The notes under the pieces: generated by a model
What the model was told of the DNA's origin: nothing
Database searches by the model: none
What the model saw: only the letters and a program-made list of their open reading frames with translations
Shown here: piece by piece, positions 1 through 64,000 of the stretch
Layout of the letters: the number at the start of each line of letters is the position of its first letter
How positions within the stretch are numbered: position 1 is the stretch's first letter
Source of the DNA: Pyrinomonadaceae bacterium
GTDB taxonomy: Bacteria > Acidobacteriota > Blastocatellia > Pyrinomonadales > Pyrinomonadaceae
Assembly: GCA_026129865.1 (NCBI GenBank)
Contig: JAHCHG010000005.1
Span: 186,001-250,000 of the forward strand
Direction of reading: 5' to 3'
DNA length: 64,000 bases
Program-made: the position numbers and the translations under genes

Positions 1-2564
1 TTCCGATATTCGCCATTCGATCGTATAAACGTGCTCAATGCCGATTCGTAATCCTTCATTGAAAGATAAGTTTCGCCCATCTTGAAACGCGTGTTGGCGA
101 TCTCGTAAATGTTTTTCGGATTATTGCGGTCGTCTTCCGAGATCTTTTCGGCGGTATCGACTGCGGATCTAATGATCCGAAGTGAATCGTCGTTTCTGCC
201 CGCCAAACCCAGGGCATCGGCGAGGTGCCGCTTTGCGGCAACGACATCCCATTTTGCCCGGAAATTCTGCGGGTCGTTATTTAGCAAATTTTCAGCGATT
301 TCCAGGGCTTTTTGATATTCTTCCACCGCCTTTTCGTAATTCTCCGTTTCGAGCGTACTGGCACCTTTTTTCCGGTAAGCTAGCATCAAAGAGCGCTGTA
401 AATTTTGGTCGTTCGGGTATTTTGCTGCAAGCGGCGCTAAAAGTTCGAGAGCTTTTTTCAAGCTGGTCTCCGCCGCCGCAAGATCGTTGTCCCATCCATG
501 CGCTTCGCCGATGTAAACGAACATATAAGCGAAATTTTCCGCAACTTCGGTATCTTGCGGCTGCTCCTTCAGCAGGCTTTCGTTTATCTCGTTGGCGCGA
601 TTATATTGTTCGACGGCTTCTTTATATTTTGCTTCCGTGTAGAGCGCGAGCCCTTTTGTTCTGATCGCGATCGCCAGATTTTTTCGGGCTTCGAAGTTGT
701 TCGGAATTCTCCGGGCAATTTCCTGACGCAATTCGTAGTGCTTTTGAAAGTATTCGTTAACGAGTTCCGTGGTGCCAACCTGTCTTTGAATCTCGCTGAA
801 TTTTCCCAGACTGCTCGCCAGATCGCTCATTGCCGTCAGATCGTCCGGGTTTTGGTCGTACAAATTTTGGCGGATACTCAACGCCTTTCCATAACTTTCG
901 GCAGCGCCATCCGTGTCGCCGAGGTTCGATGCCAATTGATTTCCCTGAACATCGCCCACCTTTTCGTAAGCCGCCGCAAGTTCGCGCTGCAGCTCCGCGT
1001 CTCCGCCGGCTTCCTTCGATAGACTGTCTAGATATTCGAGTGCGAGCTTGACGAGTTCCTCCCGGACCGGTGTGGATCCCGGCAGTTTTTCTATTTTTGG
1101 ACTTAAGTTGAAAATAAATGAATTTGCCAGAGTCCGAACGTCGTCAAACCGCCTATCTGCCTTTTCTCGCTCAGCCTGAGCAACACGCGTCTGCCAGAAT
1201 GTCGCGATTGATCCCCCGATGATCGTCAGCAAAATCAAAACTCCTGCGATCGCACTTATTTTATTGCGTTTGATGAATTTTTCCGTGCGGTATGCAAATG
1301 TGTTTGGACGAGCGGAAACCGGAAGTCCGCGAAGATGACGTTTTATGTCTTCCGCAAAATTACTCGCCGACGAATACCGCCGCTCGGGTTCCTTGCGCAA
1401 GGCTTTTAATATTATATTGTCCAGATCACCGCGTATGCTGTTGGGATTTAGATTTGTTAAATGCGGAATTGTCGGAAGTATTTTGGAGGATCTCGTTTCC
1501 GATAGATCGCCGTCTCCGCGGGGCTTTGAGCTTTCTTCGACAACAGATCTATGTGCCAGCGGAGCCCGCAACTCCGTTTTTGCCTCAGTAATCTCCTTGA
1601 GATGTTTAGTTGTTTCCTTAACGACCGAAGAGGGAAGCGGCGGGTCGGTTTCAATTATCGCTTTGTAGATCTCTTTCAGATCGCCCTCTTTTGTTTCAAA
1701 CGGGCGATGTCCGCTGAGAAGCTCATATAGAATAACACCGAGCGAATAGATATCCGTTGCCGTCGTAACGCTTTTACTTTGAATCTGTTCGGGCGAAGCA
1801 TAGCTTGGTGTCATGACACCGAGTTTGGTGATCGTTTTCGAACCGGCATTCTCCACTTCATCAGACAGGATCTTCGAAATTCCGAAATCAAGTAATTTCG
1901 GCTTGCCCCCTTCGTTTACAAGAATATTCGACGGTTTCAGATCGCGGTGTACGATCAAATTGCGATGCGCAAAATCGACGGCGAAGCAGACCTCTCGGAA
2001 TAGTTCGAGACGTTGATTGAGGTTGAGATCATGTCTGCTGCAATAATCGTCTATCGGCAGACCATTGACATATTCCATTGCGATATATGGAATTTTATCG
2101 CCGGTCGTTCCGGCGTCGAGAAGTCGGGCGATATTCGGATGTTCGAGCGAAGCAAGGATACTGCGTTCCTGATCGAACCGGCGACGGACGGCGGCGGTGT
2201 TCATCTCGCGTTTGAGCAATTTCAGAGCGACTTTCTGCTCAAATTTTCCATCGGTTCGTTCCGCCAGATAAACCGCGCCCATTCCGCCGTAACCAAGTTC
2301 GCCTATTACCTTGTAATCACCGAACTGCTGTCCGACGGACGCGCTTTCCAATTCACTGGAATCAAAAAAACCGCTCGAGAAGTCGACAGCCGAAAGTTCC
2401 AGCGAATTATCGACGTCTTTTTCGATCGCAATTAGATTCTCTATCTCAGCGCGAATCTCGGGTCTTAGTTTCAAGCCGTCTAAATAATGCCTGCGTTCGG
2501 GAGGATCTTTTTCCAAACAATCGACAAGTATTTCGCTAATCTGACTCCAATTGTGCGTTTCCAT
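1..2564 (-). CDS. Ser/Thr protein kinase with C-terminal TPR repeats (partial, runs off left edge)
   Basis: The frame is open from an ATG at 2564 to the window edge, so the C-terminus is missing. The N-terminal kinase domain is complete: glycine loop GYGGMG (res. 91-96), catalytic Lys115 in VALKLL, catalytic loop HRDLKPSN (206-213) and DFG (226-228). A single transmembrane helix follows at about residues 433-453. The rest is helical with TPR-like units (for example YTEAKYKEAVEQYNRA), which would lie outside the membrane. This PknB-like layout is common in Acidobacteriota, often beside an ECF sigma factor, as here (gene at 2685-3260, 120 bases upstream, same strand). It probably phosphorylates cytoplasmic targets in response to an extracytoplasmic or protein-protein signal; the target is unknown. 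Confidence 0.9.
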   Translation of the reverse strand, partial: METHNWSQISEILVDCLEKDPPERRHYLDGLKLRPEIRAEIENLIAIEKDVDNSLELSAVDFSSGFFDSSELESASVGQQFGDYKVIGELGYGGMGAVYLAERTDGKFEQKVALKLLKREMNTAAVRRRFDQERSILASLEHPNIARLLDAGTTGDKIPYIAMEYVNGLPIDDYCSRHDLNLNQRLELFREVCFAVDFAHRNLIVHRDLKPSNILVNEGGKPKLLDFGISKILSDEVENAGSKTITKLGVMTPSYASPEQIQSKSVTTATDIYSLGVILYELLSGHRPFETKEGDLKEIYKAIIETDPPLPSSVVKETTKHLKEITEAKTELRAPLAHRSVVEESSKPRGDGDLSETRSSKILPTIPHLTNLNPNSIRGDLDNIILKALRKEPERRYSSASNFAEDIKRHLRGLPVSARPNTFAYRTEKFIKRNKISAIAGVLILLTIIGGSIATFWQTRVAQAEREKADRRFDDVRTLANSFIFNLSPKIEKLPGSTPVREELVKLALEYLDSLSKEAGGDAELQRELAAAYEKVGDVQGNQLASNLGDTDGAAESYGKALSIRQNLYDQNPDDLTAMSDLASSLGKFSEIQRQVGTTELVNEYFQKHYELRQEIARRIPNNFEARKNLAIAIRTKGLALYTEAKYKEAVEQYNRANEINESLLKEQPQDTEVAENFAYMFVYIGEAHGWDNDLAAAETSLKKALELLAPLAAKYPNDQNLQRSLMLAYRKKGASTLETENYEKAVEEYQKALEIAENLLNNDPQNFRAKWDVVAAKRHLADALGLAGRNDDSLRIIRSAVDTAEKISEDDRNNPKNIYEIANTRFKMGETYLSMKDYESALSTFIRSNGEYR

Positions 2565-2684
2565 AATCGTACCGTGAACGTTCGGATCAATGTTTTATTT
2601 CCACCAATCTCAAAGCACTTTCGAAAAGTGGTTTGCCGTGTTGTACAAATACGTGCGATTCGACGCGGAAAAGCGACAAATTCG

Positions 2685-3260
2685 TCAGGGATTTTTTTGA
2701 TTCAGTTCGCGAAACAGCCAGTATTTTGCCGCTTTCCAAATACGGATCACGGTTCGATCGGAAATATCGAGGGTTTCGGCGATCTCCGAATTACTGAAAC
2801 CGCCAAAAAACTTCATCTCGACGACAGCTGCCTGCCGTTCGTCCAGTTCAGCAAGTTTTTCGAGCGCTTCGTCGAGAATTACGATCGAATTTGCACGCTG
2901 TTCTAAAGGGATCTGAAGATCGTCAACCGAAAAATGAACGTTGTGGTTTCCGCGTTTCTCGGCGCTGTGCTGCCGCGCGTATTGGATAAGAATTTGCCGC
3001 ATTAAATGCGCAGCGATTCCGTAAAAATGACTTCGGTTCTTCCATTCGATTCCGGACTCTTCGCTCAGTTTCAGAAACGCCTCATGCACCAGAGCCGTCG
3101 GCTGCAGCGTATGATCGGATCTTTCTCTTGCCATCAGAATCCGGGCTTGCTTTCGTAATTGATTGTAAACAAACGGCAAAAGGAGTTCTTTCGCATCTTC
3201 GTCACCCGCATTCCACTTTTGAAGGATCTGCGTGATCTCCGAAACCGGTTGATTATCCAT
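2685..3260 (-). CDS. ECF-type RNA polymerase sigma factor (TIGR02999-like)
   Basis: 191 aa, ATG start. The region-2 core has the LVHEAFLKL element near residue 60, and a C-terminal region-4 helix-turn-helix is visible in FSNSEIAETLDISDRTVIR. The length and the N-terminal stretch 'EITQILQKWNAGDEDAKELL' fit the TIGR02999 group of ECF sigma factors, which is abundant in Acidobacteriota and Planctomycetota. No anti-sigma factor gene is adjacent. Its partner is more likely the Ser/Thr kinase just downstream, since this sigma group is often linked to kinases. It should direct RNA polymerase to a small regulon; the recognised promoter cannot be read from this window. It is divergent from the secreted protein gene at 3504. 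Confidence 0.88.
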   Translation of the reverse strand: MDNQPVSEITQILQKWNAGDEDAKELLLPFVYNQLRKQARILMARERSDHTLQPTALVHEAFLKLSEESGIEWKNRSHFYGIAAHLMRQILIQYARQHSAEKRGNHNVHFSVDDLQIPLEQRANSIVILDEALEKLAELDERQAAVVEMKFFGGFSNSEIAETLDISDRTVIRIWKAAKYWLFRELNQKNP

Positions 3261-3503
3261 ATTTTGCGTTTTGATTCGATGTTTAGGGGATTGAGTATCA
3301 CTTTAGCCTAATCGGTGATATTTAGAAAGTTATTTGCTTATTTCCCGTTGATGTCCGGTCATCTTTTAACAGCCCGAAATATGGAATTTCGCCGCGCAGA
3401 CAAAAAATTTTCGGTCTCAAATAATTTTTTTGTCGGTTTCAGCAGCCCTTTGACACATACGTTGGCAAGGCAAAGAAACCAGGAAAAGGGAGATAAAAAA
3501 CTA

Positions 3504-5969
3504 ATGCAAAATCTATTAAATGAAAGCTGCCGGCGGGCGATGCTGATCATATGCAGCATTTCTATCCTCGGAATCGGCGCGATGGGCGCAACATTTACGG
3601 TAACAAATACCAACGACAGCGGTGCGGGCAGTTTGCGGGATGCGATAAATCAAGCAAACACGAATGCACAGGCGGACACGATAAATTTTGATCCGGCGTT
3701 TTTTAACGTCGCACGGACGATCACTTTGACAAGCGGTGAAATTGCCATCGGACCGGACGGCACAAATCCGGGCAGACTTGTTACGATCAACGGACCGGGA
3801 GCGAATCTTTTAACGATCAGCGGCAACAACGCCAGCCGGATATTTCTTTTGGGTCCGCAATTTAATGCAAATGTAACGATGAACGGAATGACTTTGCGGA
3901 ACGGCAACGGAGTGAGCGATGTTTCTTCAGGAAACGGCGGAGCGATCTTTGCAAACGTAGCGGCAAATCTGACTCTAAATTCATTGGTTATTAGAAATAA
4001 TATTGTAACTGCCGTCGCCAGCGGCGGTGCTTTATATTCAAACGGCAGTAACAATGTTGTCATAAATGATTCGCTGATTACGGAAAACTCGGCTTATAGT
4101 ATCGGCGGAATGTATATTGATAATATTCAGGAAAACAGGTTCACAATGCGAAATACAATTGTTTCCAACAATACGGCATCAAATTCTGATTTTGGTGCTA
4201 TGAGCATTAATCGCGGAACTAATGTTATCGAGAACTGTCAGATTACCGGAAATGTTGCGACCATAAGTTTCGGCGGAATAAACGTCTTTCAACCCGTTAG
4301 ATTAGACGTATCCGACACGATAATTTCGGGAAACGACGGAAGACAGAATAACGTCGGCGGATTATCTACGGATGGCGGCGGAATTGTAAATTTGCGAAGA
4401 CTTACCGTATCGAACAATATGGGAACAGGAATAAGCGTTCGTCAAGTCGGTGGTATTTTTACCCTGATTGACTCGACGGTTTCCGGCAATACGCTCAGAG
4501 ATTATTCGGGTTTCTTGGGTGAAGGCGGCGGCGGAATTATTACAAGCGGCGAATCAACCGCACCGATAAAAATAATCAATACGACTATTTCCGGTAACAC
4601 CGTCCCTGATGTCGGCGGCGGAATATATAATTTTACTTTCGGGTTGGAACTCATTAATTCAACGGTTGTCAACAATACTGTCACCAACACAGGGGGTTTT
4701 ACCGGCGGCGGCGGCATCTATGATGGTGAGCAGCTTAGAAGCGGCGGAAACGGTTTCTTATTCCGCGTCAAACTCCAAAACTCGATCATCGCGGGAAATT
4801 CTGCCGCAATCGGACCCGATCTCCGCAGCGGATTCGATTCGGCAGGTTACAACATCATCGGCAACACCGCCAATACCAACGGCAGTACTGCAAACACGGG
4901 CGATCTGTTCAATGTCAATCCACAAGTTGGCGCGTTGGCAAACAACGGCGGTCCGACACAGACTCACGCGCTTCTGGCGGGAAGTCCTGCGATCAACGCC
5001 GGAAGCAATGCTCTCGCCGTTGATCAAAACGGTGTTGCGTTGAGATTCGATCAGCGCGGTGCGTGCTACAACCGCAGAGTCGGCGGCAGAACGGACATCG
5101 GCGCATACGAGTTCGGCGCCGTTCAGCTCGGGGGCAAAAATGCCGCATTTGATTTTGATGGCGATTGCAGAACGGATGCTGGAATTTTCAGACCGAACGC
5201 CGGCGAATGGTGGTATTTCCGCTCCTCTGATCAATCGAACCGCGCGTTTAATTTTGGTCAATCGACCGACAAGATCGCGTCTGCCGATTTTACCGGCGAC
5301 GGCAAATCGGACGTTGCATTCTTCCGACCGTCGAGCGGAGAATGGTTCATCCTGCGTTCGGAAGACGGATCGTTTTATTCCTTCCCGTTCGGAACCGCAA
5401 CCGATATACCGACGCCAGCCGATTTTGACGGAGACGGAAAGGCTGACCCCGCCGTGTTTCGTCCGTCGAGCGCTACGTGGTTCATAATTCGTTCCAGCGA
5501 CGGCGGAATGACGATCGCGCAGTTCGGAGCAAACGGCGATCTGCCGGTCGCGGCGGACTATGACGGCGATGGGAAAACCGACCTTGCTATTTATCGACCT
5601 TCGAATGGAAGCTGGTGGCTAAACCGGTCGCAGGCGGGATTGATCGTTGCCAATTTCGGAACGGCGAGCGATAAAACGGTTCAGGCGGATTATACCGGCG
5701 ACGGCAAAGCCGATGTCGCTTTCTATCGACCGTCGACGCAGGAATGGTTCGTTTTGCGAAGCGAGGATTTCTCGTTCTATTCGGCTCCGTTCGGTGCTGC
5801 CGGCGATGTTCCGGTGCCGGGCGATTACGACGGCGACGGGAAGTCCGATTTTGCGATCTTCCGTCCGTCAAATTCGACCTGGTATCTGCTTCGTTCGACG
5901 AGCGGATTTACTGCAATAACGTTCGGCATTGCCGGCGACGCGCCGATTCCAAATGCGTACGTCAGGTAA
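3504..5969 (+). CDS. Secreted beta-helix protein with FG-GAP/VCBS repeat C-terminus
   Basis: 821 aa from the ATG at 3504, chosen because AGGAAAAGGGAG lies about 10 bases upstream and a signal peptide follows (res. 9-29, ending GIGAMGA). The frame is open further upstream, but that sequence does not look like a protein start. Residues about 30-470 carry short repeats such as 'NGNGVSDVSSGNGGAIF' and 'ISGNTVPDVGGGIYN', typical of right-handed parallel beta-helix/Pmp-type proteins. Residues about 470-540 (PTQTHALLAGSPAINAG ... RTDIGAYEFG) match the choice-of-anchor Q type region. From about 545 to the end there are six 44-46 aa repeats of the form D(F/Y)DGDGKxDxAxFRPSxxxW with DxDGDG calcium-binding loops. 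It is probably exported as a surface or extracellular protein; the ligand is unknown. Confidence 0.85.
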   Translation: MQNLLNESCRRAMLIICSISILGIGAMGATFTVTNTNDSGAGSLRDAINQANTNAQADTINFDPAFFNVARTITLTSGEIAIGPDGTNPGRLVTINGPGANLLTISGNNASRIFLLGPQFNANVTMNGMTLRNGNGVSDVSSGNGGAIFANVAANLTLNSLVIRNNIVTAVASGGALYSNGSNNVVINDSLITENSAYSIGGMYIDNIQENRFTMRNTIVSNNTASNSDFGAMSINRGTNVIENCQITGNVATISFGGINVFQPVRLDVSDTIISGNDGRQNNVGGLSTDGGGIVNLRRLTVSNNMGTGISVRQVGGIFTLIDSTVSGNTLRDYSGFLGEGGGGIITSGESTAPIKIINTTISGNTVPDVGGGIYNFTFGLELINSTVVNNTVTNTGGFTGGGGIYDGEQLRSGGNGFLFRVKLQNSIIAGNSAAIGPDLRSGFDSAGYNIIGNTANTNGSTANTGDLFNVNPQVGALANNGGPTQTHALLAGSPAINAGSNALAVDQNGVALRFDQRGACYNRRVGGRTDIGAYEFGAVQLGGKNAAFDFDGDCRTDAGIFRPNAGEWWYFRSSDQSNRAFNFGQSTDKIASADFTGDGKSDVAFFRPSSGEWFILRSEDGSFYSFPFGTATDIPTPADFDGDGKADPAVFRPSSATWFIIRSSDGGMTIAQFGANGDLPVAADYDGDGKTDLAIYRPSNGSWWLNRSQAGLIVANFGTASDKTVQADYTGDGKADVAFYRPSTQEWFVLRSEDFSFYSAPFGAAGDVPVPGDYDGDGKSDFAIFRPSNSTWYLLRSTSGFTAITFGIAGDAPIPNAYVR

Positions 5970-5991
5970 ATAGTTCGAAAAACTGGAGACT

Positions 5992-6027
5992 AAAGATCGG
6001 TTCCGATTCGGGGACCGATCTTTTTTT
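5992..6027 (+). terminator. Intrinsic terminator of the beta-helix protein gene
   Basis: A 10-bp perfect stem AAAGATCGGT / ACCGATCTTT (5992-6001 and 6014-6023), 12-base loop, with the last stem Ts running into a T tract (6021-6027). It lies 22 bases after the stop codon. The left-going gene on the other side ends at 6106, so it may help separate the convergent pair. Confidence 0.85.
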
Positions 6028-6105
6028 GAATTAACGTAGGTGAAATATATGTGTTTTCCTTTCGCACATCGATCTATGCTTGTTCCGCGTTGCGTGTCGT
6101 AAAAA

Positions 6106-7701
6106 TCAGCTTCTGTAGTCTCGATAGTCGATTTCCGAAAAGATGTTGTCGCGGGATTCGATCTCGGTGAGCATTGCTTCGTTGAAGTTGTTTGATTTGA
6201 ACATTTCCGAAAGCAGATTAAAGCGGTGGATGTGCGATTGAAAGCGGCGCGAAGAATATTGGACGGTTGTTCCCTGATAGATCTGAAAAGCCCAATCGCT
6301 CGACTGCGCAAGCAGGAGTTCGCGCGCCATCTGGTTTAACGCGCGATATTCCGTCGCGTTCGGATGATGATAAATGTCGGCAAGTTCGGTCATCCGGCGT
6401 TCCGCGTCGTGCTGGTAAGGATACATCCAGGAGTTTCCTTCGTTTAGCCAGACCTTATAAAAACCGGCTTCGCCCCAGCTTGAGGCGATCGGCTGCTGGA
6501 CCTGGATCGGGATCTCGGCATCGAGAAAATCGCCGGGCGTTATCGCTTCGATGTCGTTTTGATCGAAATGAATTTTGCGGAAAAGATAATCGATGAACGA
6601 AGGACCTTCGAACCACCAATGACCGTAAAGTTCGGCGTCATAAGGAGCAACGACGAGCGGCGGGTGACCTCCGAATTTTTCCTTTAAACGATGCGCCTGA
6701 TCAATGCGTTTGCCCAAAAAATCGGACGCGTCGCGTGCCGATTGTTCGCGCGCCCAAGCCGGAACATACGGTTCCTTCTTGTCGCTTGGAATAGTTCGCC
6801 CCGAAATTCGGTGATATTTTAGCCCGAGATGCCGGCGTGCGCCGTCTTTATGCAGATGCGGTTTAAGATAATCGATCGGCAGGTCCCAGCCGATATCGCG
6901 GTAAAATTCGCGGTAAACGGCGTTTCCCGGATAACCGACCTCGGCGCTCCAAACCTGCTGCGAAGTTTCTATGTCGCGGGCAAAAACGGCGACTCCGTTG
7001 TTACACAGAACCGGAGCATGAACACCAAAACGCGGTCGCGGATCGCCGTAAAGTATCGCGTGCGAATCGCCGATGAAATACTCGATTCCGGCATCTTTCA
7101 AAAGATCTTCAACGCCCGGCTCATACGCGCATTCGGCAAGCCAAATGCCGCGCGGCTTTCTTCCGAAATGTTTTTGATAATTTTTAACTGCGATTCGAAC
7201 CTGCGCCCTTCGAGCTTCGCGTGTTGAAATTAAGGGCAAAAATCCATGCGTCGCACAGCATGTGATGATCTCCAAAACACCGCGATCCTGCAGCGATCGG
7301 AAGGCTTTTATCAGATCGCGTCCGTATTTATTGTCCCAAAGGTCAAGCGCCGCCGACAAACTGTTTACATACATCCGCGCAGCGTCCAGATAATCGGGAT
7401 CGGCAAGCGCGACGCGAACCTGTTCTTTTTTCGCCAGTTCAAGAAGATTTTCAAGATGCCGTGTATATCGTTTCTGAAGAAGCGGATCGGCGAGCATTTC
7501 ACACAGCGGCGGCGAAATGTTCATCGCCAGACGCGGCTTCGCGCCGCGCTCGAAAAGGTTTTCAAAACGGAAAAGAAGGGGCAGATAGACTTCGGTAATC
7601 GCTTCGTAAAGCCAGTCTTCTTCGAGAAATTCGGGATATTCCGGATGCCGCACGAACGGCAGGTGCGCGTGAAGGATCAGACTGAAATATCCTGCTGGCA
7701 T
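6106..7701 (-). CDS. GH57 1,4-alpha-glucan branching enzyme (DUF1957 type)
   Basis: 531 aa, matching the usual length of GH57 branching enzymes. N-terminal GH57 motif 1 is visible (LILHAHLPFVRHPEYP). The putative nucleophile Glu190 sits in IWLAECAYEPG and the acid/base Asp355 in APYDAELYGHWWFEGP. The C-terminal half has DUF1957-like helical character with SWGEAGFYKVWLNEGNSWMY. The enzyme transfers alpha-1,4-glucan segments to make alpha-1,6 branches in glycogen, in the cytoplasm. The DUF4912 gene lies 36 bases upstream on the same strand, a pairing I recall from other bacteria, so the two are probably co-transcribed. No glycogen synthase is in the window. An amylase-type specificity is possible but less likely given the DUF1957 part. 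Confidence 0.9.
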   Translation of the reverse strand: MPAGYFSLILHAHLPFVRHPEYPEFLEEDWLYEAITEVYLPLLFRFENLFERGAKPRLAMNISPPLCEMLADPLLQKRYTRHLENLLELAKKEQVRVALADPDYLDAARMYVNSLSAALDLWDNKYGRDLIKAFRSLQDRGVLEIITCCATHGFLPLISTREARRAQVRIAVKNYQKHFGRKPRGIWLAECAYEPGVEDLLKDAGIEYFIGDSHAILYGDPRPRFGVHAPVLCNNGVAVFARDIETSQQVWSAEVGYPGNAVYREFYRDIGWDLPIDYLKPHLHKDGARRHLGLKYHRISGRTIPSDKKEPYVPAWAREQSARDASDFLGKRIDQAHRLKEKFGGHPPLVVAPYDAELYGHWWFEGPSFIDYLFRKIHFDQNDIEAITPGDFLDAEIPIQVQQPIASSWGEAGFYKVWLNEGNSWMYPYQHDAERRMTELADIYHHPNATEYRALNQMARELLLAQSSDWAFQIYQGTTVQYSSRRFQSHIHRFNLLSEMFKSNNFNEAMLTEIESRDNIFSEIDYRDYRS

Positions 7702-7737
7702 AGTTTTCGTCGAGATAAAATTTGTTCGGGCGCAAAA

Positions 7738-8826
7738 TTAAGAACTTATGCGCCGCGAACCGATCGGTGAAAGTTTATCTAAAAGACCTGTTGCAAATTC
7801 GCCCGGTCCGATTTTACCGAGTGTCGAGCGGCGCTTTGCCGTAAATTTCGGAAAATGAACGAGACTTGCGCCGTAAACCGCGTCGCCGAAAAATTCGTCT
7901 TCAAACTCAAATTCTTCCAGCGAAATTTCAAAATGATCGCCGAGTGCGCCCGCTGCTTTTTCGCCCGAAAGCGAAGCGGCATTGCTGACCAGATAGGCGA
8001 AAAGAGATGCTCCGATATGTCCGCGAAGATCTTCAACCGTGTAGCCGGAAGCAAGCGCGAGCAGAGCGAAACGCAGCTCTTCGCCGCTGAAATCGTTCCG
8101 CACATCTTTTCCGACAAACTGTGCAAAAGCGTTCTTTGCCGCCGTTTCCGCGGTTTGAAAATCGTCGCCCGCAAGCGCTACGTCGAAAGCATCCTGCGAG
8201 TAGCCCGATTCGTCGAGCACGGCGGAAAATTTCTTAGCAGAGATCGCCCATTCGGATTCCGCTGCGCTGCGGAACGAAGGACTCTTCCGAGGCGTCTGCA
8301 GGGAATTTGAAAACATTATCCGGACGAACGGACGATTCGGCGCGTAAAAACCGAGCTCGGCTTGATACAGCGAATCGGCATCGACATTCAGCCATCGGGA
8401 ACCTTCGGCGTCGACGGGAAAGATCTCTTCGCTGCCGGTGGATTTATTTACGAGCTTCGACACGAGCGTGTAATTTCCGGCGGCGCCTTTAAATGCGCGG
8501 TTCAGCGTTTGAAAAGGATTGTTCTTGATCGACCAATAGAAATGAATTCGCGTCGGCGACTGCATTTGCAGACGCGCGCGGTTTTCCTTTTCAAGCGCGG
8601 GAAGTTTCGGTGCGGCAAGTTCTGCAAAGATCGGATCCTCATCAGGAAGTTCGATCGAATTTGTGTCGAGAATCTCTTCCAGCGAGATCGCCTCAATGTT
8701 CTTCGCCGCCAATTCGCCCGATCCGATCGGCGATAGTTCGACGTCTTCCAGGATCAGATCGTCCGACCAATCTTTCGCTTCGACGTCGAATATTTCGCCG
8801 TTCGTTTCTCTATCTTTTTCGCTCAT
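7738..8826 (-). CDS. DUF4912 domain-containing protein
   Basis: 362 aa, no signal peptide, acidic N-terminus. The DUF4912 domain spans about residues 85-195: SPTRIHFYWSIKN, then a beta-rich stretch with RWLNVDADSLYQAELGFY and IMFSNSLQTPRKSPS, which is the typical ending. The C-terminal 150 residues are Ala/Glu/Phe-rich and not recognised. DUF4912 proteins are often found beside carbohydrate enzymes of the GH57 type, and here the branching enzyme gene follows after 36 bases. A carbohydrate-binding or regulatory role for glycogen branching is an inference; no catalytic motif is visible. Confidence 0.8.
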   Translation of the reverse strand: MSEKDRETNGEIFDVEAKDWSDDLILEDVELSPIGSGELAAKNIEAISLEEILDTNSIELPDEDPIFAELAAPKLPALEKENRARLQMQSPTRIHFYWSIKNNPFQTLNRAFKGAAGNYTLVSKLVNKSTGSEEIFPVDAEGSRWLNVDADSLYQAELGFYAPNRPFVRIMFSNSLQTPRKSPSFRSAAESEWAISAKKFSAVLDESGYSQDAFDVALAGDDFQTAETAAKNAFAQFVGKDVRNDFSGEELRFALLALASGYTVEDLRGHIGASLFAYLVSNAASLSGEKAAGALGDHFEISLEEFEFEDEFFGDAVYGASLVHFPKFTAKRRSTLGKIGPGEFATGLLDKLSPIGSRRISS

Positions 8827-8925
8827 AATGCAGTAAAACCGTCAATTGATTGCCAAATACAAGCAATGATTATGCTGGCTTTGCACTGAAGAAACAAGCG
8901 GGAAGCTGATTTTAATTGTAGTTGG

Positions 8926-9732
8926 TTATTTTGCGACCGCCGTTCGATCGTTGCCGTAGGACAGCTTTTTGAGCTTAACGACGATCTTTCCGATGCTGGT
9001 GTTGATGTTCGCACGGATCGGAATACGGCTTTTGTCGTCCGTAATCCAGATCGTCATATCGCCATCGCGTTCGATCAAGCGATTTTCGCCGAAAACCTGC
9101 GGTTCAACGCGGAAGCACCATTTTTTACCCAAAATGCTTTTTTTCCGCTCGCGCGCCGTTACGATAACGGGAACTTTGTAAACAAGACCGGAATCGCTGA
9201 CCGAAATTTCAAAGGTTTTGCCGACGGCAAGCGGCATATGGCGAAGCTGGTAAAGACCCGTTACAAGGTCGTGCGTCGTTGTTTCCAGCGGTGAAGCAAC
9301 CGTGTGCGGTCGGCGCGAAGGATCGTTCGGATCGGTTTCGACATAGCTGACCTTTTTGTTTTCGAGGTCAAATTCGGCGATCGAGTCGCGAATGCGGTCG
9401 CCTTGCTCATCGCGTTTTTCCGTTCGCAGAACATCAAACGTGCTGCCGTCAACGAGCGACTCGATCCGTTGATAAAACTTAAAATTAAAGAGCTTCAGGA
9501 TGCCGCCTTCCGATTCGGCTTCGGTTTTGATCAGAAGATTTTGACTATTTTCGCGTTTCTCGACGCTGAATTTCAAAGCTGCGACTTCAATTCCGCGGAG
9601 GACGAGCTTGCTGTACGTTCCTTCATATTCCATCGACTCGCCGGCGACGTACGGTGCGTTCTGCGCGAAAGCGGAAGCAGAAACAACAGCTAAAATGAGT
9701 AAGATTGTAAGAAATGATTTTTTGATCACCAT
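8926..9732 (-). CDS. DUF3108 domain-containing secreted protein
   Basis: 268 aa with a clear signal peptide (res. 1-23, ending ASAFA before QNAPY). The mature part starts with YVAGESMEYEGTYSKLVLRG and continues as a beta-rich fold with a late element IWITDDKSRIPIRANI, as in DUF3108 proteins, which are periplasmic and of unknown function. Its ATG overlaps the stop of the upstream methyltransferase-like gene by 7 bases (ATGGTGA), so translation is probably coupled. It closes an operon of heptosyltransferase, ICMT-like protein and DUF3108, suggesting a role in the cell envelope. Confidence 0.82.
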   Translation of the reverse strand: MVIKKSFLTILLILAVVSASAFAQNAPYVAGESMEYEGTYSKLVLRGIEVAALKFSVEKRENSQNLLIKTEAESEGGILKLFNFKFYQRIESLVDGSTFDVLRTEKRDEQGDRIRDSIAEFDLENKKVSYVETDPNDPSRRPHTVASPLETTTHDLVTGLYQLRHMPLAVGKTFEISVSDSGLVYKVPVIVTARERKKSILGKKWCFRVEPQVFGENRLIERDGDMTIWITDDKSRIPIRANINTSIGKIVVKLKKLSYGNDRTAVAK

Positions 9733-10283
9733 ACATTTAACCCCGTAAACACCTTGAAAGCCAAAACTCCAAGCGCGAAAGCCAAACCTAACGCTGCGCG
9801 ATATTCGCGATATCTCAAATACAATTGTATATCAAACTTTTCCGGGCTCCGCTCATAATTATTCGGCAGCGGAAAAAACAGTGGAACCGCCTCCGCATAC
9901 TTGTGATATTCGTCGCCGAAAATTGCCGTTAATTCCTCAGCTTCGACGCGCATCACCGGCAAATAGATGCCTAAAAATAAGACTGCAAAAACTAGCCCGA
10001 GCCACCAAACACCGGACGCAATAGTAAAACCGACGCCCAGCAAAAAGCTGCCGACATAAAGCGGATTTCGCGTATACGCATACGGTCCGGAAACCGCCAA
10101 AACCTGATTTTTTCTGATATGCCCCGAAGCCCATGCTCTGATCAATAAACCGATAACGGCAATGACAGCGCCGATGATCAATAAATTCAGAGTAGGTTTC
10201 GCGAACATTAAAAAAACGATCGCGAATAGAAATCCGAACGGAACGCGAAGCCGTTGAAGTCGCTTTTTTATTCTTGAACTCAT
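9726..10283 (-). CDS. Isoprenylcysteine carboxyl methyltransferase-like membrane protein
   Basis: 185 aa with about four hydrophobic helices. The C-terminal signature GPYAYTRNPLYVGSFLLG and the later acidic EAEELTAIFGDEYHKYAEAVP match the ICMT/phospholipid methyltransferase fold, where these segments bind S-adenosylmethionine. The bacterial substrate is not known; a membrane lipid or isoprenoid-like acceptor is likely. Its ATG directly abuts the TAA of the upstream heptosyltransferase gene, and its own end overlaps the DUF3108 gene, so all three form a tight operon. Confidence 0.82.
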   Translation of the reverse strand: MSSRIKKRLQRLRVPFGFLFAIVFLMFAKPTLNLLIIGAVIAVIGLLIRAWASGHIRKNQVLAVSGPYAYTRNPLYVGSFLLGVGFTIASGVWWLGLVFAVLFLGIYLPVMRVEAEELTAIFGDEYHKYAEAVPLFFPLPNNYERSPEKFDIQLYLRYREYRAALGLAFALGVLAFKVFTGLNVW

Positions 10284-11321
10284 TTAATTGCCAATTTCCA
10301 AACGCATCTTCACCGCGTCAAAAACGGTTTCGACCGAAATATCCATACATATCCAATTTCCGCAGGTTCGCCGACCGCAATTTAACCGGCAGCCGATATC
10401 GGTTCGTTCAACACAAATGTCTTTCGCGTTCGGACTTCCGTTTCGCCACCATTCCGTCGGACCGAAAATGCCGACGATCGGCGTTTTTGCCGCGACCGCA
10501 AGATGGGTCGGCGCGGTGTCGCCGCCGACATAAACTTTAGCGGAACGCGCAAGTTCATAAAAGCCTTTGAGCGACGGCTGAGCGATGATCAATTTCTTTG
10601 TCCGACTATTTTTCTCGACAGTTTCAGCTAGATCTCTTTCGTTCGGCGCGGTCGAAACAACGGATACTAAACCTAAATCTTCCCAAAGTCGATCGGCAAG
10701 CATTCCGAATTTTTCCGCGCTCCAGAGTTTTGTCTTCCATCCGCCCGCAGGATTCAAGATCGCGAATCGTTCGCCCGATTTTTCTGTTATCGAAGATGCT
10801 TCCGCGCGATCTTCCGAACCGGTTCCGATCGGAAACTCAAAGTTGTCCGACGGAATAGCAATATCGAGCGCTTCTTTCGCAAGATTCAGACTTTTTGTTA
10901 TAACGTGAGTCCGCTCATCGACATTTATCTTGTCGGTCAAAAGAAACCGGCTCGCCGGTTCGCGCAATGTTTGTTTTGAAAAACCGAATCTTTTCTTTGC
11001 TTTTGTCAGTTTTGCGATCGCCGCCGATTTCAAAAGTCCTTGAAAATCGAGCGCGACATCGAAGGTCGATGCGCGAAGATCTTTCAACTGGTCGCGCGCG
11101 CTTGCGATCGACCGCCCGACGTTCGATCGTTTTCTAAGCGAACGCGTATCGACTTCGATGAGAGCATCAAGCATAGGATTTCCGCGAAGGATCGCCGCAG
11201 AACTTTGCTCGACGACCCACGAGATGTCAGCCGAAGGAAGCGCGTTTCTAATTGCCGCAAGCGTCGGAAGCGTGTGGACAATATCGCCGATGCTGCTGAG
11301 TTTTACGATCAGGATCTTCAC
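10284..11321 (-). CDS. GT9-family heptosyltransferase (WaaC/WaaF-like)
   Basis: 345 aa. The N-terminus MKILIVKLSSIGDIVHTLP is the classic GT9 start, and the C-terminal nucleotide-binding region reads VYVGGDTAPTHLAVAAKTPIVG followed by FGPTEWWRNGSP, matching the ADP-heptose site of LPS heptosyltransferases. It would add heptose (or a related sugar) to the lipopolysaccharide core at the inner face of the cytoplasmic membrane, implying a diderm cell. First gene of a three-gene leftward operon. Which of WaaC, WaaF or WaaQ it corresponds to cannot be decided here. Confidence 0.88.
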   Translation of the reverse strand: MKILIVKLSSIGDIVHTLPTLAAIRNALPSADISWVVEQSSAAILRGNPMLDALIEVDTRSLRKRSNVGRSIASARDQLKDLRASTFDVALDFQGLLKSAAIAKLTKAKKRFGFSKQTLREPASRFLLTDKINVDERTHVITKSLNLAKEALDIAIPSDNFEFPIGTGSEDRAEASSITEKSGERFAILNPAGGWKTKLWSAEKFGMLADRLWEDLGLVSVVSTAPNERDLAETVEKNSRTKKLIIAQPSLKGFYELARSAKVYVGGDTAPTHLAVAAKTPIVGIFGPTEWWRNGSPNAKDICVERTDIGCRLNCGRRTCGNWICMDISVETVFDAVKMRLEIGN

Positions 11322-11493
11322 AGAGTTAGATAGTAATCGGTTAAAGGCGTTTTGGAAAAGCCGCCGCTAATTTACCGGAAATTCGCGTTGCAAGCGGCGG
11401 TTTAACAAGTAAAAAATGATGGCAAAGTTTACTTGAAATAGTTTATTGTATAAATTAAGGCATTCGGCTGATTGCCTGAAATCCCATCTAATT

Positions 11494-12414
11494 ATGAATA
11501 TTCCTGAACGAGATCTGCGTCCGGCGCTGGTGTCATTGAACGGAGACTTGATCGCCGTTCCGATACTGCTTGAGCGTGAAAAAGTGACGCTCGGTCGCGC
11601 TTTGGAAGCCGATGTCAGGATCAACGATTTCCGCGTTTCCCGCAAACATGCACAAATTTCAAAGATCGAAGGCGAGGACGGCTCCGAAAATTATCTGCTC
11701 AGCGATCTTCATTCGCGCAACGGAACGCTGCTCAACGGTCGAAAGATCATCCAGGAATTTCTGCAGAACGGCGACAAAATAATGATCGGCGAACAGTTGT
11801 TTCGCTTTGATCTGATGGACGAGATCGACCGCGAATATCAAATGCAGATCCGACGTCTGCTGTCGCACGACGATCTGACCGGGCTGCTTTCGAGCCGTTC
11901 CTTCTTTTCCGAACTCAGACGCGAAGCCGCCCGGGCAAAATATGAAAAAAAACCGTTTTGCGTTTTGATGATGGATGTTGATTACTTCAAAACAGTTAAC
12001 GATACGTACGGTCATTTAACAGGCAGCAAAACTCTGGAAGAGATAGGGAATTGTATAACGCAGAATCTGCGCATCGGCGACGTTGCGGCGCGTTTTGGAG
12101 GCGAAGAATTTGCCGCCTTTCTGCTCGACGCCGAACCTGCGCAGGGAATTGTCGCCGCCGAAAGATTTCGCGCGGAGATCGAAAACTGTGAATTTTCGAT
12201 AGTCAAAAAAGGAAAGTTTTCCGAATTTCATCACGTTACCATCAGCATCGGAATGGCGTCGTTTCCCGACGATTCGGACGATCCGATCGAATTGATCGAA
12301 ATGGCTGATTCCGCACTTTATCGCGCCAAGCGCGAAGGTCGAAACCGGATCTGCACCTATCACGAGATCGACCCGGAAGATTTCAATAAAACTCTTCCGC
12401 CGCGGCAATTCTGA
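11494..12414 (+). CDS. Diguanylate cyclase with N-terminal FHA domain
   Basis: 306 aa from the ATG at 11494; an in-frame TTG lies further upstream but the FHA domain starts soon after this ATG. FHA domain about residues 15-110: LGRALEADVRIND, SRKHAQI and the HSRNGTLLNG turn, the phosphothreonine-binding elements. GGDEF domain about residues 130-285: HDDLTGLLSSRSF, DVDYFKTVNDTYGH and an intact GGEEF active site, preceded at the right distance by an RIGD (RxxD) inhibitory site. It should make c-di-GMP, with product inhibition, when the FHA domain docks onto a phosphorylated partner, plausibly a Ser/Thr kinase target. The next gene downstream opens the pilus-like operon. Confidence 0.9.
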   Translation: MNIPERDLRPALVSLNGDLIAVPILLEREKVTLGRALEADVRINDFRVSRKHAQISKIEGEDGSENYLLSDLHSRNGTLLNGRKIIQEFLQNGDKIMIGEQLFRFDLMDEIDREYQMQIRRLLSHDDLTGLLSSRSFFSELRREAARAKYEKKPFCVLMMDVDYFKTVNDTYGHLTGSKTLEEIGNCITQNLRIGDVAARFGGEEFAAFLLDAEPAQGIVAAERFRAEIENCEFSIVKKGKFSEFHHVTISIGMASFPDDSDDPIELIEMADSALYRAKREGRNRICTYHEIDPEDFNKTLPPRQF

Positions 12415-12552
12415 TCTTTTTGCAACTTTTGACCGGCTTGAAACGTGAAAATCAGCGTTTGGAAAGTTTCCGGGCGAAGCGCGGCGCCGGAGCATCAAAT
12501 GCATCTTTCGCGGAAACTTTTTCATCAACGAAATTAAGTTGTTCTGCAGAAA

Positions 12553-12598
12553 AAGACGCGGCGGCGATTGCGCATTCTAAATCACGGCACCGCGTCTT
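12553..12598. repeat. Inverted repeat with long loop between cyclase and pilus genes
   Basis: A perfect 9-bp inverted repeat AAGACGCGG / CCGCGTCTT (12553-12561 and 12590-12598) with a 28-base loop. There is no strong T tract after it on the + strand. It could be a weak terminator for the cyclase gene or a leader structure ahead of the pilus operon at 12680. I cannot tell which. Confidence 0.45.
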
Positions 12599-12679
12599 GT
12601 TTCGTGTTAGAATCTTTTTCGCTTAAACCGGTCGACAGGTTGAATATCGAATTTCTTTTCGTAATTTTTAGAGAATTTT

Positions 12680-13300
12680 GTGATCGCTAAATTAAATCTT
12701 GCCACGCATCCTTTCCGAAACCGGACGCTGCCTTATGTGCTTGCGCTCCTGTTTCTTGCATTCGCAGTCGCCGGCGCTGTTTTCAGTTTTGCCGAATTAA
12801 GGGATCAGCGAAGACTGAACGAACTCGCGCTCGATAATATTAAGGACATGGAAGCGCAGGTCGCCGCACTGAATGAAAAAGGCTCAAAGGTTCAGCAGGA
12901 ACTTACTCCGGAGCAAAAATCGTTAATGATCGCCGCGCATAAATTGGTTTCGAGCAAATCGTTCGGCTGGTCGCGGCTTTTTGCCGATCTCGAAGCTGTG
13001 TTGCCCGGAAGCGTCAGCGCGTCGAGAATCAGCGTTCAAAACGTTTTCAAAGACGGCGATCGGATAAAAGCCGAATTAGAGATCAGCGTTCTCAGCCGCG
13101 ATTATCAAAGCGTTATGGCACTTATCGCGAATATGAACAATTCCGGAGTTTTCCAGGCGGAACTTCGCGGGCAGGACCTTCAAAAAACCGAAAGAATTAC
13201 ATATACCGAATACGCTCTGAACATCATCTATTCGCCGCGAACATATTTGCCCGAAACTCAAACACCGGCAGACATTGCAAGGGAAGGAGGTGCGGAATAA
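12680..13300 (+). CDS. PilN-like type IV pilus / type II secretion assembly protein
   Basis: 206 aa, GTG start. The N-terminus IAKLNLATHPFRNRTLPYVL is the PilN signature (a short cytoplasmic NLA/TPF-like peptide that binds PilM), followed by one transmembrane helix (res. about 18-38), a coiled-coil region and a ferredoxin-like periplasmic domain. In type IVa pili PilN and PilO form the inner-membrane alignment complex. The next gene is PilO-like, its ATG directly after this TAA. A pilM gene, which normally precedes pilN, is not here; the upstream neighbour is a diguanylate cyclase. Confidence 0.75.
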   Translation: MIAKLNLATHPFRNRTLPYVLALLFLAFAVAGAVFSFAELRDQRRLNELALDNIKDMEAQVAALNEKGSKVQQELTPEQKSLMIAAHKLVSSKSFGWSRLFADLEAVLPGSVSASRISVQNVFKDGDRIKAELEISVLSRDYQSVMALIANMNNSGVFQAELRGQDLQKTERITYTEYALNIIYSPRTYLPETQTPADIAREGGAE

Positions 13301-14266
13301 ATGAACGATAATTTCGAACTGGAAATTCCCGAAGAAGAAAACGAAGTACCGAAGAAAGCGTCGGAAATGGTCGTTAACGACCTCGAAGGCACAAAAAATT
13401 CGACGGTCGTTATCGAAGAAGAAGACAGAACCGTTATGCTCACCGAAGACGAAACGGTGATCATTGAAAAGGAAAAAGAGATCGCGGCTGTCCCGGTAAA
13501 TCGCCCGCGGAAAGTTTACGGCGGAATGTGGGGAAATACGGAGATCGCGACCGTCGGGCTAGGACTTCTTGCGATCTTGGCGGTGATCATTCTTTATGTT
13601 CTTGTGGTAATTCCGACGCAAAAACAGCTTGCCGACAACAAACGTAAACAAGACGAGCTCGAAGCCGAACTAATCTCAAAGACGAAGAAATACGGTTCGA
13701 TAACCGATACTCAAACGCAGGTTGAAAAGCTTTTGACGAGCGTAAACGATTTCGAGACGCGTTTTCTTCCTTCTGAAGTAACTGGAAAAACGGCGCTTTA
13801 TGAGCGATTGAACGGATTGATCTCTGCCTACGGATTGATAAATTCGAACGGTCCCGAATATGCGCCGCTTGAAATTGTCGATCCGAACAGACGTCAGGCA
13901 GCCGAAAACGAGCGCGGTCGCGACAAACTGCTCAGCATCTTTCCGGGAACGTACGTTACGGTCACCGTCGAAGGTCCGTATCAAAACCTCCGCCGGTTCA
14001 TTCGCGAAATAGAAACCAGCCAGCAGTTCATTATGATCAGCGCCGTTGAACTTGTTCCGGCGGATGAACAAAAGGATAAGCAGAAAGATCAGCAGAACCC
14101 GCAACCGGAAAACGCAGGACAGTTTCCGCAGGACAATAATCAGCGGCTTGAAAACATTTATCGCGGCAAAACATCGGGTGAAATTGTGAGCTTAAAGATC
14201 GAAATGGCGGCATATTTCCGGCGTCCGGGCTATGTCCCGCTTAGCACCGAAGTAAGCGTTAGATGA
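13301..14266 (+). CDS. PilO-like pilus assembly protein
   Basis: 321 aa. A strong AAGGAGGT (13284-13291) inside the end of the previous gene sits upstream of the ATG, so the start is certain. Residues 1-70 are an unusually long acidic cytoplasmic tail; a transmembrane helix follows at about 85-107 (TVGLGLLAILAVIILYVLVV), then a coiled coil (KQLADNKRKQDELEAELI) and a periplasmic domain containing TVEGPYQNLRRFIREIE, the characteristic PilO/PilN element. It pairs with the PilN-like protein. The acidic tail is longer than in standard PilO (about 200 aa), so identity is by context and topology. Confidence 0.72.
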   Translation: MNDNFELEIPEEENEVPKKASEMVVNDLEGTKNSTVVIEEEDRTVMLTEDETVIIEKEKEIAAVPVNRPRKVYGGMWGNTEIATVGLGLLAILAVIILYVLVVIPTQKQLADNKRKQDELEAELISKTKKYGSITDTQTQVEKLLTSVNDFETRFLPSEVTGKTALYERLNGLISAYGLINSNGPEYAPLEIVDPNRRQAAENERGRDKLLSIFPGTYVTVTVEGPYQNLRRFIREIETSQQFIMISAVELVPADEQKDKQKDQQNPQPENAGQFPQDNNQRLENIYRGKTSGEIVSLKIEMAAYFRRPGYVPLSTEVSVR

Positions 14267-14282
14267 GATCTTAAGAATTTTA

Positions 14283-15392
14283 ATGAAGTTATTCGAAGGC
14301 AAAACACCGGAAGAACGGAAAAAGATCATCGCGGCGATCGTGCTCGGCGTAATGGCTTTGATCGCGCTTACATACACATTTAGCGGAATGTTCGTGTCGA
14401 AAAAGAAGGTTGCCGTAAATGTTACGGCATCTCCGTCGCCGACACCGCTGAACGCGCCGCAGAATCCCGCAATGCCGAGCAGGCAGGAGATGGATTTTGA
14501 ATACACGACGATTCCGGTCGTTTATAATCCTGGAAATTTCAACGCGCCTGATCCCGGAAGAAACATTTTTGCGTTTTACGAACCGGGAAAGCCGACGCCG
14601 TACAGCCCGACGCCGACGCCGCCGCCTGTTCCGATCCCGACGCCGACACCTCCACCGCCTCCGCCGATATTTGTTGCATATTCTGCGCCGCAAAGCGTCT
14701 ATGCCGGATCGAAAGGTTTTCGGCTTGAGATCAGCGGCGATAAATTTACGCCGGATTCGGTCATTCTCTTTAACGGCAGCCAGCTTCCGACAACTTATAT
14801 CGGACCGCAGAATCTTTATGCGCAGATTTCGGACAGCATGATCGCTTTTCCGGGATCGCGAAGTATATCGGTCATCACGCCGGACGGAAAATATTCGAAT
14901 TTGATCACGATGAACGTTCAGGAACCGCCGAAACCGCAGTTGAAATATATCGGTTTGATCGCGCGCGCGCGTTATAACAATGACACGGCATATTTTGAAG
15001 AACCCGGAAAAGAAACGCCGATCGGCGCACGGTTAAACGACATTGTCGGCGGACGCTTTCGTCTTAAGAGTATCTCGTCGGAAGAAGTTGTGTTCGAAGA
15101 CGTCAATCTCGGTTTTAAGCACAAACTTCAATTAAATCGCCCGGCGCCCGGTTCGGCGGCGGCTTCGACATTTTCGAATCCGCGAAATCCGACGACTCCG
15201 AATTACAACACGGTTAACCCAAATAATCCGAACTATAATCCGGTAAATCCATACGTGAATCCGCCGTCCGGCAGTATTCCGGGAATTCCGGACGACATTA
15301 AACGCTACGTTCCGACGCCGCGACCGAACACGGATCCCAATATCGACCCGGCTTCCGTTGACAGCGATGACGGGAACGACGGCAAACCATAG
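14283..15392 (+). CDS. PilP-like inner-membrane protein with proline-rich linker
   Basis: 369 aa. One N-terminal transmembrane helix (about res. 17-38), then a Thr/Pro-rich linker (PTPTPPPVPIPTPTPPPPPP) around residues 101-125, then an IPT/TIG-like beta-sandwich (YAGSKGFRLEISGDKFTPDS), then a segment with KYIGLIARARYNNDTAYFEE ... IGARLNDIVGGRFRLKSIS, resembling the small beta domain of PilP/GspC homology regions. The C-terminus is Asn/Pro-rich and probably disordered. Position after pilN and pilO fits PilP, which links the inner-membrane complex to the secretin; the extra TIG-like domain is not part of ordinary PilP. No secretin (pilQ) gene is in the window. Confidence 0.6.
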   Translation: MKLFEGKTPEERKKIIAAIVLGVMALIALTYTFSGMFVSKKKVAVNVTASPSPTPLNAPQNPAMPSRQEMDFEYTTIPVVYNPGNFNAPDPGRNIFAFYEPGKPTPYSPTPTPPPVPIPTPTPPPPPPIFVAYSAPQSVYAGSKGFRLEISGDKFTPDSVILFNGSQLPTTYIGPQNLYAQISDSMIAFPGSRSISVITPDGKYSNLITMNVQEPPKPQLKYIGLIARARYNNDTAYFEEPGKETPIGARLNDIVGGRFRLKSISSEEVVFEDVNLGFKHKLQLNRPAPGSAAASTFSNPRNPTTPNYNTVNPNNPNYNPVNPYVNPPSGSIPGIPDDIKRYVPTPRPNTDPNIDPASVDSDDGNDGKP

Positions 15393-16108
15393 TGAAACAG
15401 AAGCGAAATTCTAGGTCCGAACAGGGAATGACATTGCTTGCCGTAATGGCGGTGATGGTCATTTTTGCTATCGGACTTCTCGCGGTCGCACCAAGCATTC
15501 ATCAAAGCGTTCAGCGCGAAAAGGAACTAGAATCGATTCGCCGCGGCGAAGAGGTCGCCGATGCGATCCGCCAGTACGTGGAATTTTACCAGGGACGGAA
15601 ACTTCCGAGCTCGATAGACGACCTTCTTGAAGGGCTACCCGAAGGGCAGAAAAAGAAACAAATTCTGCGAAGTTCAGCCGCCGTCGATCCGCTAAGTCCG
15701 GACGGAAAATGGCGCTTGATCGCGCCCGATAGTCAGGCGTTCCTTAATTTTGGACGCCGCGTTCAGATCTACAACAATGGACTCTTGCCGTCGAGCCCGA
15801 GTCAGATCTTCGACCAATTTGCACTCCCGCTTGTAAACCTCGTAAATACCGGCAGCGCAGAAGATATCGAAGAATCCGACGAATCCGAATTTGACGACAT
15901 AACCGACAATCAGCCGTTTATCGGCGTCGCCAGCCAGAGTAAATCCAAGTCGATCATCGCTTATTACGGCATCGAAAATCACAGCAAATGGATCTTTACG
16001 CCGCTTTTTCGAGGAACCGGCGCCGCGAATATCAATCCGCAGAAAATTCAGGAAGAATTTGGAAATTCCAATATGAAACCGGACCCGAACAGTCCGGTGA
16101 CTCCATAG
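15392..16108 (+). CDS. Pseudopilin-like protein (type II secretion / type IV pilin N-terminus)
   Basis: 238 aa with a GTG start that overlaps the previous stop (TAGTG), so translation is coupled. The N-terminus SEQGMTLLAVMAVMVIFAIG resembles a prepilin: a polar leader, Gly before Met, and a long hydrophobic helix, though the usual GFTLIE is replaced by GMTLLA and the Glu at position 5 is missing. After the helix comes EKELESIRRGEEVADAIRQY and a variable domain. Prepilin peptidase processing at Gly-Met is therefore likely but not certain. Last gene of the pilN-like operon; it may be a minor pilin of that apparatus. Confidence 0.65.
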   Translation: MKQKRNSRSEQGMTLLAVMAVMVIFAIGLLAVAPSIHQSVQREKELESIRRGEEVADAIRQYVEFYQGRKLPSSIDDLLEGLPEGQKKKQILRSSAAVDPLSPDGKWRLIAPDSQAFLNFGRRVQIYNNGLLPSSPSQIFDQFALPLVNLVNTGSAEDIEESDESEFDDITDNQPFIGVASQSKSKSIIAYYGIENHSKWIFTPLFRGTGAANINPQKIQEEFGNSNMKPDPNSPVTP

Positions 16109-16234
16109 CGAGGTTGCTCATTGAGTGCGCGCCGGTTCCTTGATTTCCTAACTCGCCGGTTTGCCTAATCTCTTCTAAGTCCTATTATTAAATAAATATA
16201 GTACGAAAAGGCGCTTCGCTGTTTTGGGCGGAGT

Positions 16235-16272
16235 TTGACAGATAGATGTATTAGAATTAGAATAATTCTAAA
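16235..16272 (+). promoter_or_regulatory. Sigma-70-like promoter and PerR-box-like operator of dps
   Basis: TTGACA at 16235-16240 and TAGAAT at 16258-16263 are spaced by 17 bases, a near-consensus promoter. Overlapping the -10 is TTAGAAT-A-ATTCTAA (16257-16271), a perfect 7-1-7 inverted repeat. Its geometry and sequence match the PerR box (TTATAAT-N-ATTATAA). PerR is a peroxide-sensing Fur-family repressor that controls dps/mrgA in many bacteria, and binding here would block RNA polymerase. The half-site TTAGAAT is also present once more at 16251-16257. The assignment to PerR rather than Fur is inference. Confidence 0.7.
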
Positions 16273-16288
16273 TCAAGGAGAATTTTAT

Positions 16289-16765
16289 ATGCATAGTACG
16301 AAAATAGATATTTCAAAAGATGTTAGAGAAAAGATGATCGGACTTTTGAATGCGCGGCTTGCGGATTCGATCGATCTAAAATCGCAGGCAAAGCAGGCAC
16401 ACTGGAACGTAAAAGGGATGAGTTTTATCGCGCTCCATGAATTGTTCGACCAGGTTGCGGCGGAAGTTGAAGCGCATGTCGATACGATCGCAGAACGCGT
16501 GACCGCTCTTGGAGGAACTGCCGAGGGAACCGTGCGCGTTGCAGCGGAGAAATCGACATTGAGTCAATATCCGATGGAGATCACGGAAGGACGCGATCAC
16601 GTTGAAGCGCTTTCGACCGCTCTTGCCGATTTTGGTAAAAAAGTTCGTTCCAGCATCGATGAAGCGGACGACGCCGGCGATATGAGCACGGCTGACCTTT
16701 TAACGGAAGTTTCAAGGGATATCGACAAGCTTTTATGGTTCGTCGAGGCTCATATCCAGGCTTGA
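16289..16765 (+). CDS. dps: Dps DNA-binding ferritin-like protein
   Basis: 158 aa from the ATG at 16289 with AAGGAG (16275-16280) upstream; the open frame extends to 16235 but that part is promoter. The Dps core is clear: AKQAHWNVKG with the ferroxidase His, ALHELFDQVAAEVEAHVDT with the Asp and Glu ligands, and AERVTALGGTAEGT. Dps forms a dodecamer that oxidises and stores iron using peroxide and protects DNA. It is monocistronic: promoter with a PerR-like box in front and a strong hairpin terminator behind. Confidence 0.93.
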   Translation: MHSTKIDISKDVREKMIGLLNARLADSIDLKSQAKQAHWNVKGMSFIALHELFDQVAAEVEAHVDTIAERVTALGGTAEGTVRVAAEKSTLSQYPMEITEGRDHVEALSTALADFGKKVRSSIDEADDAGDMSTADLLTEVSRDIDKLLWFVEAHIQA

Positions 16766-16780
16766 AGAGCTTAAAAAGTA

Positions 16781-16821
16781 AAAAAGTGAAAAAGCTTTCT
16801 TAGAAGACTTTTTCACTTTTT
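16781..16821. terminator. Bidirectional terminator between dps and the amidohydrolase gene
   Basis: Perfect 14-bp stem AAAAAGTGAAAAAG / CTTTTTCACTTTTT (16781-16794 and 16808-16821) with a 13-base loop. The A-rich left arm and T-rich right arm let it work in both directions, serving dps (+) and the gene ending at 16845 (-). Confidence 0.88.
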
Positions 16822-16844
16822 CACAATTAAACTTTTCGACGTCG

Positions 16845-18128
16845 TTAGTAATCGAAAACGATATTACAAAAGGCTTTTACACCGACGTCCAACCGGCTGT
16901 CGTCGATAAAGAAATCGGGCGTATGATGCGCGGCGGCATCAAGAGGATTTTTCCCCTTAGGCATTCCGCCGACGACAAAGAAAAATGCCGGTGCTTTTGC
17001 GCCATAGAATGCAAAATCTTCCGCGCCTGTAACCCATTCGTTCTCCAGTACATTTTCTCTGCCCGCCGCTTTTTCTAAAGACGGAAGCATTTTTTTGACA
17101 AGTTCCGGCGTGTTATAAGTTACGGGCGTTTTCACATCAATATTAACTTCCGCGGTTGCGCCCATACTTTCGGCAATCTTTTCGGCGGTTAATTTAATTT
17201 TCTGATGAACTTCTTTTTGAATTCTTGAATCAAGAACGCGAATCGTTCCAGCCATCGTCAGTTCTTCCGGGATAATGTTTTCACGAACTCCGGCATTGAT
17301 CTTGCCGACCGTAATTACGACGGGAGATTTAGTCAATTCCGACTGACGCGACACGATCATCTGCAGCCCGTTGATGATCTGCGCCGAAACCGCGATCGGA
17401 TCAATTCCGCTCCACGGATATGCGCCGTGCGTCTGTTTTCCTTTAACCTTTATCGAAAACCAATCCGATGATGCCATAACTGAGCCGGATTTATATGCGA
17501 TTCGACCGATCTCCGTCTGCGAATTAATATGAATGCCGAAAATCGCGTCAATTTTCGGGTTATCCATCACACCCTCTTTTATCATCATCGGCGCGCCGCC
17601 TTCCTCTGTTCCGGGCGGTCCTTCCTCAGCGGGTTGAAAGATGAAAACGACATTTCCTTTGATCTTGTCCTTCATTCCGGCAAGGATCTGCGCCGCGCCC
17701 ATAAGCATCGCGACATGAGTATCGTGCCCGCATGCGTGCATTACAGGAACGGTTTGCCCCAAATATTCTGCTGTGACTTTAGAGGCGAATGGAATATTTA
17801 CTCGTTCTTTGACCGGAAGACCGTCCATATCGGCACGAAGCGCAAGTGTCGGACCGGGCTGGGCGCCGCGAAGGATACCGACAACGCCGGTTTTAGCAAC
17901 GCCCGTTTTGACTTCGAGCCCCAGCGAGCGAAGGTGATCTTCAACGTATTTCGCCGTATTAAATTCCCGGTTCGAAAGCTCAGGATATTGGTGCAGGTGC
18001 CGACGCCATTCAATGATCTTGTTCATGATCTTAGAAGTTTCCGCATCGATCTCGGCACTTCTGTCGACCGCAAATGATGAATTTATGGATATTAGTACAA
18101 CGGCGACTAAAACAAAGAATTTTTTCAT
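16845..18128 (-). CDS. M20-family amidohydrolase, secreted (N-acyl amino acid / hippurate hydrolase type)
   Basis: 427 aa. Signal peptide at residues 1-20 (FVLVAVVLISINSSFA), so it is probably periplasmic. M20D motifs are present: RADMDGLPV, MHACGHDTHVAMLMGAA with metal ligands, and FQPAEEGPPGTEEGG with the catalytic Glu. A dimerisation domain follows (HGAYPWSGIDPIAVSA) and a C-terminal metal ligand region (TGAEDFAFYGAKAPAFFF). It hydrolyses N-acyl or related amides of amino acids using a di-metal centre; the exact substrate is not readable. Confidence 0.9.
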   Translation of the reverse strand: MKKFFVLVAVVLISINSSFAVDRSAEIDAETSKIMNKIIEWRRHLHQYPELSNREFNTAKYVEDHLRSLGLEVKTGVAKTGVVGILRGAQPGPTLALRADMDGLPVKERVNIPFASKVTAEYLGQTVPVMHACGHDTHVAMLMGAAQILAGMKDKIKGNVVFIFQPAEEGPPGTEEGGAPMMIKEGVMDNPKIDAIFGIHINSQTEIGRIAYKSGSVMASSDWFSIKVKGKQTHGAYPWSGIDPIAVSAQIINGLQMIVSRQSELTKSPVVITVGKINAGVRENIIPEELTMAGTIRVLDSRIQKEVHQKIKLTAEKIAESMGATAEVNIDVKTPVTYNTPELVKKMLPSLEKAAGRENVLENEWVTGAEDFAFYGAKAPAFFFVVGGMPKGKNPLDAAAHHTPDFFIDDSRLDVGVKAFCNIVFDY

Positions 18129-18227
18129 TTACATTTCTCCGGATTTGAATTGAGAGCTATTGTAAATGGATTGTGCAGAACCGTAAACCGAAAGCTGACA
18201 AGATCGCGTCAAAACTTACGCGTAAAT

Positions 18228-19478
18228 CTACTTGATCATAGCTTTCTCTGCTTCCGTGCAGCCATTGGGTTCGATAGTTGAGATCGAGTTTCCCAGCTTC
18301 CAGCCTTGCGCGGTTCTCAGCAGATGAAAGGAATTCATTCCGCAATGCTGCAATTTTCCGTCAACCGTAAATAGATAACGACCGTCGACGATCGCCATAT
18401 CGCCGAAAATATAAGATTTTTCGTCGTACATCTTTTCAGATATTTCGGCACGTTTCGTCTCAAAAAATTTTGAAAATGCTTCGCGAGAGAGATTTTCGAT
18501 CCGGCTTTTGCCTTCGCGGTCCTTGATAACCGCGGTTAATTGAGATTCGGGCATATGCAGAGCAATTATCTCCGCCGGTTTATGCGCCGTCATCAGCAAA
18601 AAAAGTTCCTTAACTGTTGATAAAGCTTCCGTTTGACCGGTTTCGACCGCAAATTTAAAATCACATTTGGCAGTTTCCAAAGTGCTCGTTCCATTGGCGA
18701 TCTTCCATCCCGCACCGGTTTTTATCAAATGAAATGCATTTGTCCCGCAATGCGAAAATTTTTCGCCCACATTAAATGTGTAGCGTCCGGTAACGACCGC
18801 CGCATCGCCATATACCCTGACATCCTTTTCGGGCATTTTTTCTATCAATTCGCCGGCGGACGACCCGGCGATCATTTTGGCGAACGTATCTGCCGAAAAA
18901 TTTCTAAATGTTGACAGACCTTCGCCTGTTTTCGGCTTGTCGACCGCCGTAAGCTGCCCGTTTGGAAGGAATAGCTCGCGGATCGCATCGGCATCCTTCG
19001 CTTTCATCGCGTCAAAAAGGCGGTCGACCGTTGCCGCCGCGGGATGTTTTGGCGGGGATTGCCACAAGATATTTATGATCTTCCATTTGCCCTCGTATTT
19101 TGCGAGATGAAGATAATCGATGCCCCAGACCGCCGTTACCTTTGCGCTTGCCGTCTGGTCGGAAACTTCAAAGATCTCCACTTTTTTCGGAGCGTCTTTC
19201 GCGATCGAACCGTTTTTGTTATAGGTCTTTGCCACATTGATCAGCTCAGAAAATGTCATCGAATGCGGCAGATATACGTTTTCACCTTTTTTTGTAAAAA
19301 ATCCCCGTTTCACCAGTTCCGGATGAACGCTCCGTTCAGCTAACGCTGGATTCACGTTGTAGATCGATTCTATATAGTCAAGCCCAGCCTGCTTAACGGC
19401 TTCTTCATCCGCGGTTTGCGCGTTAGAAGCTGCGAACAGTGAAAATACGGCTAAAAAGGCGGCAAAGATCGTTTTCAT
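18228..19478 (-). CDS. Secreted protein with three tandem NTF2-like domains
   Basis: 416 aa from the ATG at 19478, which starts a signal peptide (MKTIFAAFLAVFSLFAASNA); the frame is open nine codons further upstream. Domain 1 (about res. 22-140) resembles the lumazine-binding-like/NTF2 family (AGLDYIESIYNVNPALAERSVHPELVKRGF ... YEGKWKIINILW). Domains 2 and 3 (about 145-275 and 280-416) look like duplicated SnoaL/DUF4440-type folds: compare RYTFNVGEKFSHCGTNAFHL with RYLFTVDGKLQHCGMNSFHL, and GWKIANGTSTLE with GWKLGNSISTIE. NTF2-fold proteins bind small molecules or act as mild hydrolases; no function can be assigned. Confidence 0.75.
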   Translation of the reverse strand: MKTIFAAFLAVFSLFAASNAQTADEEAVKQAGLDYIESIYNVNPALAERSVHPELVKRGFFTKKGENVYLPHSMTFSELINVAKTYNKNGSIAKDAPKKVEIFEVSDQTASAKVTAVWGIDYLHLAKYEGKWKIINILWQSPPKHPAAATVDRLFDAMKAKDADAIRELFLPNGQLTAVDKPKTGEGLSTFRNFSADTFAKMIAGSSAGELIEKMPEKDVRVYGDAAVVTGRYTFNVGEKFSHCGTNAFHLIKTGAGWKIANGTSTLETAKCDFKFAVETGQTEALSTVKELFLLMTAHKPAEIIALHMPESQLTAVIKDREGKSRIENLSREAFSKFFETKRAEISEKMYDEKSYIFGDMAIVDGRYLFTVDGKLQHCGMNSFHLLRTAQGWKLGNSISTIEPNGCTEAEKAMIK

Positions 19479-19699
19479 AATTATTCTGCTTCGGTGCCCG
19501 GTCAAAAGACTACATCGGGCGAAAAGTTTCGAAATTTTTGGATCGTTAATTTCTCAAGGTCGTCGTTCGATTGAACGAATTGTAAATCCGGTCAACCCGA
19601 TTTTTGTGTGATACGGACTGAGATCGGTCAAGGTTTCACCTAAAAGCAGGAAGATATTTAAGCTCGTTTCCTGCGTGCCGTCAGAAGCAACCTAACGGT

Positions 19700-19728
19700 T
19701 TGCGAGAGCGTGGAGTTTTTACTAAACT
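19700..19728 (+). promoter_or_regulatory. Possible promoter of the tRNA gene
   Basis: TTGCGA (19700-19705) and TAAACT (19723-19728) are 17 bases apart, which would start transcription near 19735, just before the tRNA. Both hexamers are imperfect, so this is tentative. Confidence 0.35.
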
Positions 19729-19739
19729 AATCTAGTTTT

Positions 19740-19812
<73 letters not shown>

Positions 19813-19914
19813 TTCTGCTTTTTTTGCTTCCAATGATCTTCACCTCTCGATAATTCCATAAAAAAATTTGTTCGACCGTGACCGTTCGGAGTGATTTGCC
19901 GGTCTTTGCTGCCG

Positions 19915-19930
19915 TGGCACGCCCTTTGTA
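19915..19930 (+). promoter_or_regulatory. Possible sigma-54-type promoter
   Basis: TGGCAC-GCCCT-TTGTA matches the -24/-12 pattern TGGCAC-N5-TTGCW except for T in place of the -12 C, a position usually conserved. The only gene it could serve is the small membrane ORF at 20005. Weak support. Confidence 0.25.
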
Positions 19931-20004
19931 ACTTGAAAATTGGGAATGCCGCTTGACGGCGCTGTGTTCTGCGTCCGAAAGCATTGAAATTCCTATCGAT
20001 CATT

Positions 20005-20160
20005 ATGAAAATGAAGTCTAAAAATGAAGCGCATGAATCGAGATTTGGGGTTCCGATCATAATCGCGATCCTTCTTCTGCTCGGCATAACTGCAAATTTC
20101 CCCGTTCTCAGTTCGCAAAAGGACGGCGCAAAAACAGCGATCATTCGCACGGAGAAATAG
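20005..20160 (+). CDS. Small single-pass membrane protein (51 aa), putative
   Basis: An ATG-to-TAG frame of 51 aa: charged N-terminus (MKMKSKNEAHESRFG), one strongly hydrophobic helix (VPIIIAILLLLGITANF, about res. 16-32) and a polar basic tail. The positive-inside pattern and codon use (GCG, ATC, CTT/CTG/CTC) fit a real gene of this genome. No good Shine-Dalgarno is visible, and I recognise no family. A chance ORF is a real alternative. Confidence 0.4.
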   Translation: MKMKSKNEAHESRFGVPIIIAILLLLGITANFPVLSSQKDGAKTAIIRTEK

Positions 20161-20511
20161 CTGCTAAGTCAAGTTATTTTTAGAGTTACATTGACCTGAC
20201 CAAAATCTCCGAGCCGAAATCGCAGCAGCGCAGCGGCAGTTTCCCGCAAACCGGTTTAGAAAGTTAGACGGTTCAGCCGGTTGACCGGGAAAACGGAAAA
20301 CTTTGAACAAAGGGTTTTGAACTCCGCCAAAAAAATTTGGCATCAGACCTCGCGGGAAGTCTGTTCGGTCACCCGGCGCTAAGCTTAGCATGTGAAAACG
20401 ACCAATTTTTGTCACCGGCTTCTGACATTTATTGGCAGATATGCTGTGTTTTATAAAATTTTTCCAATGATTGGATCGATTGAAATTCCTTTTCCTGTGA
20501 AGACTCGTTAA
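20161..20511. other. 351-base gene-free stretch before the GGDEF-EAL gene
   Basis: No ORF with convincing features on either strand. I looked for c-di-GMP riboswitch (GEMM) elements because a c-di-GMP enzyme follows, and did not find the conserved core. It probably holds the promoter of the gene at 20512, but no clear hexamers stand out. Confidence 0.5.
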
Positions 20512-23058
20512 ATGGATCATGCCTCAGAAAATAAACGAGATTGGCTGACGATATACCGCTACGCGGTCGTGATCGCAGGCATCGCCGTACTCGGTTACAC
20601 GGCGTCGCGGGTCAGCGTTTCACTCTTTTCTTACGGCTACATACTTTATTGTCTTTTGACGCTGCTTTTCGCTTCCCGCATCGTCGTGCAGATCCCGCGC
20701 ATAAAGGGTCATATTTCGGTTACGGACACGCTCCTCTTTCTTTCGCTGATGATCTTCGGAGGCGAAGGCGGAATAATCCTGGCTACGTTCGATGCGATCT
20801 TTTCGTCTTTCAAATTGGCAAAGACAAAGCTCACGCTGTTATTCAACATTTCGGCGTTCGCTATCGCAACTTTCATAACCGTCTGGACTTTGCGCCTGCT
20901 TTTCGGGCAAATTCCGGAACTGGCAAATCAGGGATTTACGTCCGATTTCATTATGGCGATCTGTGTTATGGGAATGACGCAGTATCTTGCTAACTCAGGA
21001 ATTGTCGCGATCGCGGTCGCCTTTCGAGCGGGCGAACCGCTCTGGAAAATGTGGAAGGAAAACTTCCTTTGGACCTCGATCACATATTTTGCAGGCGCGT
21101 CAGCTGCCGGGATCATCGCCAAACTCGTCGGAGTCTTCGGCGTTTTTGCCGTCCTCGCGGCGGCGCCGATCGTCATCGTCGTTTATTTTACTTACACTAC
21201 GTATCTGAAAAACGTTGAATCGGCAGCCCAGCAGGCTGAGGACGCGCAAAAGCACGTCAAAGAGCTCTCGCATCACATTGCAGAACAGGAACGCATTGCA
21301 AATGCGCTGAAGGAAAGCGAGGAATATTTTCGAACGGCTTTCGATCACGCTGCGGGAATGGCGGTCATCGACCCCGAAGGTCGCTGGCTGCAGGTAAATG
21401 AATCGCTCTGCAAAATGCTCGGCTATCCGGAAGAAGAATTGCTCGAGAACGGATTTCAATCGATCACGCATCCCGGCGATCTCGGGAACGACCTTGCGAA
21501 CCTCTACCAGCTTTTGGGTAACAAGATCCCCAATTATCAGCTTGAGAAACGCTATTGTCACAAATCGGGCGACACGATCTGGGTTCTGCAGAGCGCTTCT
21601 TTGATCCGTGAAACCGACGGAAAACCGCGCCACGTCATTCTTCAGATCCAGGATATTTCGGATAGAAAAAAAGCGGAAGAACTCATTCATCACGCCGCTT
21701 TTCATGACGGATTAACAGGTTTGCCGAACCGGACGCTGTTTGCCGATCGACTCGCAATGGCGGTCGAGCGGGCGAAACGTTCGGACGAATATCAATTTGC
21801 CGTTATTTTTTGCGACCTCGACCGGTTTAAGATCGTCAACGACAGTCTCGGTCACGATATGGGCGACCGGCTTTTGATAGAACTTTCGCGCCGTCTTGAA
21901 GAATGTCTGCGCTCGGTCGATACGGTGGCGCGGCTCGGCGGCGATGAATTTGCGCTATTGCTTGACGGCATCCATTCGCTCAGCGACGCGACGGAAATCG
22001 CAGATCGAATTCAGGGAGCGCTAAAGCTTCCTTTTGATCTGGACGGACAACATTTTTACACGAGTGCGTCGATGGGAATTGCGTATTCCCGGCAGGGTTA
22101 CGACCGCCTCGAAGATATTCTGCGCGATGCCGACACGGCAATGTATAAAGCGAAAGCGAACGGAAAGGCGCGCCATGAAGTCTTTGACAGCAAAATGCAT
22201 ACGCGCGCTGTTCAAACATTGACTCTGGAGAACGAGCTTCGCCTGGCGCTGGCGAAAGGCGAGATCGTACCCTATTTTCAACCGATCGTTAATCTTGAAA
22301 GCGGCAAGATCATAGGGTTTGAAGCACTCGCACGCTGGGTTCATCCGAGCCGGGGACTTGTTTCACCGGCTGATTTTATCCCGCTTGCGGAAGAAACAGG
22401 TCTGATCATCGAAATGGGATTCTCGATCCTGAAACAGGCTTGCAGACAGGTCGGAACTTGGCAGAAACGGCATCGTCTAAACGATTTGCATATCAGCGTA
22501 AATCTTTCCGGCAAACAGTTTAAGCATAAGAGTTTGATCGAAGATATCCGCCAGATCATAGAAAATGCGTCTATCGCTCCGGAACATGTAAAACTCGAAA
22601 TAACGGAAACGATCGTGATGGAAAATACTCCCGTAACGGTCGATATGCTGACGCAATTGAAGAGTATCGGCGTGCAGATCGCGATCGACGATTTTGGAAC
22701 CGGATATTCCTCGCTCAGCTATTTGCACCGATTTCCGTTTGATTCGCTAAAGATTGACCGGTCGTTCGTAACCCGCATGACGATGGACCGGGAAAGCTTC
22801 GGTATTGTAAAAACAATCTCGACGCTTGCGGCGGAGCTTGGAAAAACCGTTGTGGCAGAAGGCGTTGAGAAAATCGAGCATCAGTCGATGCTCTGCCGCG
22901 TCGGATGCCGCTTCGGACAGGGATATTTTTATTCGCAGGCTGTCGATGCGGATTCTGCGGAACAACTCCTGCTGGTCGAACATCCGTGGCGTGAGCTGGG
23001 GATTTTATCCGACATCGGATCGGTCGGCGAATTATCGGAAATACGTTACGAGATGTGA
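20512..23058 (+). CDS. Membrane-bound PAS-GGDEF-EAL c-di-GMP enzyme
   Basis: 848 aa. Residues about 15-240 hold some seven transmembrane helices (a MASE-like sensor), followed by a coiled coil (SAAQQAEDAQKHVKELSHHI), a PAS domain (about 265-390; AFDHAAGMAVIDPEGRWLQVN) and then GGDEF (about 400-560) and EAL (about 575-825). The cyclase site is intact GGDEF (res. 476-480) preceded by an RSVD (RxxD) inhibitory site. The EAL site is also intact (EAL at 604-606, with IDDFGTGYSSL and AEGVE). Both synthesis and hydrolysis of c-di-GMP are therefore possible, with the balance set by the membrane/PAS input. With the FHA cyclase (11494), the PilZ protein (51305) and the pilus-like genes it points to c-di-GMP control of surface behaviour. 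Confidence 0.93.
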   Translation: MDHASENKRDWLTIYRYAVVIAGIAVLGYTASRVSVSLFSYGYILYCLLTLLFASRIVVQIPRIKGHISVTDTLLFLSLMIFGGEGGIILATFDAIFSSFKLAKTKLTLLFNISAFAIATFITVWTLRLLFGQIPELANQGFTSDFIMAICVMGMTQYLANSGIVAIAVAFRAGEPLWKMWKENFLWTSITYFAGASAAGIIAKLVGVFGVFAVLAAAPIVIVVYFTYTTYLKNVESAAQQAEDAQKHVKELSHHIAEQERIANALKESEEYFRTAFDHAAGMAVIDPEGRWLQVNESLCKMLGYPEEELLENGFQSITHPGDLGNDLANLYQLLGNKIPNYQLEKRYCHKSGDTIWVLQSASLIRETDGKPRHVILQIQDISDRKKAEELIHHAAFHDGLTGLPNRTLFADRLAMAVERAKRSDEYQFAVIFCDLDRFKIVNDSLGHDMGDRLLIELSRRLEECLRSVDTVARLGGDEFALLLDGIHSLSDATEIADRIQGALKLPFDLDGQHFYTSASMGIAYSRQGYDRLEDILRDADTAMYKAKANGKARHEVFDSKMHTRAVQTLTLENELRLALAKGEIVPYFQPIVNLESGKIIGFEALARWVHPSRGLVSPADFIPLAEETGLIIEMGFSILKQACRQVGTWQKRHRLNDLHISVNLSGKQFKHKSLIEDIRQIIENASIAPEHVKLEITETIVMENTPVTVDMLTQLKSIGVQIAIDDFGTGYSSLSYLHRFPFDSLKIDRSFVTRMTMDRESFGIVKTISTLAAELGKTVVAEGVEKIEHQSMLCRVGCRFGQGYFYSQAVDADSAEQLLLVEHPWRELGILSDIGSVGELSEIRYEM

Positions 23059-23071
23059 CCTTAATTAAGAT

Positions 23072-23647
23072 CTAAGATGATTCTGCAACGGAAATGAGCG
23101 CGAGGAAATCGTCGAATCGATCTGCGTTCGTTTTGTCGATTCGAAATTCATATTTGCCTATCTGAAAGCTTATTTGGTCAGTTTTTGACAGATCTGTAAA
23201 AAGTTCCATCCCGGCTTCCCAGCAAAGTGTTTCAGTCGCCTTACCGCGCTTAACCTCGCTCTTTCGGTTGGGCGCACCGAATTCGACAACTTCGCTTTCG
23301 AGCTTAATTTGAAGTTCGTTATCTCGTGAAAATTTAAAGGTCTTCGCCTGTGTCTGCAAACAAACGGTAGAACGAACAGGCTTTTTATCAATTCCTTTGA
23401 TCGCGAATTGAACGGTCGCGGTAATTTCCGATCTGGCGAATATCTTTCGAAGCGCGTCAGATTCAGCGATCGGATCGAACTTTAATTCGACGGTCGTCAG
23501 ATATGAATTTTCGTCGTAAAAAACCGAAAATGATGACGAATCTTTAAACCCGCCGATCTCCGTTTTCGCAGATTCAATCGATTTGATCTGAGCCGAAACG
23601 CCGAGCGCCGCGATCAGCGGAAAAATTAATGCAAAGATTTTGCTCAT
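23072..23647 (-). CDS. Secreted protein of unknown function
   Basis: 191 aa with a signal peptide (res. 1-19, FALIFPLIAALGVSA). The mature part is beta-rich and contains two Cys (TVCLQTQAKTFKF and ATETLCWEAG), which could form a disulphide. No family recognised. Its ATG immediately follows the TAA of ychF upstream, so it is translated from the same message. Confidence 0.7.
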   Translation of the reverse strand: MSKIFALIFPLIAALGVSAQIKSIESAKTEIGGFKDSSSFSVFYDENSYLTTVELKFDPIAESDALRKIFARSEITATVQFAIKGIDKKPVRSTVCLQTQAKTFKFSRDNELQIKLESEVVEFGAPNRKSEVKRGKATETLCWEAGMELFTDLSKTDQISFQIGKYEFRIDKTNADRFDDFLALISVAESS

Positions 23648-24748
23648 TTAAACATTAAACCGGAAATTTACGACGTCGCCTTCCTTCATAACATATTCTT
23701 TTCCTTCGAGCCGCATTATACCTTGTTCTTTCGCGGTTTTTTCACTTCCGACGCGGACGAGTTCATCGTAGGAAATTATCTCAGCGCGAATAAAACCGCG
23801 TTCGATGTCGGAATGAATTTCGCCCGCGGCTTTCGGCGCCTTTGTGCCGACCGGAATCGTCCATGCGCGGACCTCTTTCTCGCCGGCGGTCAAAAAACTC
23901 ATTAATCCGAGCAATTTATAAGCCGATTTGATCATTTGATCGACCCCGCTGGAACTTACGCCAAGATCATTTAAATACTCCGCGCGGTCTGCCGGTTCGA
24001 GTGAAACTAGTTCTTCTTCGAGCCGTGCGCAAATGACGACCGTTTCGGCGTTTTCCTTTTCTGCGTGATCCTTCACGATCTTTACGAACGGGTTCGCGTC
24101 CGGGTCGGCAAGCGATGCTTCATCGACATTTGCCGCATAGATCGTCGGTTTGGTCGTGAGAAGAAAAAAGTTTTTGGCGACTTTTCGTTCGTCGTCGGTC
24201 AAGGAAACCGTTCGAGCGGCACGTCCTTCTTCGAGTGCGGGAAGCAGTTTTTCGATAACTTCAAGCTGCGCTTTCGAATCTTTGTCGCCCGATTTTGCCG
24301 CGCGCTGCGCCTTGTCTTTGCGTTTTTCCAAACTGGCAAGATCTGCCAGAGCGAGTTCGATCTGGATCGTTTCAATATCACGGATCGGATCGACCGATCC
24401 GTCGACATGGACGATATTTTCATCTTCAAAACAGCGCACGACCTGAATTACCGCATGCGTTTCGCGAATATTTGCCAGGAATTGATTTCCCAATCCTTCG
24501 CCCTTTGAAGCGCCGCGCACCAAACCTGCAATATCGACGAATTCGATCATTGCCGGCACAACCTTTTGCGCCTTGTTCATTTTTTCCAGAACAGCGAGCC
24601 GTTCGTCCGGCACCGCGACCATGCCGATGTTCGGTTCGATCGTCGCAAACGGGTAATTTGCCGCCAAAGCAGCTTCCTGCGCTGTCAGCGCGTTAAAAAG
24701 GGTCGATTTTCCAACGTTGGGCAATCCAACAATTCCGGCTTGTAACAT
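23648..24748 (-). CDS. ychF: Redox-regulated ATPase YchF (Obg family)
   Basis: 366 aa, the usual length. The P-loop is GLPNVGKSTLFNAL near the N-terminus; DIAGLVRGASKGEGLGN is the G3/switch region; YAANVDEASL replaces the NKxD of true GTPases, which in YchF gives ATP preference. A helical coiled domain sits in the middle (SLEKRKDKAQRAAK) and a TGS domain at the C-terminus (IPVGTKAPKAAGEIHSDIERGF ending VVNFRFNV). YchF is a conserved ribosome-associated ATPase linked to oxidative stress. A secreted unknown is coupled downstream. Confidence 0.95.
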   Translation of the reverse strand: MLQAGIVGLPNVGKSTLFNALTAQEAALAANYPFATIEPNIGMVAVPDERLAVLEKMNKAQKVVPAMIEFVDIAGLVRGASKGEGLGNQFLANIRETHAVIQVVRCFEDENIVHVDGSVDPIRDIETIQIELALADLASLEKRKDKAQRAAKSGDKDSKAQLEVIEKLLPALEEGRAARTVSLTDDERKVAKNFFLLTTKPTIYAANVDEASLADPDANPFVKIVKDHAEKENAETVVICARLEEELVSLEPADRAEYLNDLGVSSSGVDQMIKSAYKLLGLMSFLTAGEKEVRAWTIPVGTKAPKAAGEIHSDIERGFIRAEIISYDELVRVGSEKTAKEQGIMRLEGKEYVMKEGDVVNFRFNV

Positions 24749-24852
24749 AAAATTCTCAACTTTCGATGTGCAAAATTCGAATTGAGTATTCTATCGGGTT
24801 ACAAAGGTTTTGGAAAATCCGCTGACAGCTAATCGTCGACAAAATTTGAAAA

Positions 24853-27255
24853 CTATTGCGACAAATAACCGGTCGGCACAGGGCGGTCGGTCGAAACACC
24901 GAAAGCCGCTGCTGAAAACCCGGTCGCGGATCTTAGCAAATACCAAATTCCGCCGGACGGTCGAAAAACGCTGATATCTGCCCGACCGTCGCCGTCGTAA
25001 TCGCTCGTAACCGGAAAGTCACCCGCGATTCCGAAGTTGACGATCGAAGTTTCTCCGCCGGATTGCAGGATATACCAAACCCCGTCGCGAAAAACTCCGT
25101 AATCCGCTTGTCCGTCGCCGTCGTAATCGCCCTGCGCAATTCGATCGCCGGAAATGCCGAACTGAGTTGCCGAAAATCCTCCATCGGAACTTCGCAAAAC
25201 ATACCAAACACCGGTTGACGGGCGAAATACGGCAATATCTGCGCGACCGTCCCCGTCAAAATCCGATTGGACAGGTTTGTCTCCATTCATCCCGAATTGA
25301 ACGATCGTATATGTGCCGCGACTGTCCGAATTGGCTATGTACCAGACGCCGTTCGACGGTCGAAAGACGGCTTTATCCGTTTTCCCGTCGCCGTTAAAAT
25401 CTGCCGCCGCGGGAATATCACCGGCAGCGCCGAACTGAGTTGAGCTGAAAAAGCCCGCTTTGGTCAGCTGATACCAGTTGCCTTCGGACGGACGAAAAAC
25501 CGCGTTGTCCGTTTTGCCGTCGCCATCGTAATCTCCCGGAGCGATGATGTCGGAAGCGGTTCCAAAAGCTGAATAACTAACCGTAGAATTTGAGCTGTTC
25601 AAAACGTACCAGACACCGGTTTCCGGTCGAAAGACCGATAGGTCGGTTTTTCCGTCGCCGTCGAAATCGGCGTTAACATTCCGTCGAACTGCAAGCCCAA
25701 CGACCGGCGCGTCGGAAATATTGTTGTCGATGTTGAAAGTAACTCCGCCCCAGGTTTCGTTACGCGGTCCGAGCCATTGATGGATCCGCTGATGATCTGT
25801 CCAATAAGCATCCGAAAGCGGAGCGACGCCCCAAACCGACATAACGTTGTTCCAACGCGCCAGCCAAACCGCATCCATTCGACTTTCGGGCTGAATATTT
25901 ATCCAATCGTTTTGCGCATTTGTCGGAGATCCGTAAACACCGGAAACGTACCCGAGTTCTTTGATCCTGTCCGTCCATCCCTTCAAAAATGCCTTTGTCG
26001 GCGTGGAGCACGCGCCGGTCCCGCTGACATCGTCGTAACGCTCCATATCGTAATAAAGAATCGCGCCCTGCGTTATCCCCAGGTTATTTGCGTCGGAAAT
26101 TGCTATGTCAGCCTCGCCGCGACCCTGCATTTCTGCGGTTGCCGGATCGGTGCTGTGTTTTGCGCAATTCGCACAAACGGAACAGGGCGATTGATAACCG
26201 ACAACGGTCGGGATCAAACCCCAGCCCTGCTGCGTTACAGCGTCGACCCACGCGGCATTTAGAAGAGCCTGCGAACAGCCGCGATTTCGTCCGCTGTGAT
26301 AAATATTTACATCGTAAAACGGCGAATTGTCCCACCAGATCCGCATCTGATCGGTCGGCGCGGCGGTGCATTTATCGAATCCGCGGTTCAGGCTGATCCG
26401 CGTTGAACCGTTCGGCGGACGGGTAATTTGCGATTGAAAAGTTAGTTCGCCTGCAAATTTAGTAAGTTCCGGTGTGATCTCTATAATTTCCGATCGTCCG
26501 GAATCCGGTTTGGTCAGTTTTCTGATCCTTGTGATCTGTTCGCATTGAGTTTTAGCCTTTTTGCAAATTCCCTCCGAAGTTAGAAACCACTTCGACCCAT
26601 CGGAAATACTCGATTCCTGCAAAACTCCTTCGTTGATGAATTCGCTCGCGAAATTTTCGTCCCTAAGCGCATCGTTTAGCGTATTTGGCGACTCGTCAAA
26701 CGTTCTGATAACTGATGAAGTCGATTCGACTCGCCAGATCCGTCCGCCTTCCAAACTTCTCAAAACAGCGAAACGGTTAAAATTAGAGCTCGAAACAAGT
26801 TTGATCTCGACGCGGAACTCGCCGTAGTTCTGAAAATCAGGTTCGATGTAGATCGAACCGAGATCGGCATCAATCAGATCTAGATCTTCGATCTTTACGG
26901 TTTCATCCGCCCAGTTTGCTCCGGCATCGGTGGTTCTATGAACCTTTATTGACAGCAGCTGCCGGTTTGCCGTGATGACGATACCGCGTGTGGAGTCGGA
27001 AAATAAGATGGCTGAGACCTCGTCAAACAATCCAAGTCTTGGTGTGATCTCCTGCCATTGCTCGCCGTCGTCGACGGTTTTGAAAAGGCTTTGACCGGAA
27101 AACGAAAATGCAGAATTTGCGTCGATACGCTGAAATCCGCGAAGCAGGTTTTCTTTCGAACCGCCGCGCGGGTTTGGAATAAAACCGTCCTGTGCAAAGA
27201 CGGTCATTAAACAGACAAAACTTACCAATGTCAGCGAAACAAAAACATATCTCAT
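24853..27255 (-). CDS. Secreted protein: BNR-like region, DUF1906 (GH25-like fold) and FG-GAP repeats
   Basis: 800 aa with a signal peptide (res. 1-21). Residues about 25-200 contain BNR/Asp-box-like beta-propeller elements (KTVDDGEQWQEITPR; RTTDAGANWADETV). Residues about 290-520 match DUF1906, a TIM-barrel related to GH25 lysozymes: a start like GFDKCTAAPTDQMRIWW, then ILYYDMERYDDVSG with an acidic pair, and VWLARWNNVMSVWG. The last ~275 residues are six FG-GAP repeats (DFDGDGKTDLSVFRPETG...). The DUF1906 part may cut peptidoglycan or another glycan; this is inference. The repeat array is nearly the same kind as in the 3504-5969 protein. Confidence 0.82.
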   Translation of the reverse strand: MRYVFVSLTLVSFVCLMTVFAQDGFIPNPRGGSKENLLRGFQRIDANSAFSFSGQSLFKTVDDGEQWQEITPRLGLFDEVSAILFSDSTRGIVITANRQLLSIKVHRTTDAGANWADETVKIEDLDLIDADLGSIYIEPDFQNYGEFRVEIKLVSSSNFNRFAVLRSLEGGRIWRVESTSSVIRTFDESPNTLNDALRDENFASEFINEGVLQESSISDGSKWFLTSEGICKKAKTQCEQITRIRKLTKPDSGRSEIIEITPELTKFAGELTFQSQITRPPNGSTRISLNRGFDKCTAAPTDQMRIWWDNSPFYDVNIYHSGRNRGCSQALLNAAWVDAVTQQGWGLIPTVVGYQSPCSVCANCAKHSTDPATAEMQGRGEADIAISDANNLGITQGAILYYDMERYDDVSGTGACSTPTKAFLKGWTDRIKELGYVSGVYGSPTNAQNDWINIQPESRMDAVWLARWNNVMSVWGVAPLSDAYWTDHQRIHQWLGPRNETWGGVTFNIDNNISDAPVVGLAVRRNVNADFDGDGKTDLSVFRPETGVWYVLNSSNSTVSYSAFGTASDIIAPGDYDGDGKTDNAVFRPSEGNWYQLTKAGFFSSTQFGAAGDIPAAADFNGDGKTDKAVFRPSNGVWYIANSDSRGTYTIVQFGMNGDKPVQSDFDGDGRADIAVFRPSTGVWYVLRSSDGGFSATQFGISGDRIAQGDYDGDGQADYGVFRDGVWYILQSGGETSIVNFGIAGDFPVTSDYDGDGRADISVFRPSGGIWYLLRSATGFSAAAFGVSTDRPVPTGYLSQ

Positions 27256-27399
27256 CGATCACCTCGGATATTCAAAATTGTTGATGGCTTGGCGACAAAT
27301 TATAATGGAAACTTATTGCGCATGCCACTAATTTTTACGCCGCTCCGCAAATTTTGTGTTATCGGTTAATTGGCGTATTTTATTAACGGTTTCCAATTT

Positions 27400-29457
27400 A
27401 TGTTTATCTCATTTGTTCTACTTTTGCTGATCGCGCTCGGCGGAGCCGCGATCACATATCTTTTTGCAAAAAGCGAGACGTTTTTATGGCGTTTATCGGC
27501 GGGTTCTATCGTCGGTTCGGCGGTGTTCGGACTTTCCGGATTTTTGCTGACCTTTGCGATGGGTCTGTCGAGATGGACGGTTTTCGCGGCGCTTCTTATC
27601 ACGCTTGCGCCCTTGCTGCTGCTGAAGCAGCGTTCAGTCGCGGTGCAGTTTCGATATGAAAAACAGCTGGCGAAAAGCCGGTTTCAGGGAACGAGTTTTA
27701 AAAAATTCTTTCGATTTCTCTATTATTTCAGTATTTTTATTTTGCTCTGGGTCTTTTTCGAACAGGCAATGCGCGTCAACGAAAACGGAATTTTTACAGG
27801 CGCATCGCAAAATCTCGGTGATCTTCCATTTCATCTCGGCGCGATCTTTTCGTTTACCGAAGGATTAAATTTTCCGCCGCAGAATCCTTCATTTGCGGGA
27901 GCGCGGTTTACTTATCCGTTTTTGGCGGATCTGATCACTGCGTTTTTTGTCAGATCCGGCGCAAATGTCGAAAATGCGATGGTCGTTCAAAACGCATTTT
28001 ACGGCTTTTCTCTTGTCGTTCTGTTCGAACGCTTTGTTTACGGATTAACAAAAAACAAACTAGCCGGAAAACTCGCGCCGCTTCTTTTGATCTTCAGCGG
28101 CGGGCTCGGGTTTATCTGGTTTGCAAAAGATCTATGGGAATCGACCAAACCGTTCGGCGAATTTCTCTGGAATTTGCCGCGCGATTATACGATCGGCACG
28201 AATTTTCGTTGGGGGAATTCGATGATCGTTTTGTTTATAACGCAGCGAAGTTTACTGCTCGGAATGCCGCTCGCGATCGTTGTTCTAACAAAATTATGGC
28301 AGATATTTGAAGGCGCAAAAGTCGACGAGTTTAACGACAATAACACGGCTGATTCCGCAAACTCGGCGTTTCTTTCATCGTTCAGCCTCTCTAGTTTTTC
28401 CGTCGGAATTCTCGCCGGAACGCTGCCGCTGATACATGCTCACAGCCTTTTTGTATTGTTTGTCGTTACCGCATGTCTTTTCGTTTTTCGACCCGAACTG
28501 TGGCGCGAATGGGTCGCGTTCGGCGTCGGAACGGCGCTCGCCGCGCTGCCGCTGCTTGGGTGGCTGACGGCTGGAAGCGCGTCGCATTTGAGCGATTTTA
28601 TCGGCTGGCATTTTGGCTGGGACGCAGGCGATACCAATATTTTCTGGTTTTGGATCAAGAATACTGGAATATTTATTCCGATCGTGATCGCCGGAATCGT
28701 CTGGAAAATTTACGATCCAAAATTTGGCGTAGAAATTAAAAAGGTTAAGAAAAAAAAGAAGGGCGAAAAACGTAAAGAAGCGGAAACGGAGGAAACGGGA
28801 ATCGATACGATCCCGCCTTTGATCTATTTCTATGTGCCGTTCTTTTTGCTGTTCATTGTCTCAAACACCGTTAAATTGGCACCGTGGGAATGGGACAATA
28901 TCAAGGTTCTGATTTACTGGTTTATAGGTTCGATCCCGTTTGCAGCGCTTGTCCTTGCACGGCTTTGGGTAAAAGAAACGGTGTTCAAGGTCGCTGCCGT
29001 TCTTTGTTTTCTCGTCCTGGCAGGCGCGGGTTCGCTTGATGTATGGCGCGTTGTTTCCGGTGAGATCGATTACAAAGTTTTTGATAAGGACGCGGTTGAG
29101 ATCGCTCGTCTGATCGGGATCAAAACCGCGCCGACCGCGCTTTTTTTAAATGCTCCGACGTATAATTCCGCCGTGGTTTTGACCGGACGACGTTCGCTGA
29201 TGCGGTACCGCGGACATCTCTCGTCGCATGGGATCGATTATCGCGAGCGAGAGGAAGATCTGCGGAGAATTTACGCAGGCGAAGGTTCGACCGAAATTTT
29301 GCTCAAGAAACACGGAATCGAATATATTTTGTTGAGTCCCGAAGTTCGCAGCTACGCCAGCGACCCGAGCCGTCCGTTCACGCTGAACGAAATCTTTCTG
29401 AGTAAATTTCCTTTAGTTGCGGAATCGGGCGAATATAAGGTCTATAAAGTAAATTGA
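27400..29457 (+). CDS. Large multi-pass membrane protein, GT-C glycosyltransferase-like
   Basis: 685 aa from the ATG at 27400; an in-frame TTG at 27370 is the alternative. About 13 hydrophobic segments, a long basic cytoplasmic loop (KKVKKKKKGEKRKEAE) near residue 455, and a soluble C-terminal part (RLIGIKTAPTALFLNAPTYNSAVVLTGR). The layout resembles GT-C enzymes of the PMT/ArnT kind, but I see no clear early Asp-Glu/Asp motif, so the family is open. The next gene, 48 bases on, is another GT-C-like protein, suggesting they act together in glycan transfer at the membrane. Confidence 0.65.
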   Translation: MFISFVLLLLIALGGAAITYLFAKSETFLWRLSAGSIVGSAVFGLSGFLLTFAMGLSRWTVFAALLITLAPLLLLKQRSVAVQFRYEKQLAKSRFQGTSFKKFFRFLYYFSIFILLWVFFEQAMRVNENGIFTGASQNLGDLPFHLGAIFSFTEGLNFPPQNPSFAGARFTYPFLADLITAFFVRSGANVENAMVVQNAFYGFSLVVLFERFVYGLTKNKLAGKLAPLLLIFSGGLGFIWFAKDLWESTKPFGEFLWNLPRDYTIGTNFRWGNSMIVLFITQRSLLLGMPLAIVVLTKLWQIFEGAKVDEFNDNNTADSANSAFLSSFSLSSFSVGILAGTLPLIHAHSLFVLFVVTACLFVFRPELWREWVAFGVGTALAALPLLGWLTAGSASHLSDFIGWHFGWDAGDTNIFWFWIKNTGIFIPIVIAGIVWKIYDPKFGVEIKKVKKKKKGEKRKEAETEETGIDTIPPLIYFYVPFFLLFIVSNTVKLAPWEWDNIKVLIYWFIGSIPFAALVLARLWVKETVFKVAAVLCFLVLAGAGSLDVWRVVSGEIDYKVFDKDAVEIARLIGIKTAPTALFLNAPTYNSAVVLTGRRSLMRYRGHLSSHGIDYREREEDLRRIYAGEGSTEILLKKHGIEYILLSPEVRSYASDPSRPFTLNEIFLSKFPLVAESGEYKVYKVN

Positions 29458-29505
29458 TCGATTAACGAAGCACCGGCGTTTTTTGGGAAAAACACGAAAC
29501 TTCCA

Positions 29506-31293
29506 ATGACAACAGAAGATAAATCATCAAAACCTTTTGAATTGAGCGGCAAATATTGGACGATCGGCTGCGTCATCGTAACCGCTGCAGCGACTTTCCT
29601 TCGTTTCCGGCAGCTGACGCTGAAACCGATGCACCACGATGAAGGCGTCAACGGCTTTTTTCTGACAACGCTTTTTCGCGAAGGCGTTTATAAATACGAC
29701 CCGGCAAACTATCACGGTCCCGATCTTTATTATTTTTCGCTGGCTTTCACGAAGATCTTTGGTTTGAATACGTTTAATGTTCGCGCGAGTGTAGCGATCT
29801 TCGGCGTTTTGACCGTGATATTGACGCTCTATCTATGGCGCTATATCGGCAGGATAGGCGCGCTTACCGCAGCGATGCTTTTGGCGCTGTCGCCCGGAAT
29901 GGTTTACGTTTCGCGATATTTTATCCACGAGATCTTATTTGTATTCTTTAGCCTGGCGATCGTCGCGTGCGTGCTTTTCTTTATCGAAAAGCGAAGAGCC
30001 GGACCGGTCAGTGTTGCGGCGATGTCTCTACTTTTGCTGGTTTGTTTTTTGCCGACGGTTTTGCATGTTTCGAACTTGGTCGAAGGGAAGAACATCATGC
30101 TTTTCTGGGCGCTAAGGATAAGCCTCTTCGCGATCGAGGCGATCCTTGTGTTTTATATAATGCGGCTGCTTTTGTCGTGGAACTCAGGTCAGCCGGTTTA
30201 CTTGATTCTCGCTTCGGCGTCCGCCGCGCTGCTTTTTGCAACAAAGGAAACGGCGTTTATTACGCTCGGAACAATGATCATTGCGATCTTTTGTATCTGG
30301 GTATGGCGGAAAATTTATCGTGTTCCTGACGATGTAAATTCAGACGAATTTATCGAATTGACCTGGTCGAACTTTCGTTCCCGGATCGGAACATCGACCG
30401 ATGCCTATTTGATGATCGCCGCAGTTTCGTTCATTTTCGTTTACGTTTTACTCGTTTTTTTCTCGTCGTTCTTTACTTATCCAAAGGGTGTTCCGGCATT
30501 TTTTGAAGCGTACGCCGTTTGGACGAAAACCGGTTCGAAAGATCACACGCAGAACGGCTGGATCGCTTATTTAAAATGGGGATATCAGCTGGAACTTCCT
30601 CTTTTCCTTTTGTCGGCGGTCGGAACGCTGATCGCGTTTGCGAAAGGAAAACAGCGGTTTGCGATGTTCGCATCGCTGTGGGCATTGGGTCTGTTTCTCG
30701 CTTACACGATCATTCCTTATAAAACGCCGTGGCTCGCTTTGTCGTTCCTGCTTCCGATGTGTATTGCCGGCGGATACGCCGTAAATGAGATCGCCGTCCG
30801 GCGCGGGACGCATTTTAAATTGATCGCCGCAGCTTTGGCGGTTCTTTCGTTCGGATTCCTAGGGTATAAAACTTATGAGTTAAATTTCGTGCGTTATGAC
30901 GACGACTCGATGGCGTATGTTTATGCGCACACGAAGCGGGGTTTTCACGATCTGATCAAGCAGATCGAACATTTTGCAGCGAAAAGCGGGAAGGGCGAGA
31001 ACGTTTCGGTGCGGGTGATCTCACCGGAATATTGGGCAATGCCCTGGTACACGCGCGATTACAAAAACGTTGTTTACACGGGCGCGTTCGAAGATATAAA
31101 TTCGGCGGAAATGATCGTTGCTTCGGAAAAGCAAAAAGGCGAGCTTAACGAACGCTACGGAGCGCATTACAAATATCAGGGAATGTATCCGCTTCGCCCC
31201 GGAGTCGATCTGATCCTGCTTGTAAAAAAAGATCTGGCAGACCCCGGTGCGAAAGATCTGTACGTACTCGACGATCCGGACTTTATTCCGTAG
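29506..31293 (+). CDS. TIGR03663-family membrane protein (Agl23/PMT-like)
   Basis: 595 aa with about 12 transmembrane helices. Near the N-terminus, after the first helix, comes MHHDEGVNGFFLTTLFREGVYKYDPANYHGP, in which the His-Asp-Glu sits where GT-C enzymes have their catalytic acidic residue. This stretch is characteristic of the TIGR03663 family, named flippase activity-associated protein Agl23 after an archaeal homologue. The C-terminal soluble part includes VRVISPEYWAMPWYTRDYKN. Substrate unknown; lipid-linked sugar use is likely from family knowledge. The 3' end overlaps the convergent gene at 31283 by 11 bases. Confidence 0.82.
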   Translation: MTTEDKSSKPFELSGKYWTIGCVIVTAAATFLRFRQLTLKPMHHDEGVNGFFLTTLFREGVYKYDPANYHGPDLYYFSLAFTKIFGLNTFNVRASVAIFGVLTVILTLYLWRYIGRIGALTAAMLLALSPGMVYVSRYFIHEILFVFFSLAIVACVLFFIEKRRAGPVSVAAMSLLLLVCFLPTVLHVSNLVEGKNIMLFWALRISLFAIEAILVFYIMRLLLSWNSGQPVYLILASASAALLFATKETAFITLGTMIIAIFCIWVWRKIYRVPDDVNSDEFIELTWSNFRSRIGTSTDAYLMIAAVSFIFVYVLLVFFSSFFTYPKGVPAFFEAYAVWTKTGSKDHTQNGWIAYLKWGYQLELPLFLLSAVGTLIAFAKGKQRFAMFASLWALGLFLAYTIIPYKTPWLALSFLLPMCIAGGYAVNEIAVRRGTHFKLIAAALAVLSFGFLGYKTYELNFVRYDDDSMAYVYAHTKRGFHDLIKQIEHFAAKSGKGENVSVRVISPEYWAMPWYTRDYKNVVYTGAFEDINSAEMIVASEKQKGELNERYGAHYKYQGMYPLRPGVDLILLVKKDLADPGAKDLYVLDDPDFIP

Positions 31294-32365
31294 CGTTGTC
31301 GAAACAACTATTTGCGATCGTAATGAAATGGCTGCTGTCTTTGTGACCGTAATCTTCGCCGTTCCAAAGCGTCAGAGCTGCCGTTTCGGCTTCAAAATCC
31401 GCCCGTGTTTTATTGGGAAAATCCCTTTTCCAACCTGCGCAGCTCTTTTTTTTGACCGTATTTCGAATGCAGGAATCAAGCCAGAAAAGCTTGAAATAGA
31501 CCGATGGATTTAGCGCTTCGTTTAAGTGATCTGTGATAAACGGTTCGAGTATAGGCGCGCCGCGATCGTTAATTTTCCAAACTCCGCCGACCTGTTTTAC
31601 GATCGGCTGATACGTTTTATCGCCGATCTCCAAACGATGGAGCAGGTTTTGATAAAACTTCATTCCCGCATAGTTTGCCGCGAGATCTCCGTTTGAATAA
31701 ACTCCCGAAACGAAGTAGCCGTAATAGGTCGCCTCCGTCCGCTTGCCGTATTTTACGGCTTTTCCGGTTGCCTGCTCCTCGCTCTTGCCTTTTTCCAGCG
31801 CTCGTTCGCGAATTTTGTAATATTCGTAACCCTGCTGAAAAATATGCGCGATCTTGTCCGTGCCGAGTTCGGTGCCGTAAATTTTTACGGTTTCGCTGAT
31901 CGTTAGATAACTGGTCGGAATTATTTTATAGATCGAATCTGAAAAAGATGTTTTGAAACGAGCAGGCTGGGCTTTGAATTTATGTTTCTGCATCCATGTT
32001 CCGGACCGCGTCGAAGGCGGAATGCCGCCGCCGAGTATTTTGAAAACGCCGCGAGCAAGCGCTTCTTCGGAACGAAGATATCGCAGCCGTTCGCGCGCCT
32101 TTTCGACAGAAGAGCATACATCGGGTTTGGCAGCGCACGCTTCGCGATCTTCGATCTCGCTATTTAGTTTCTCTACGGTTTCGCGCACGCTTTCCGAAAC
32201 GTATTCGGCGACCTCATCGCCGATGTCTGCGAGAGGTTTTTCCGGACGGTTGTATTGATCGGTTTCGAATGCCGGCGCGGGAGCAAGGAAAACGGCGATC
32301 AAAACGAATGTGCACAATTTTTGGCGGATGTCGAGAAACTTTTTAGCGCGCGCTTTCTTTTTCAC
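31283..32365 (-). CDS. Secreted protein of unknown function
   Basis: 360 aa, GTG start with AGGAGG seven bases upstream, inside the 3' end of the MgtC gene (23-base overlap). Signal peptide about residues 12-33 (QKLCTFVLIAVFLAPAPAFE). The mature part is mainly helical with four or more Cys (EACAAKPDVCSS, WLDSCIRNTVKKKSCAGW, NSCFDN) that could form disulphides outside the cytoplasm. An element 'LGTDKIAHIFQQGYEYY' suggests a buried His, possibly metal-binding. No family recognised. Confidence 0.7.
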   Translation of the reverse strand: MKKKARAKKFLDIRQKLCTFVLIAVFLAPAPAFETDQYNRPEKPLADIGDEVAEYVSESVRETVEKLNSEIEDREACAAKPDVCSSVEKARERLRYLRSEEALARGVFKILGGGIPPSTRSGTWMQKHKFKAQPARFKTSFSDSIYKIIPTSYLTISETVKIYGTELGTDKIAHIFQQGYEYYKIRERALEKGKSEEQATGKAVKYGKRTEATYYGYFVSGVYSNGDLAANYAGMKFYQNLLHRLEIGDKTYQPIVKQVGGVWKINDRGAPILEPFITDHLNEALNPSVYFKLFWLDSCIRNTVKKKSCAGWKRDFPNKTRADFEAETAALTLWNGEDYGHKDSSHFITIANSCFDNATE

Positions 32366-32876
32366 CAGTTTCCTCCTTTTCGGACTTAAATCCCTGGTCG
32401 TGATCGATTCCGAAACGAACTTCTATTCGGTGAACAAATGTCAGAACGATCAGCGCCAAAACCGTTCCGATCACAGCCAGCCCAAGCCCGCCCAAGCCGA
32501 CCGTTACGCCGATCGCCGCTGCGACCCAGACACTTGCTGCGGTCGTAATTCCTTTAATTTCACGCTTTTGATCGAGTTTCAGGATCGATCCCGCACCGAT
32601 AAATCCGATTCCTGTAACAATTCCCTGAATAACGCGCGAAAGCGCATCGTTGCCGAAACCGCTGCCGATCGATGCAAGCACAAAGATCGTAGTGCCAAGC
32701 GACACGAGCATATGAGTTCGCAAACCGGCGGGTTTTCCGACGACCTCGCGCTGTACACCGATCGCCGCGCCAAGAACCGCAGAGGCAAGCAGTCTGATCA
32801 GCACCAGCGCCAGATAATTTGCATCCGGAAAACCTCTAGCAATTTCATTCCAAAGCAAATCCATCGTTCTCCTCAT
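32343..32876 (-). CDS. MgtC/SapB family membrane protein
   Basis: 177 aa with about five transmembrane helices. Family hallmarks: LLASAVLGAAIGVQREVVGKPAGLRTHMLVSLG, with the conserved GxxRE..gkpAGlRTH core, and the next helix ending VTGIGFIGAGSILK. MgtC proteins inhibit F-type ATP synthase or modulate ion homeostasis at low magnesium in pathogens; the free-living role is unclear. GAGGAG upstream supports the ATG. I saw no magnesium-leader structure in the 198 bases upstream. Confidence 0.9.
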   Translation of the reverse strand: MRRTMDLLWNEIARGFPDANYLALVLIRLLASAVLGAAIGVQREVVGKPAGLRTHMLVSLGTTIFVLASIGSGFGNDALSRVIQGIVTGIGFIGAGSILKLDQKREIKGITTAASVWVAAAIGVTVGLGGLGLAVIGTVLALIVLTFVHRIEVRFGIDHDQGFKSEKEETGEKESAR

Positions 32877-33074
32877 TATTCGCAGGGCGAAGTATATAAA
32901 ATAAAATCCTGCAGCCGCTTTGCGGAGTTTAGCGCAAACCGTCTGCGTACATCAAAGATAAATAACGTCGACCGAAAAATTCGCGATGTAAAAACTTCTT
33001 GACGCTGCGAACAATCGGCACAGATGCATTCGATCGAAGGTTTTCCGATCGAACCTGCCGCACTGCGGAAAATG

Positions 33075-34097
33075 TCACCGCTTTGTTTCCGACGACTTCG
33101 TCCGTGAACCGATCAATGCCGCGGTCGCGAGGCTCGCGGCGAAAACCAATCCGGCGGAAACGATCGGATGTTTTCGCGCAGCTTGATAAGCGCTGCGCTC
33201 ACGGACGAAACGGTCTGCGCTGCCGCGTTCGCGAAGGTTCGAGTTCGACCCGTAAAGTCCGTCTTGTCGATTCGGCAGCGCAGCTTGCCCGGAATTCTGC
33301 ATCGAATCGATCATTATCTCGTTCGCTTTTTCGTAAAGTGCAGGAGCGGCTGCCGCGATCGCCGTATGAACTTTTGCGATTCCGCCGACAAAAATTTCCC
33401 GGACTGAATTTTCGGCGCAAAAAAGGATCGCATCCGCAGCGAGGTCGGGCGCATAAACCGGAGCCGGCAGCCGGGGTTTGTAGGGCAGATAATTTTTAGC
33501 GTTTTCCGGAAACGGCGTATGGATCGCAGCGGGTTTTATCAGCGAAACGGAAATGGGCAGCTTGTCCGCCTCGACCTCCATTCGCAGCGATTCCGTAAAC
33601 GCTTTGACGGCATGTTTTGAAGCCGAATACATTCCCTGCAGCGGAATGGACGTTTCGGAAAGCTCACTCCCGACGTTGATCAGCGCGCCGCCGCCGCTGC
33701 TCAAAAACCGGACGGCGATTTTCGATCCGTTAACCACACCCCAGAAATTTGTCTCTATCAATCTGCGCAGATCTTCGGTCGGAACGTCCATCAGCCGCCC
33801 GTAGATCCCTGTTGCGGCATTATTCACCCAGGTATCGAATCCGCCGAATTCTTCGTTCGCCCGTTCGGCGGCATTTTTCAGCGATTCTTCGTCAGCCACG
33901 TCAGCCGCATAATAAATTGCGCATTTGCGGGAATCCGAATTCAGCTCATCCGCCAATTTTTTCAGACCATCTTCGTTTCGAGCGACAAGAACGACATTTG
34001 CGCCCCGCCTTGCAGCAAGCCGCGCGGCGGTCAGCCCGATTCCGCTGGTCGCACCCGTGATTACAATTGTCTGCTCGTCTATTTTTTTCAACTTCAT
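33075..34097 (-). CDS. SDR-family oxidoreductase with C-terminal membrane segment
   Basis: 340 aa. N-terminal Rossmann fold with TGATSGIGLTAARLAARRGA (TGxxxGxG), NNAATGIYG and the catalytic MYSASKHAVKAF (Tyr and Lys). After the SDR domain (about 260 residues) comes a basic tail and a hydrophobic helix (HPIVSAGLVFAASLATAALIG), so it may be membrane anchored. NADP(H)-dependent reduction or oxidation of an unknown substrate. Its upstream region carries a 20-bp inverted repeat (34144-34163). Confidence 0.88.
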   Translation of the reverse strand: MKLKKIDEQTIVITGATSGIGLTAARLAARRGANVVLVARNEDGLKKLADELNSDSRKCAIYYAADVADEESLKNAAERANEEFGGFDTWVNNAATGIYGRLMDVPTEDLRRLIETNFWGVVNGSKIAVRFLSSGGGALINVGSELSETSIPLQGMYSASKHAVKAFTESLRMEVEADKLPISVSLIKPAAIHTPFPENAKNYLPYKPRLPAPVYAPDLAADAILFCAENSVREIFVGGIAKVHTAIAAAAPALYEKANEIMIDSMQNSGQAALPNRQDGLYGSNSNLRERGSADRFVRERSAYQAARKHPIVSAGLVFAASLATAALIGSRTKSSETKR

Positions 34098-34143
34098 GTC
34101 ATTTTTCCTCTCCGGCTGATTCTATCGCAAACTTAAAAGTCTC

Positions 34144-34163
34144 TCTGTCACGAGAGTGACAGA
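34144..34163. promoter_or_regulatory. Candidate operator: 8-4-8 inverted repeat
   Basis: TCTGTCAC-GAGA-GTGACAGA is a perfect inverted repeat, 46 bases upstream of the SDR start and 217 bases upstream of the DUF2231 gene. There is no T tract, so a protein binding site is more likely than a terminator. The binding protein is unknown. Confidence 0.5.
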
Positions 34164-34341
34164 ATCGAAAGGCAAAGGGTCCGAAAAACGATTAGTTTTA
34201 CTAAGTTTGAAAAGCTGATGCGCGGATCGTGTTGACCGGAAGCTGCTCCGCGAAACTTCGCAACATACGGTCGGTGCGCGGTTGAGTCGATAAATTTAAG
34301 CGTAATGTAACGTATCCGACAGAAGAAACGCGTTCAAATTA

Positions 34342-34358
34342 GGTAAAGTGGCTTTACC
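34342..34358. promoter_or_regulatory. Candidate operator: 7-3-7 inverted repeat before the DUF2231 gene
   Basis: GGTAAAG-TGG-CTTTACC is a perfect inverted repeat ending 22 bases before the ATG at 34381, just ahead of the AAGGAGGT ribosome site. It could be a repressor site or a leader hairpin affecting translation. Confidence 0.5.
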
Positions 34359-34380
34359 CAACTGAACAAGGAGGTAGATT

Positions 34381-34881
34381 ATGCCGCCAATTCATCCGGC
34401 ACTAGTACATTTTCCAATTGCTCTGATCGTCTTTTCGGCGATCGCCGATCTGCTCGGTTACGTTTACGGGAACGAGACCTTGACCGGCGCGGGCTGGTGG
34501 TCGATGCTCGGCGCCGCCCTCGGAGGAGTTTTAGCCGCGGGTGCGGGCTATTTTGATATGACGCGCGAAAACCTGAAGCCTGCGGCGCGCGATCGCGTTC
34601 GCACGCATATGAAAATAGGCATCGCAGCGGTCGCCGTAGTTGCGGCGCTGACCTTCTGGCGGTGGATCATCTTCAGCAGCCCCGGTTATTCTATAAACGC
34701 GTTATATCTTATCGCCGTTCTGGCGGGCGTATTACTTATCTTCTTTCAGGCTTGGCTGGGCGGCGAAATCGTGTACGGTTACGGTGTCGGAGTCGCGCCG
34801 GACGGTCAGGGAACCGAACGCCCGGAAGACGCAGAAAAACGAGTGTCCGCGGTAATCGGCAAAGCGTCGGAAGAAGATTGA
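34381..34881 (+). CDS. DUF2231 membrane protein
   Basis: 166 aa. Strong AAGGAGGT before the ATG. The start MPPIHPALVHFPIALIVFSAIADLLGY is the DUF2231 signature (HPxxVHFPIAL), followed by three more transmembrane helices (about res. 38-60, 75-97, 105-125) and a soluble acidic tail. Function unknown; family members often sit near haem or stress genes, and the conserved His residues have been suggested to bind a cofactor. Single-gene unit with a candidate operator in front. Confidence 0.88.
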   Translation: MPPIHPALVHFPIALIVFSAIADLLGYVYGNETLTGAGWWSMLGAALGGVLAAGAGYFDMTRENLKPAARDRVRTHMKIGIAAVAVVAALTFWRWIIFSSPGYSINALYLIAVLAGVLLIFFQAWLGGEIVYGYGVGVAPDGQGTERPEDAEKRVSAVIGKASEED

Positions 34882-34989
34882 TTGAAACCGCATAAAAAAC
34901 GGTTTTGATCGACGGATGCGGGACGGCATTATCAAAGCTATGCCGAAGTTGATCGTCATCTTCCGCGCGAAGACCGGCTAAGTTTTTGC

Positions 34990-35013
34990 CGACCGATATC
35001 CCGCGATCGGTCG
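34990..35013. promoter_or_regulatory. Candidate enhancer site: 8-8-8 inverted repeat upstream of a sigma-54 promoter
   Basis: CGACCGAT-ATCCCGCG-ATCGGTCG is perfect. Its centre lies about 95 bases before the predicted start of the sigma-54 promoter at 35070-35085, within the -80 to -150 range where sigma-54 activator proteins bind. It could alternatively be a terminator stem for the DUF2231 gene, but no T tract follows. Confidence 0.4.
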
Positions 35014-35069
35014 AATCGGACGGAAACCGTAAATCCCCTAAAAATACCGGTAAATTGTTTCAAGCGTGC

Positions 35070-35085
35070 TGGCACATTGATTGCT
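35070..35085 (+). promoter_or_regulatory. Consensus sigma-54 promoter
   Basis: TGGCAC-ATTGA-TTGCT is a full match to the -24/-12 consensus TGGCAC-N5-TTGCW. The -12 C is at 35084, so transcription should begin near 35096, about 50 bases before the Crp/Fnr gene at 35145. Such a promoter needs RpoN and an ATP-driven activator protein. Confidence 0.7.
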
Positions 35086-35144
35086 GACTGTGTTACTGCA
35101 CGAAATAAATGTTCGAAGAACTGAAATTTTCCTTTTAATAGAGG

Positions 35145-35885
35145 ATGGAAACAATTTACAGCGAAAGTTCCCCAAGTTTTTTATTTAATCGCCCGCGTGA
35201 ATGCGCCGACGGCGGCGGGTTTGCCGCGCCTGAAATCACGAACCGGATAGCCGCGTCCCGAGATTTCGCATTGCATCGTCATCTTACAAAGATTTATCTG
35301 CAACGCGACAACCCGCTATATTGCCCGGGCGATAAAATCGATAGGATCTACTTCCCGTTGAGCGCGGTTTTTTCCGAATTTGAAATGCTCGATGACGGTC
35401 GCACGTCGGAGATCGCAATTATCGGAAACGAAGGTATGGCGGGTCTGGAAGTCGTTCTCAACGGCGGAACCGCAGCCAATTGGCTGTCCGTTTCCGTTCC
35501 CGGAAGCGCGCTTTCAATTCGCCCCGGCTTTTTTAAAAAGGAATTCGATAATAACCGGCAGTTTCGCAGCGATGTCCTCCGTTATTTACAGCTATACCGC
35601 GAACAAACGACACGAAAAATCATTTGCAGCAGATTTCATTTGATCGAAAAGCGCCTGGCGGGCTGGCTTTTGCTGATCGGCGATCGCAGCGGCAGAATGA
35701 AATTCGACATAACGCAGGAAGAACTTGCCCGGGTCTTTGGAGTTCATCGCCCTAGTATTACGCGCGTAACGCAGGAGCTTCGGCGAAGAGGACTGATCGG
35801 CTATCGCCGCGGTGCGATCGAAATTAAGAATCGCGCCGGACTCATCGCGCAAGCCTGCTCGTGTTACGGAGAATTCATCCGGTGA
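35145..35885 (+). CDS. Crp/Fnr-family transcriptional regulator
   Basis: 246 aa. N-terminal cyclic-nucleotide-binding-type domain (LQRDNPLYCPGDKIDRIYFPLSAVFS ... IAIIGNEGMAGLEVVL) and C-terminal winged helix (TQEELARVFGVHRPSITRVTQELRRRGLI). The phosphate-binding RxA pattern of CRP is not evident, and the Fnr four-Cys cluster is absent from the N-terminus, although Cys at residues about 22 and 66 and near the C-terminus exist. Effector unknown. AGAGG runs directly into the ATG, an unusually short spacing. It is placed behind a consensus sigma-54 promoter. Confidence 0.88.
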   Translation: METIYSESSPSFLFNRPRECADGGGFAAPEITNRIAASRDFALHRHLTKIYLQRDNPLYCPGDKIDRIYFPLSAVFSEFEMLDDGRTSEIAIIGNEGMAGLEVVLNGGTAANWLSVSVPGSALSIRPGFFKKEFDNNRQFRSDVLRYLQLYREQTTRKIICSRFHLIEKRLAGWLLLIGDRSGRMKFDITQEELARVFGVHRPSITRVTQELRRRGLIGYRRGAIEIKNRAGLIAQACSCYGEFIR

Positions 35886-36225
35886 AATTTTCGGCAAAGG
35901 GCATTTCGGAGTCAATCGACAACGTCTTTGAATTATTAAGTTCGCAATTATTCGAAAATTAAATCCGAAAAGTTAATGATTTTTCGGACGGCGGGCTGCC
36001 GCCTTTCGGCTGGTCGCAGCTTTGTTGATTTATCGGCTGTTTCATCAAGGACCGACGACCGCATTTTTGGGAATTGCGTTTGCATTATCTGTTAGAGCAG
36101 AAGATTTAAGCGAACAGGTTCGATACATTTTTGAACGAGTTTTGATCTGAAACAATACACCGGTCGAAACCTAAAGATACGTTTCGGATTCTGCAATTTT
36201 ACGCATTATTCCGGAGAACTAAAAA
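35886..36225. other. 340-base gene-free stretch
   Basis: No convincing gene. A hydrophobic open frame (about 35965-36148) has no proper start codon and may be a gene remnant. A poor sigma-54-like match lies at about 36069-36084 (GG and GC 12 bases apart, but -24 box GGGAAT). Otherwise nothing recognised. Confidence 0.4.
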
Positions 36226-36627
36226 ATGAGATATGAAAGTCACGATCGATCGGTGATCATGCTGGTCGATTCGAACATGAAAACCGAGCGAAACTCAGCC
36301 GGAAACTGGCTGCAAAACAGCCGTTTTTCCGTCCGCCGGGCTAAGGATGTAAGCGAAGCGCTGGAGCAGATCTCGGATTTTACCACCGAAGGGCGTCCGG
36401 ATGTGGTAATGCTCGAACTGCAGTCGGTCGCGAACGAATTCGGAGACATTGAGAAGATAATTAGAATGTTTTCCGCCATCGGCGAAACTCCCGTGTTCGT
36501 TCTTTCGCAAAAAGAGCGCAAGGTCGACCGGGCAAAATGTTTCGAAGGAAATTTGTCGCAGATTTCGGAGGAATTGGAACGCATATTTCCGAAACTATCA
36601 CGCGCAAAGGGCAGTCTGAGTTCGTAA
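36226..36627 (+). CDS. Degenerate response-regulator receiver domain
   Basis: 133 aa, a single CheY-like fold: VIMLVDSNMKTERNSAGNWL, then PDVVMLELQSVANE where the phospho-accepting Asp should be, then TPVFVLSQKERK. The phosphorylation site is Glu, only one of the usual two N-terminal acidic residues is present, and the conserved C-terminal Lys is not evident, so it is probably not phosphorylated and may signal through protein contacts or stay permanently in one state. Five bases separate it from the GH43 gene, suggesting joint transcription. Confidence 0.65.
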   Translation: MRYESHDRSVIMLVDSNMKTERNSAGNWLQNSRFSVRRAKDVSEALEQISDFTTEGRPDVVMLELQSVANEFGDIEKIIRMFSAIGETPVFVLSQKERKVDRAKCFEGNLSQISEELERIFPKLSRAKGSLSS

Positions 36628-36632
36628 GATAA

Positions 36633-38582
36633 ATGCTTGGCGAAAAAGCGGAAAACAGTTTTATTAACCCGGTCTTCGAACGATCGTTTCCGGACCCTTT
36701 TATCTTAAAATTTGCAGGCGAATATTTTGCCTACTGCACGGGACTTTGGGACGACGGGCGCGTTTTTGGGGTTCTTCGATCGGTCGATCTTATCAATTGG
36801 ACTGAACTCGGCGGGGCTATGTCACGGCTCGCTTCGGATGTGCCGTTTTACTGGGCGCCCGAAGTTACATATTCCAACGGAAAATTTTATCTTTATTACA
36901 GCGTCGGAAACGAAACATTAATGGAGATTCGTGTTGCGGTTTCCGAACGCCCGGACGGCGGATTCGAGGATTCCGGACACATTTTAACGTCCGAAGATTT
37001 CGCCATCGACCCGCATGTTTTCAGCGATGACGACGGCAGGCGTTTCCTTTTTTACGCGACGGATTTTTTGGAGCACGAATATATCGGTACCGGAACGGTA
37101 TTTGATGAAATGCTCGATCCGTACAAACTGCGCGGACAGCCGAAACCGGTTACACGCGCGCAATTCGATTGGCAGATTTACGATCCAAACCGAAGGGAAA
37201 AGGGCGGCGTCCGCTGGCACACGGTCGAAGGACCTTTCGTATTGAAGCGAAAAGGCGTGTATTACGAAATGTTCAGCGGAGGAAATTGGCAAAAACCGAC
37301 GTACGGCGTAAGTTTTGCAGTTTCCGACCGGATAAACGCCGAGGGTGAATGGGAACAGTTCGCCGACGGAAAAAAGCTTTTCCCGATCCTTCGAACGATT
37401 CCGGATATGGTGATCGGACCGGGACATAATTCAGTTGTTCGCGGACCGAATAATCGCGAATTATACTGCGTTTATCATCAATGGCATTGCGGTGAGCGGA
37501 AACTTTCGATCGACCGGATGGATTTTGCCGGCGGCAAACGTCTTTATGTAGCGGGCGCAGGGAACAACTGCCGGACGGCACCGCGATTTTCGCAAATTTG
37601 TCTGAATTCGATCGGAGTTTCGAACATTACGTCAGGAGGCTGGGATTTTTCCGACGGCAAAATAACATCATCGATCGGGAGCGCGTGCGAGATCGTCCTC
37701 GCGGATAAAGAAGAGAGTTTTCTGCTTGAAACAAGTTTTAGGAGCGCGCCGGAATCAAGCGGAAATACCGGGCTGAGATTTACGTCGGAAAGCGGCGACC
37801 GGTTTTACCTGAATTTAGACGGAGCCGCAAACACCGCAGAATTTGGAAAATATGACGACGGGCGAAAAGCCGCCGTTCGCCTTGCCGATGATTTCAATCG
37901 ATTCGCCGTGCATTTGCTGAGGGTAGAACGAACTCATCGCGAAGTTCGCTTTTGGCTGGACGATCGGGAGCTGTTTAAGGAGACGGAGATCGCAGCCGGC
38001 AGGCTTACGATTTCGTTCTTTTCGGAGAGCGGCGGCGCTGAAATTTCGGCTTTCGAACTGACCCGCGGGTACGAAGAGTTGTTCGAAAACGATAAATTAG
38101 CACGGCGCGGCTGGATCGAAACCGGTGAGAAAGCTGAGTTCGGTGTTGAAAACGGGATTCTGAAGTTAGGCGACCGCTCGGGTTCGTCTGCAAAATTAGA
38201 AAAACTCGAGTATTTCGATGATCAGGAAATTGCCGTGAACATCGCGATTTCAGAAAGCTTTTCGGGAGATTTCGATTTTGCATTTGAATTTACAGCTGAT
38301 TCCGGAGAAATAGCGGCGGAATTCGTTTTCGGTTTCGACGGCAGCTTTTGGAATCTGACCGCGAATTCCGACGGAAAATCCAAGACATTTAAAATTTCCG
38401 ATCTTATCGAGACGAACTTTTTCAGACAGTTCATTTTCAAACGCACCGCCGCTGTTTGGAAACTAACATGCGAGGGAATGCCGATCGGCGAGATCGAAGC
38501 CGCCGGCAACGCAATGCGCATGACGATTAAAGCGCGAAACTGTACCGTGGGTTTTGACATGGTTCGGGTTACGGCAATATAA
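36633..38582 (+). CDS. GH43-family glycoside hydrolase
   Basis: 649 aa, no signal peptide, so cytoplasmic. The five-bladed propeller of GH43 occupies about residues 10-310: base Asp in RSFPDPFILK, the pKa-tuning Asp near FAIDPHVFSDDDG, and acid Glu in HTVEGPFVLKRKG. The remainder is two beta-sandwich-like regions (about 340-480 and 485-649), concanavalin-like in pattern (SGNTGLRFTSESGDRFYLN). GH43 enzymes remove arabinose, xylose or galactose units from oligosaccharides; the exact sugar cannot be told. It stands between the degenerate receiver and a GH1-like gene, all rightward. Confidence 0.87.
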   Translation: MLGEKAENSFINPVFERSFPDPFILKFAGEYFAYCTGLWDDGRVFGVLRSVDLINWTELGGAMSRLASDVPFYWAPEVTYSNGKFYLYYSVGNETLMEIRVAVSERPDGGFEDSGHILTSEDFAIDPHVFSDDDGRRFLFYATDFLEHEYIGTGTVFDEMLDPYKLRGQPKPVTRAQFDWQIYDPNRREKGGVRWHTVEGPFVLKRKGVYYEMFSGGNWQKPTYGVSFAVSDRINAEGEWEQFADGKKLFPILRTIPDMVIGPGHNSVVRGPNNRELYCVYHQWHCGERKLSIDRMDFAGGKRLYVAGAGNNCRTAPRFSQICLNSIGVSNITSGGWDFSDGKITSSIGSACEIVLADKEESFLLETSFRSAPESSGNTGLRFTSESGDRFYLNLDGAANTAEFGKYDDGRKAAVRLADDFNRFAVHLLRVERTHREVRFWLDDRELFKETEIAAGRLTISFFSESGGAEISAFELTRGYEELFENDKLARRGWIETGEKAEFGVENGILKLGDRSGSSAKLEKLEYFDDQEIAVNIAISESFSGDFDFAFEFTADSGEIAAEFVFGFDGSFWNLTANSDGKSKTFKISDLIETNFFRQFIFKRTAAVWKLTCEGMPIGEIEAAGNAMRMTIKARNCTVGFDMVRVTAI

Positions 38583-38638
38583 AATAATCGGGCTTTTCAA
38601 TGCTCTTCCAAGATTCAACACCAACTTCCATTTGATAA

Positions 38639-39913
38639 ATGTATTTTTCGTTAGAATCTGCAAAAGAAAATTTCATTTGGGCGGGCGGCATCGAGAACAC
38701 TTTTGTGCCGCAGACGCGTCCCGGGCATCGCGCATTGGACGAATACGAGCTGATGGGACATTACGAAAACTGGCGCGAAGATCTTCGCGTGGCGGCGGAT
38801 CTCGGCTTAAACGCGCTTCGCTGGGGAATTCCATGGTATAAGGTCGAACCCGAGCGGGGAAAGTTCGATTGGAGCTGGATCGACCGCGTAATTCCTTATC
38901 TGGTCGAAGAACTGAAGATCCTCCCGATCATAGATCTGATGCATTACGGCTGCCCGTTTTGGCTGAAACGGGAGTTTGCGAACAAAGCGTATCCGGAACT
39001 CGTAGCACGCTACGCCGCCGAATTTTCAAATCGTTACAAGGATCTGGTGCATTGGTATACGCCGCTGAACGAACCGATCATTAATGCGCTGATGTGCGGA
39101 ATGCGTGGACTCTGGGCACCATATCTAAAGGGCGAGCGGGGTTATATTCGAATTATGATGCAGCTCGCGAAGGGAATTGTCCGAACGGTCGAATCAATTG
39201 CCGCAATTCAGCCGGATTCCGTAATGGTACATGTCGAAGCGACCGGTTTGACGCGGACGATCCGCGAAGATCTTGCGCCGCTGGCGCGCGAAGAACGTCA
39301 TCGCGGTTATCTTTGCTACGATTTGATTTCAGGACGAATAACGCACGATCATCTACTTTATTCCTGGCTTGTCAGAAACGGTGCGTCGCCGGACGACCTG
39401 CAGGAATTAAGAGAGCGAAAAATAGATCTCGACGTGATCGGAATGAATTTTTATCCGCAATGGTCGACCAAACAGCTCTATATCAACGAGAAGGGCGAGA
39501 TTGCATTTCGCGAGGTCGAACACGAAGGGAAAGGGTTTGTCGAGCTGATCACAAATTATTATGAACGTTACCGCCGACCGATAATGATCACGGAAACAAG
39601 CGCCGTCGGAAGCGTTGAGGTTCGGGAGAAATGGCTGGAATCTTCGGTTTCGATGATAAGGCGGCTTCGTGAGAAACATGTTCCGGTGATCGGTTACACT
39701 TGGTTTCCGCTGTTTACCATGATCGATTGGCGGTATCGGTTTGAAACGGGACCGCTTGACGATTACTATCTCGAACTCGGTCTTTACAATATCAACCGCA
39801 AGGCGCCGCGTCCTCGATGGATCGAGACGCCGCTTGCGCGAAAGATGAAAAGTTACATTAAAAATTCCCGCGAAATGGTCGGCGAGCTTGCCAACACAGC
39901 GCTCCCGATTTAA
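38639..39913 (+). CDS. GH1-like glycoside hydrolase
   Basis: 424 aa, TIM-barrel type. Acid/base Glu in HWYTPLNEPIINAL (the NEP motif) and nucleophile Glu in RRPIMITETSAVGS, where GH1 usually has TENG. NALRWGIPWYKVEPERGKFDW near residue 60 is the typical barrel strand. The protein is shorter than standard GH1 (about 450-480) and has no signal peptide. Likely an exo-acting beta-glycosidase (glucose, galactose or fucose). Its last bases overlap the convergent galK by 4. Confidence 0.82.
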   Translation: MYFSLESAKENFIWAGGIENTFVPQTRPGHRALDEYELMGHYENWREDLRVAADLGLNALRWGIPWYKVEPERGKFDWSWIDRVIPYLVEELKILPIIDLMHYGCPFWLKREFANKAYPELVARYAAEFSNRYKDLVHWYTPLNEPIINALMCGMRGLWAPYLKGERGYIRIMMQLAKGIVRTVESIAAIQPDSVMVHVEATGLTRTIREDLAPLAREERHRGYLCYDLISGRITHDHLLYSWLVRNGASPDDLQELRERKIDLDVIGMNFYPQWSTKQLYINEKGEIAFREVEHEGKGFVELITNYYERYRRPIMITETSAVGSVEVREKWLESSVSMIRRLREKHVPVIGYTWFPLFTMIDWRYRFETGPLDDYYLELGLYNINRKAPRPRWIETPLARKMKSYIKNSREMVGELANTALPI

Positions 39914-41064
39914 TCGATTTCCGCTGCGCCGTCCGACGCGTGAAAGCTGTAAATGACGGGACGGGAACCGAATTTGTTCGAATACTCGCGGCAGATCTCG
40001 TTTTCGAATTCCTGTGTCGTGTCCGACCGGACCAAATTAACCGTGCATCCCCCGAAACCGCCGCCTGTCATTCGGGCGCCGGCAACGCCGTCGATCCCGG
40101 CTGCCGCATCGACGAGAAAATCGAGTTCGCGGCAGCTGACTTGATAATCGTCGCGCAGAGAACTGTGCGATTCGAACATCAACCGTCCAAATAGTTTCGG
40201 ATCGTTGTCCCGCAGACCGCGCGCGGCTTCGAGCGTTCTCGCATTTTCGCCGATCACATGCCGGCAACGGCGTTTTATCGTATCCGGCAGCAGATCGTCA
40301 GCTTTTTCAAGATCCGTAAGAGCTGCATCGCGGAGGCTTTGTATTCCGGGTTTGACGGCTCGAAGGATCTCGACGCCCGCTTCGCATTCGCGGCGTCTTA
40401 TGTTGTATTCGGTCGACGCAAGCTCGTGTTTGATCCGCGAATCGCACACAATAATGTCGAAATCTTCAAACGCGATCGGGATCTTTTCAAATTCGAGCGA
40501 ACGGCAATCGAGCAGCAGCGCGTGTCCGCGCGTAGAAAAAACGGACGCAAACTGATCCATAATTCCCGAACGAATTCCGACAAAATCGTGTTCGGCGCGC
40601 TGAGCTGCGAATGCCAGTTTTCTTTTATCGATCGCGTCGTCCGCAAGCGCCAGCAGCGCAAACCCGACGGAAATTGCGAGTGCTGCCGACGACGACAGCC
40701 CCGCACCGATCGGAACTTCGGACGAAAAAACAAGATCGGCTCCCTGACGAATTCCGAGCGACCGAGCGGTTCCTTCGATATAATCGCGCCAATCGCCGCG
40801 CCGGCGAATAGCCTGATCGCGCAGATCAAAAGAGAAACTCTCGCGCAAATCGAGCGCAGCGGCATTTATCGTCGAATCGGCACGCGCAGCGCCGGCGACA
40901 AGGCAAAACCGGTCGATGGCAAAAGGCAGGACAAAACCGTCGTTATAATCGGTATGTTCGCCGATCAAATTGACCCGTCCCGGAGCGCGGAAAAACCGCG
41001 GCGAACGTGCAAATTCTCTGCGAAAACGCATTTCGAGCGTCCGGATTTTCTCTAAGTCTTCCAT
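39910..41064 (-). CDS. galK: Galactokinase
   Basis: 384 aa, standard length. GHMP-kinase features: GRVNLIGEHTDYNDGFVLPFAID (galactokinase signature) and the ATP loop VPIGAGLSSSAALAISVG; C-terminal GARMTGGGFGGCTVNLV. It phosphorylates galactose to galactose-1-phosphate. Its start lies inside galT (13-base overlap), so the two are translationally coupled. It is the last gene of the GT-glf-galT-galK operon; galE is not in the window. Confidence 0.95.
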   Translation of the reverse strand: MEDLEKIRTLEMRFRREFARSPRFFRAPGRVNLIGEHTDYNDGFVLPFAIDRFCLVAGAARADSTINAAALDLRESFSFDLRDQAIRRRGDWRDYIEGTARSLGIRQGADLVFSSEVPIGAGLSSSAALAISVGFALLALADDAIDKRKLAFAAQRAEHDFVGIRSGIMDQFASVFSTRGHALLLDCRSLEFEKIPIAFEDFDIIVCDSRIKHELASTEYNIRRRECEAGVEILRAVKPGIQSLRDAALTDLEKADDLLPDTIKRRCRHVIGENARTLEAARGLRDNDPKLFGRLMFESHSSLRDDYQVSCRELDFLVDAAAGIDGVAGARMTGGGFGGCTVNLVRSDTTQEFENEICREYSNKFGSRPVIYSFHASDGAAEID

Positions 41065-42035
41065 ACAACGGGTTCGACCAGTTTCCGAAGCTCGGCTGCC
41101 TTTTCTTCGGGAAGTGTGTCGTTTATGAACATTCCAGCCCCGCTTTCGCTGCCGGCGAGATATTTTAGTTTGGCGGCAGTTCTCATGGGCGGATAAAATT
41201 CGATGTGAAAATGATAGTAATCGTAGTTTTCACCATCTGAAGGTCGGGCATGCTGCGCCATTATGTACGGAAAGGAAATTCCGAACAGCCTGTCGAACGC
41301 AGACAAAACCTGCTTTAAAAGCTCTGCCAGACGCTTTTCTTCCCGAACGGTGAGATCGCAAAGCGCTTGCAAATGCCGCTTCGGCAATATGTGTGTTTCA
41401 TAAGGATATCGCGCGAAAAACGGTATATAGGCGGCAAAATCCTCGTTTTCGGCAACGATCCTTTTGCCGGTTTCGGCATTTAGAATATCGCAAAGTAAAC
41501 AGCGCTTTTCAGTTTGAAAATACTCGCGGCATCGAGTTAATTCCTTTTCGATCACCGGCGGCACGAACGGGTATGCATAGATCTGCCCGTGTGGATGGTG
41601 CAGCGTTACGCCGACGGCTTCGCCTTTATTTTCGAAAATAAAAACATATTTTATAAAATCCACCCGGCTCAGCTGTTCAAATCGGTGCCGCCAGACTTTT
41701 ATGAGCTTTCGAATCCTTTCGACACTTTCCTGCGCGAGCGTCGTCGTATGGTCGGGCGAGTAAAGCACGACTTCACAAACGCCCTGCGAAGGACGAACCG
41801 GGTAAAGCTGTGTCGATTGAACGACGGGAACGTCGGGATCGGGCTTTAAACTCGGAAAACGATTTTCAAAGACCGCGATATCGTAACTTTCGCGCGGTAC
41901 TTCGGTCGGAAAACCGCCCTTTTTTGTCGGGCAAAGCGGACAAAAATCCGGCGGCGGCAGAAACGTCCGGTCCTGCCGCTGCGTGGCGGTGGCGACCCAT
42001 TCGCCCAAAAGCGGATTAAATCGCAGCTCAGACAT
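41052..42035 (-). CDS. galT: Galactose-1-phosphate uridylyltransferase
   Basis: 327 aa from the ATG at 42035 (MSELRFNPLLGEWVATATQR); an in-frame TTG four codons earlier is less likely. Zn-site Cys pair FCPLCPTKKG, and active-site histidines in TLHHPHGQIYAYPFVPP. It swaps UMP between UDP-glucose and galactose-1-phosphate, giving UDP-galactose. Its ATG overlaps the end of the small gene upstream (ATGTCTGA), so it is coupled to it. Confidence 0.95.
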   Translation of the reverse strand: MSELRFNPLLGEWVATATQRQDRTFLPPPDFCPLCPTKKGGFPTEVPRESYDIAVFENRFPSLKPDPDVPVVQSTQLYPVRPSQGVCEVVLYSPDHTTTLAQESVERIRKLIKVWRHRFEQLSRVDFIKYVFIFENKGEAVGVTLHHPHGQIYAYPFVPPVIEKELTRCREYFQTEKRCLLCDILNAETGKRIVAENEDFAAYIPFFARYPYETHILPKRHLQALCDLTVREEKRLAELLKQVLSAFDRLFGISFPYIMAQHARPSDGENYDYYHFHIEFYPPMRTAAKLKYLAGSESGAGMFINDTLPEEKAAELRKLVEPVVWKT

Positions 42036-42198
42036 CTTCGTCTTCAAGCGAATCGTTTTCCGGCTCCCACCGTTTTCGCTGGTCGCCGGAATTTAACTCA
42101 TCGAATTCGTAAAAGATCATATGTCTGCCGTCTTTCAATTCGATTTGTTCGTGCCGCATCCGGAGGTCATCCGATGATTCTTTTTCGTTGTCGTTCAT
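42028..42198 (-). CDS. Small acidic protein (56 aa) coupled to galT
   Basis: An ATG at 42198 to TGA at 42028-42030 gives a 56-aa hydrophilic, Asp/Glu-rich protein (starts MNDNEKESSDDLRMRHEQ, has GRHMIFYEFDELN, ends LEDEDV). The stop overlaps the galT start by 8 bases, the pattern of coupled translation, and GGAAAAG lies upstream. Family not recognised. The overlap with galT is the main reason to believe it. Confidence 0.6.
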   Translation of the reverse strand: MNDNEKESSDDLRMRHEQIELKDGRHMIFYEFDELNSGDQRKRWEPENDSLEDEDV

Positions 42199-42213
42199 AA
42201 CTTTTCCAATGTT

Positions 42214-42453
42214 CTATTCAATTTCGATGTCCCGCTCGGCAGCTGTACCGCGCAGCTTCATCATCAACGAATCGTCCATCAGGCTCCCGCCGTCAATGAT
42301 CGATTCGATCTCGGACGGCGCCCGCCCGAGAACGAGCGCCGCCGCCGCCGCGCTGCCGTCGAAACCCCTATCGCAAAAACGCCTCAACATTTCCCGACCT
42401 TCGTCCTGTGTCGTGCCGCGCTCGTCAAGCGCATCTACTGCTTTTGTAACCAT
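42214..42453 (-). CDS. Small protein (79 aa), possibly HTH-like, coupled to glf
   Basis: ATG at 42453 preceded by AAGGAGG within the 3' end of glf (19-base overlap), so translation is coupled and the start is well supported. Sequence: helical N-terminus (VDALDERGTTQDEGREMLRR), then FCDRGFDGSAAAAALVLGR, APSEIESIIDGG and DDSLMMKLRGTAAERDI. The helix spacing looks like a short XRE-type helix-turn-helix, but the match is weak and no family is recognised. Fifteen bases separate it from the next small gene. Confidence 0.65.
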   Translation of the reverse strand: MVTKAVDALDERGTTQDEGREMLRRFCDRGFDGSAAAAALVLGRAPSEIESIIDGGSLMDDSLMMKLRGTAAERDIEIE

Positions 42454-43670
42454 CGTTCCTCCTTAAGTTTGTTTAAATGCTGTCCGATGCCGTTATGCCC
42501 ATTGTTTCCCGGCATAACAACCGAGACCGGCATCGGGATCGATCCGTTTGCGGCAACTTTTACCGCGGCTTCTTTACGTTTCATTCCGATGATCTTGCCG
42601 TACTCGGTCAAAGCCTGAGCGACGATCTGATCCATGTTGTAATACTTATAGGTCGCCAATCGACCGACGAAATGTACGTTCGTTTCGGCGTCCACCAATT
42701 CCTTGTACTTCCGGTAAAGCTCAGCGTTTTCCTTCCGCGGGATCGGGTAATACGGATCGCCCTCAGCCTGCGGATATTCATAAACAATGCTGGTCTTATC
42801 GTGCACCTGACCGGTCAGATATTTAAATTCCGTGATCCTCGTGTACGGCTGTTCGTTCGGATAATTTACGACCGGAGCCGGCTGATACTGCTCGACGCCG
42901 TGCGTCTCGTGTTTAAACTCGAGCGAACGATAAGGAAGTTTGCCGTAGGCGTAATTGAAGAACGAATCGACCGGTCCGGTGTAGATCATCTGGTCATATT
43001 CGATCTCGCCTTCCAGTTCGCGGTAATCGGTGTTGAGCATTATCTTGATGTTCGGATGATCGAGCATCTTCTCGAACATCTTTGTATAGCCGTTTTTCGG
43101 CATTGCCTGGTAAACATCCGTAAAATAACGGTCGTCGCGGTTTGTCCGCGTCGGCACCCGCGACGTAACGGACGCGTCGAGCTCGGACGGGTCCAAGCCC
43201 CATTGTTTTCGCGTATATCCGCGGAAAAACTTTTCGTAAAGTTCGCGTCCGACTTTGGAAACAACGACGTCTTCCGACGTTTTAACGTTGTCGCATGGTT
43301 CTGCAACTTTCTTAAAAAATTCTTCAACCTCGAACGAGGTCAGATTCAATCCGTAAAGTTTGTTAATCGTATCTAAATTTATCGGAATCGGAACCAGCAT
43401 TCCGTCGACCATCGCAAGTACGCGGTGCTGGTATTCGCGCCATTCGGTAAAGCGGCTTAAATAATCGAAAACCTCTTTAGAATTTGTATGAAAGATGTGA
43501 GGTCCGTATTTGTGAATAAGAATTCCCTCATCGTTATAAAAATCGTAAGCGTTGCCGCCGATATGCGGGCGGCGGTCGCAGATAAGTACCTTTTTTCCGG
43601 AACCGTTCGCGAGGCGTTCCGCAAGAACGCTTCCGGCGAAACCGGCTCCTACAACTAAATAATCGAACAT
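42435..43670 (-). CDS. glf: UDP-galactopyranose mutase
   Basis: 411 aa. N-terminal FAD site YLVVGAGFAGSVLAERLA, RPHIGGNAYDFYNDEG and IHKYGPHIFHTNSKEVFDYLSRF are the UGM signature. C-terminal GRLATYKYYNMDQIVAQAL completes the flavin fold. The enzyme interconverts UDP-galactopyranose and UDP-galactofuranose, the donor for galactofuranose-containing glycans. The tail of about 45 residues after the usual end (from AAVKVAANGS) is an extension. GGAAGGAG upstream supports the ATG. It follows the glycosyltransferase gene after 39 bases. Confidence 0.95.
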   Translation of the reverse strand: MFDYLVVGAGFAGSVLAERLANGSGKKVLICDRRPHIGGNAYDFYNDEGILIHKYGPHIFHTNSKEVFDYLSRFTEWREYQHRVLAMVDGMLVPIPINLDTINKLYGLNLTSFEVEEFFKKVAEPCDNVKTSEDVVVSKVGRELYEKFFRGYTRKQWGLDPSELDASVTSRVPTRTNRDDRYFTDVYQAMPKNGYTKMFEKMLDHPNIKIMLNTDYRELEGEIEYDQMIYTGPVDSFFNYAYGKLPYRSLEFKHETHGVEQYQPAPVVNYPNEQPYTRITEFKYLTGQVHDKTSIVYEYPQAEGDPYYPIPRKENAELYRKYKELVDAETNVHFVGRLATYKYYNMDQIVAQALTEYGKIIGMKRKEAAVKVAANGSIPMPVSVVMPGNNGHNGIGQHLNKLKEERWLQKQ

Positions 43671-43709
43671 AACTCCTTCCCCCTTAATTTTTGGTGAATA
43701 TGAAAATCT

Positions 43710-44864
43710 CTATACAGCCCGCACCGCAGCCTTCGGTTTGCGACCGATCTCTTCCTGAATCAATCTCTCCATTTCCCGCCATGTTTTGTCCCACGACATT
43801 GTCGAAAGATGTTCATCGACGCGGCGGAGCCAATCTTCGCGGTCGTTTGCGTTAAGGATTCTTTCGCCGGCTTCTGCAAATTCTTTTGCGTCTGCGGCAA
43901 TTTCTACCAATTCTTTTTCTTTATATGGTCTGACGACGTCGCGAACCGGCGTTGAAATCACCGGTTTTCCCGCTGCCAGATATTCCGGTGTTTTGGTCGG
44001 ACTGATAAATTTTGTCGCCTCGTTCATTGCAAAAGGCATCAATGCAATGTCCCATTCGGACAAATATTTCGGCAGATCTTTATAATCTTTACCGCCGAGA
44101 TAATGTATGTTTTCGCGCCGCGGAAGATCGTCTTCCGAGATCTTTACGACCGGACCGATCATGACGAACTGCCATTCAGGCTTCATGTCCGCCAATTCGG
44201 CTAAAAGATCCAGATCGAGCCGTTCGTCGATAACACCGCAATAGCCGAGCTTCGGTTTCGGTATTTCAAGATCACCGAGCGCGGGTTCGCCCGCCTCGCG
44301 GGCGGTTTTGAAATGATCGACATCGATGCTCGACGGAAAAGCATAGACGCGTTCGTGGCGGTCGCGTTTCGCTTCGTACAGACTTTGACCGCCGGTAAAT
44401 ACCAAATCCGCTTTTTCCATCAGACGTTTTTCGTTTTCTACAAGCTTCGGCGGCGCAAACTTGAACGCCGAAAGCTCGTCCATGCAGTCAAATACGGTAA
44501 CAAGAGGTTGAATATGTCCGGCAAACTCCATTGCCATCGGCGTGTAAAACCAGAGCACAAAATCTTTGATCTTCTTGGCGTCGATCAATTTTTCGACCAT
44601 TATCCGCTGGATCTTTGTAAGATCGCCCGTATCACGGTCTTCGTAAGAAATATGCGGTACCGCAACCCATAAATTGTTCTCTTTCTGCGTTAGGTCCAAA
44701 AATGTCGGACGTTCCGAGAAGACCGGTTCTTCAAAAAAGAACACACGCCCGTTTTTCGCGAATCTGCTAAGCAAATGCTGCGGTCGCTGGTAAACGAAAT
44801 CCCACCGCAGATGCGAAAGGCAAACGATGTCATAATTTACCTGCTGCACGTTTTCCTTATCCAT
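43710..44864 (-). CDS. Glycosyltransferase, GT4-like (TuaH-type)
   Basis: 384 aa. N-terminus DIVCLSHLRWDFVYQRPQHLLSRFA, the stretch typical of glycosyltransferases with the RPQH motif. Middle KPKLGYCGVIDERLDLDLLAELA and C-terminal KFISPTKTPEYLAAGKPVISTPV (the GT-B donor-binding EX7-like region) support a retaining GT-B fold. Being first of the operon that makes UDP-galactofuranose, it may transfer galactofuranose, but donor and acceptor are not determined. TAGGAGA upstream of the ATG. Divergent from the second GH1-like gene. Confidence 0.82.
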   Translation of the reverse strand: MDKENVQQVNYDIVCLSHLRWDFVYQRPQHLLSRFAKNGRVFFFEEPVFSERPTFLDLTQKENNLWVAVPHISYEDRDTGDLTKIQRIMVEKLIDAKKIKDFVLWFYTPMAMEFAGHIQPLVTVFDCMDELSAFKFAPPKLVENEKRLMEKADLVFTGGQSLYEAKRDRHERVYAFPSSIDVDHFKTAREAGEPALGDLEIPKPKLGYCGVIDERLDLDLLAELADMKPEWQFVMIGPVVKISEDDLPRRENIHYLGGKDYKDLPKYLSEWDIALMPFAMNEATKFISPTKTPEYLAAGKPVISTPVRDVVRPYKEKELVEIAADAKEFAEAGERILNANDREDWLRRVDEHLSTMSWDKTWREMERLIQEEIGRKPKAAVRAV

Positions 44865-45109
44865 TTATCGTAAATCTCCTAAATCGACGGTTACCCAAAC
44901 TAATACCCGTCGGAATGCGCTCTTCCGAGGTCATATTTCGGACCAGCCGTTTTTGCTTTTCGGTATGCTAAATGCAAGAACGGTTCCCAAACTTCAAAAA
45001 GTCGATTTCATGTATGTTTGACGGGCTTTTACGACGTCTGACCGGGATCGGCTGCGAAGCGGAATGTTTGAAAGAAATACGGTTAAGCGTATTAATTTTA
45101 TTCGGAACG

Positions 45110-46234
45110 ATGAGTTTATTTAACAGTTATCTGATGGGAGGATTCGAATGTTCGACGCACCGCCGGTTCGACGGGCGGCGTTTGGACTTGATCCATTCGA
45201 CAAAGCACGATCTGTTTGCGGAAGCCGATTATCAAAGGATGATCGAGCTCGGAATGAGAACTGCGCGCGACGGCGTCCGCTGGCACCTGATAGAAAAAGA
45301 GCCTTTTCGATACGATTTTTCGAGTCTGGAACTTCAAACAAAAGCCGTTAACAACACCGGCATTCAGATAATCTGGGATCTTTTTCATTACGGATATCCG
45401 GACGATCTCGACATTTACCAGCCCGAGTTTATCGAAAGATTTACGGCGTTTGCCGAAGCGGTTACGGCGTTTTTGATAGAGAAGACGGGCAAAGGTCTGA
45501 TGATCTGCCCGGTCAATGAAATATCTTTCTTTGCCTGGGCGGCGGGCGATGTGGGAATTTTTCACCCATTCTCAAAAGGTCGCGGCGACGAGCTTAAACG
45601 GCAGCTTGTTAGAACTTCGATAGCAGCGACGCATGCTGTCCGGTCAAGGTTTCCGTTCGTCCGCTTTGTCCATACCGATCCGGCAATTAATGTTTCGGCG
45701 CCGAAACGCGCTTCGAAAGCGCAGCGGCGCGCAGCGGAAAATTACCGCCTGTCGCAGTTTCACGCGTTCGACATGTTATGCGGAAATGCCGAACCCGAAC
45801 TTGGCGGTGCGCCGGAATATCTCGACATAATCGGGCTAAACTATTATTTTCACAACCAATGGCGCTACCCGAGCCGGCGAAAGGTTCCGCGCGGTCACCC
45901 CGATTATCGACCGCTGAGCGATATTCTGCAGGAATTTCAGCAGCGCTATCAGCGCCCGATGTTCATTGCCGAAACCGGCATCGAAGACGATCTTCGCGCA
46001 GACTGGTTTCGATACGTTTTCGACGAGGTGTCGGCGGCGCTTGAGTCGGGCGCGGATCTCCACGGGATATGCCTCTTTCCGATCGTAAACCATCCCGGCT
46101 GGGTCGATAATCGCCACTGTCACAACGGATTATGGGACTACGCGGACGAAGCCGGAAACCGCGAAATATATGAGCCTTTACTGAGTGAGATTAGATCAAC
46201 CATTCCGACTTTGAAAAGTGAAAAGGATTATTGA
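45110..46234 (+). CDS. GH1-like glycoside hydrolase (second)
   Basis: 374 aa from the ATG at 45110 (MSLFNSYLMGGFECSTHRR), which matches the start of related proteins I recall; an open frame continues upstream to 44972. Barrel strands visible: TARDGVRWHLIEKEPFRYDF, WDLFHYGYPDDLDIY. Candidate acid/base Glu in ICPVNEISFFAW and nucleophile in PMFIAETGIEDD. Compared with the 38639 gene it is shorter and diverged, so it is not a recent duplicate. A glycosidase in the same galactose-related neighbourhood; substrate unknown. Confidence 0.75.
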   Translation: MSLFNSYLMGGFECSTHRRFDGRRLDLIHSTKHDLFAEADYQRMIELGMRTARDGVRWHLIEKEPFRYDFSSLELQTKAVNNTGIQIIWDLFHYGYPDDLDIYQPEFIERFTAFAEAVTAFLIEKTGKGLMICPVNEISFFAWAAGDVGIFHPFSKGRGDELKRQLVRTSIAATHAVRSRFPFVRFVHTDPAINVSAPKRASKAQRRAAENYRLSQFHAFDMLCGNAEPELGGAPEYLDIIGLNYYFHNQWRYPSRRKVPRGHPDYRPLSDILQEFQQRYQRPMFIAETGIEDDLRADWFRYVFDEVSAALESGADLHGICLFPIVNHPGWVDNRHCHNGLWDYADEAGNREIYEPLLSEIRSTIPTLKSEKDY

Positions 46235-46319
46235 GATACGCACACAGAACAAGCCGCATTGAACAAGAATTAATCCAATAGCAGACGAAGGCGAGCCGCC
46301 ATTATTTCACTTTCTTCAA

Positions 46320-47201
46320 TCAAATATTGTTAATGAGACCGGGCATTTCAGTCCCGTCGCTTTCCACCTGACGTTTTACCTCGTCAAGAGTTCTTCCATC
46401 CTTATACTTCCACTCTGCCCAGCCATTTGCAGCGCGCGCCAGTACTACCGCGGCTGCGGCGCTCGGCGAATTGAAAATGTAATCGCTAGTAAAAACGTAA
46501 ACATCATTTTCTTGTACCAAAATTCTATCCTCGACAAGCTTTCGCCGCAAATTACTTACCCAGCTGCCAATTGTATTTGTTTCTACTAAGTTGCTGGTGG
46601 AGCCCTTGAATACAACCAGTCCATCTTCCGAGTACTCGCCTTCCGAATAAGCGTCTTTCCCTTTGCACATGAGTATTTCCTTCTTTTGTGGTTTCTCGAT
46701 TTGGTCAAATAATGGATAACCGAGCGTCGAGACAAGAATCTTCATGGTGTCGAAGTTATCGAGCAAATCCGCTTGCATTGACTCTGAAATGTAGGGCTTA
46801 TTTGGAATGTTTGAATTTTCCAGCCTGTAGCGATTGGCTCGAAGTATTTCCTGGTGACAAAACCACTCCAAATATTTTATATGGGTTTTGGTGAAGTACT
46901 TAGTTAGTGAGATAACGGCAAGAGCCACCGTCCAGAAATCTTTCTCCTTGTTATGATGTTTCAAGCGCGTCAGACAGTCTTCGGCTTCTCCGACGTATAC
47001 CAAAGGCTTACTGTCATCCTCGGAGGCGCCAATGAGAAAATAAACCCCGACGTTTTTGAGCTCCATTCTTTCCGAGATAAAGTCGAGTTTTGAACGGGGA
47101 ATGAATATTCCCTGAACGTTGCGGCTCGTAATCTCTGCGATCTTTACGCTTCGCGGATTACCATCGGGTAAGAAGATTTGTATTGTTTTTCCAATATTCA
47201 T
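46320..47201 (-). CDS. GIY-YIG nuclease with C-terminal DUF4357
   Basis: 293 aa. GIY-YIG core from about residue 50: NVGVYFLIGAS and LVYVGEAEDCLTRLKHH (second motif with the catalytic Arg), with the metal-binding Glu in YLEWFCHQEIL. The C-terminal ~60 residues (FNSPSAAAAVVLARAANGWAEWK ... GRTLDEVKRQ) match DUF4357, a small domain often fused to GIY-YIG or other nucleases. Nineteen bases behind the HerA gene on the same strand. Codon use looks somewhat less G+C-biased than neighbours, which fits acquisition by transfer. Confidence 0.85.
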   Translation of the reverse strand: MNIGKTIQIFLPDGNPRSVKIAEITSRNVQGIFIPRSKLDFISERMELKNVGVYFLIGASEDDSKPLVYVGEAEDCLTRLKHHNKEKDFWTVALAVISLTKYFTKTHIKYLEWFCHQEILRANRYRLENSNIPNKPYISESMQADLLDNFDTMKILVSTLGYPLFDQIEKPQKKEILMCKGKDAYSEGEYSEDGLVVFKGSTSNLVETNTIGSWVSNLRRKLVEDRILVQENDVYVFTSDYIFNSPSAAAAVVLARAANGWAEWKYKDGRTLDEVKRQVESDGTEMPGLINNI

Positions 47202-47220
47202 ATCAGTTCTGAGTTTAGTT

Positions 47221-48921
47221 TCAAATCCGTATCTTCCCGATCTTCTCGGGCTTTTTGTCCGAGCTCGGCTTCAAATACGGCGAATCGCTCATCTCGCGTT
47301 TTTCCTGTGAGCCGGCGGAATGCCAGTTCATCCATTCGGTCGGTGCGTCGAAGGTTTCGCCGCCGTGCTGCGTAATTCGCGGTCGGATGCGGCACATGAC
47401 CGGCGTGTTTATGCCGACGCCGGAAATGACCGCTTGTCCTTTTGTCAGCGCGGGAAGTTCGGCGAGCATGGCGCGACCGGCGCCTTCGACCGATTGGGCA
47501 ACCGTTTGCTGGTCGATCGGGTTTACGATCCGCATGATTATCTGCGTCATGCATTGCGACAAAACGTCCTGATCGAGCTTTCCCGGACGCTGCGTGATCA
47601 ACCCGATACCGACGCCGAATTTTCTGCCTTCGCTTAAGATCTGTTTCAAAATATTCGTCGAAACGACCGAAGTGCCCGCAGGAGCGAAACGGTGCGCTTC
47701 TTCCAGCAAAGTGAAGACCGGATAATCGAGAAAATTTTCCGTGTTCGGCTGCGCTTCGCCGCGCGTCGTCAGCATTCTGGCTTTGTTTACACGGCGGAGC
47801 AATGTTCCGACGATGACCTGCTGTTCGTGCTGCTCTATGTCGGAAAGCTGCAAAATAGTACATCGACCCGGTGCGAACAGGTCTTTCAGCGGAATATGAT
47901 CCTGGGCGGAAAAAATGCTGTCAGGTCGATCGAAACGCGAATCGAGCCGCCACAGCAGACCGTCGATCGACGAAACGTTGCCGCCTTCGCCCGCACTCTT
48001 TTCATCTCCATATTTTTGCCGCTGAACTTCTTCGCGCAGATCGTGATAGGCGTAGGCGTAATCCTGGCGGCGTTCTGCTTTCATCTTTTCATTCAGACTG
48101 CGAAACGCCTGCGACAGGAAATGCGCCATTTTGTCGGACGTTCCTTCGGGTAGAAGATATTTGATATCGGCTTCGGTCAAGGTCGAAAAACGAACCTTGA
48201 TGTTTTCCGGCGTAAATATTTTCACTTCGGGTTTATATCCGTCTTCGCCGAAAAACTGTTCGTCGCCCATGATCGAACTCATCGTGTGATATTCGCCGTG
48301 CGGATCGACTATAAGGACAGCGGCGCGGTTGTAATTGTTCATTAATTCTTCGACGAAAACGCCCGCCGTGTAAGATTTACCCGAACCGGTCGAAGCGAGG
48401 ATCGCAAGATGAGTGGAAACGACGTCCTTAACCGAAAGAACGACCGGAACTTCGCCCGCGTCGCGCGTCAACAGCGAGCCGATATGTGCCGAGCCTACTT
48501 GATGGTAGGCGCGCGGCGACAGGACTCGTGCAAGATTTCCGCTCGAAACGAGAAAGACCGAATCTCCCGGATTCGGCGGTATTCTCGGATTAACGAAATC
48601 CTTCATTTTGTCCGAAAAATATCCGATCGTTTCGACCGCTATTTCATAGATCTCTTCCGCTTCTTCAAGTCCGATCAAGGATGAAACCGTCAGCGGCGGT
48701 GTGCTCGGGTCGGAAAGGAACGAATCGGGAAGATTTCTAACGAGTTTTCGCCCTTTGATCGTGCCGATTATCCGTTTATCTTCGCCGCCGGTCGACGCCC
48801 GGTAATAGACAAATTCGCCGATCCGCGTTTTATCGTTATCTTTAGTGATGAAAAGAAATTCGTGAGGCAATTCGCCCGGACCTTTCACCGTTCCGGTCAG
48901 AAAATCTGTGCTGTTGTTCAT
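47221..48921 (-). CDS. herA: HerA-type DNA-translocating ATPase (HAS-barrel, DUF87)
   Basis: 566 aa. N-terminal HAS-barrel (about res. 1-160; RIGEFVYYRA), then an ATPase core with Walker A at about 176-183 (LASTGSGKS), DPHGEY at 206-211 following it, and a Walker-B-like FTLLEEAHRFAP, then ISEGRKFGVGIGLITQRPGKLDQDVLSQC. HerA forms hexamers that translocate DNA, normally with NurA nuclease in end resection; in some defence systems with SIR2 or other effectors. Here no nurA is adjacent; a GIY-YIG nuclease is. That combination is the reason to watch it. Confidence 0.9.
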   Translation of the reverse strand: MNNSTDFLTGTVKGPGELPHEFLFITKDNDKTRIGEFVYYRASTGGEDKRIIGTIKGRKLVRNLPDSFLSDPSTPPLTVSSLIGLEEAEEIYEIAVETIGYFSDKMKDFVNPRIPPNPGDSVFLVSSGNLARVLSPRAYHQVGSAHIGSLLTRDAGEVPVVLSVKDVVSTHLAILASTGSGKSYTAGVFVEELMNNYNRAAVLIVDPHGEYHTMSSIMGDEQFFGEDGYKPEVKIFTPENIKVRFSTLTEADIKYLLPEGTSDKMAHFLSQAFRSLNEKMKAERRQDYAYAYHDLREEVQRQKYGDEKSAGEGGNVSSIDGLLWRLDSRFDRPDSIFSAQDHIPLKDLFAPGRCTILQLSDIEQHEQQVIVGTLLRRVNKARMLTTRGEAQPNTENFLDYPVFTLLEEAHRFAPAGTSVVSTNILKQILSEGRKFGVGIGLITQRPGKLDQDVLSQCMTQIIMRIVNPIDQQTVAQSVEGAGRAMLAELPALTKGQAVISGVGINTPVMCRIRPRITQHGGETFDAPTEWMNWHSAGSQEKREMSDSPYLKPSSDKKPEKIGKIRI

Positions 48922-49425
48922 AAGAAAATGTTCGATCTGAAAAATTACCGAAATTATAGCACCGGCTTTGACCTCACTTCGAATACAACAGTAAAGCCGC
49001 GAAGAATTTCGTTCCGGAATTTTCGCATTAACAGCGAAGGAACCGACTCCGGAACCGGTTCGCGCAGCATTCGTAAATTATTTAATTTTAAGAAGTTAAA
49101 AGGCGCTAGGAAGAATGTTCGCCGCGTGCTAGAATCTTCAGACGTCTGAGATGACGATCGACGAACCGGCTGTATTTTTAATTGAAGAATTCTTTTCGCC
49201 GGCTGTTTTTCACGGACCGCCCGCCGTATCGCAGACGGCTTTTTCCATTTTAGAAATTAACCGGAGCAAATCTTTATCGCTATTTGCGTGCCGGATTTTG
49301 ACAGTAAAATAGAACTGCAGCACAGATTAACGATCCGGGGCGCCGAACGCGGGCATAAATCCAAAATGTTTATTCTTCTTGTAAGATTAAAGACCGGCTC
49401 GTCGAAAAAGCGGAGGAATGTCGAA
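48922..49425. other. 504-base gene-free stretch
   Basis: It holds the herA promoter at the left end (see 48953). A 53-codon ORF at 49151-49312 has no ribosome site or recognisable features and is not called. TTGACA occurs at 49298-49303 without a clear partner -10 box. Nothing else seen. Confidence 0.4.
48953..48961 (-). promoter_or_regulatory. Extended -10 promoter of herA
   Basis: On the minus strand the sequence reads TGCTATAAT (48961 to 48953), a perfect extended -10 box. Transcription would begin about 7 bases later, near 48946, giving a 25-base leader before the herA ATG. No good -35 box is present, which extended -10 promoters often lack. Confidence 0.55.
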
Positions 49426-49818
49426 ATGACAAAGAAATTAGCGATCGCGGTCGCGTTCGTGTTTATTGCGGGAGCAATTACCGCAAACGCACAGCTCAAG
49501 CGCTGCGGCTTGGATATATATGTCACAGAAAATGACGCTAACGGATTGCCAGTCCAAAATACAACGGCGACTGCGGTCAAGGTTGGCAGTAAGAAGGTTA
49601 TAAAGGCGGCGTTTGCTGAAGCGATGCCAGTTTTTGAGAACTTTGCGGAAGGAATTTACAAGTTAACGCTAAAAAAAGCAGGTTATAAGACGACGGTAAA
49701 AACTGTCGAGATCGATTGCTCGGAGGTCGAAGACGATGACCCGTCGATCTCAGATTCGGTTTTTCTACAAAAAGGAAACGGCGATGTCATCTACGTTCAA
49801 CCGACGAAGGAAGATTAG
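49426..49818 (+). CDS. Small secreted protein of unknown function
   Basis: 130 aa from the ATG at 49426 with GGAGGAA upstream; the open frame extends further but the signal peptide (KKLAIAVAFVFIAGAITANA) starts here. The mature part is a beta-sandwich-like domain, with ENDANGLPVQNTTATAVKVGSK and AEGIYKLTLKKAGYKTTVKTV, resembling carboxypeptidase regulatory-like (CarboxypepD_reg/PEGA-type) modules. Two Cys. No enzyme motif. Confidence 0.7.
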   Translation: MTKKLAIAVAFVFIAGAITANAQLKRCGLDIYVTENDANGLPVQNTTATAVKVGSKKVIKAAFAEAMPVFENFAEGIYKLTLKKAGYKTTVKTVEIDCSEVEDDDPSISDSVFLQKGNGDVIYVQPTKED

Positions 49819-50003
49819 AAGATCTCGGGCATTTTTCGCAGGAATGTTTGACCGCAAATCGATCATTTAACTCAAACGCTGCAAAGAAAACTTCTAAACT
49901 CCTGCTAACGTAAAGTTTAAGGACGCGGCGTCCGGAACTGCGGGAAATTGATCGGGCAAAACTTTGCGGTTAACAATTCAAGATGGGAAAGACTACATTT
50001 GAA

Positions 50004-51104
50004 ATGAGAAAAAACACAATTATCACGATATTCGCCGTTATGGCGGCTTTACTGATCGGCTCAGCCGAAAATTTTGGACAAAAAGCGGGAATCACGGGCG
50101 GTTATTCCGTCGTTTCGGAAAGTAACAAAGCGGTCGTTGATTCCGCAAATTTCGCTGTTTCGGAACGGCGGAAACAAACGGGCGACAAGACACTTAAGTT
50201 TGTCGCCGTCGAGAAGGCACGGGCGCAAGTGGTCGCCGGGATGAATTATGAACTTTGCCTGACCGTAAATGCATATTCGATAAATGTGGAAGCAAAAGCT
50301 GTCGTTTACCGTGATCTTGCAGGCAAATATTCGCTGACCAGTTGGAAAGACGGCAGATGCAGCGACGATAAATCCGGAAATGAAATTGAGAACGAAACTG
50401 TCTCTTACAAAGGTTCTTTGACGTTCGGTAAAACCGAATCGTCTATCCTGTATCTGGGTGAAGAAAGCGGCGATTATGCGGCGTTCTGTTTTTTGAACAA
50501 TTCGGAGGTTGGAAGATCCATCCTGGAAAAATGCAAAAAAGGCGGACAATGCGAATTCACCGGCAAGGTCGATTGGGAAAAGCCCTGCAAAGTTCCGGGA
50601 CTCAATGCCGATCTTTCAGCCGCGGGCTGGATCGTTTCGACCGATTCGGTCAAATCTTTTTCCGGCGGTCTGCCGCGGTTCGACCCTGCTGAATTGGTTA
50701 AAAAGCTCTATAATTCGGAACGTGCGGGTAGATCGCCATTTTTTCAAACCGGCGACAGGTCGCTTGTTGACGAATACTTTACCGGCGATCTCGCAAAACT
50801 GATCTGGGACGACGCGGTATCGTCCGGGGACGGAGTTGGGGCGCTTGCGTTCGATCCGCTATTCAACGCACAGGATACCGACATCACGAACTTTGTTGTC
50901 GGAAAAACGCAGATGGATAAGGTCAGCGGCGTCGCTACGGTCATCGTTTCCTTTAAAAATTTCGGGAAATCAGAAAAATTCAGTTTCTACCTTGAGCCGG
51001 ATTCCGGAAATAATTGGAAGATCACGGACATTGCCTACGAAAAGGATCTGACGCTGAAATCTATTTTGTCCGACGCCCTGCCCGCCGCGGAAACGGAAAA
51101 TTAA
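50004..51104 (+). CDS. Secreted cystatin-like plus DUF3828-like protein
   Basis: 366 aa from the ATG at 50004 (MRKNTIITIFAVMAALLIGS, a signal peptide); an ATG at 49983 in frame gives seven more residues. Residues about 30-120 look like a cystatin domain: GGYSVVSESNKAVVDSANFAV, then a QVVAG motif in KARAQVVAGMNYELCL. The C-terminal about 140 residues (ELVKKLYNSERAG ... WKITDIAYEKDLTLKSIL) resemble DUF3828. The middle part contains six or more Cys. Cystatin-type folds inhibit cysteine peptidases in eukaryotes; in bacteria the role is unproven. Fusion of the two parts is unusual. Confidence 0.6.
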   Translation: MRKNTIITIFAVMAALLIGSAENFGQKAGITGGYSVVSESNKAVVDSANFAVSERRKQTGDKTLKFVAVEKARAQVVAGMNYELCLTVNAYSINVEAKAVVYRDLAGKYSLTSWKDGRCSDDKSGNEIENETVSYKGSLTFGKTESSILYLGEESGDYAAFCFLNNSEVGRSILEKCKKGGQCEFTGKVDWEKPCKVPGLNADLSAAGWIVSTDSVKSFSGGLPRFDPAELVKKLYNSERAGRSPFFQTGDRSLVDEYFTGDLAKLIWDDAVSSGDGVGALAFDPLFNAQDTDITNFVVGKTQMDKVSGVATVIVSFKNFGKSEKFSFYLEPDSGNNWKITDIAYEKDLTLKSILSDALPAAETEN

Positions 51105-51304
51105 ACTTCTATCCGATCAATGCAGCTCATTTAGGGGCGGATCGATTTCGATCGACCGCCTCTCATCGTGCGGGTACGATGAAATCGGAGAACTAGTTTA
51201 ATTTATTGACATTTCGCAAGAAAAGCGTTTGAATAGCCGAGTTCGGCATGATCCTTTTTTTGTGCTTTTCCATTTAAACTTCCCCCTTTTTCCGTTTGAA
51301 ACAT

Positions 51305-51628
51305 ATGAACCGTAAATACACACGTTTAGGCGTCGCGCTTGAGATCTATATGGACTTTACTTCCGGGCGACGCGAAGCACGGGTCAGCGATCTGAGCATG
51401 GGCGGATGTTTCGTGGACAGTATCGCCGCTGTTTCCCAAGGTGAAAAAATCGGCTTTGAACTAAAACTTTCGCCTCGCGAATCGCTGCGTATGAAGGGCG
51501 AAGTGGCGTATGTGATGGCGGGAATCGGCTTCGGGATCAGGTTTGAGGATGTGTCCGAATTTGAACGGGATCTGATTGCAAAAACGATCAAAGCTAACGG
51601 CGGAATTCCTGACATGCTTCCTGAGTAA
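51305..51628 (+). CDS. PilZ-domain protein (c-di-GMP binding)
   Basis: 107 aa from the ATG at 51305; a TTG start three codons earlier is the alternative. The PilZ signature is complete: RxxxR at residues 3-7 (RKYTR) and DxSxxG at 29-34 (DLSMGG), then a beta barrel. It should bind c-di-GMP and act as an adaptor. It complements the GGDEF and GGDEF-EAL enzymes in the window. Confidence 0.88.
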   Translation: MNRKYTRLGVALEIYMDFTSGRREARVSDLSMGGCFVDSIAAVSQGEKIGFELKLSPRESLRMKGEVAYVMAGIGFGIRFEDVSEFERDLIAKTIKANGGIPDMLPE

Positions 51629-51736
51629 ACTTGCCCTAGTACGAGATAGGTAAACCGCGAAATCTATTTATTTTAGAGCGCTTGTGAGAATCGGTGATCG
51701 AGTCTACTATTAATTAAAACCGTTTTTCGCCAGCCG

Positions 51737-52951
51737 ATGAATCAGATTAAACAGCCGGAGATTGGAGAGATACTTACCAAGGATGCGTCCTCGCATCTGC
51801 TTGGAGCTTTTTGCGGCGGCAGCTCGCTTCGCACGCTGATCGTTCTCGGGTCGGTTCACGGAAATGAAACCAGCGGAACCCGCGCGATCGAGCGAATCGT
51901 CCCAAAACTCGAAAACATAAAGGAAAAACTAAACGGTCGCGTTTTTTTGATAGCCGGAAATACCAGAGCATTGAAAGCAGAAAAGCGCTTTATCGATGCC
52001 GATCTGAACCGGCATTTCACCGAACAAAGGCTCCGCGACAGCTTGCCGGACTCGCCGGTCGCTCCGAAATGCAGTGAAGATCTCGAAATGCGCGAACTGC
52101 TCGAGATATTTAATGCTGTCTTAAGTTCTGCCCGCGAAGAAGTTTTCGTTCTAGACCTTCATTCGACGTCGGCAGAAGGAGCGCCGTTCGGGACCGTCGG
52201 CGATACATTGCGCAATCGCGAATTTACACTGAAATTTCCAATCACCTTTCTTCTTGGAATTGAAGAACAGCTAGACGGTACGATACTCGAATATCTAAAT
52301 AACCGCGGCGCCGTTACGCTTGGTTTCGAAGCCGGACAGCATGCTGCAAAAAGCTCTATCGACAACCACGAAGCGTTGATCTGGCTGGCGCTGAAGAATT
52401 CGGAGGTCCTGCCCGAAATCTCCAAGGTCGATGTTTCCGAATATCGAAAAATTCTCAAAGCTTCGACCGGCGATCGAAAGGTCCTGGAAATTCGCTATCG
52501 TCATGCGATTAAGCCGGAAGATGAATTTTCGATGCTTCCGGGATTCGAAAATTTCCAGCCGGTCGAACGCGGACAGCTGCTTGCAAATCAAAAAAGCGGA
52601 CCGGTAACGGCGCCGGAGAGCGGCGTCATCATGATGCCGCTCTATCAAAAGCAAGGCGAAGACGGATTTTTTATCGCCAGGGAAATTTCGCGGTTCTGGT
52701 TAGGCGTTTCGAGGATATTGCGAAAGTTAAATGTAGCGGATCTGATCCATTTGCTTCCGGGTGTAAATCGGGTCGAAGGCGAATTCGGAACATTTGAAGT
52801 GAATACGCGTGTCGCCAGATTTTTTCCGCTCCAGATATTTCACTTGCTCGGATTTCGCAAACGGCGGTGGCACGGTACAAAACTTATTGTCACCCGGCGA
52901 AACTTCGACACCGTCAGCCCTTTCCAAAATGAAATTTTTGTAAACAAATAA
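51737..52951 (+). CDS. Succinylglutamate desuccinylase / aspartoacylase family hydrolase
   Basis: 404 aa. Zn ligands and catalytic residues of the AstE/AspA (M14-like) family: SVHGNETSG (HxxE), then DADLNRHF, then VLDLHSTSA with the third ligand His. A C-terminal beta domain follows (GPVTAPESGVIMMPLYQKQG), as in deacylases of this group. It hydrolyses an N-acyl amino acid or similar; exact substrate unknown. Monocistronic with a hairpin after it. Confidence 0.85.
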   Translation: MNQIKQPEIGEILTKDASSHLLGAFCGGSSLRTLIVLGSVHGNETSGTRAIERIVPKLENIKEKLNGRVFLIAGNTRALKAEKRFIDADLNRHFTEQRLRDSLPDSPVAPKCSEDLEMRELLEIFNAVLSSAREEVFVLDLHSTSAEGAPFGTVGDTLRNREFTLKFPITFLLGIEEQLDGTILEYLNNRGAVTLGFEAGQHAAKSSIDNHEALIWLALKNSEVLPEISKVDVSEYRKILKASTGDRKVLEIRYRHAIKPEDEFSMLPGFENFQPVERGQLLANQKSGPVTAPESGVIMMPLYQKQGEDGFFIAREISRFWLGVSRILRKLNVADLIHLLPGVNRVEGEFGTFEVNTRVARFFPLQIFHLLGFRKRRWHGTKLIVTRRNFDTVSPFQNEIFVNK

Positions 52952-52955
52952 AAAG

Positions 52956-52977
52956 CGCGGCTCTGAGGACAGCCGCG
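52956..52977 (+). terminator. Hairpin terminator, shared by convergent genes
   Basis: CGCGGCT-CTGAGGAC-AGCCGCG, a perfect 7-bp stem, 5 bases after the hydrolase stop. The following TCTATTATTT is only a weak T tract. It lies 28 bases from the end of the convergent small gene. Confidence 0.55.
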
Positions 52978-53004
52978 TCTATTATTTGCCTATTAGTTAA
53001 TAGA

Positions 53005-53214
53005 TTAAAAATCGACCAACTGATCTTCGATCAAATTTAGCTCTTTTCTTAAGTTCTTTTCCATTTCGACCGCAACTTCGTCCTGTTCGAGTTGGATTGC
53101 CTGTTCTTCCGGATCGTTATCGAGTTCTATCCGTTCTTCGCGGTTTACACGTTCAAGCTGTTCTTCGATCTCGGACTTTCGTTTTAATAATTCTTCTTTT
53201 GATTTCTTCATCAT
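53005..53214 (-). CDS. Small coiled-coil protein (69 aa), unknown
   Basis: From the ATG at 53214, with GGGGGTAAAG directly upstream; a TTG start at 53226 is possible. The whole protein is charged and helical (SKEELLKRKSEIEEQLERVNR, then acidic DNDPEEQAIQLEQDEVAVEME), like the N-terminal helical hairpin of DksA/TraR-type proteins, but no zinc-finger Cys are present. Function unknown. Confidence 0.6.
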   Translation of the reverse strand: MMKKSKEELLKRKSEIEEQLERVNREERIELDNDPEEQAIQLEQDEVAVEMEKNLRKELNLIEDQLVDF

Positions 53215-53322
53215 CTTTACCCCCAAATTCGTGATTTAAAATAAGTATAACGTTTGCAATTCGATAAAACGAACCCGCCGACTTATGAGAAGCGGGCGTT
53301 GGGGTTTATCATTGACTCAACT

Positions 53323-53970
53323 ATGAGTTCGATCCTGGAAAACACCGATCTCGCAAACGATCTGAAGCGCGCCGGAATCTTAAAAAAATTTTCCGGCAAT
53401 GAACTGATCTTTTCCGAAGGCGACGACGCGCTCTATCTCCCAATTGTCATTGAGGGAAGCGTAAAAATGGTCCGGTTTCCCGAACCGGGAAAGGAAGTGA
53501 TCATCAGCGTTTTCGGCAGCGGAGAAATGTTCGCTGTTCCGCCGGTTTTTGACGGCGAGCCGTATCCGGCGACCGTAATAGCAATGGAAGACACCGAACT
53601 TTTGCTGCTCCGGCGTGAGGATTTTCTAAAGATGCTTCGCGAATCTCCCGATCTTTCATTTGCCGTTATCGGCTGGATGTGCGGAATGCTCCGCGAAAAA
53701 ACGGCTGTAATAAAGAATTTAGCAACGGCGTCGCCTGAACATCGCGTCGGAAACGTTTTATTAAGACTTGTCGAAAAACAAACTGCGGATGACGAAAAGC
53801 CGATGAAGATCGCGCTGCGCCGGCAGGATATTGCTGAAATGGCTGGGCTTACGACCGAAACTACGATCAGGGCGACGCGAAAACTCGCTGAAAGAAAGCT
53901 TATTCGTATCGTTCGCGGAAAGATAATTCTTGATTCGACAGAAGATCTGGAGAATTTTCTCGATTCGTAA
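53323..53970 (+). CDS. Crp/Fnr-family transcriptional regulator (second)
   Basis: 215 aa from the ATG at 53323; the frame is open upstream with a TTG at 53254. Cyclic-nucleotide-binding-type domain (FSGNELIFSEGDDALYLPIVIEGSVKM ... ISVFGSGEMFAVPPVF) and C-terminal helix-turn-helix (RRQDIAEMAGLTTETTIRATRKLAERKLI). It has no N-terminal Cys cluster, so it is not a classical Fnr; the effector is unknown. It leads the redox/nitrogen-oxide flavoured region and may control some of it, though no binding site was identified. Confidence 0.88.
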   Translation: MSSILENTDLANDLKRAGILKKFSGNELIFSEGDDALYLPIVIEGSVKMVRFPEPGKEVIISVFGSGEMFAVPPVFDGEPYPATVIAMEDTELLLLRREDFLKMLRESPDLSFAVIGWMCGMLREKTAVIKNLATASPEHRVGNVLLRLVEKQTADDEKPMKIALRRQDIAEMAGLTTETTIRATRKLAERKLIRIVRGKIILDSTEDLENFLDS

Positions 53971-54006
53971 CAGTTTATCAGCGACCTTTTGGTGCCGCTG
54001 CACAGA

Positions 54007-54552
54007 TCATTGGGATTTCTCTTTAGCTGTGTAATCGAGCTTACCGTTTACGATCTCTCCGGCGGAACTGATCTTATGTTCCTCGACCTTATCTTCTGTA
54101 AAAATATGGTAAACGGAAGCACCTTTTGCTTTGAAAAAATCCGCGATCAACGCACGGTGGCAGCGCCACCAGAGAACTTCAGCGCACATTACCGCCGTCC
54201 GGTTCTCGCCCGCTAAATTTTCAAGCTTTGCAGCCGCAGATCGAAACTGATCGGTTTCCATATAGTCGGCATAACCGCGAAAAGATTCGTTGCGCCAAGC
54301 GGTATTTTTCGAATCTTTCTTAGCCCGCCGCCGCCCGCCGAGGTCGGGCATCGGTTGATAGTTAATGCCCGCCTCGTGCAGCGACTCGCGCAATTCGTCC
54401 TGATTAAAATGCGGAAATTTACGCGATCCCGGAAAACGCCGGACATCGGCAAGCGTTTTGATGCCGTTTTTCTGCAGAAGCCCGATGAACTCTTCCAAAT
54501 TTCTGGTCGAATGCCCGATCGTCCAAAGTTTTCCGTTATTTTCGCTCGCCAT
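54007..54552 (-). CDS. DUF488 domain-containing protein
   Basis: 181 aa from the ATG at 54552; a GTG five codons upstream is possible. DUF488 hallmarks: LWTIGHSTRNLEEFIGLL, TLADVRRFPGSRKFPHFNQDEL, YQPMPDLGGRR and the CAEVLWWRCHRALIADFF motif with Cys, Arg and His near the C-terminus. Function unknown, and the conserved Cys-His set suggests a redox or metal role. Downstream of the Rieske flavoprotein gene (58-base gap), probably the last gene of that operon. Confidence 0.85.
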   Translation of the reverse strand: MASENNGKLWTIGHSTRNLEEFIGLLQKNGIKTLADVRRFPGSRKFPHFNQDELRESLHEAGINYQPMPDLGGRRRAKKDSKNTAWRNESFRGYADYMETDQFRSAAAKLENLAGENRTAVMCAEVLWWRCHRALIADFFKAKGASVYHIFTEDKVEEHKISSAGEIVNGKLDYTAKEKSQ

Positions 54553-54610
54553 TTGCGTTACATGCACCTTACCTTCGTCGAATATCTACAAACCAAATCG
54601 ACCTGCTGTT

Positions 54611-56179
54611 TCAATCGTTTGACGCCGATTGATGGTTGAGATCCGAAGGGGCAGGCATTTTATCCAAACGCATCATCTCTTCGAATTCAGCCAGCTCGCG
54701 GTCGCGGTTCATGCCTGCGACAGCACGGATCTTCCCGTCTTTTACGTAAAACGCGAGAAATTGCCCGGAATCGATCCGTCCCCGGTAAATAATTTCGTCC
54801 CATTCTTTCAAATGTCCGACGTAGTTCAGGGTCGCGTCAAATTGCGTAGTCCAGAAAAACGGAATTGACGTGAAAGGTTTCTGCATTCCGATCATATTCT
54901 GCGCAGCTGTATTTCCCAACTGCATAGCCGTCCGCCAATGTTCGATTCGGGTGAGTTCTCCGCCAGCCGGTCGATACGGAAAATGGACGATATCGCCTGC
55001 TGCATAAACGTCTTTTCCGGCAGATAAAAACTCGTCGGCAACGATGCCGCCGTCCCGATGGAGTTCTATCCCGCTTTGAAATTCAGCGGCGGGAGCGACG
55101 CCGATTCCGATGATCACAAGATCGGCAGCGATCCGGTCGCCGGACTTTAAAAGTACGCCGGTGACATTTTCGTCTCCTTCGAAATCCTCAACTTCCGACT
55201 CGAGTTTGAATTTCACGCCGTTCTCTTCGTGAACGTTCTTAAAAAAACCGCCGATTTCGGCTCCGAGCGTTTTTTCGAAAGGCACTTTATCCGGTGCGAC
55301 AACCGTTACGTCGCAGCCGCGCGACCTCAAACTCGCCGCTGTTTCCATACCGATAAAACTCGCCCCGATAATGACCGCCCTTTTTCCGTTTTCAAGCGTT
55401 TCGATCACCGCGTCCGCATCGGAAAAGCTCCGGTATGTGAAAACATTTTTCTGCGATGTCTTTTGGAACGGCAATCGGCGGGGAATTCCGCCGGTCGCGA
55501 TCAAAATCGAATCGTAATTTAGAACTTTTCCGTTAACAAGCGTTACGGTCTTCAGATCCGTGTCGACTTTTTCCGCGGCAACGCCCGAAAATTGTTCGAT
55601 ATTGTTATTCTCGAAGAACTCTCTTTCCCGGAGCGGCATCCATTCCGGCTCTGCTTTTCCCTGAAGGTAATCTTTACTCAAATTCGGACGATCGTAAGGA
55701 GCACGGTCTTCGCCCGTGATCATTGTTAAACGACCGGCAAAACCTTCCTGACGCAGTGTTTTTGCGGCGCTGAGTCCGGCAGCGCCGGCACCGAGTATCA
55801 CAAAAGACCGATCGTCGCCGCCCTCGTTCGAAGCCGGTTCCGTCGCGGACATTTCAGCGTCATCCGACGGAATGCGAACAGCGATGCGGTCGTCGGAAAT
55901 TTTGACGTCGTAGCACGGCAGAGAATCGAGCGCGGGCGGTTCCTGCAATTTGCCCGTACGGGCGCTAAAACAAGCGTGATGCCACGGGCAAACGATGCGG
56001 TCGCCGCTCAAATAACCGTCAACAAGAGGCGCACCGTAATGCGTGCATTCGGCACCGACCGCGTGTATCTTTCCGTCAATTCGTGCGAGCAGAACTTTGG
56101 TTTCGCCCGCATAAACTTCCTTCATTTCGGCGTCTGCGATATCTGTCGTTTTTCCAACTTCAAATTCCTCAAATTTCAT
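54611..56179 (-). CDS. FAD-dependent oxidoreductase with N-terminal Rieske domain (AIFM3-like)
   Basis: 522 aa. Rieske [2Fe-2S] site: C45-T-H47 (ECTHYGAPL) and C64-P-W-H67 (CPWHHACF). Then a glutathione-reductase-like flavoprotein: FAD-binding FVILGAGAAGLSAAKTL near residue 126, DRPNLSKDYLQG, a second GxGxxG-type NAD site in RAVIIGASFIGMETAASL, and DVYAAGDIVHFPYR. It would move electrons from NAD(P)H through FAD to the iron-sulphur cluster and a partner protein. The partner is unknown. Operon with ribA and DoxX-like upstream. Confidence 0.9.
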   Translation of the reverse strand: MKFEEFEVGKTTDIADAEMKEVYAGETKVLLARIDGKIHAVGAECTHYGAPLVDGYLSGDRIVCPWHHACFSARTGKLQEPPALDSLPCYDVKISDDRIAVRIPSDDAEMSATEPASNEGGDDRSFVILGAGAAGLSAAKTLRQEGFAGRLTMITGEDRAPYDRPNLSKDYLQGKAEPEWMPLREREFFENNNIEQFSGVAAEKVDTDLKTVTLVNGKVLNYDSILIATGGIPRRLPFQKTSQKNVFTYRSFSDADAVIETLENGKRAVIIGASFIGMETAASLRSRGCDVTVVAPDKVPFEKTLGAEIGGFFKNVHEENGVKFKLESEVEDFEGDENVTGVLLKSGDRIAADLVIIGIGVAPAAEFQSGIELHRDGGIVADEFLSAGKDVYAAGDIVHFPYRPAGGELTRIEHWRTAMQLGNTAAQNMIGMQKPFTSIPFFWTTQFDATLNYVGHLKEWDEIIYRGRIDSGQFLAFYVKDGKIRAVAGMNRDRELAEFEEMMRLDKMPAPSDLNHQSASND

Positions 56180-56233
56180 AAAATCTCCTTGTTCTCAAAT
56201 CAAGCACAGTTCGTCCATTATAAACATTCGTGC

Positions 56234-56923
56234 TCAACCGTGCTGATTGACGCATCCGACTTCCGCTTCCACCGGCAGGCTGATCAAATGTCCCAAATTC
56301 GTTTTTTTCGTTTTCAGGTATTTGAGCATTGCAGGATAAAGCCGGATCGGGTGCTGAATTCGATCGACGATTTTGATTCCGGCTCGCTCGACCGCCGCTA
56401 TTTTTTGAGGATTGTTGGAGATCAATCGAACTTGGCGGAGACCGAGAATCAGTAAGATCTCAGCGCATTGAGCATATTTCCGCAGATCGACCGCCAATCC
56501 CAAACGTTCATTCGCTTCGATAGTGTCTGCTCCTTCATCCTGCAGAGCGTAGGCACGAATCTTGTTAATTATCCCGATTCCGCGACCTTCCTGCTGCTGA
56601 TAAACGATGACGCCCGCGTTTTCATCCGCGATAGATTTAAGCGCCGAGCGAAGCTGTTGACCGCAGTCGCATTTCGTCGAAACGAATACGTCACCGGTCA
56701 AACATTGAGAGTGTATTCTTACCAGCGGCGCTTTTGCGGCTTGTAAATTTCCGCGGGTAAGCGCGATAAACTCCTCGTCCGAAACAAGTGACCGAAATCC
56801 GATTATCGAAAACTCGCCAAATTCCGTCGGAAGCCGCGCCGCTGCAACTTGTTCGACCGTTTTCTCCGGATTGCTTCGCAGCTTTCGGATCGGCACAGCC
56901 TCGCACATGTCGTAAAAATTCAT
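56234..56923 (-). CDS. ribA: GTP cyclohydrolase II
   Basis: 229 aa. The catalytic Zn site is C74-x10-C85-x-C87 in HSQCLTGDVFVSTKCDCG, followed by QQQEGRGIGIINKIRAYALQD. It opens GTP in the first step of riboflavin synthesis. It is a stand-alone RibA without the DHBP synthase domain. Here it sits between a DoxX-like protein and a flavoprotein, so local flavin supply for the Rieske-FAD enzyme is a reasonable reading; other riboflavin genes are not in the window. Confidence 0.93.
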   Translation of the reverse strand: MNFYDMCEAVPIRKLRSNPEKTVEQVAAARLPTEFGEFSIIGFRSLVSDEEFIALTRGNLQAAKAPLVRIHSQCLTGDVFVSTKCDCGQQLRSALKSIADENAGVIVYQQQEGRGIGIINKIRAYALQDEGADTIEANERLGLAVDLRKYAQCAEILLILGLRQVRLISNNPQKIAAVERAGIKIVDRIQHPIRLYPAMLKYLKTKKTNLGHLISLPVEAEVGCVNQHG

Positions 56924-56935
56924 AGTTGTCTCCCA

Positions 56936-57361
56936 TCACTCTGCATAACTGCCGCTGAGAATTCCAAGCGCAGCCGCTCCGAACATTAACCCTAGATCGC
57001 GAAGAGCGACATCATAATATCCCGGAACCATCAAAAGATTTACGATTATCAGAAATAACCAGGCGGCAACGACCCAGGAAAAAATTTTCGGTTTTAGAAA
57101 TACTCCGACTCCTGCGGCGATCTCGATGACGCCGACAACGAGCATCAGCTGATGTCCGCGTCCACCTGTTATTTGATTTATAAACGGCGGCAGATATTTA
57201 TCCCAATCGACCAAAACGCCGAAAAATTTATCGATTCCGGCAGCGATCGGGGCGATCGTGTAGCCCGTTCTCAAAATGTTAAATGCTTTCGCACCCGCCG
57301 AACGCTGTTCGACCTTTTCCGCAGCGCCTAATTTTACAGCCGAGTTTAATGCTTCATCCAT
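56936..57361 (-). CDS. DoxX-like membrane protein
   Basis: 141 aa, four transmembrane helices (about res. 35-55, 70-90, 92-112, 115-135). RGHQLMLVVGVIEIAAGVGVFL and NLLMVPGYYDVALRDLGLMFGA are DoxX-type elements. First gene of the leftward operon that continues with ribA (12-base gap). Function of most DoxX-like proteins is unknown; some are linked to redox stress and quinones. Confidence 0.75.
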   Translation of the reverse strand: MDEALNSAVKLGAAEKVEQRSAGAKAFNILRTGYTIAPIAAGIDKFFGVLVDWDKYLPPFINQITGGRGHQLMLVVGVIEIAAGVGVFLKPKIFSWVVAAWLFLIIVNLLMVPGYYDVALRDLGLMFGAAALGILSGSYAE

Positions 57362-57409
57362 TGTTTTAATCTCCTAAATTCTAGTATTGAATAGCAGCTA
57401 TTCGAACCA

Positions 57410-57438
57410 AACATAAACAGTTTTATATAATAAGTCAA
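57410..57438 (-). promoter_or_regulatory. Candidate promoter of the DoxX-ribA-Rieske operon
   Basis: On the minus strand TTGACT (57438-57433) and TATGTT (57415-57410) are 17 bases apart. The -35 box lies in one arm of the inverted repeat at 57429-57456, so a protein bound there would control it. Confidence 0.5.
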
Positions 57439-57456
57439 GAAGTTATTTGACTTATT
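57429..57456. promoter_or_regulatory. Candidate operator: perfect 10-8-10 inverted repeat
   Basis: AATAAGTCAA-GAAGTTAT-TTGACTTATT lies midway between the divergent DoxX-like and SufR-like genes. Ten matching base pairs per arm make chance unlikely. Each arm contains TTGACT, a -35-like hexamer reading outwards, so the site could repress both directions. The SufR-like regulator gene starting at 57501 is the natural candidate to bind it. Confidence 0.65.
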
Positions 57457-57500
57457 GTGCTTTTTCTTTAAATGTTTTACAATTTCAGCGGTGAATCACG

Positions 57501-58139
57501 ATGAATGCAACAAAATTCGGCAAAAATTTTTTTAATTCCACGCGCGGACAGGTTTTGAAACTCTTGCGCAAAGGAATTCGAACGGTCGATGAACTTGCGT
57601 CCAGGATCGGTGTAACGGACAATGCGGTTCGCGCTCATCTGGCAACGCTTGAGCGCGACGGACTGGTAGCCAGGCAGGGTTTGCAGCCGGGTTTTCGAAA
57701 ACCGCATTTTAATTACGAGCTGACAGCCGATGCGGAACAGCTTTTCCCGAAGGCGTACTCGACGCTCTTTAATATGTTTTTGTCGGCATTGAAGACGAGG
57801 ATCGGCGGCGAGGAACTCGAGGAAATAATTTCGGATGTCGCAAGATCGCTTGCGGCGGAAACGCGGCAAACAATTGGGGAAACGCCCGAAGTTCGGGCGG
57901 AAGCGGCGGCACGTGCGCTGGAATCGCTCGGCGGCGCGCCGGCGGTTGAGAATGAAGATGGAAAGTTAATCGTCCGGAGCATTTCAAGCTGTCCGTTCGA
58001 CGTTTCGGTTTCCGAGCATCCCGAAGTTTGCCGTCTGGCTGAGGCGTTTTTGTCGGAAGTAACGGGAACAAATGTGCGGGAACGCTGCCAGAAAGGCGAT
58101 CGTCCGCAATGTTCGTTTGAGTTTGTCGGCGATAATTAA
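57501..58139 (+). CDS. SufR-like winged-helix regulator with Cys cluster
   Basis: 212 aa. N-terminal winged helix: GQVLKLLRKGIRTVDELASRIGVTDNAVRAHLATLERDGLVARQG. The C-terminal Cys pattern is CX12CX18CX7C (SCPFDVSVSEHPEVC, later ERCQKGDRPQC); first, second and last Cys give CX12CX26C, close to the CX12CX27C reported in SufR, which binds an iron-sulphur cluster and represses suf genes. A redox, oxygen or NO sensor is therefore likely. No suf genes are nearby; its probable targets are the divergent DoxX-ribA-Rieske operon and itself. The DUF2156 gene follows 55 bases downstream. Confidence 0.8.
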   Translation: MNATKFGKNFFNSTRGQVLKLLRKGIRTVDELASRIGVTDNAVRAHLATLERDGLVARQGLQPGFRKPHFNYELTADAEQLFPKAYSTLFNMFLSALKTRIGGEELEEIISDVARSLAAETRQTIGETPEVRAEAAARALESLGGAPAVENEDGKLIVRSISSCPFDVSVSEHPEVCRLAEAFLSEVTGTNVRERCQKGDRPQCSFEFVGDN

Positions 58140-58194
58140 CGATCGGGGCGATTTTGAGGTAAAACAGTGCGGCTCAGCAGCCGCGGCGGGACCG

Positions 58195-59277
58195 ATGCAA
58201 AAAAGGGAATCAGCCGTTTTGGAAAAGGCTCGACGAATAGTTCTCGAGCACGGATGGAATTCCACCGTTTACCAGATCTTAAATCCCGGAATCGATTTTT
58301 GGTTTCCGGCGTCCGGACACGCCGTTGTCGGACAGGTTCGCTGCCGAAGAGTTCGTGTTGTTGCCGGAGCGCCGGTCGCGTCGAAGGAACGTCTTAAAGC
58401 CGTTTCCGACGAATTCGAAGCGGACGCCGCAGCACGGGGCGATACGGTTTGTTATTTTTGTGCTGAGGCAAGACTTGAAAATGTTTATTCGGCGTCGGTC
58501 GATCATTCCAAAGTACTGCTCGGGGCGCAGCCGGTCTGGGACCCGAAAAATTGGGCGACGATCGTTTCCGGCAACAAAAACGTCAGGTCCCAGATTAACC
58601 GCGCGCGGAATAAAAACGTTGTCGTTTCCGAATGGTCGATAGACCGCGCTGAAGATCATCCCGAATTAGTCGAGACGCTCCAAGCCTGGCTGGATTCGAA
58701 GGGCTTGCCGCCGCTTCATTTTATGGTCGAACCGCAAACCCTTTCAGACCTTCAAAACCGGCGCGTCTTTGTTGCGGAGCGAGACAGCGAGGTTAACGGT
58801 TTTGTCGTACTTTCGCCGGTTCCGACGCGCAACGGCTGGCTTTTCGAGCAGTTCGTTCATCGCCCGTCCTCACCGAACGGAACCGTCGAGCTGATGATAG
58901 ATTTTGCCATGCGCGCTCTTGCGGAATCGGGTTCGGATTATGCAACGCTCGGGCTGTCGCCTTTGTCGAAGCGTGCCGACATTGATCCGTTCGAAAATCC
59001 TTTATGGCTGCGGTTCGTGCTTGCGTGGATGCGGAAACATGGTCAGCGGTTTTACAATTTTGACGGTTTAGATGCTTTCAAGGCGAAATTTCAGCCGGAA
59101 ATGTGGGAACCCGTATTCGCGATATCGAACGAAAAGAATTTCTCGTTCAAAACGCTTAAAGCGATCGCCGCAGCGTTTAGTAATGACGAACCGTTGAAGC
59201 TCTTTCTCGGCGGACTTTGGCGCGCTTTTCGAACCGAATTAACCTGGTTAAAAGGCAAAATTTACTCTTTAAAGTAA
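58195..59277 (+). CDS. DUF2156 / phosphatidylglycerol lysyltransferase C-terminal domain protein
   Basis: 360 aa from the ATG at 58195 (GGCGGGA upstream); the open frame reaches to 58072, inside the previous gene. The domain matches the GNAT-like C-terminal part of MprF (FRVHGHAVVGQ-type start, here FPASGHAVVGQV, later SQINRARNKNVVVSE and NFDGLDAFKAKFQPEMWEPVF). MprF adds lysine to phosphatidylglycerol, but this protein lacks the flippase helices, so acceptor and activity are open. Confidence 0.75.
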   Translation: MQKRESAVLEKARRIVLEHGWNSTVYQILNPGIDFWFPASGHAVVGQVRCRRVRVVAGAPVASKERLKAVSDEFEADAAARGDTVCYFCAEARLENVYSASVDHSKVLLGAQPVWDPKNWATIVSGNKNVRSQINRARNKNVVVSEWSIDRAEDHPELVETLQAWLDSKGLPPLHFMVEPQTLSDLQNRRVFVAERDSEVNGFVVLSPVPTRNGWLFEQFVHRPSSPNGTVELMIDFAMRALAESGSDYATLGLSPLSKRADIDPFENPLWLRFVLAWMRKHGQRFYNFDGLDAFKAKFQPEMWEPVFAISNEKNFSFKTLKAIAAAFSNDEPLKLFLGGLWRAFRTELTWLKGKIYSLK

Positions 59278-59285
59278 ATTTTGCC
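59254..59285. terminator. Hairpin overlapping a stop codon between convergent genes
   Basis: GGCAAAATTTACT-CTTTAA-AGTAAATTTTGCC, a perfect 13-bp stem that includes the last codons and the TAA of the DUF2156 gene and ends 8 bases before the stop of the convergent truncated haemoglobin gene. It is symmetrical, so it may end transcription from both sides, though A+T-rich and without a T tract. Confidence 0.6.
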
Positions 59286-59293
59286 GAAACTGT

Positions 59294-59680
59294 TTACGAA
59301 CGATTACTTGAAACAAAAGAAAGCATTCGATTTGCGATCATTCCCGCTCTCTGCTTGGCAAAATCGGCGCGTTCGCCTTCGAACGACCGATCGATGCAGT
59401 CGTTAAAAAGTTCCAGCCACCGTTCGAAATGTTCGAATTTTAGCGGTGATTTTTGATGAAGCTCGCCGTGAACCTGCAGCGGATTTCTTCCGTGGCGCTG
59501 ATAGTTTCGCGCACCGAGAAGCAGGCTTTCCCAAAAATCGCCGATCACCGGTAAATGATGTTCAAGATCGAGTTTTGCAACTTCAGTAAAAAGATAACCG
59601 ATCTTGTCATCGGCTAGCGCTTTTTCGTAAAACTCTTTCATTAAAAGATCTATGTCCGCCCTGTTTTCAATATCCTGCAT
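59294..59680 (-). CDS. Group III truncated haemoglobin
   Basis: 128 aa, standard size for the group III (P) class. MQDIENRADIDLLMKEFYEKALADDKIGYLF begins the short A-helix fold; HHLPVIGDFWESLLLG and GRNPLQVHGELHQKSPLKFEHFERWLELF contain the expected distal and proximal His regions. Truncated globins bind O2 or NO; roles include NO dioxygenation. Last gene of the porin-4TM-VWFA-globin operon, next to a NarK transporter, which fits nitrogen-oxide handling. Confidence 0.9.
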   Translation of the reverse strand: MQDIENRADIDLLMKEFYEKALADDKIGYLFTEVAKLDLEHHLPVIGDFWESLLLGARNYQRHGRNPLQVHGELHQKSPLKFEHFERWLELFNDCIDRSFEGERADFAKQRAGMIANRMLSFVSSNRS

Positions 59681-59681
59681 A

Positions 59682-60632
59682 TTATTTATAACTCTGATAA
59701 CCCTTTTTATATGATAGCCTGAGCTTTCGGTCGCGAAATTTCGGCGCCAGTTTTACCTCGATCTCGTGCCACGATTGCTCACTGTCTTCCTTTACAAATC
59801 CTATCGAATACTGCGCCTGCATATCGTTGGCGATCTTGCCGAGTATCCGCACAAGCTCCGCTTCGGATTCAACAAACGGAGTTCTGGTATTTCCGCCGCT
59901 GTCTTTTGCGAGCTCGTCGATCGCGGCGCGATCGAGTGCGGGATCATCAAAATCGACCGGCAGCCGGCGGCGTTCGAGACTGATATCGGAAAAACCCCAT
60001 TTTTCCTTGTCGTCGAGAAAAATTGAAAAGACCTGAACGTTGAAACTTCGCAATTGAAATTTTAGCGTATTGAACGAATGATGGCTGTTCTGATCTCTGC
60101 CGTCGGTCAAAATTATCAATGTTTTCTTCGCGCTGTTCTTCGATTTGAGCTTTTGCCCGGCGACATAAAGTGCGTCGTACAGCGAGCTCGGTTTGTCTTT
60201 TTCCAGCGTAGAAAGATGCGTTCGAACCTGTTCTACGGACGGAACAAAACCCGTCTCGAGACTTCCGTTCTCATTAAATACGACGGTAAAAAAATCGTCC
60301 TTTTCGCGCAGCGTTTCGGTAAAAGTCTTCAGCGCATTTAATACGGTTGCGGTTCGGTCGGAAGTTGTCGGATGCAGATCGTAAACGATGCCGTATGAAA
60401 CCGGAGCGTCGTCAATTGACATCAGATCGATCGAACGACGGATTTTATTATCATAAATTTCGAACGCTTCTTTTGGAAGATCGCGAACAAAATTTCCGCT
60501 TTTGTCGCGGACATTGACTCCGATACTGACTATGTTCGTTTCGATCCTGACGATGTCGTCGTCCTGCGCCGCAACAAATTCCGACAATATCAAAAAACAA
60601 AAAATAATAGCTGAAACTTTAATCATTGACAT
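59682..60632 (-). CDS. Secreted VWFA-related acidobacterial protein
   Basis: 316 aa from the ATG at 60632 (GAGGTAG upstream), which begins a signal peptide (MSMIKVSAIIFCFLILSEFVAA); a long upstream extension lies inside the previous gene and was discarded. The VWFA-type fold resembles the acidobacterial TIGR03436 group: IETNIVSIGVNVRDKSGNFV, TLIILTDGRDQNSHHS, FSIFLDD. The metal-binding DxSxS motif is degenerate (YDLHPTTS), so metal-dependent adhesion is doubtful. Its stop lies 1 base before the truncated haemoglobin start. Confidence 0.85.
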   Translation of the reverse strand: MSMIKVSAIIFCFLILSEFVAAQDDDIVRIETNIVSIGVNVRDKSGNFVRDLPKEAFEIYDNKIRRSIDLMSIDDAPVSYGIVYDLHPTTSDRTATVLNALKTFTETLREKDDFFTVVFNENGSLETGFVPSVEQVRTHLSTLEKDKPSSLYDALYVAGQKLKSKNSAKKTLIILTDGRDQNSHHSFNTLKFQLRSFNVQVFSIFLDDKEKWGFSDISLERRRLPVDFDDPALDRAAIDELAKDSGGNTRTPFVESEAELVRILGKIANDMQAQYSIGFVKEDSEQSWHEIEVKLAPKFRDRKLRLSYKKGYQSYK

Positions 60633-60637
60633 AAAAT

Positions 60638-61099
60638 CTACCTCGAAACATTGCTTTGATCGACCAGCCGCAGGTTTTGGCGCGTCAAACTGATTCCCAA
60701 AGCGAGAAGCGATATAACCTTTATCGAGTCTAATACTATATAGATTACGTGGAGATTTGAATAAGGTTCGGCAGTTCCGTTGATGACCTGAGCGGTTCGC
60801 ATATCCAAAAGCGGAAACAGCCAAAAGGTTTGGAGGAGCAAGACCGTGCCGATGACAGCGAAGGAAATATACGGCGTTCGACCATTTGGTCGTTCAAAGA
60901 AAAGTGTTGAAAAGAAGATGATCAGCAATCCGAGTTCGATCTTGTTCAACGCATGAAAAACCAGGTAGCCGATCCCAAGTCCGATCTCCAGCGTAATGTT
61001 CGGCGCCGAAAATTTGAGCGGTGCTTCCATAAACGAGATCGCGGCGACGCATCCAAACCAGATAAACGGCACCGCGATCTGTACTATTTTGAAAAACAT
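60638..61099 (-). CDS. Four-helix membrane protein, unknown family
   Basis: 153 aa from the ATG at 61099; the frame extends 11 codons upstream. Four hydrophobic segments (res. about 5-25, 45-62, 70-90, 112-137). A motif-like stretch CVAAISFMEAPLKFSAPNITLEIGLGIG lies near the first loop. No family recognised with confidence. In a tight operon between the porin (10 bases) and the VWFA gene (5 bases). Confidence 0.65.
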   Translation of the reverse strand: MFFKIVQIAVPFIWFGCVAAISFMEAPLKFSAPNITLEIGLGIGYLVFHALNKIELGLLIIFFSTLFFERPNGRTPYISFAVIGTVLLLQTFWLFPLLDMRTAQVINGTAEPYSNLHVIYIVLDSIKVISLLALGISLTRQNLRLVDQSNVSR

Positions 61100-61109
61100 A
61101 AACCTAAAT

Positions 61110-62573
61110 TCAAAAACTATAAGCGGCGGCAAGGTTTACGTGATTTGCATTTTCTTTCGCGCCGAAAATATAGCTGGTTTCAAGCCTTCTAAATTCGCCG
61201 CCGAGAGAAAATTGCGGAGAAAATTTATATATCAGATCGAACGCGTATCCGAAGTTTCTAGACCGGAAATTTCGATTGGAAACACTTCGGAGATCTTCGT
61301 TGCGCGGATCGTCAACTCCGATCGACGCAAATGCCGACAGCCTGTCTTTTGCCGTCGGCAGAACCCATCCGATCTGTGTCCAACCGCCGCGAGTTCCGAT
61401 TCCGCGAACTCCTCCGGCAACCAATGTGTTGTTTTGCCGGAAGGCAAAATCCGTGTTGTAACCCTGGAAAATTCCGCCTTGAAAACCGCCTAAATTGCGC
61501 CCGAAAAATGCTTCGCCTGTTAAGGTTACACGCTTGACGATCGGGAAATTCCAATCGAGTGCGAGTCCAACGGAATTAATTTCGTTCGAAGAATTTCCGA
61601 CCGTTACGTCTGAACGTCCGTAATGTCCGGCAAAACCGATCGTACCTGATTTTTCTGTTCCGAACCAATTTGCTTCGGTAAAAGAGATACGACTTTGGAA
61701 AAATGGAACATTTGAAGCCGCGCCGGAACCCGGCTGCAATAATGCAGGAGTTCCGCTTGTCGGGAAATCGCCGGTTCCGGGAGCTATAACCGCACTTTGC
61801 CATTTGAAGTTTTTACCGAGTTTTTGCTGCAAAAGAACCTGCGGAAGACGCGACCAGAGATTTCCGGCGGCGGCAAACTGCGGGATCGCTGCGGCGGCAA
61901 GCGATGTCGGATTATTCGGGGCAAAGATTATCCAATCCTGTCCGACGGTCAAAGAAGTTCTCTCCCAATCGAATTGTGCTTTGGCAACGCGCAAGCGTAA
62001 AACCCCCATATTTTCACCAACTCCGACCGCCGGAAATCCGCCGTAAAAGTCGGCTTCGACAACTCCGCTGACTGCGGCATTTCCGATTCTGCCGCCTTCG
62101 ATCTTAACGCCGAAACGGGTTTGTCTTCCGCTTGCGCTGAAGTTACTTTTTCCGGTCGCCGCCCACAGCGGATCGTCGGAATTATTTGTCCCGCTGCTGT
62201 TCCCGAAGGCATTGAAAAAGATAATTCCGTAAGGCGTGATCTTGTAATTTCCGACATCAATGCTCAGATCCTTTTTGTCGGATTTTTGCTTGGTTTCATT
62301 TGATGAAACAGGAACTGTTTCGTTCGATTTTGCAGTGTTTGCGGGTTCAACGTTTACCGCAACGGTTTCGGTTTCTTCTTTTTTAACTAACGCTCGTTTC
62401 AAAGCTTCAAGTTCAGCCTGCATCGCCTGAACCTGTGATTCGAGCTGTTTGACGCGATCGTTTACCTCGTCATTTCCAACCGCTGCGGGCGAAGAAGTTT
62501 GGGCGTTGACCGTAAAACACAGCAATAAAAGGATACAACTGAATTTGATAAAATTGTGATAAATATAAAGCAT
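61110..62573 (-). CDS. DcaP-like outer-membrane porin
   Basis: 487 aa. Signal peptide (res. 1-24, ending FTVNA), then a coiled coil (DRVKQLESQVQAMQAELEAL) and a low-complexity linker, then alternating beta strands with Gly/aromatic patterns (YKITPYGIIFFNAFGNSSG; GRQTRFGVKIEGGRIG; FDWERTSLTVGQDWIIFAP). It ends in a C-terminal Phe (AAAYSF), the BamA recognition signal. DcaP porins transport small organic acids and anions as trimers. It has an inverted repeat in its leader (62595) and heads an operon with a truncated haemoglobin. Confidence 0.82.
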   Translation of the reverse strand: MLYIYHNFIKFSCILLLLCFTVNAQTSSPAAVGNDEVNDRVKQLESQVQAMQAELEALKRALVKKEETETVAVNVEPANTAKSNETVPVSSNETKQKSDKKDLSIDVGNYKITPYGIIFFNAFGNSSGTNNSDDPLWAATGKSNFSASGRQTRFGVKIEGGRIGNAAVSGVVEADFYGGFPAVGVGENMGVLRLRVAKAQFDWERTSLTVGQDWIIFAPNNPTSLAAAAIPQFAAAGNLWSRLPQVLLQQKLGKNFKWQSAVIAPGTGDFPTSGTPALLQPGSGAASNVPFFQSRISFTEANWFGTEKSGTIGFAGHYGRSDVTVGNSSNEINSVGLALDWNFPIVKRVTLTGEAFFGRNLGGFQGGIFQGYNTDFAFRQNNTLVAGGVRGIGTRGGWTQIGWVLPTAKDRLSAFASIGVDDPRNEDLRSVSNRNFRSRNFGYAFDLIYKFSPQFSLGGEFRRLETSYIFGAKENANHVNLAAAYSF

Positions 62574-62594
62574 TTTTATGCTCCTAAAATTCAG

Positions 62595-62618
62595 TTAAGC
62601 TTTTTCGTATTAGCTTAA
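62595..62618. promoter_or_regulatory. Candidate operator: 7-10-7 inverted repeat in the porin leader
   Basis: TTAAGCT-N10-AGCTTAA is perfect and lies 21 bases before the porin start at 62573. It could bind a repressor or form an mRNA structure. The arm sequence contains the common AGCT core, so chance is not excluded. Confidence 0.4.
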
Positions 62619-62790
62619 TTCACGAGCAGAATTAACTAAAAAAGATGCAGAAGTTCGGTTCGAATGTGCATTACCGGTCTTGCCGAAGGATCAGGGCGGG
62701 GATAAACCTGCTCAACATCTTTTGGTTTCAAGATCAATGAAAATTTGGTCAAGCAGGTCGCCCAATTCTGAATGACCGGCAGTAAGTAAA

Positions 62791-63975
62791 TTATCCATTG
62801 GAATTTACAACTTCTGAATTTCGTATGAAGGCAAAATAATTGATTGCCAAACACATCAACGCAAAAATCGTTAAGAATAGGAATCCGAGGATGTAACTTT
62901 CAGTCCAATCTCTTACCACCCCAAGAACAAGGGGCGGAAAAAATCCGCCGAGTCCGCCGAATGCACCGACCAGTCCCGTTACAGTTCCGGTTTCTTTCGG
63001 GAAATATTGCGGAACGAGTTTGAAAACCGCTCCGCTTCCCATTCCCAAAGCAGCCGCGCCGCCTAATGCACCAATGGTAAACGGAATCATCGACCCCAGT
63101 TTCAGTAGAACTGAAAAACAGGCTATAGCGGCAAACACAAACATTAGAACCTTTGCTCCGCCGACTTTATCCGCCAAAATTCCGCCGACCGGACGCAGGA
63201 GAGTTGCCAAAATCACAAAACCCGCAGTTCGTGCGCCGGCATCTGTTGGTGAAAGATCGTAAAGGTCTATAAGAAGTGTCGGAAGATAGATCGAGAAAGC
63301 CACAAAACCGCCGAATGTCAGAAAATAAAATATTGAGAGAATCCAAGCCTTCGGCGAAGTTTGCAAGACTTTTATATTTTCGGCAAATGTTTTCGGCTTA
63401 GCGGTAGTTTCGGCATCTCTGGCAAACAGATAAAAAATGATTCCCCAGATCAAAGAGATCGCTGCAAAAATATAAAAAACAGGTCGCCAATCCGCAAGCC
63501 ACAAAGCTAAAACGGGTGCAAAGAAAACGGCTGCCGATTGACCGATATTACCGACTCCATAGATGCCGAGTGCCATTCCCTGCTTTTCGGGAGCAAACCA
63601 TTTCGAGGTAAAAGCGACTCCGATCGCAAAGGAAGTTCCTGCCAACCCGACCAGCAAACCTAATAAAATAAGTTGGTTATAACTTGAAGAAAAGCCGATC
63701 AACGCCGCCGGAATTGCCGAACCGATCAGCAAAACGGTAAAGACGATTCTTCCGCCGAAACGGTCTGCCAGCATTCCCGCCGGAAGTCTGCCGATCGAAC
63801 CGAGCAGAACCGGAACTGCGATCAAAATACTTTTGCTGGTCGCAGAAAGACTGTAAATTTCAGTAAATGTCGGAGCTAAGGCAGAAATTAATCCCCAAAT
63901 CGCAAAGGCTACGCCAAATGCCATTGTTGACATAAATAATGCCCGTGCCGCCCCCGGTCTGAATGTTTCATTCAT
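62791..63975 (-). CDS. narK: NarK-type nitrate/nitrite MFS transporter
   Basis: 394 aa, about 12 helices. NarK hallmarks: LGIYGVGNIGQSAAVFFAP (nitrate signature GxxNxG) and, in the second half, VTGLVGAFGGLGGFFPPLVLG. RLPAGMLADRFGGR is the MFS loop between helices 2 and 3. Length agrees with single-domain NarK. It moves nitrate and/or nitrite across the cytoplasmic membrane. The upstream region is cut by the window end, so its regulation is not visible. Confidence 0.88.
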   Translation of the reverse strand: MNETFRPGAARALFMSTMAFGVAFAIWGLISALAPTFTEIYSLSATSKSILIAVPVLLGSIGRLPAGMLADRFGGRIVFTVLLIGSAIPAALIGFSSSYNQLILLGLLVGLAGTSFAIGVAFTSKWFAPEKQGMALGIYGVGNIGQSAAVFFAPVLALWLADWRPVFYIFAAISLIWGIIFYLFARDAETTAKPKTFAENIKVLQTSPKAWILSIFYFLTFGGFVAFSIYLPTLLIDLYDLSPTDAGARTAGFVILATLLRPVGGILADKVGGAKVLMFVFAAIACFSVLLKLGSMIPFTIGALGGAAALGMGSGAVFKLVPQYFPKETGTVTGLVGAFGGLGGFFPPLVLGVVRDWTESYILGFLFLTIFALMCLAINYFAFIRNSEVVNSNG

Positions 63976-64000
63976 AGATTGTTTGTCTTAAATAAATTAA

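Follow-up and report, generated by a model that had tools for sequence, protein, structure and literature searches.

A SufR/ArnR-like winged-helix regulator with its own conserved operator and a predicted redox-stress regulon

The stretch of DNA analysed here (64 kb, termed the window) contains a 139-bp intergenic gap between a gene for a winged-helix regulator and a divergent run of redox genes, and a perfect inverted repeat lies within this gap. The locus raises the question of whether the repeat is the operator of the regulator, and of what such a regulator would sense and control. The best reading is a new clade of SufR/ArnR-like predicted iron–sulphur repressors with an operator of their own and a small redox-stress regulon. 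The divergent DoxX-like, ribA and Rieske–FAD genes named in an earlier sequence-only reading are present, with a DUF488 gene downstream of them, and the locus is made up of the following features:

54007..54567, minus strand: DUF488 protein, encoded at the end of the run (domain match; neighbourhood in relatives)
54611..56179, minus strand: Rieske ferredoxin fused to an FAD-dependent ferredoxin reductase (PF00355, PF07992, PF14759)
56234..56923, minus strand: RibA, GTP cyclohydrolase II (PF00925, 205.6 bits; above the TIGR00505 cut-off)
56936..57361, minus strand: DoxX-like membrane protein, the commonest regulon member (49–60% identical across the aligned set)
57410..57438, minus strand: predicted promoter of the DoxX–ribA–Rieske run (-35 TTGACT, which is the operator arm, 17-bp spacer, -10 TATGTT; coordinates read by hand)
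57429..57456, no strand: predicted operator, a perfect 10-8-10 inverted repeat, AATAAGTCAA-gaagttat-TTGACTTATT (from its sequence; kept upstream of orthologues)
57455..57483, plus strand: predicted regulator promoter (TTGTGC, 17-bp spacer, TACAAT; 2-bp overlap with the operator end; coordinates read by hand)
57501..58139, plus strand: SufR/ArnR-like winged-helix regulator of 212 residues (HTH_5, 34.9 bits; tree clade support 100/99)

The DoxX-like proteins stay below the cut-off of the DoxX model (PF07681), with weak matches for 3 of 12 members (best E 0.0047) and none for the window member. The position of the DUF488 gene in the run is the same in one relative (G784), and in two others (G783 and G414) DUF488 is close to the regulator.

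The palindrome had been described earlier with exactly this sequence and these coordinates. A genome-wide scan finds a single copy of AATAAGTCAA-N8-TTGACTTATT in the 4.4-Mb genome and no second site at three or fewer mismatches. By itself an inverted repeat is weak evidence, as such repeats are not rare: the window holds four perfect ones (10-bp arms, gap 0–20), against a shuffle mean of 2.65, and a perfect repeat arises in 188 of 20,000 shuffles of the 139-bp gap (p about 0.009). The decisive evidence for its predicted role as an operator is conservation in relatives, and it is because this comparison settles the question that the palindrome is taken as more than chance. The spacer is also non-random, with a consensus GAA(C/G)TATT; in some genomes this creates a nested AATAAGT-N5-ACTTATT-like repeat, which may represent a third half-site at a distance of one helical turn.

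Clear orthologues of the regulator, with 48–53% identity, were found by protein search in six relatives, all six of which carry the site at no more than one mismatch in the same divergent gap; a site that good is absent from every other genome among the 60 scanned. The earlier reading had named absence of the palindrome from relatives that keep both genes as grounds for abandoning the idea; such absence was looked for, and the site is present. Across the family the regulator orthologue occurs in 23 of 119 genomes, and a site at two or fewer mismatches occurs in 21 of the 23 genomes with the regulator as opposed to 1 of the 96 without it (Fisher p 5e-20, a guide only, as the genomes are treated as independent although related). 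The divergent gap holds the site in nearly every orthologue locus. The lone site without a regulator (G781, one mismatch) lies upstream of DoxX–ribA–Rieske–FAD at a contig end, and the absence of the regulator there is probably no more than a gap in the assembly. Among genomes with the orthologue, G357 and G801 lack a good site, but both retain a degenerate copy with four mismatches at the expected place. Sites with three mismatches in genomes without the regulator were discounted, being no commoner than matches to a reversed-pattern control.

A second order shows the same pairing; the way to it led through loci from records carrying the labels Spartobacteria and Chthoniobacterales. Here the orthologue is present in 31 of 213 genomes, and the core site in 20 of these 31 and in 1 of the 182 lacking the regulator (p 3e-19, again a guide only because related genomes are treated as independent); the reversed-pattern control matched in one genome, and 11 of the 31 regulator genomes lie outside the site search threshold. 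Two metagenome-assembled genomes labelled Bryobacteraceae and Chthoniobacterales (loci L032 and L033) agree exactly in the regulator and the region upstream of it; as the labels belong to different phyla, one of the two is probably a binning error.

The layout of the predicted promoters was compared in 26 intergenic regions aligned on the operator. On the DoxX/ribA-facing side, a TANNNT hexamer lies 16 or 17 bp past TTGACT in 21 of the 26 genomes, a spacing from which the operator arm itself is read as the -35 box of the enzyme promoter, and this arm varies less among the genomes than the other. On the regulator side, a TANNNT is found at one exact place in 16 of the 26 genomes, 25 bp from TTGACT, so that the likely -35 there is instead a TTGTGN abutting the operator; measured from a TTGT(G/A)N sharing 2 bp with the operator end, the distance to this -10 is 17 bp. 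The outward-facing -35 boxes proposed earlier in both arms therefore hold on the enzyme side, where the -10 follows at 16–17 bp, and fail on the regulator side, where it is 25 bp away. With the operator arm serving as the predicted enzyme -35 box, repression is the likely mode of action, and judged from this geometry it would likely extend to both promoters.

The winged-helix protein noted earlier at 57501–58139 is confirmed by its HTH_5 match (34.9 bits). It contains the cysteines C164, C177, C196 and C204, arranged as C-x12-C-x18-C-x7-C, all four of which are invariant in a 10-member alignment of the regulators; the CX12CX26C arrangement first described is right for three of them and omits C196. 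The closest Pfam models are ArsR-type HTH domains. Among NCBIfam models, SufR_cyano (TIGR02702, an equivalog) is matched by all 10 aligned members with the best E-value, although the window member matches over residues 14–130 only and scores 45.1 bits, far below the curated cut-off of 178.8. The predicted structure (mean pLDDT 78, pTM 0.54) matches ArsR/MarR-type winged helices; similarity of a part of it to the BcsD fold, with a TM-score of up to 0.64 of the target, was set aside as too weak for a functional claim.

The recognition helix reads [TS]DNA(V/I)R(A/S)HL almost throughout the clade and differs in paralogues, which fits one shared operator. Maximum-likelihood phylogeny places the operator-bearing proteins apart from the remaining SufR-like proteins of these groups (support 100/99). 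The paralogue group, matching at E about 1e-12 to 1e-20, was accordingly rejected as orthologous on the grounds of its other recognition helix and its separate clade (100/99). The next match (G359, 31% identical) is without a site and was also rejected; it forms a long branch joining the clade side of the tree.

The nearest described relatives are SufR proteins. Cyanobacterial SufR is a [4Fe-4S] repressor and autoregulator that works from a shared gap (PMC7058544) and binds CAAC-N6-GTTG in Synechocystis (PMC4755962). The function of the Mycobacterium tuberculosis homologue Rv1460 requires C203, C216 and C244, spaced C-x12-C-x27-C (PMC6034842), and repression by SufR of Mtb is lost once NO or ROS damages the cluster (PMC9045647). 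With SufR (sll0088) and Rv1460 the window regulator shares an ArsR/MarR-like winged helix and C-terminal cysteines, three of them spaced C-x12-C-x26-C, and with cyanobacterial SufR it shares the divergent layout with the operator in the shared gap. Both operators have a CAA-N8-TTG core, but the inner C/G of the SufR site is not kept here (position 11 is G in 22 of 26), and the window operator reads GTCAA-N8-TTGAC with fixed AT flanks. The window clade differs further in its conserved extra C196 and in the predicted control of DoxX, ribA and Rieske genes in place of suf. The suf genes of this genome (two SufB/D genes, a SufC-type ATPase, a class-V aminotransferase and a NifU-type scaffold) lie on another contig (C5) downstream of an Rrf2 regulator gene, and the genome-wide scan found no copy of the operator at that operon. 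This is in agreement with the earlier proposal of a SufR-like regulator with its own operator that serves redox genes instead of suf. As the protein falls short of the SufR model, the full SufR operator and suf linkage, it is filed as a SufR-like new clade, not as SufR; the conserved inverted-repeat operator in the gap to the divergent target gene is in keeping with the SufR-like assignment.

ArnR of Corynebacterium, described as reminiscent of SufR, is a [4Fe-4S] repressor that acts on narKGHJI and hmp and comes off under NO (PMC12343034). By description it resembles the window regulator as a winged-helix repressor of non-suf redox genes, and a globin gene carries the operator in one relative (G328), whereas NarK and the truncated haemoglobin of the window have none. 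By description, too, it is set apart: its Cys179, Cys193 and Cys223 are spaced x13 and x29, it is described without the fourth conserved cysteine, and its targets differ. The SoxRS system of E. coli shares the logic of an Fe–S sensor and controls ribA and a flavin reductase gene (fpr), but protein and operator are unrelated to those of the window; SoxR is a MerR-type protein that activates through SoxS. The Rrf2 family (IscR, NsrR) likewise comprises Fe–S regulators of suf/isc or NO-detoxification genes, yet it is another protein family, with the suf operon of this very genome downstream of one of its genes. In the open-access literature no publication was found that links a SufR-like regulator with DoxX.

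In the genome of the window the predicted regulon is one divergent run, so the earlier description of the switch as self-contained is apt there; in relatives the regulon extends to other loci. Where DoxX is no longer beside the regulator (G797), it is still preceded by a one-mismatch site, and in G969 a Rieske-reductase gene is near the site. Extra sites lie upstream of the truncated haemoglobin gene already mentioned in G328, of DUF488, a flavin/ferredoxin-reductase-like gene and folE, encoding GTP cyclohydrolase I (G415 and G418), and of DUF2231, DUF4142 and ferritin–OsmC genes (G930, G932 and G957), individual three-mismatch sites being less certain. The common theme of this predicted regulon is redox or iron stress, although its content points to no single signal; in E. 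coli, ribA is one of the SoxRS-regulated genes, and its product is able to hydrolyse 8-oxo-dGTP (PMC6092379).

Two further kinds of gene were observed near such sites. In G415, a protein (L098:76-1683) in which an N-terminal membrane region, DoxX-like by eye, is fused to multicopper-oxidase domains is encoded about 5 kb from a three-mismatch operator. In G054, DoxX and ribA are separated by a cytochrome c/DHOR-like (di-haem peroxidase) gene, and a similar gene in G799 has a two-mismatch site about 550 bp upstream; the loci of such genes are:

L041:6820-8199, minus strand: cytochrome c/DHOR-like gene
L040:2637-4100, minus strand: cytochrome c/DHOR-like gene
L173:3-1463, minus strand: cytochrome c/DHOR-like gene

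Comparison of genomes thus yields the pairing of regulator and operator, the promoter geometry, the conserved cysteines and the regulon content. The protein encoded at 57501–58139 is probably a repressor acting at 57429–57456 through an Fe–S cluster on a redox-stress regulon. A dimer would bind the inverted repeat through the recognition helix TDNAVRAHL, and its DNA-bound form probably carries the cluster on C164, C177 and C204, perhaps with C196. Thus placed, it would cover the -35 box of the DoxX–ribA–Rieske–FAD–DUF488 run and abut its own promoter, holding both down. Once an oxidant or NO damaged the cluster, the protein would let go of the DNA (candidate signals are O2, superoxide and NO; the earlier reading had proposed oxygen or NO), and flavin synthesis (RibA), the Rieske/flavin reductase and the DoxX-like membrane protein would be turned on as a stress response. 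Repression, the cluster, its signal and this physiological purpose are what we infer from the comparisons.

A regulator that represses at the same palindrome might instead hold zinc with its cysteines or use them as a thiol switch, and would then sense oxidants, electrophiles or metals, as other ArsR-type proteins do. Its closest Pfam models are indeed of that type, four invariant cysteines suit structural zinc as well as a cluster, and genes for OsmC, glutaredoxin-like proteins and ferritin are among the regulon members. The C-x12-C-x26-C arrangement, however, is the spacing of the functional cysteines of Rv1460 and is near that of Cys179/193/223 in ArnR, both of them Fe–S regulators, and SufR_cyano is the best match of all 10 aligned members, that of the window being far below the cut-off; a zinc-binding or thiol-switch regulator appears unlikely, if worth keeping in mind.

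The two remaining alternatives concern the site. An activator or dual regulator, whose ligand-loaded form stimulates, from this site, either the enzyme promoter or that of its own gene, would be consistent with a site centre placed about 48 bp upstream of the expected regulator start, by our estimate outside the core promoter. It is nonetheless improbable: the enzyme-side arm is a good -35 box at 16–17-bp spacing that can work without an activator and that bound protein would mask, and SufR and ArnR are repressors. That the palindrome is a transcription terminator or a chance hairpin unrelated to the regulator draws on the near-equal number of such repeats in the window and in shuffled sequence, yet the repeat is A+T-rich and lies between divergent starts, and its sequence, beyond mere symmetry, is kept in the family and in the second order almost only alongside the regulator. 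The co-occurrence counts refute this last idea, which we regard as scarcely credible.

For the Fe–S repressor, a broader formulation stands at about even chances: an undescribed SufR-like clade with the operator AATAAGTCAA-N8-TTGACTTATT, present in two distant groups, one of them Verrucomicrobiota-labelled, and governing a SoxRS-like regulon of which a DoxX-like protein is the commonest member, alongside GTP cyclohydrolase II or I, Rieske-flavoproteins, ferritin, OsmC and globin. An unannotated regulator would thereby become a defined set of regulator, operator and regulon, testable on a single short piece of DNA, and the SufR-like fold would be seen reused away from iron–sulphur assembly. For the strongly conserved DoxX-like membrane protein and DUF488 it would offer a first functional lead, redox stress, and it would suggest a stress role for the extra GTP cyclohydrolases.

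Beyond the regulator, a truncated-globin gene (59294–59680; Bac_globin, 24.5 bits) lies 1.2 kb past it, followed further on by a porin-like gene and a NarK-family transporter gene (62791–63975). This neighbourhood is suggestive of nitrogen-oxide chemistry, though no operator is found there, and because the genome has no second site within three mismatches, the truncated haemoglobin, porin and NarK were rejected as regulon members for this genome. The gene directly after the regulator (58072–59277) encodes a protein with an LPG-synthase C-terminal (MprF-like) domain; as this open reading frame is listed with a start that overlaps the regulator end, translation probably begins further downstream. 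At its end, a perfect AT-rich inverted repeat, AAAATTTACTCTTTAAAGTAAATTTT (59257–59282), is possibly a terminator.
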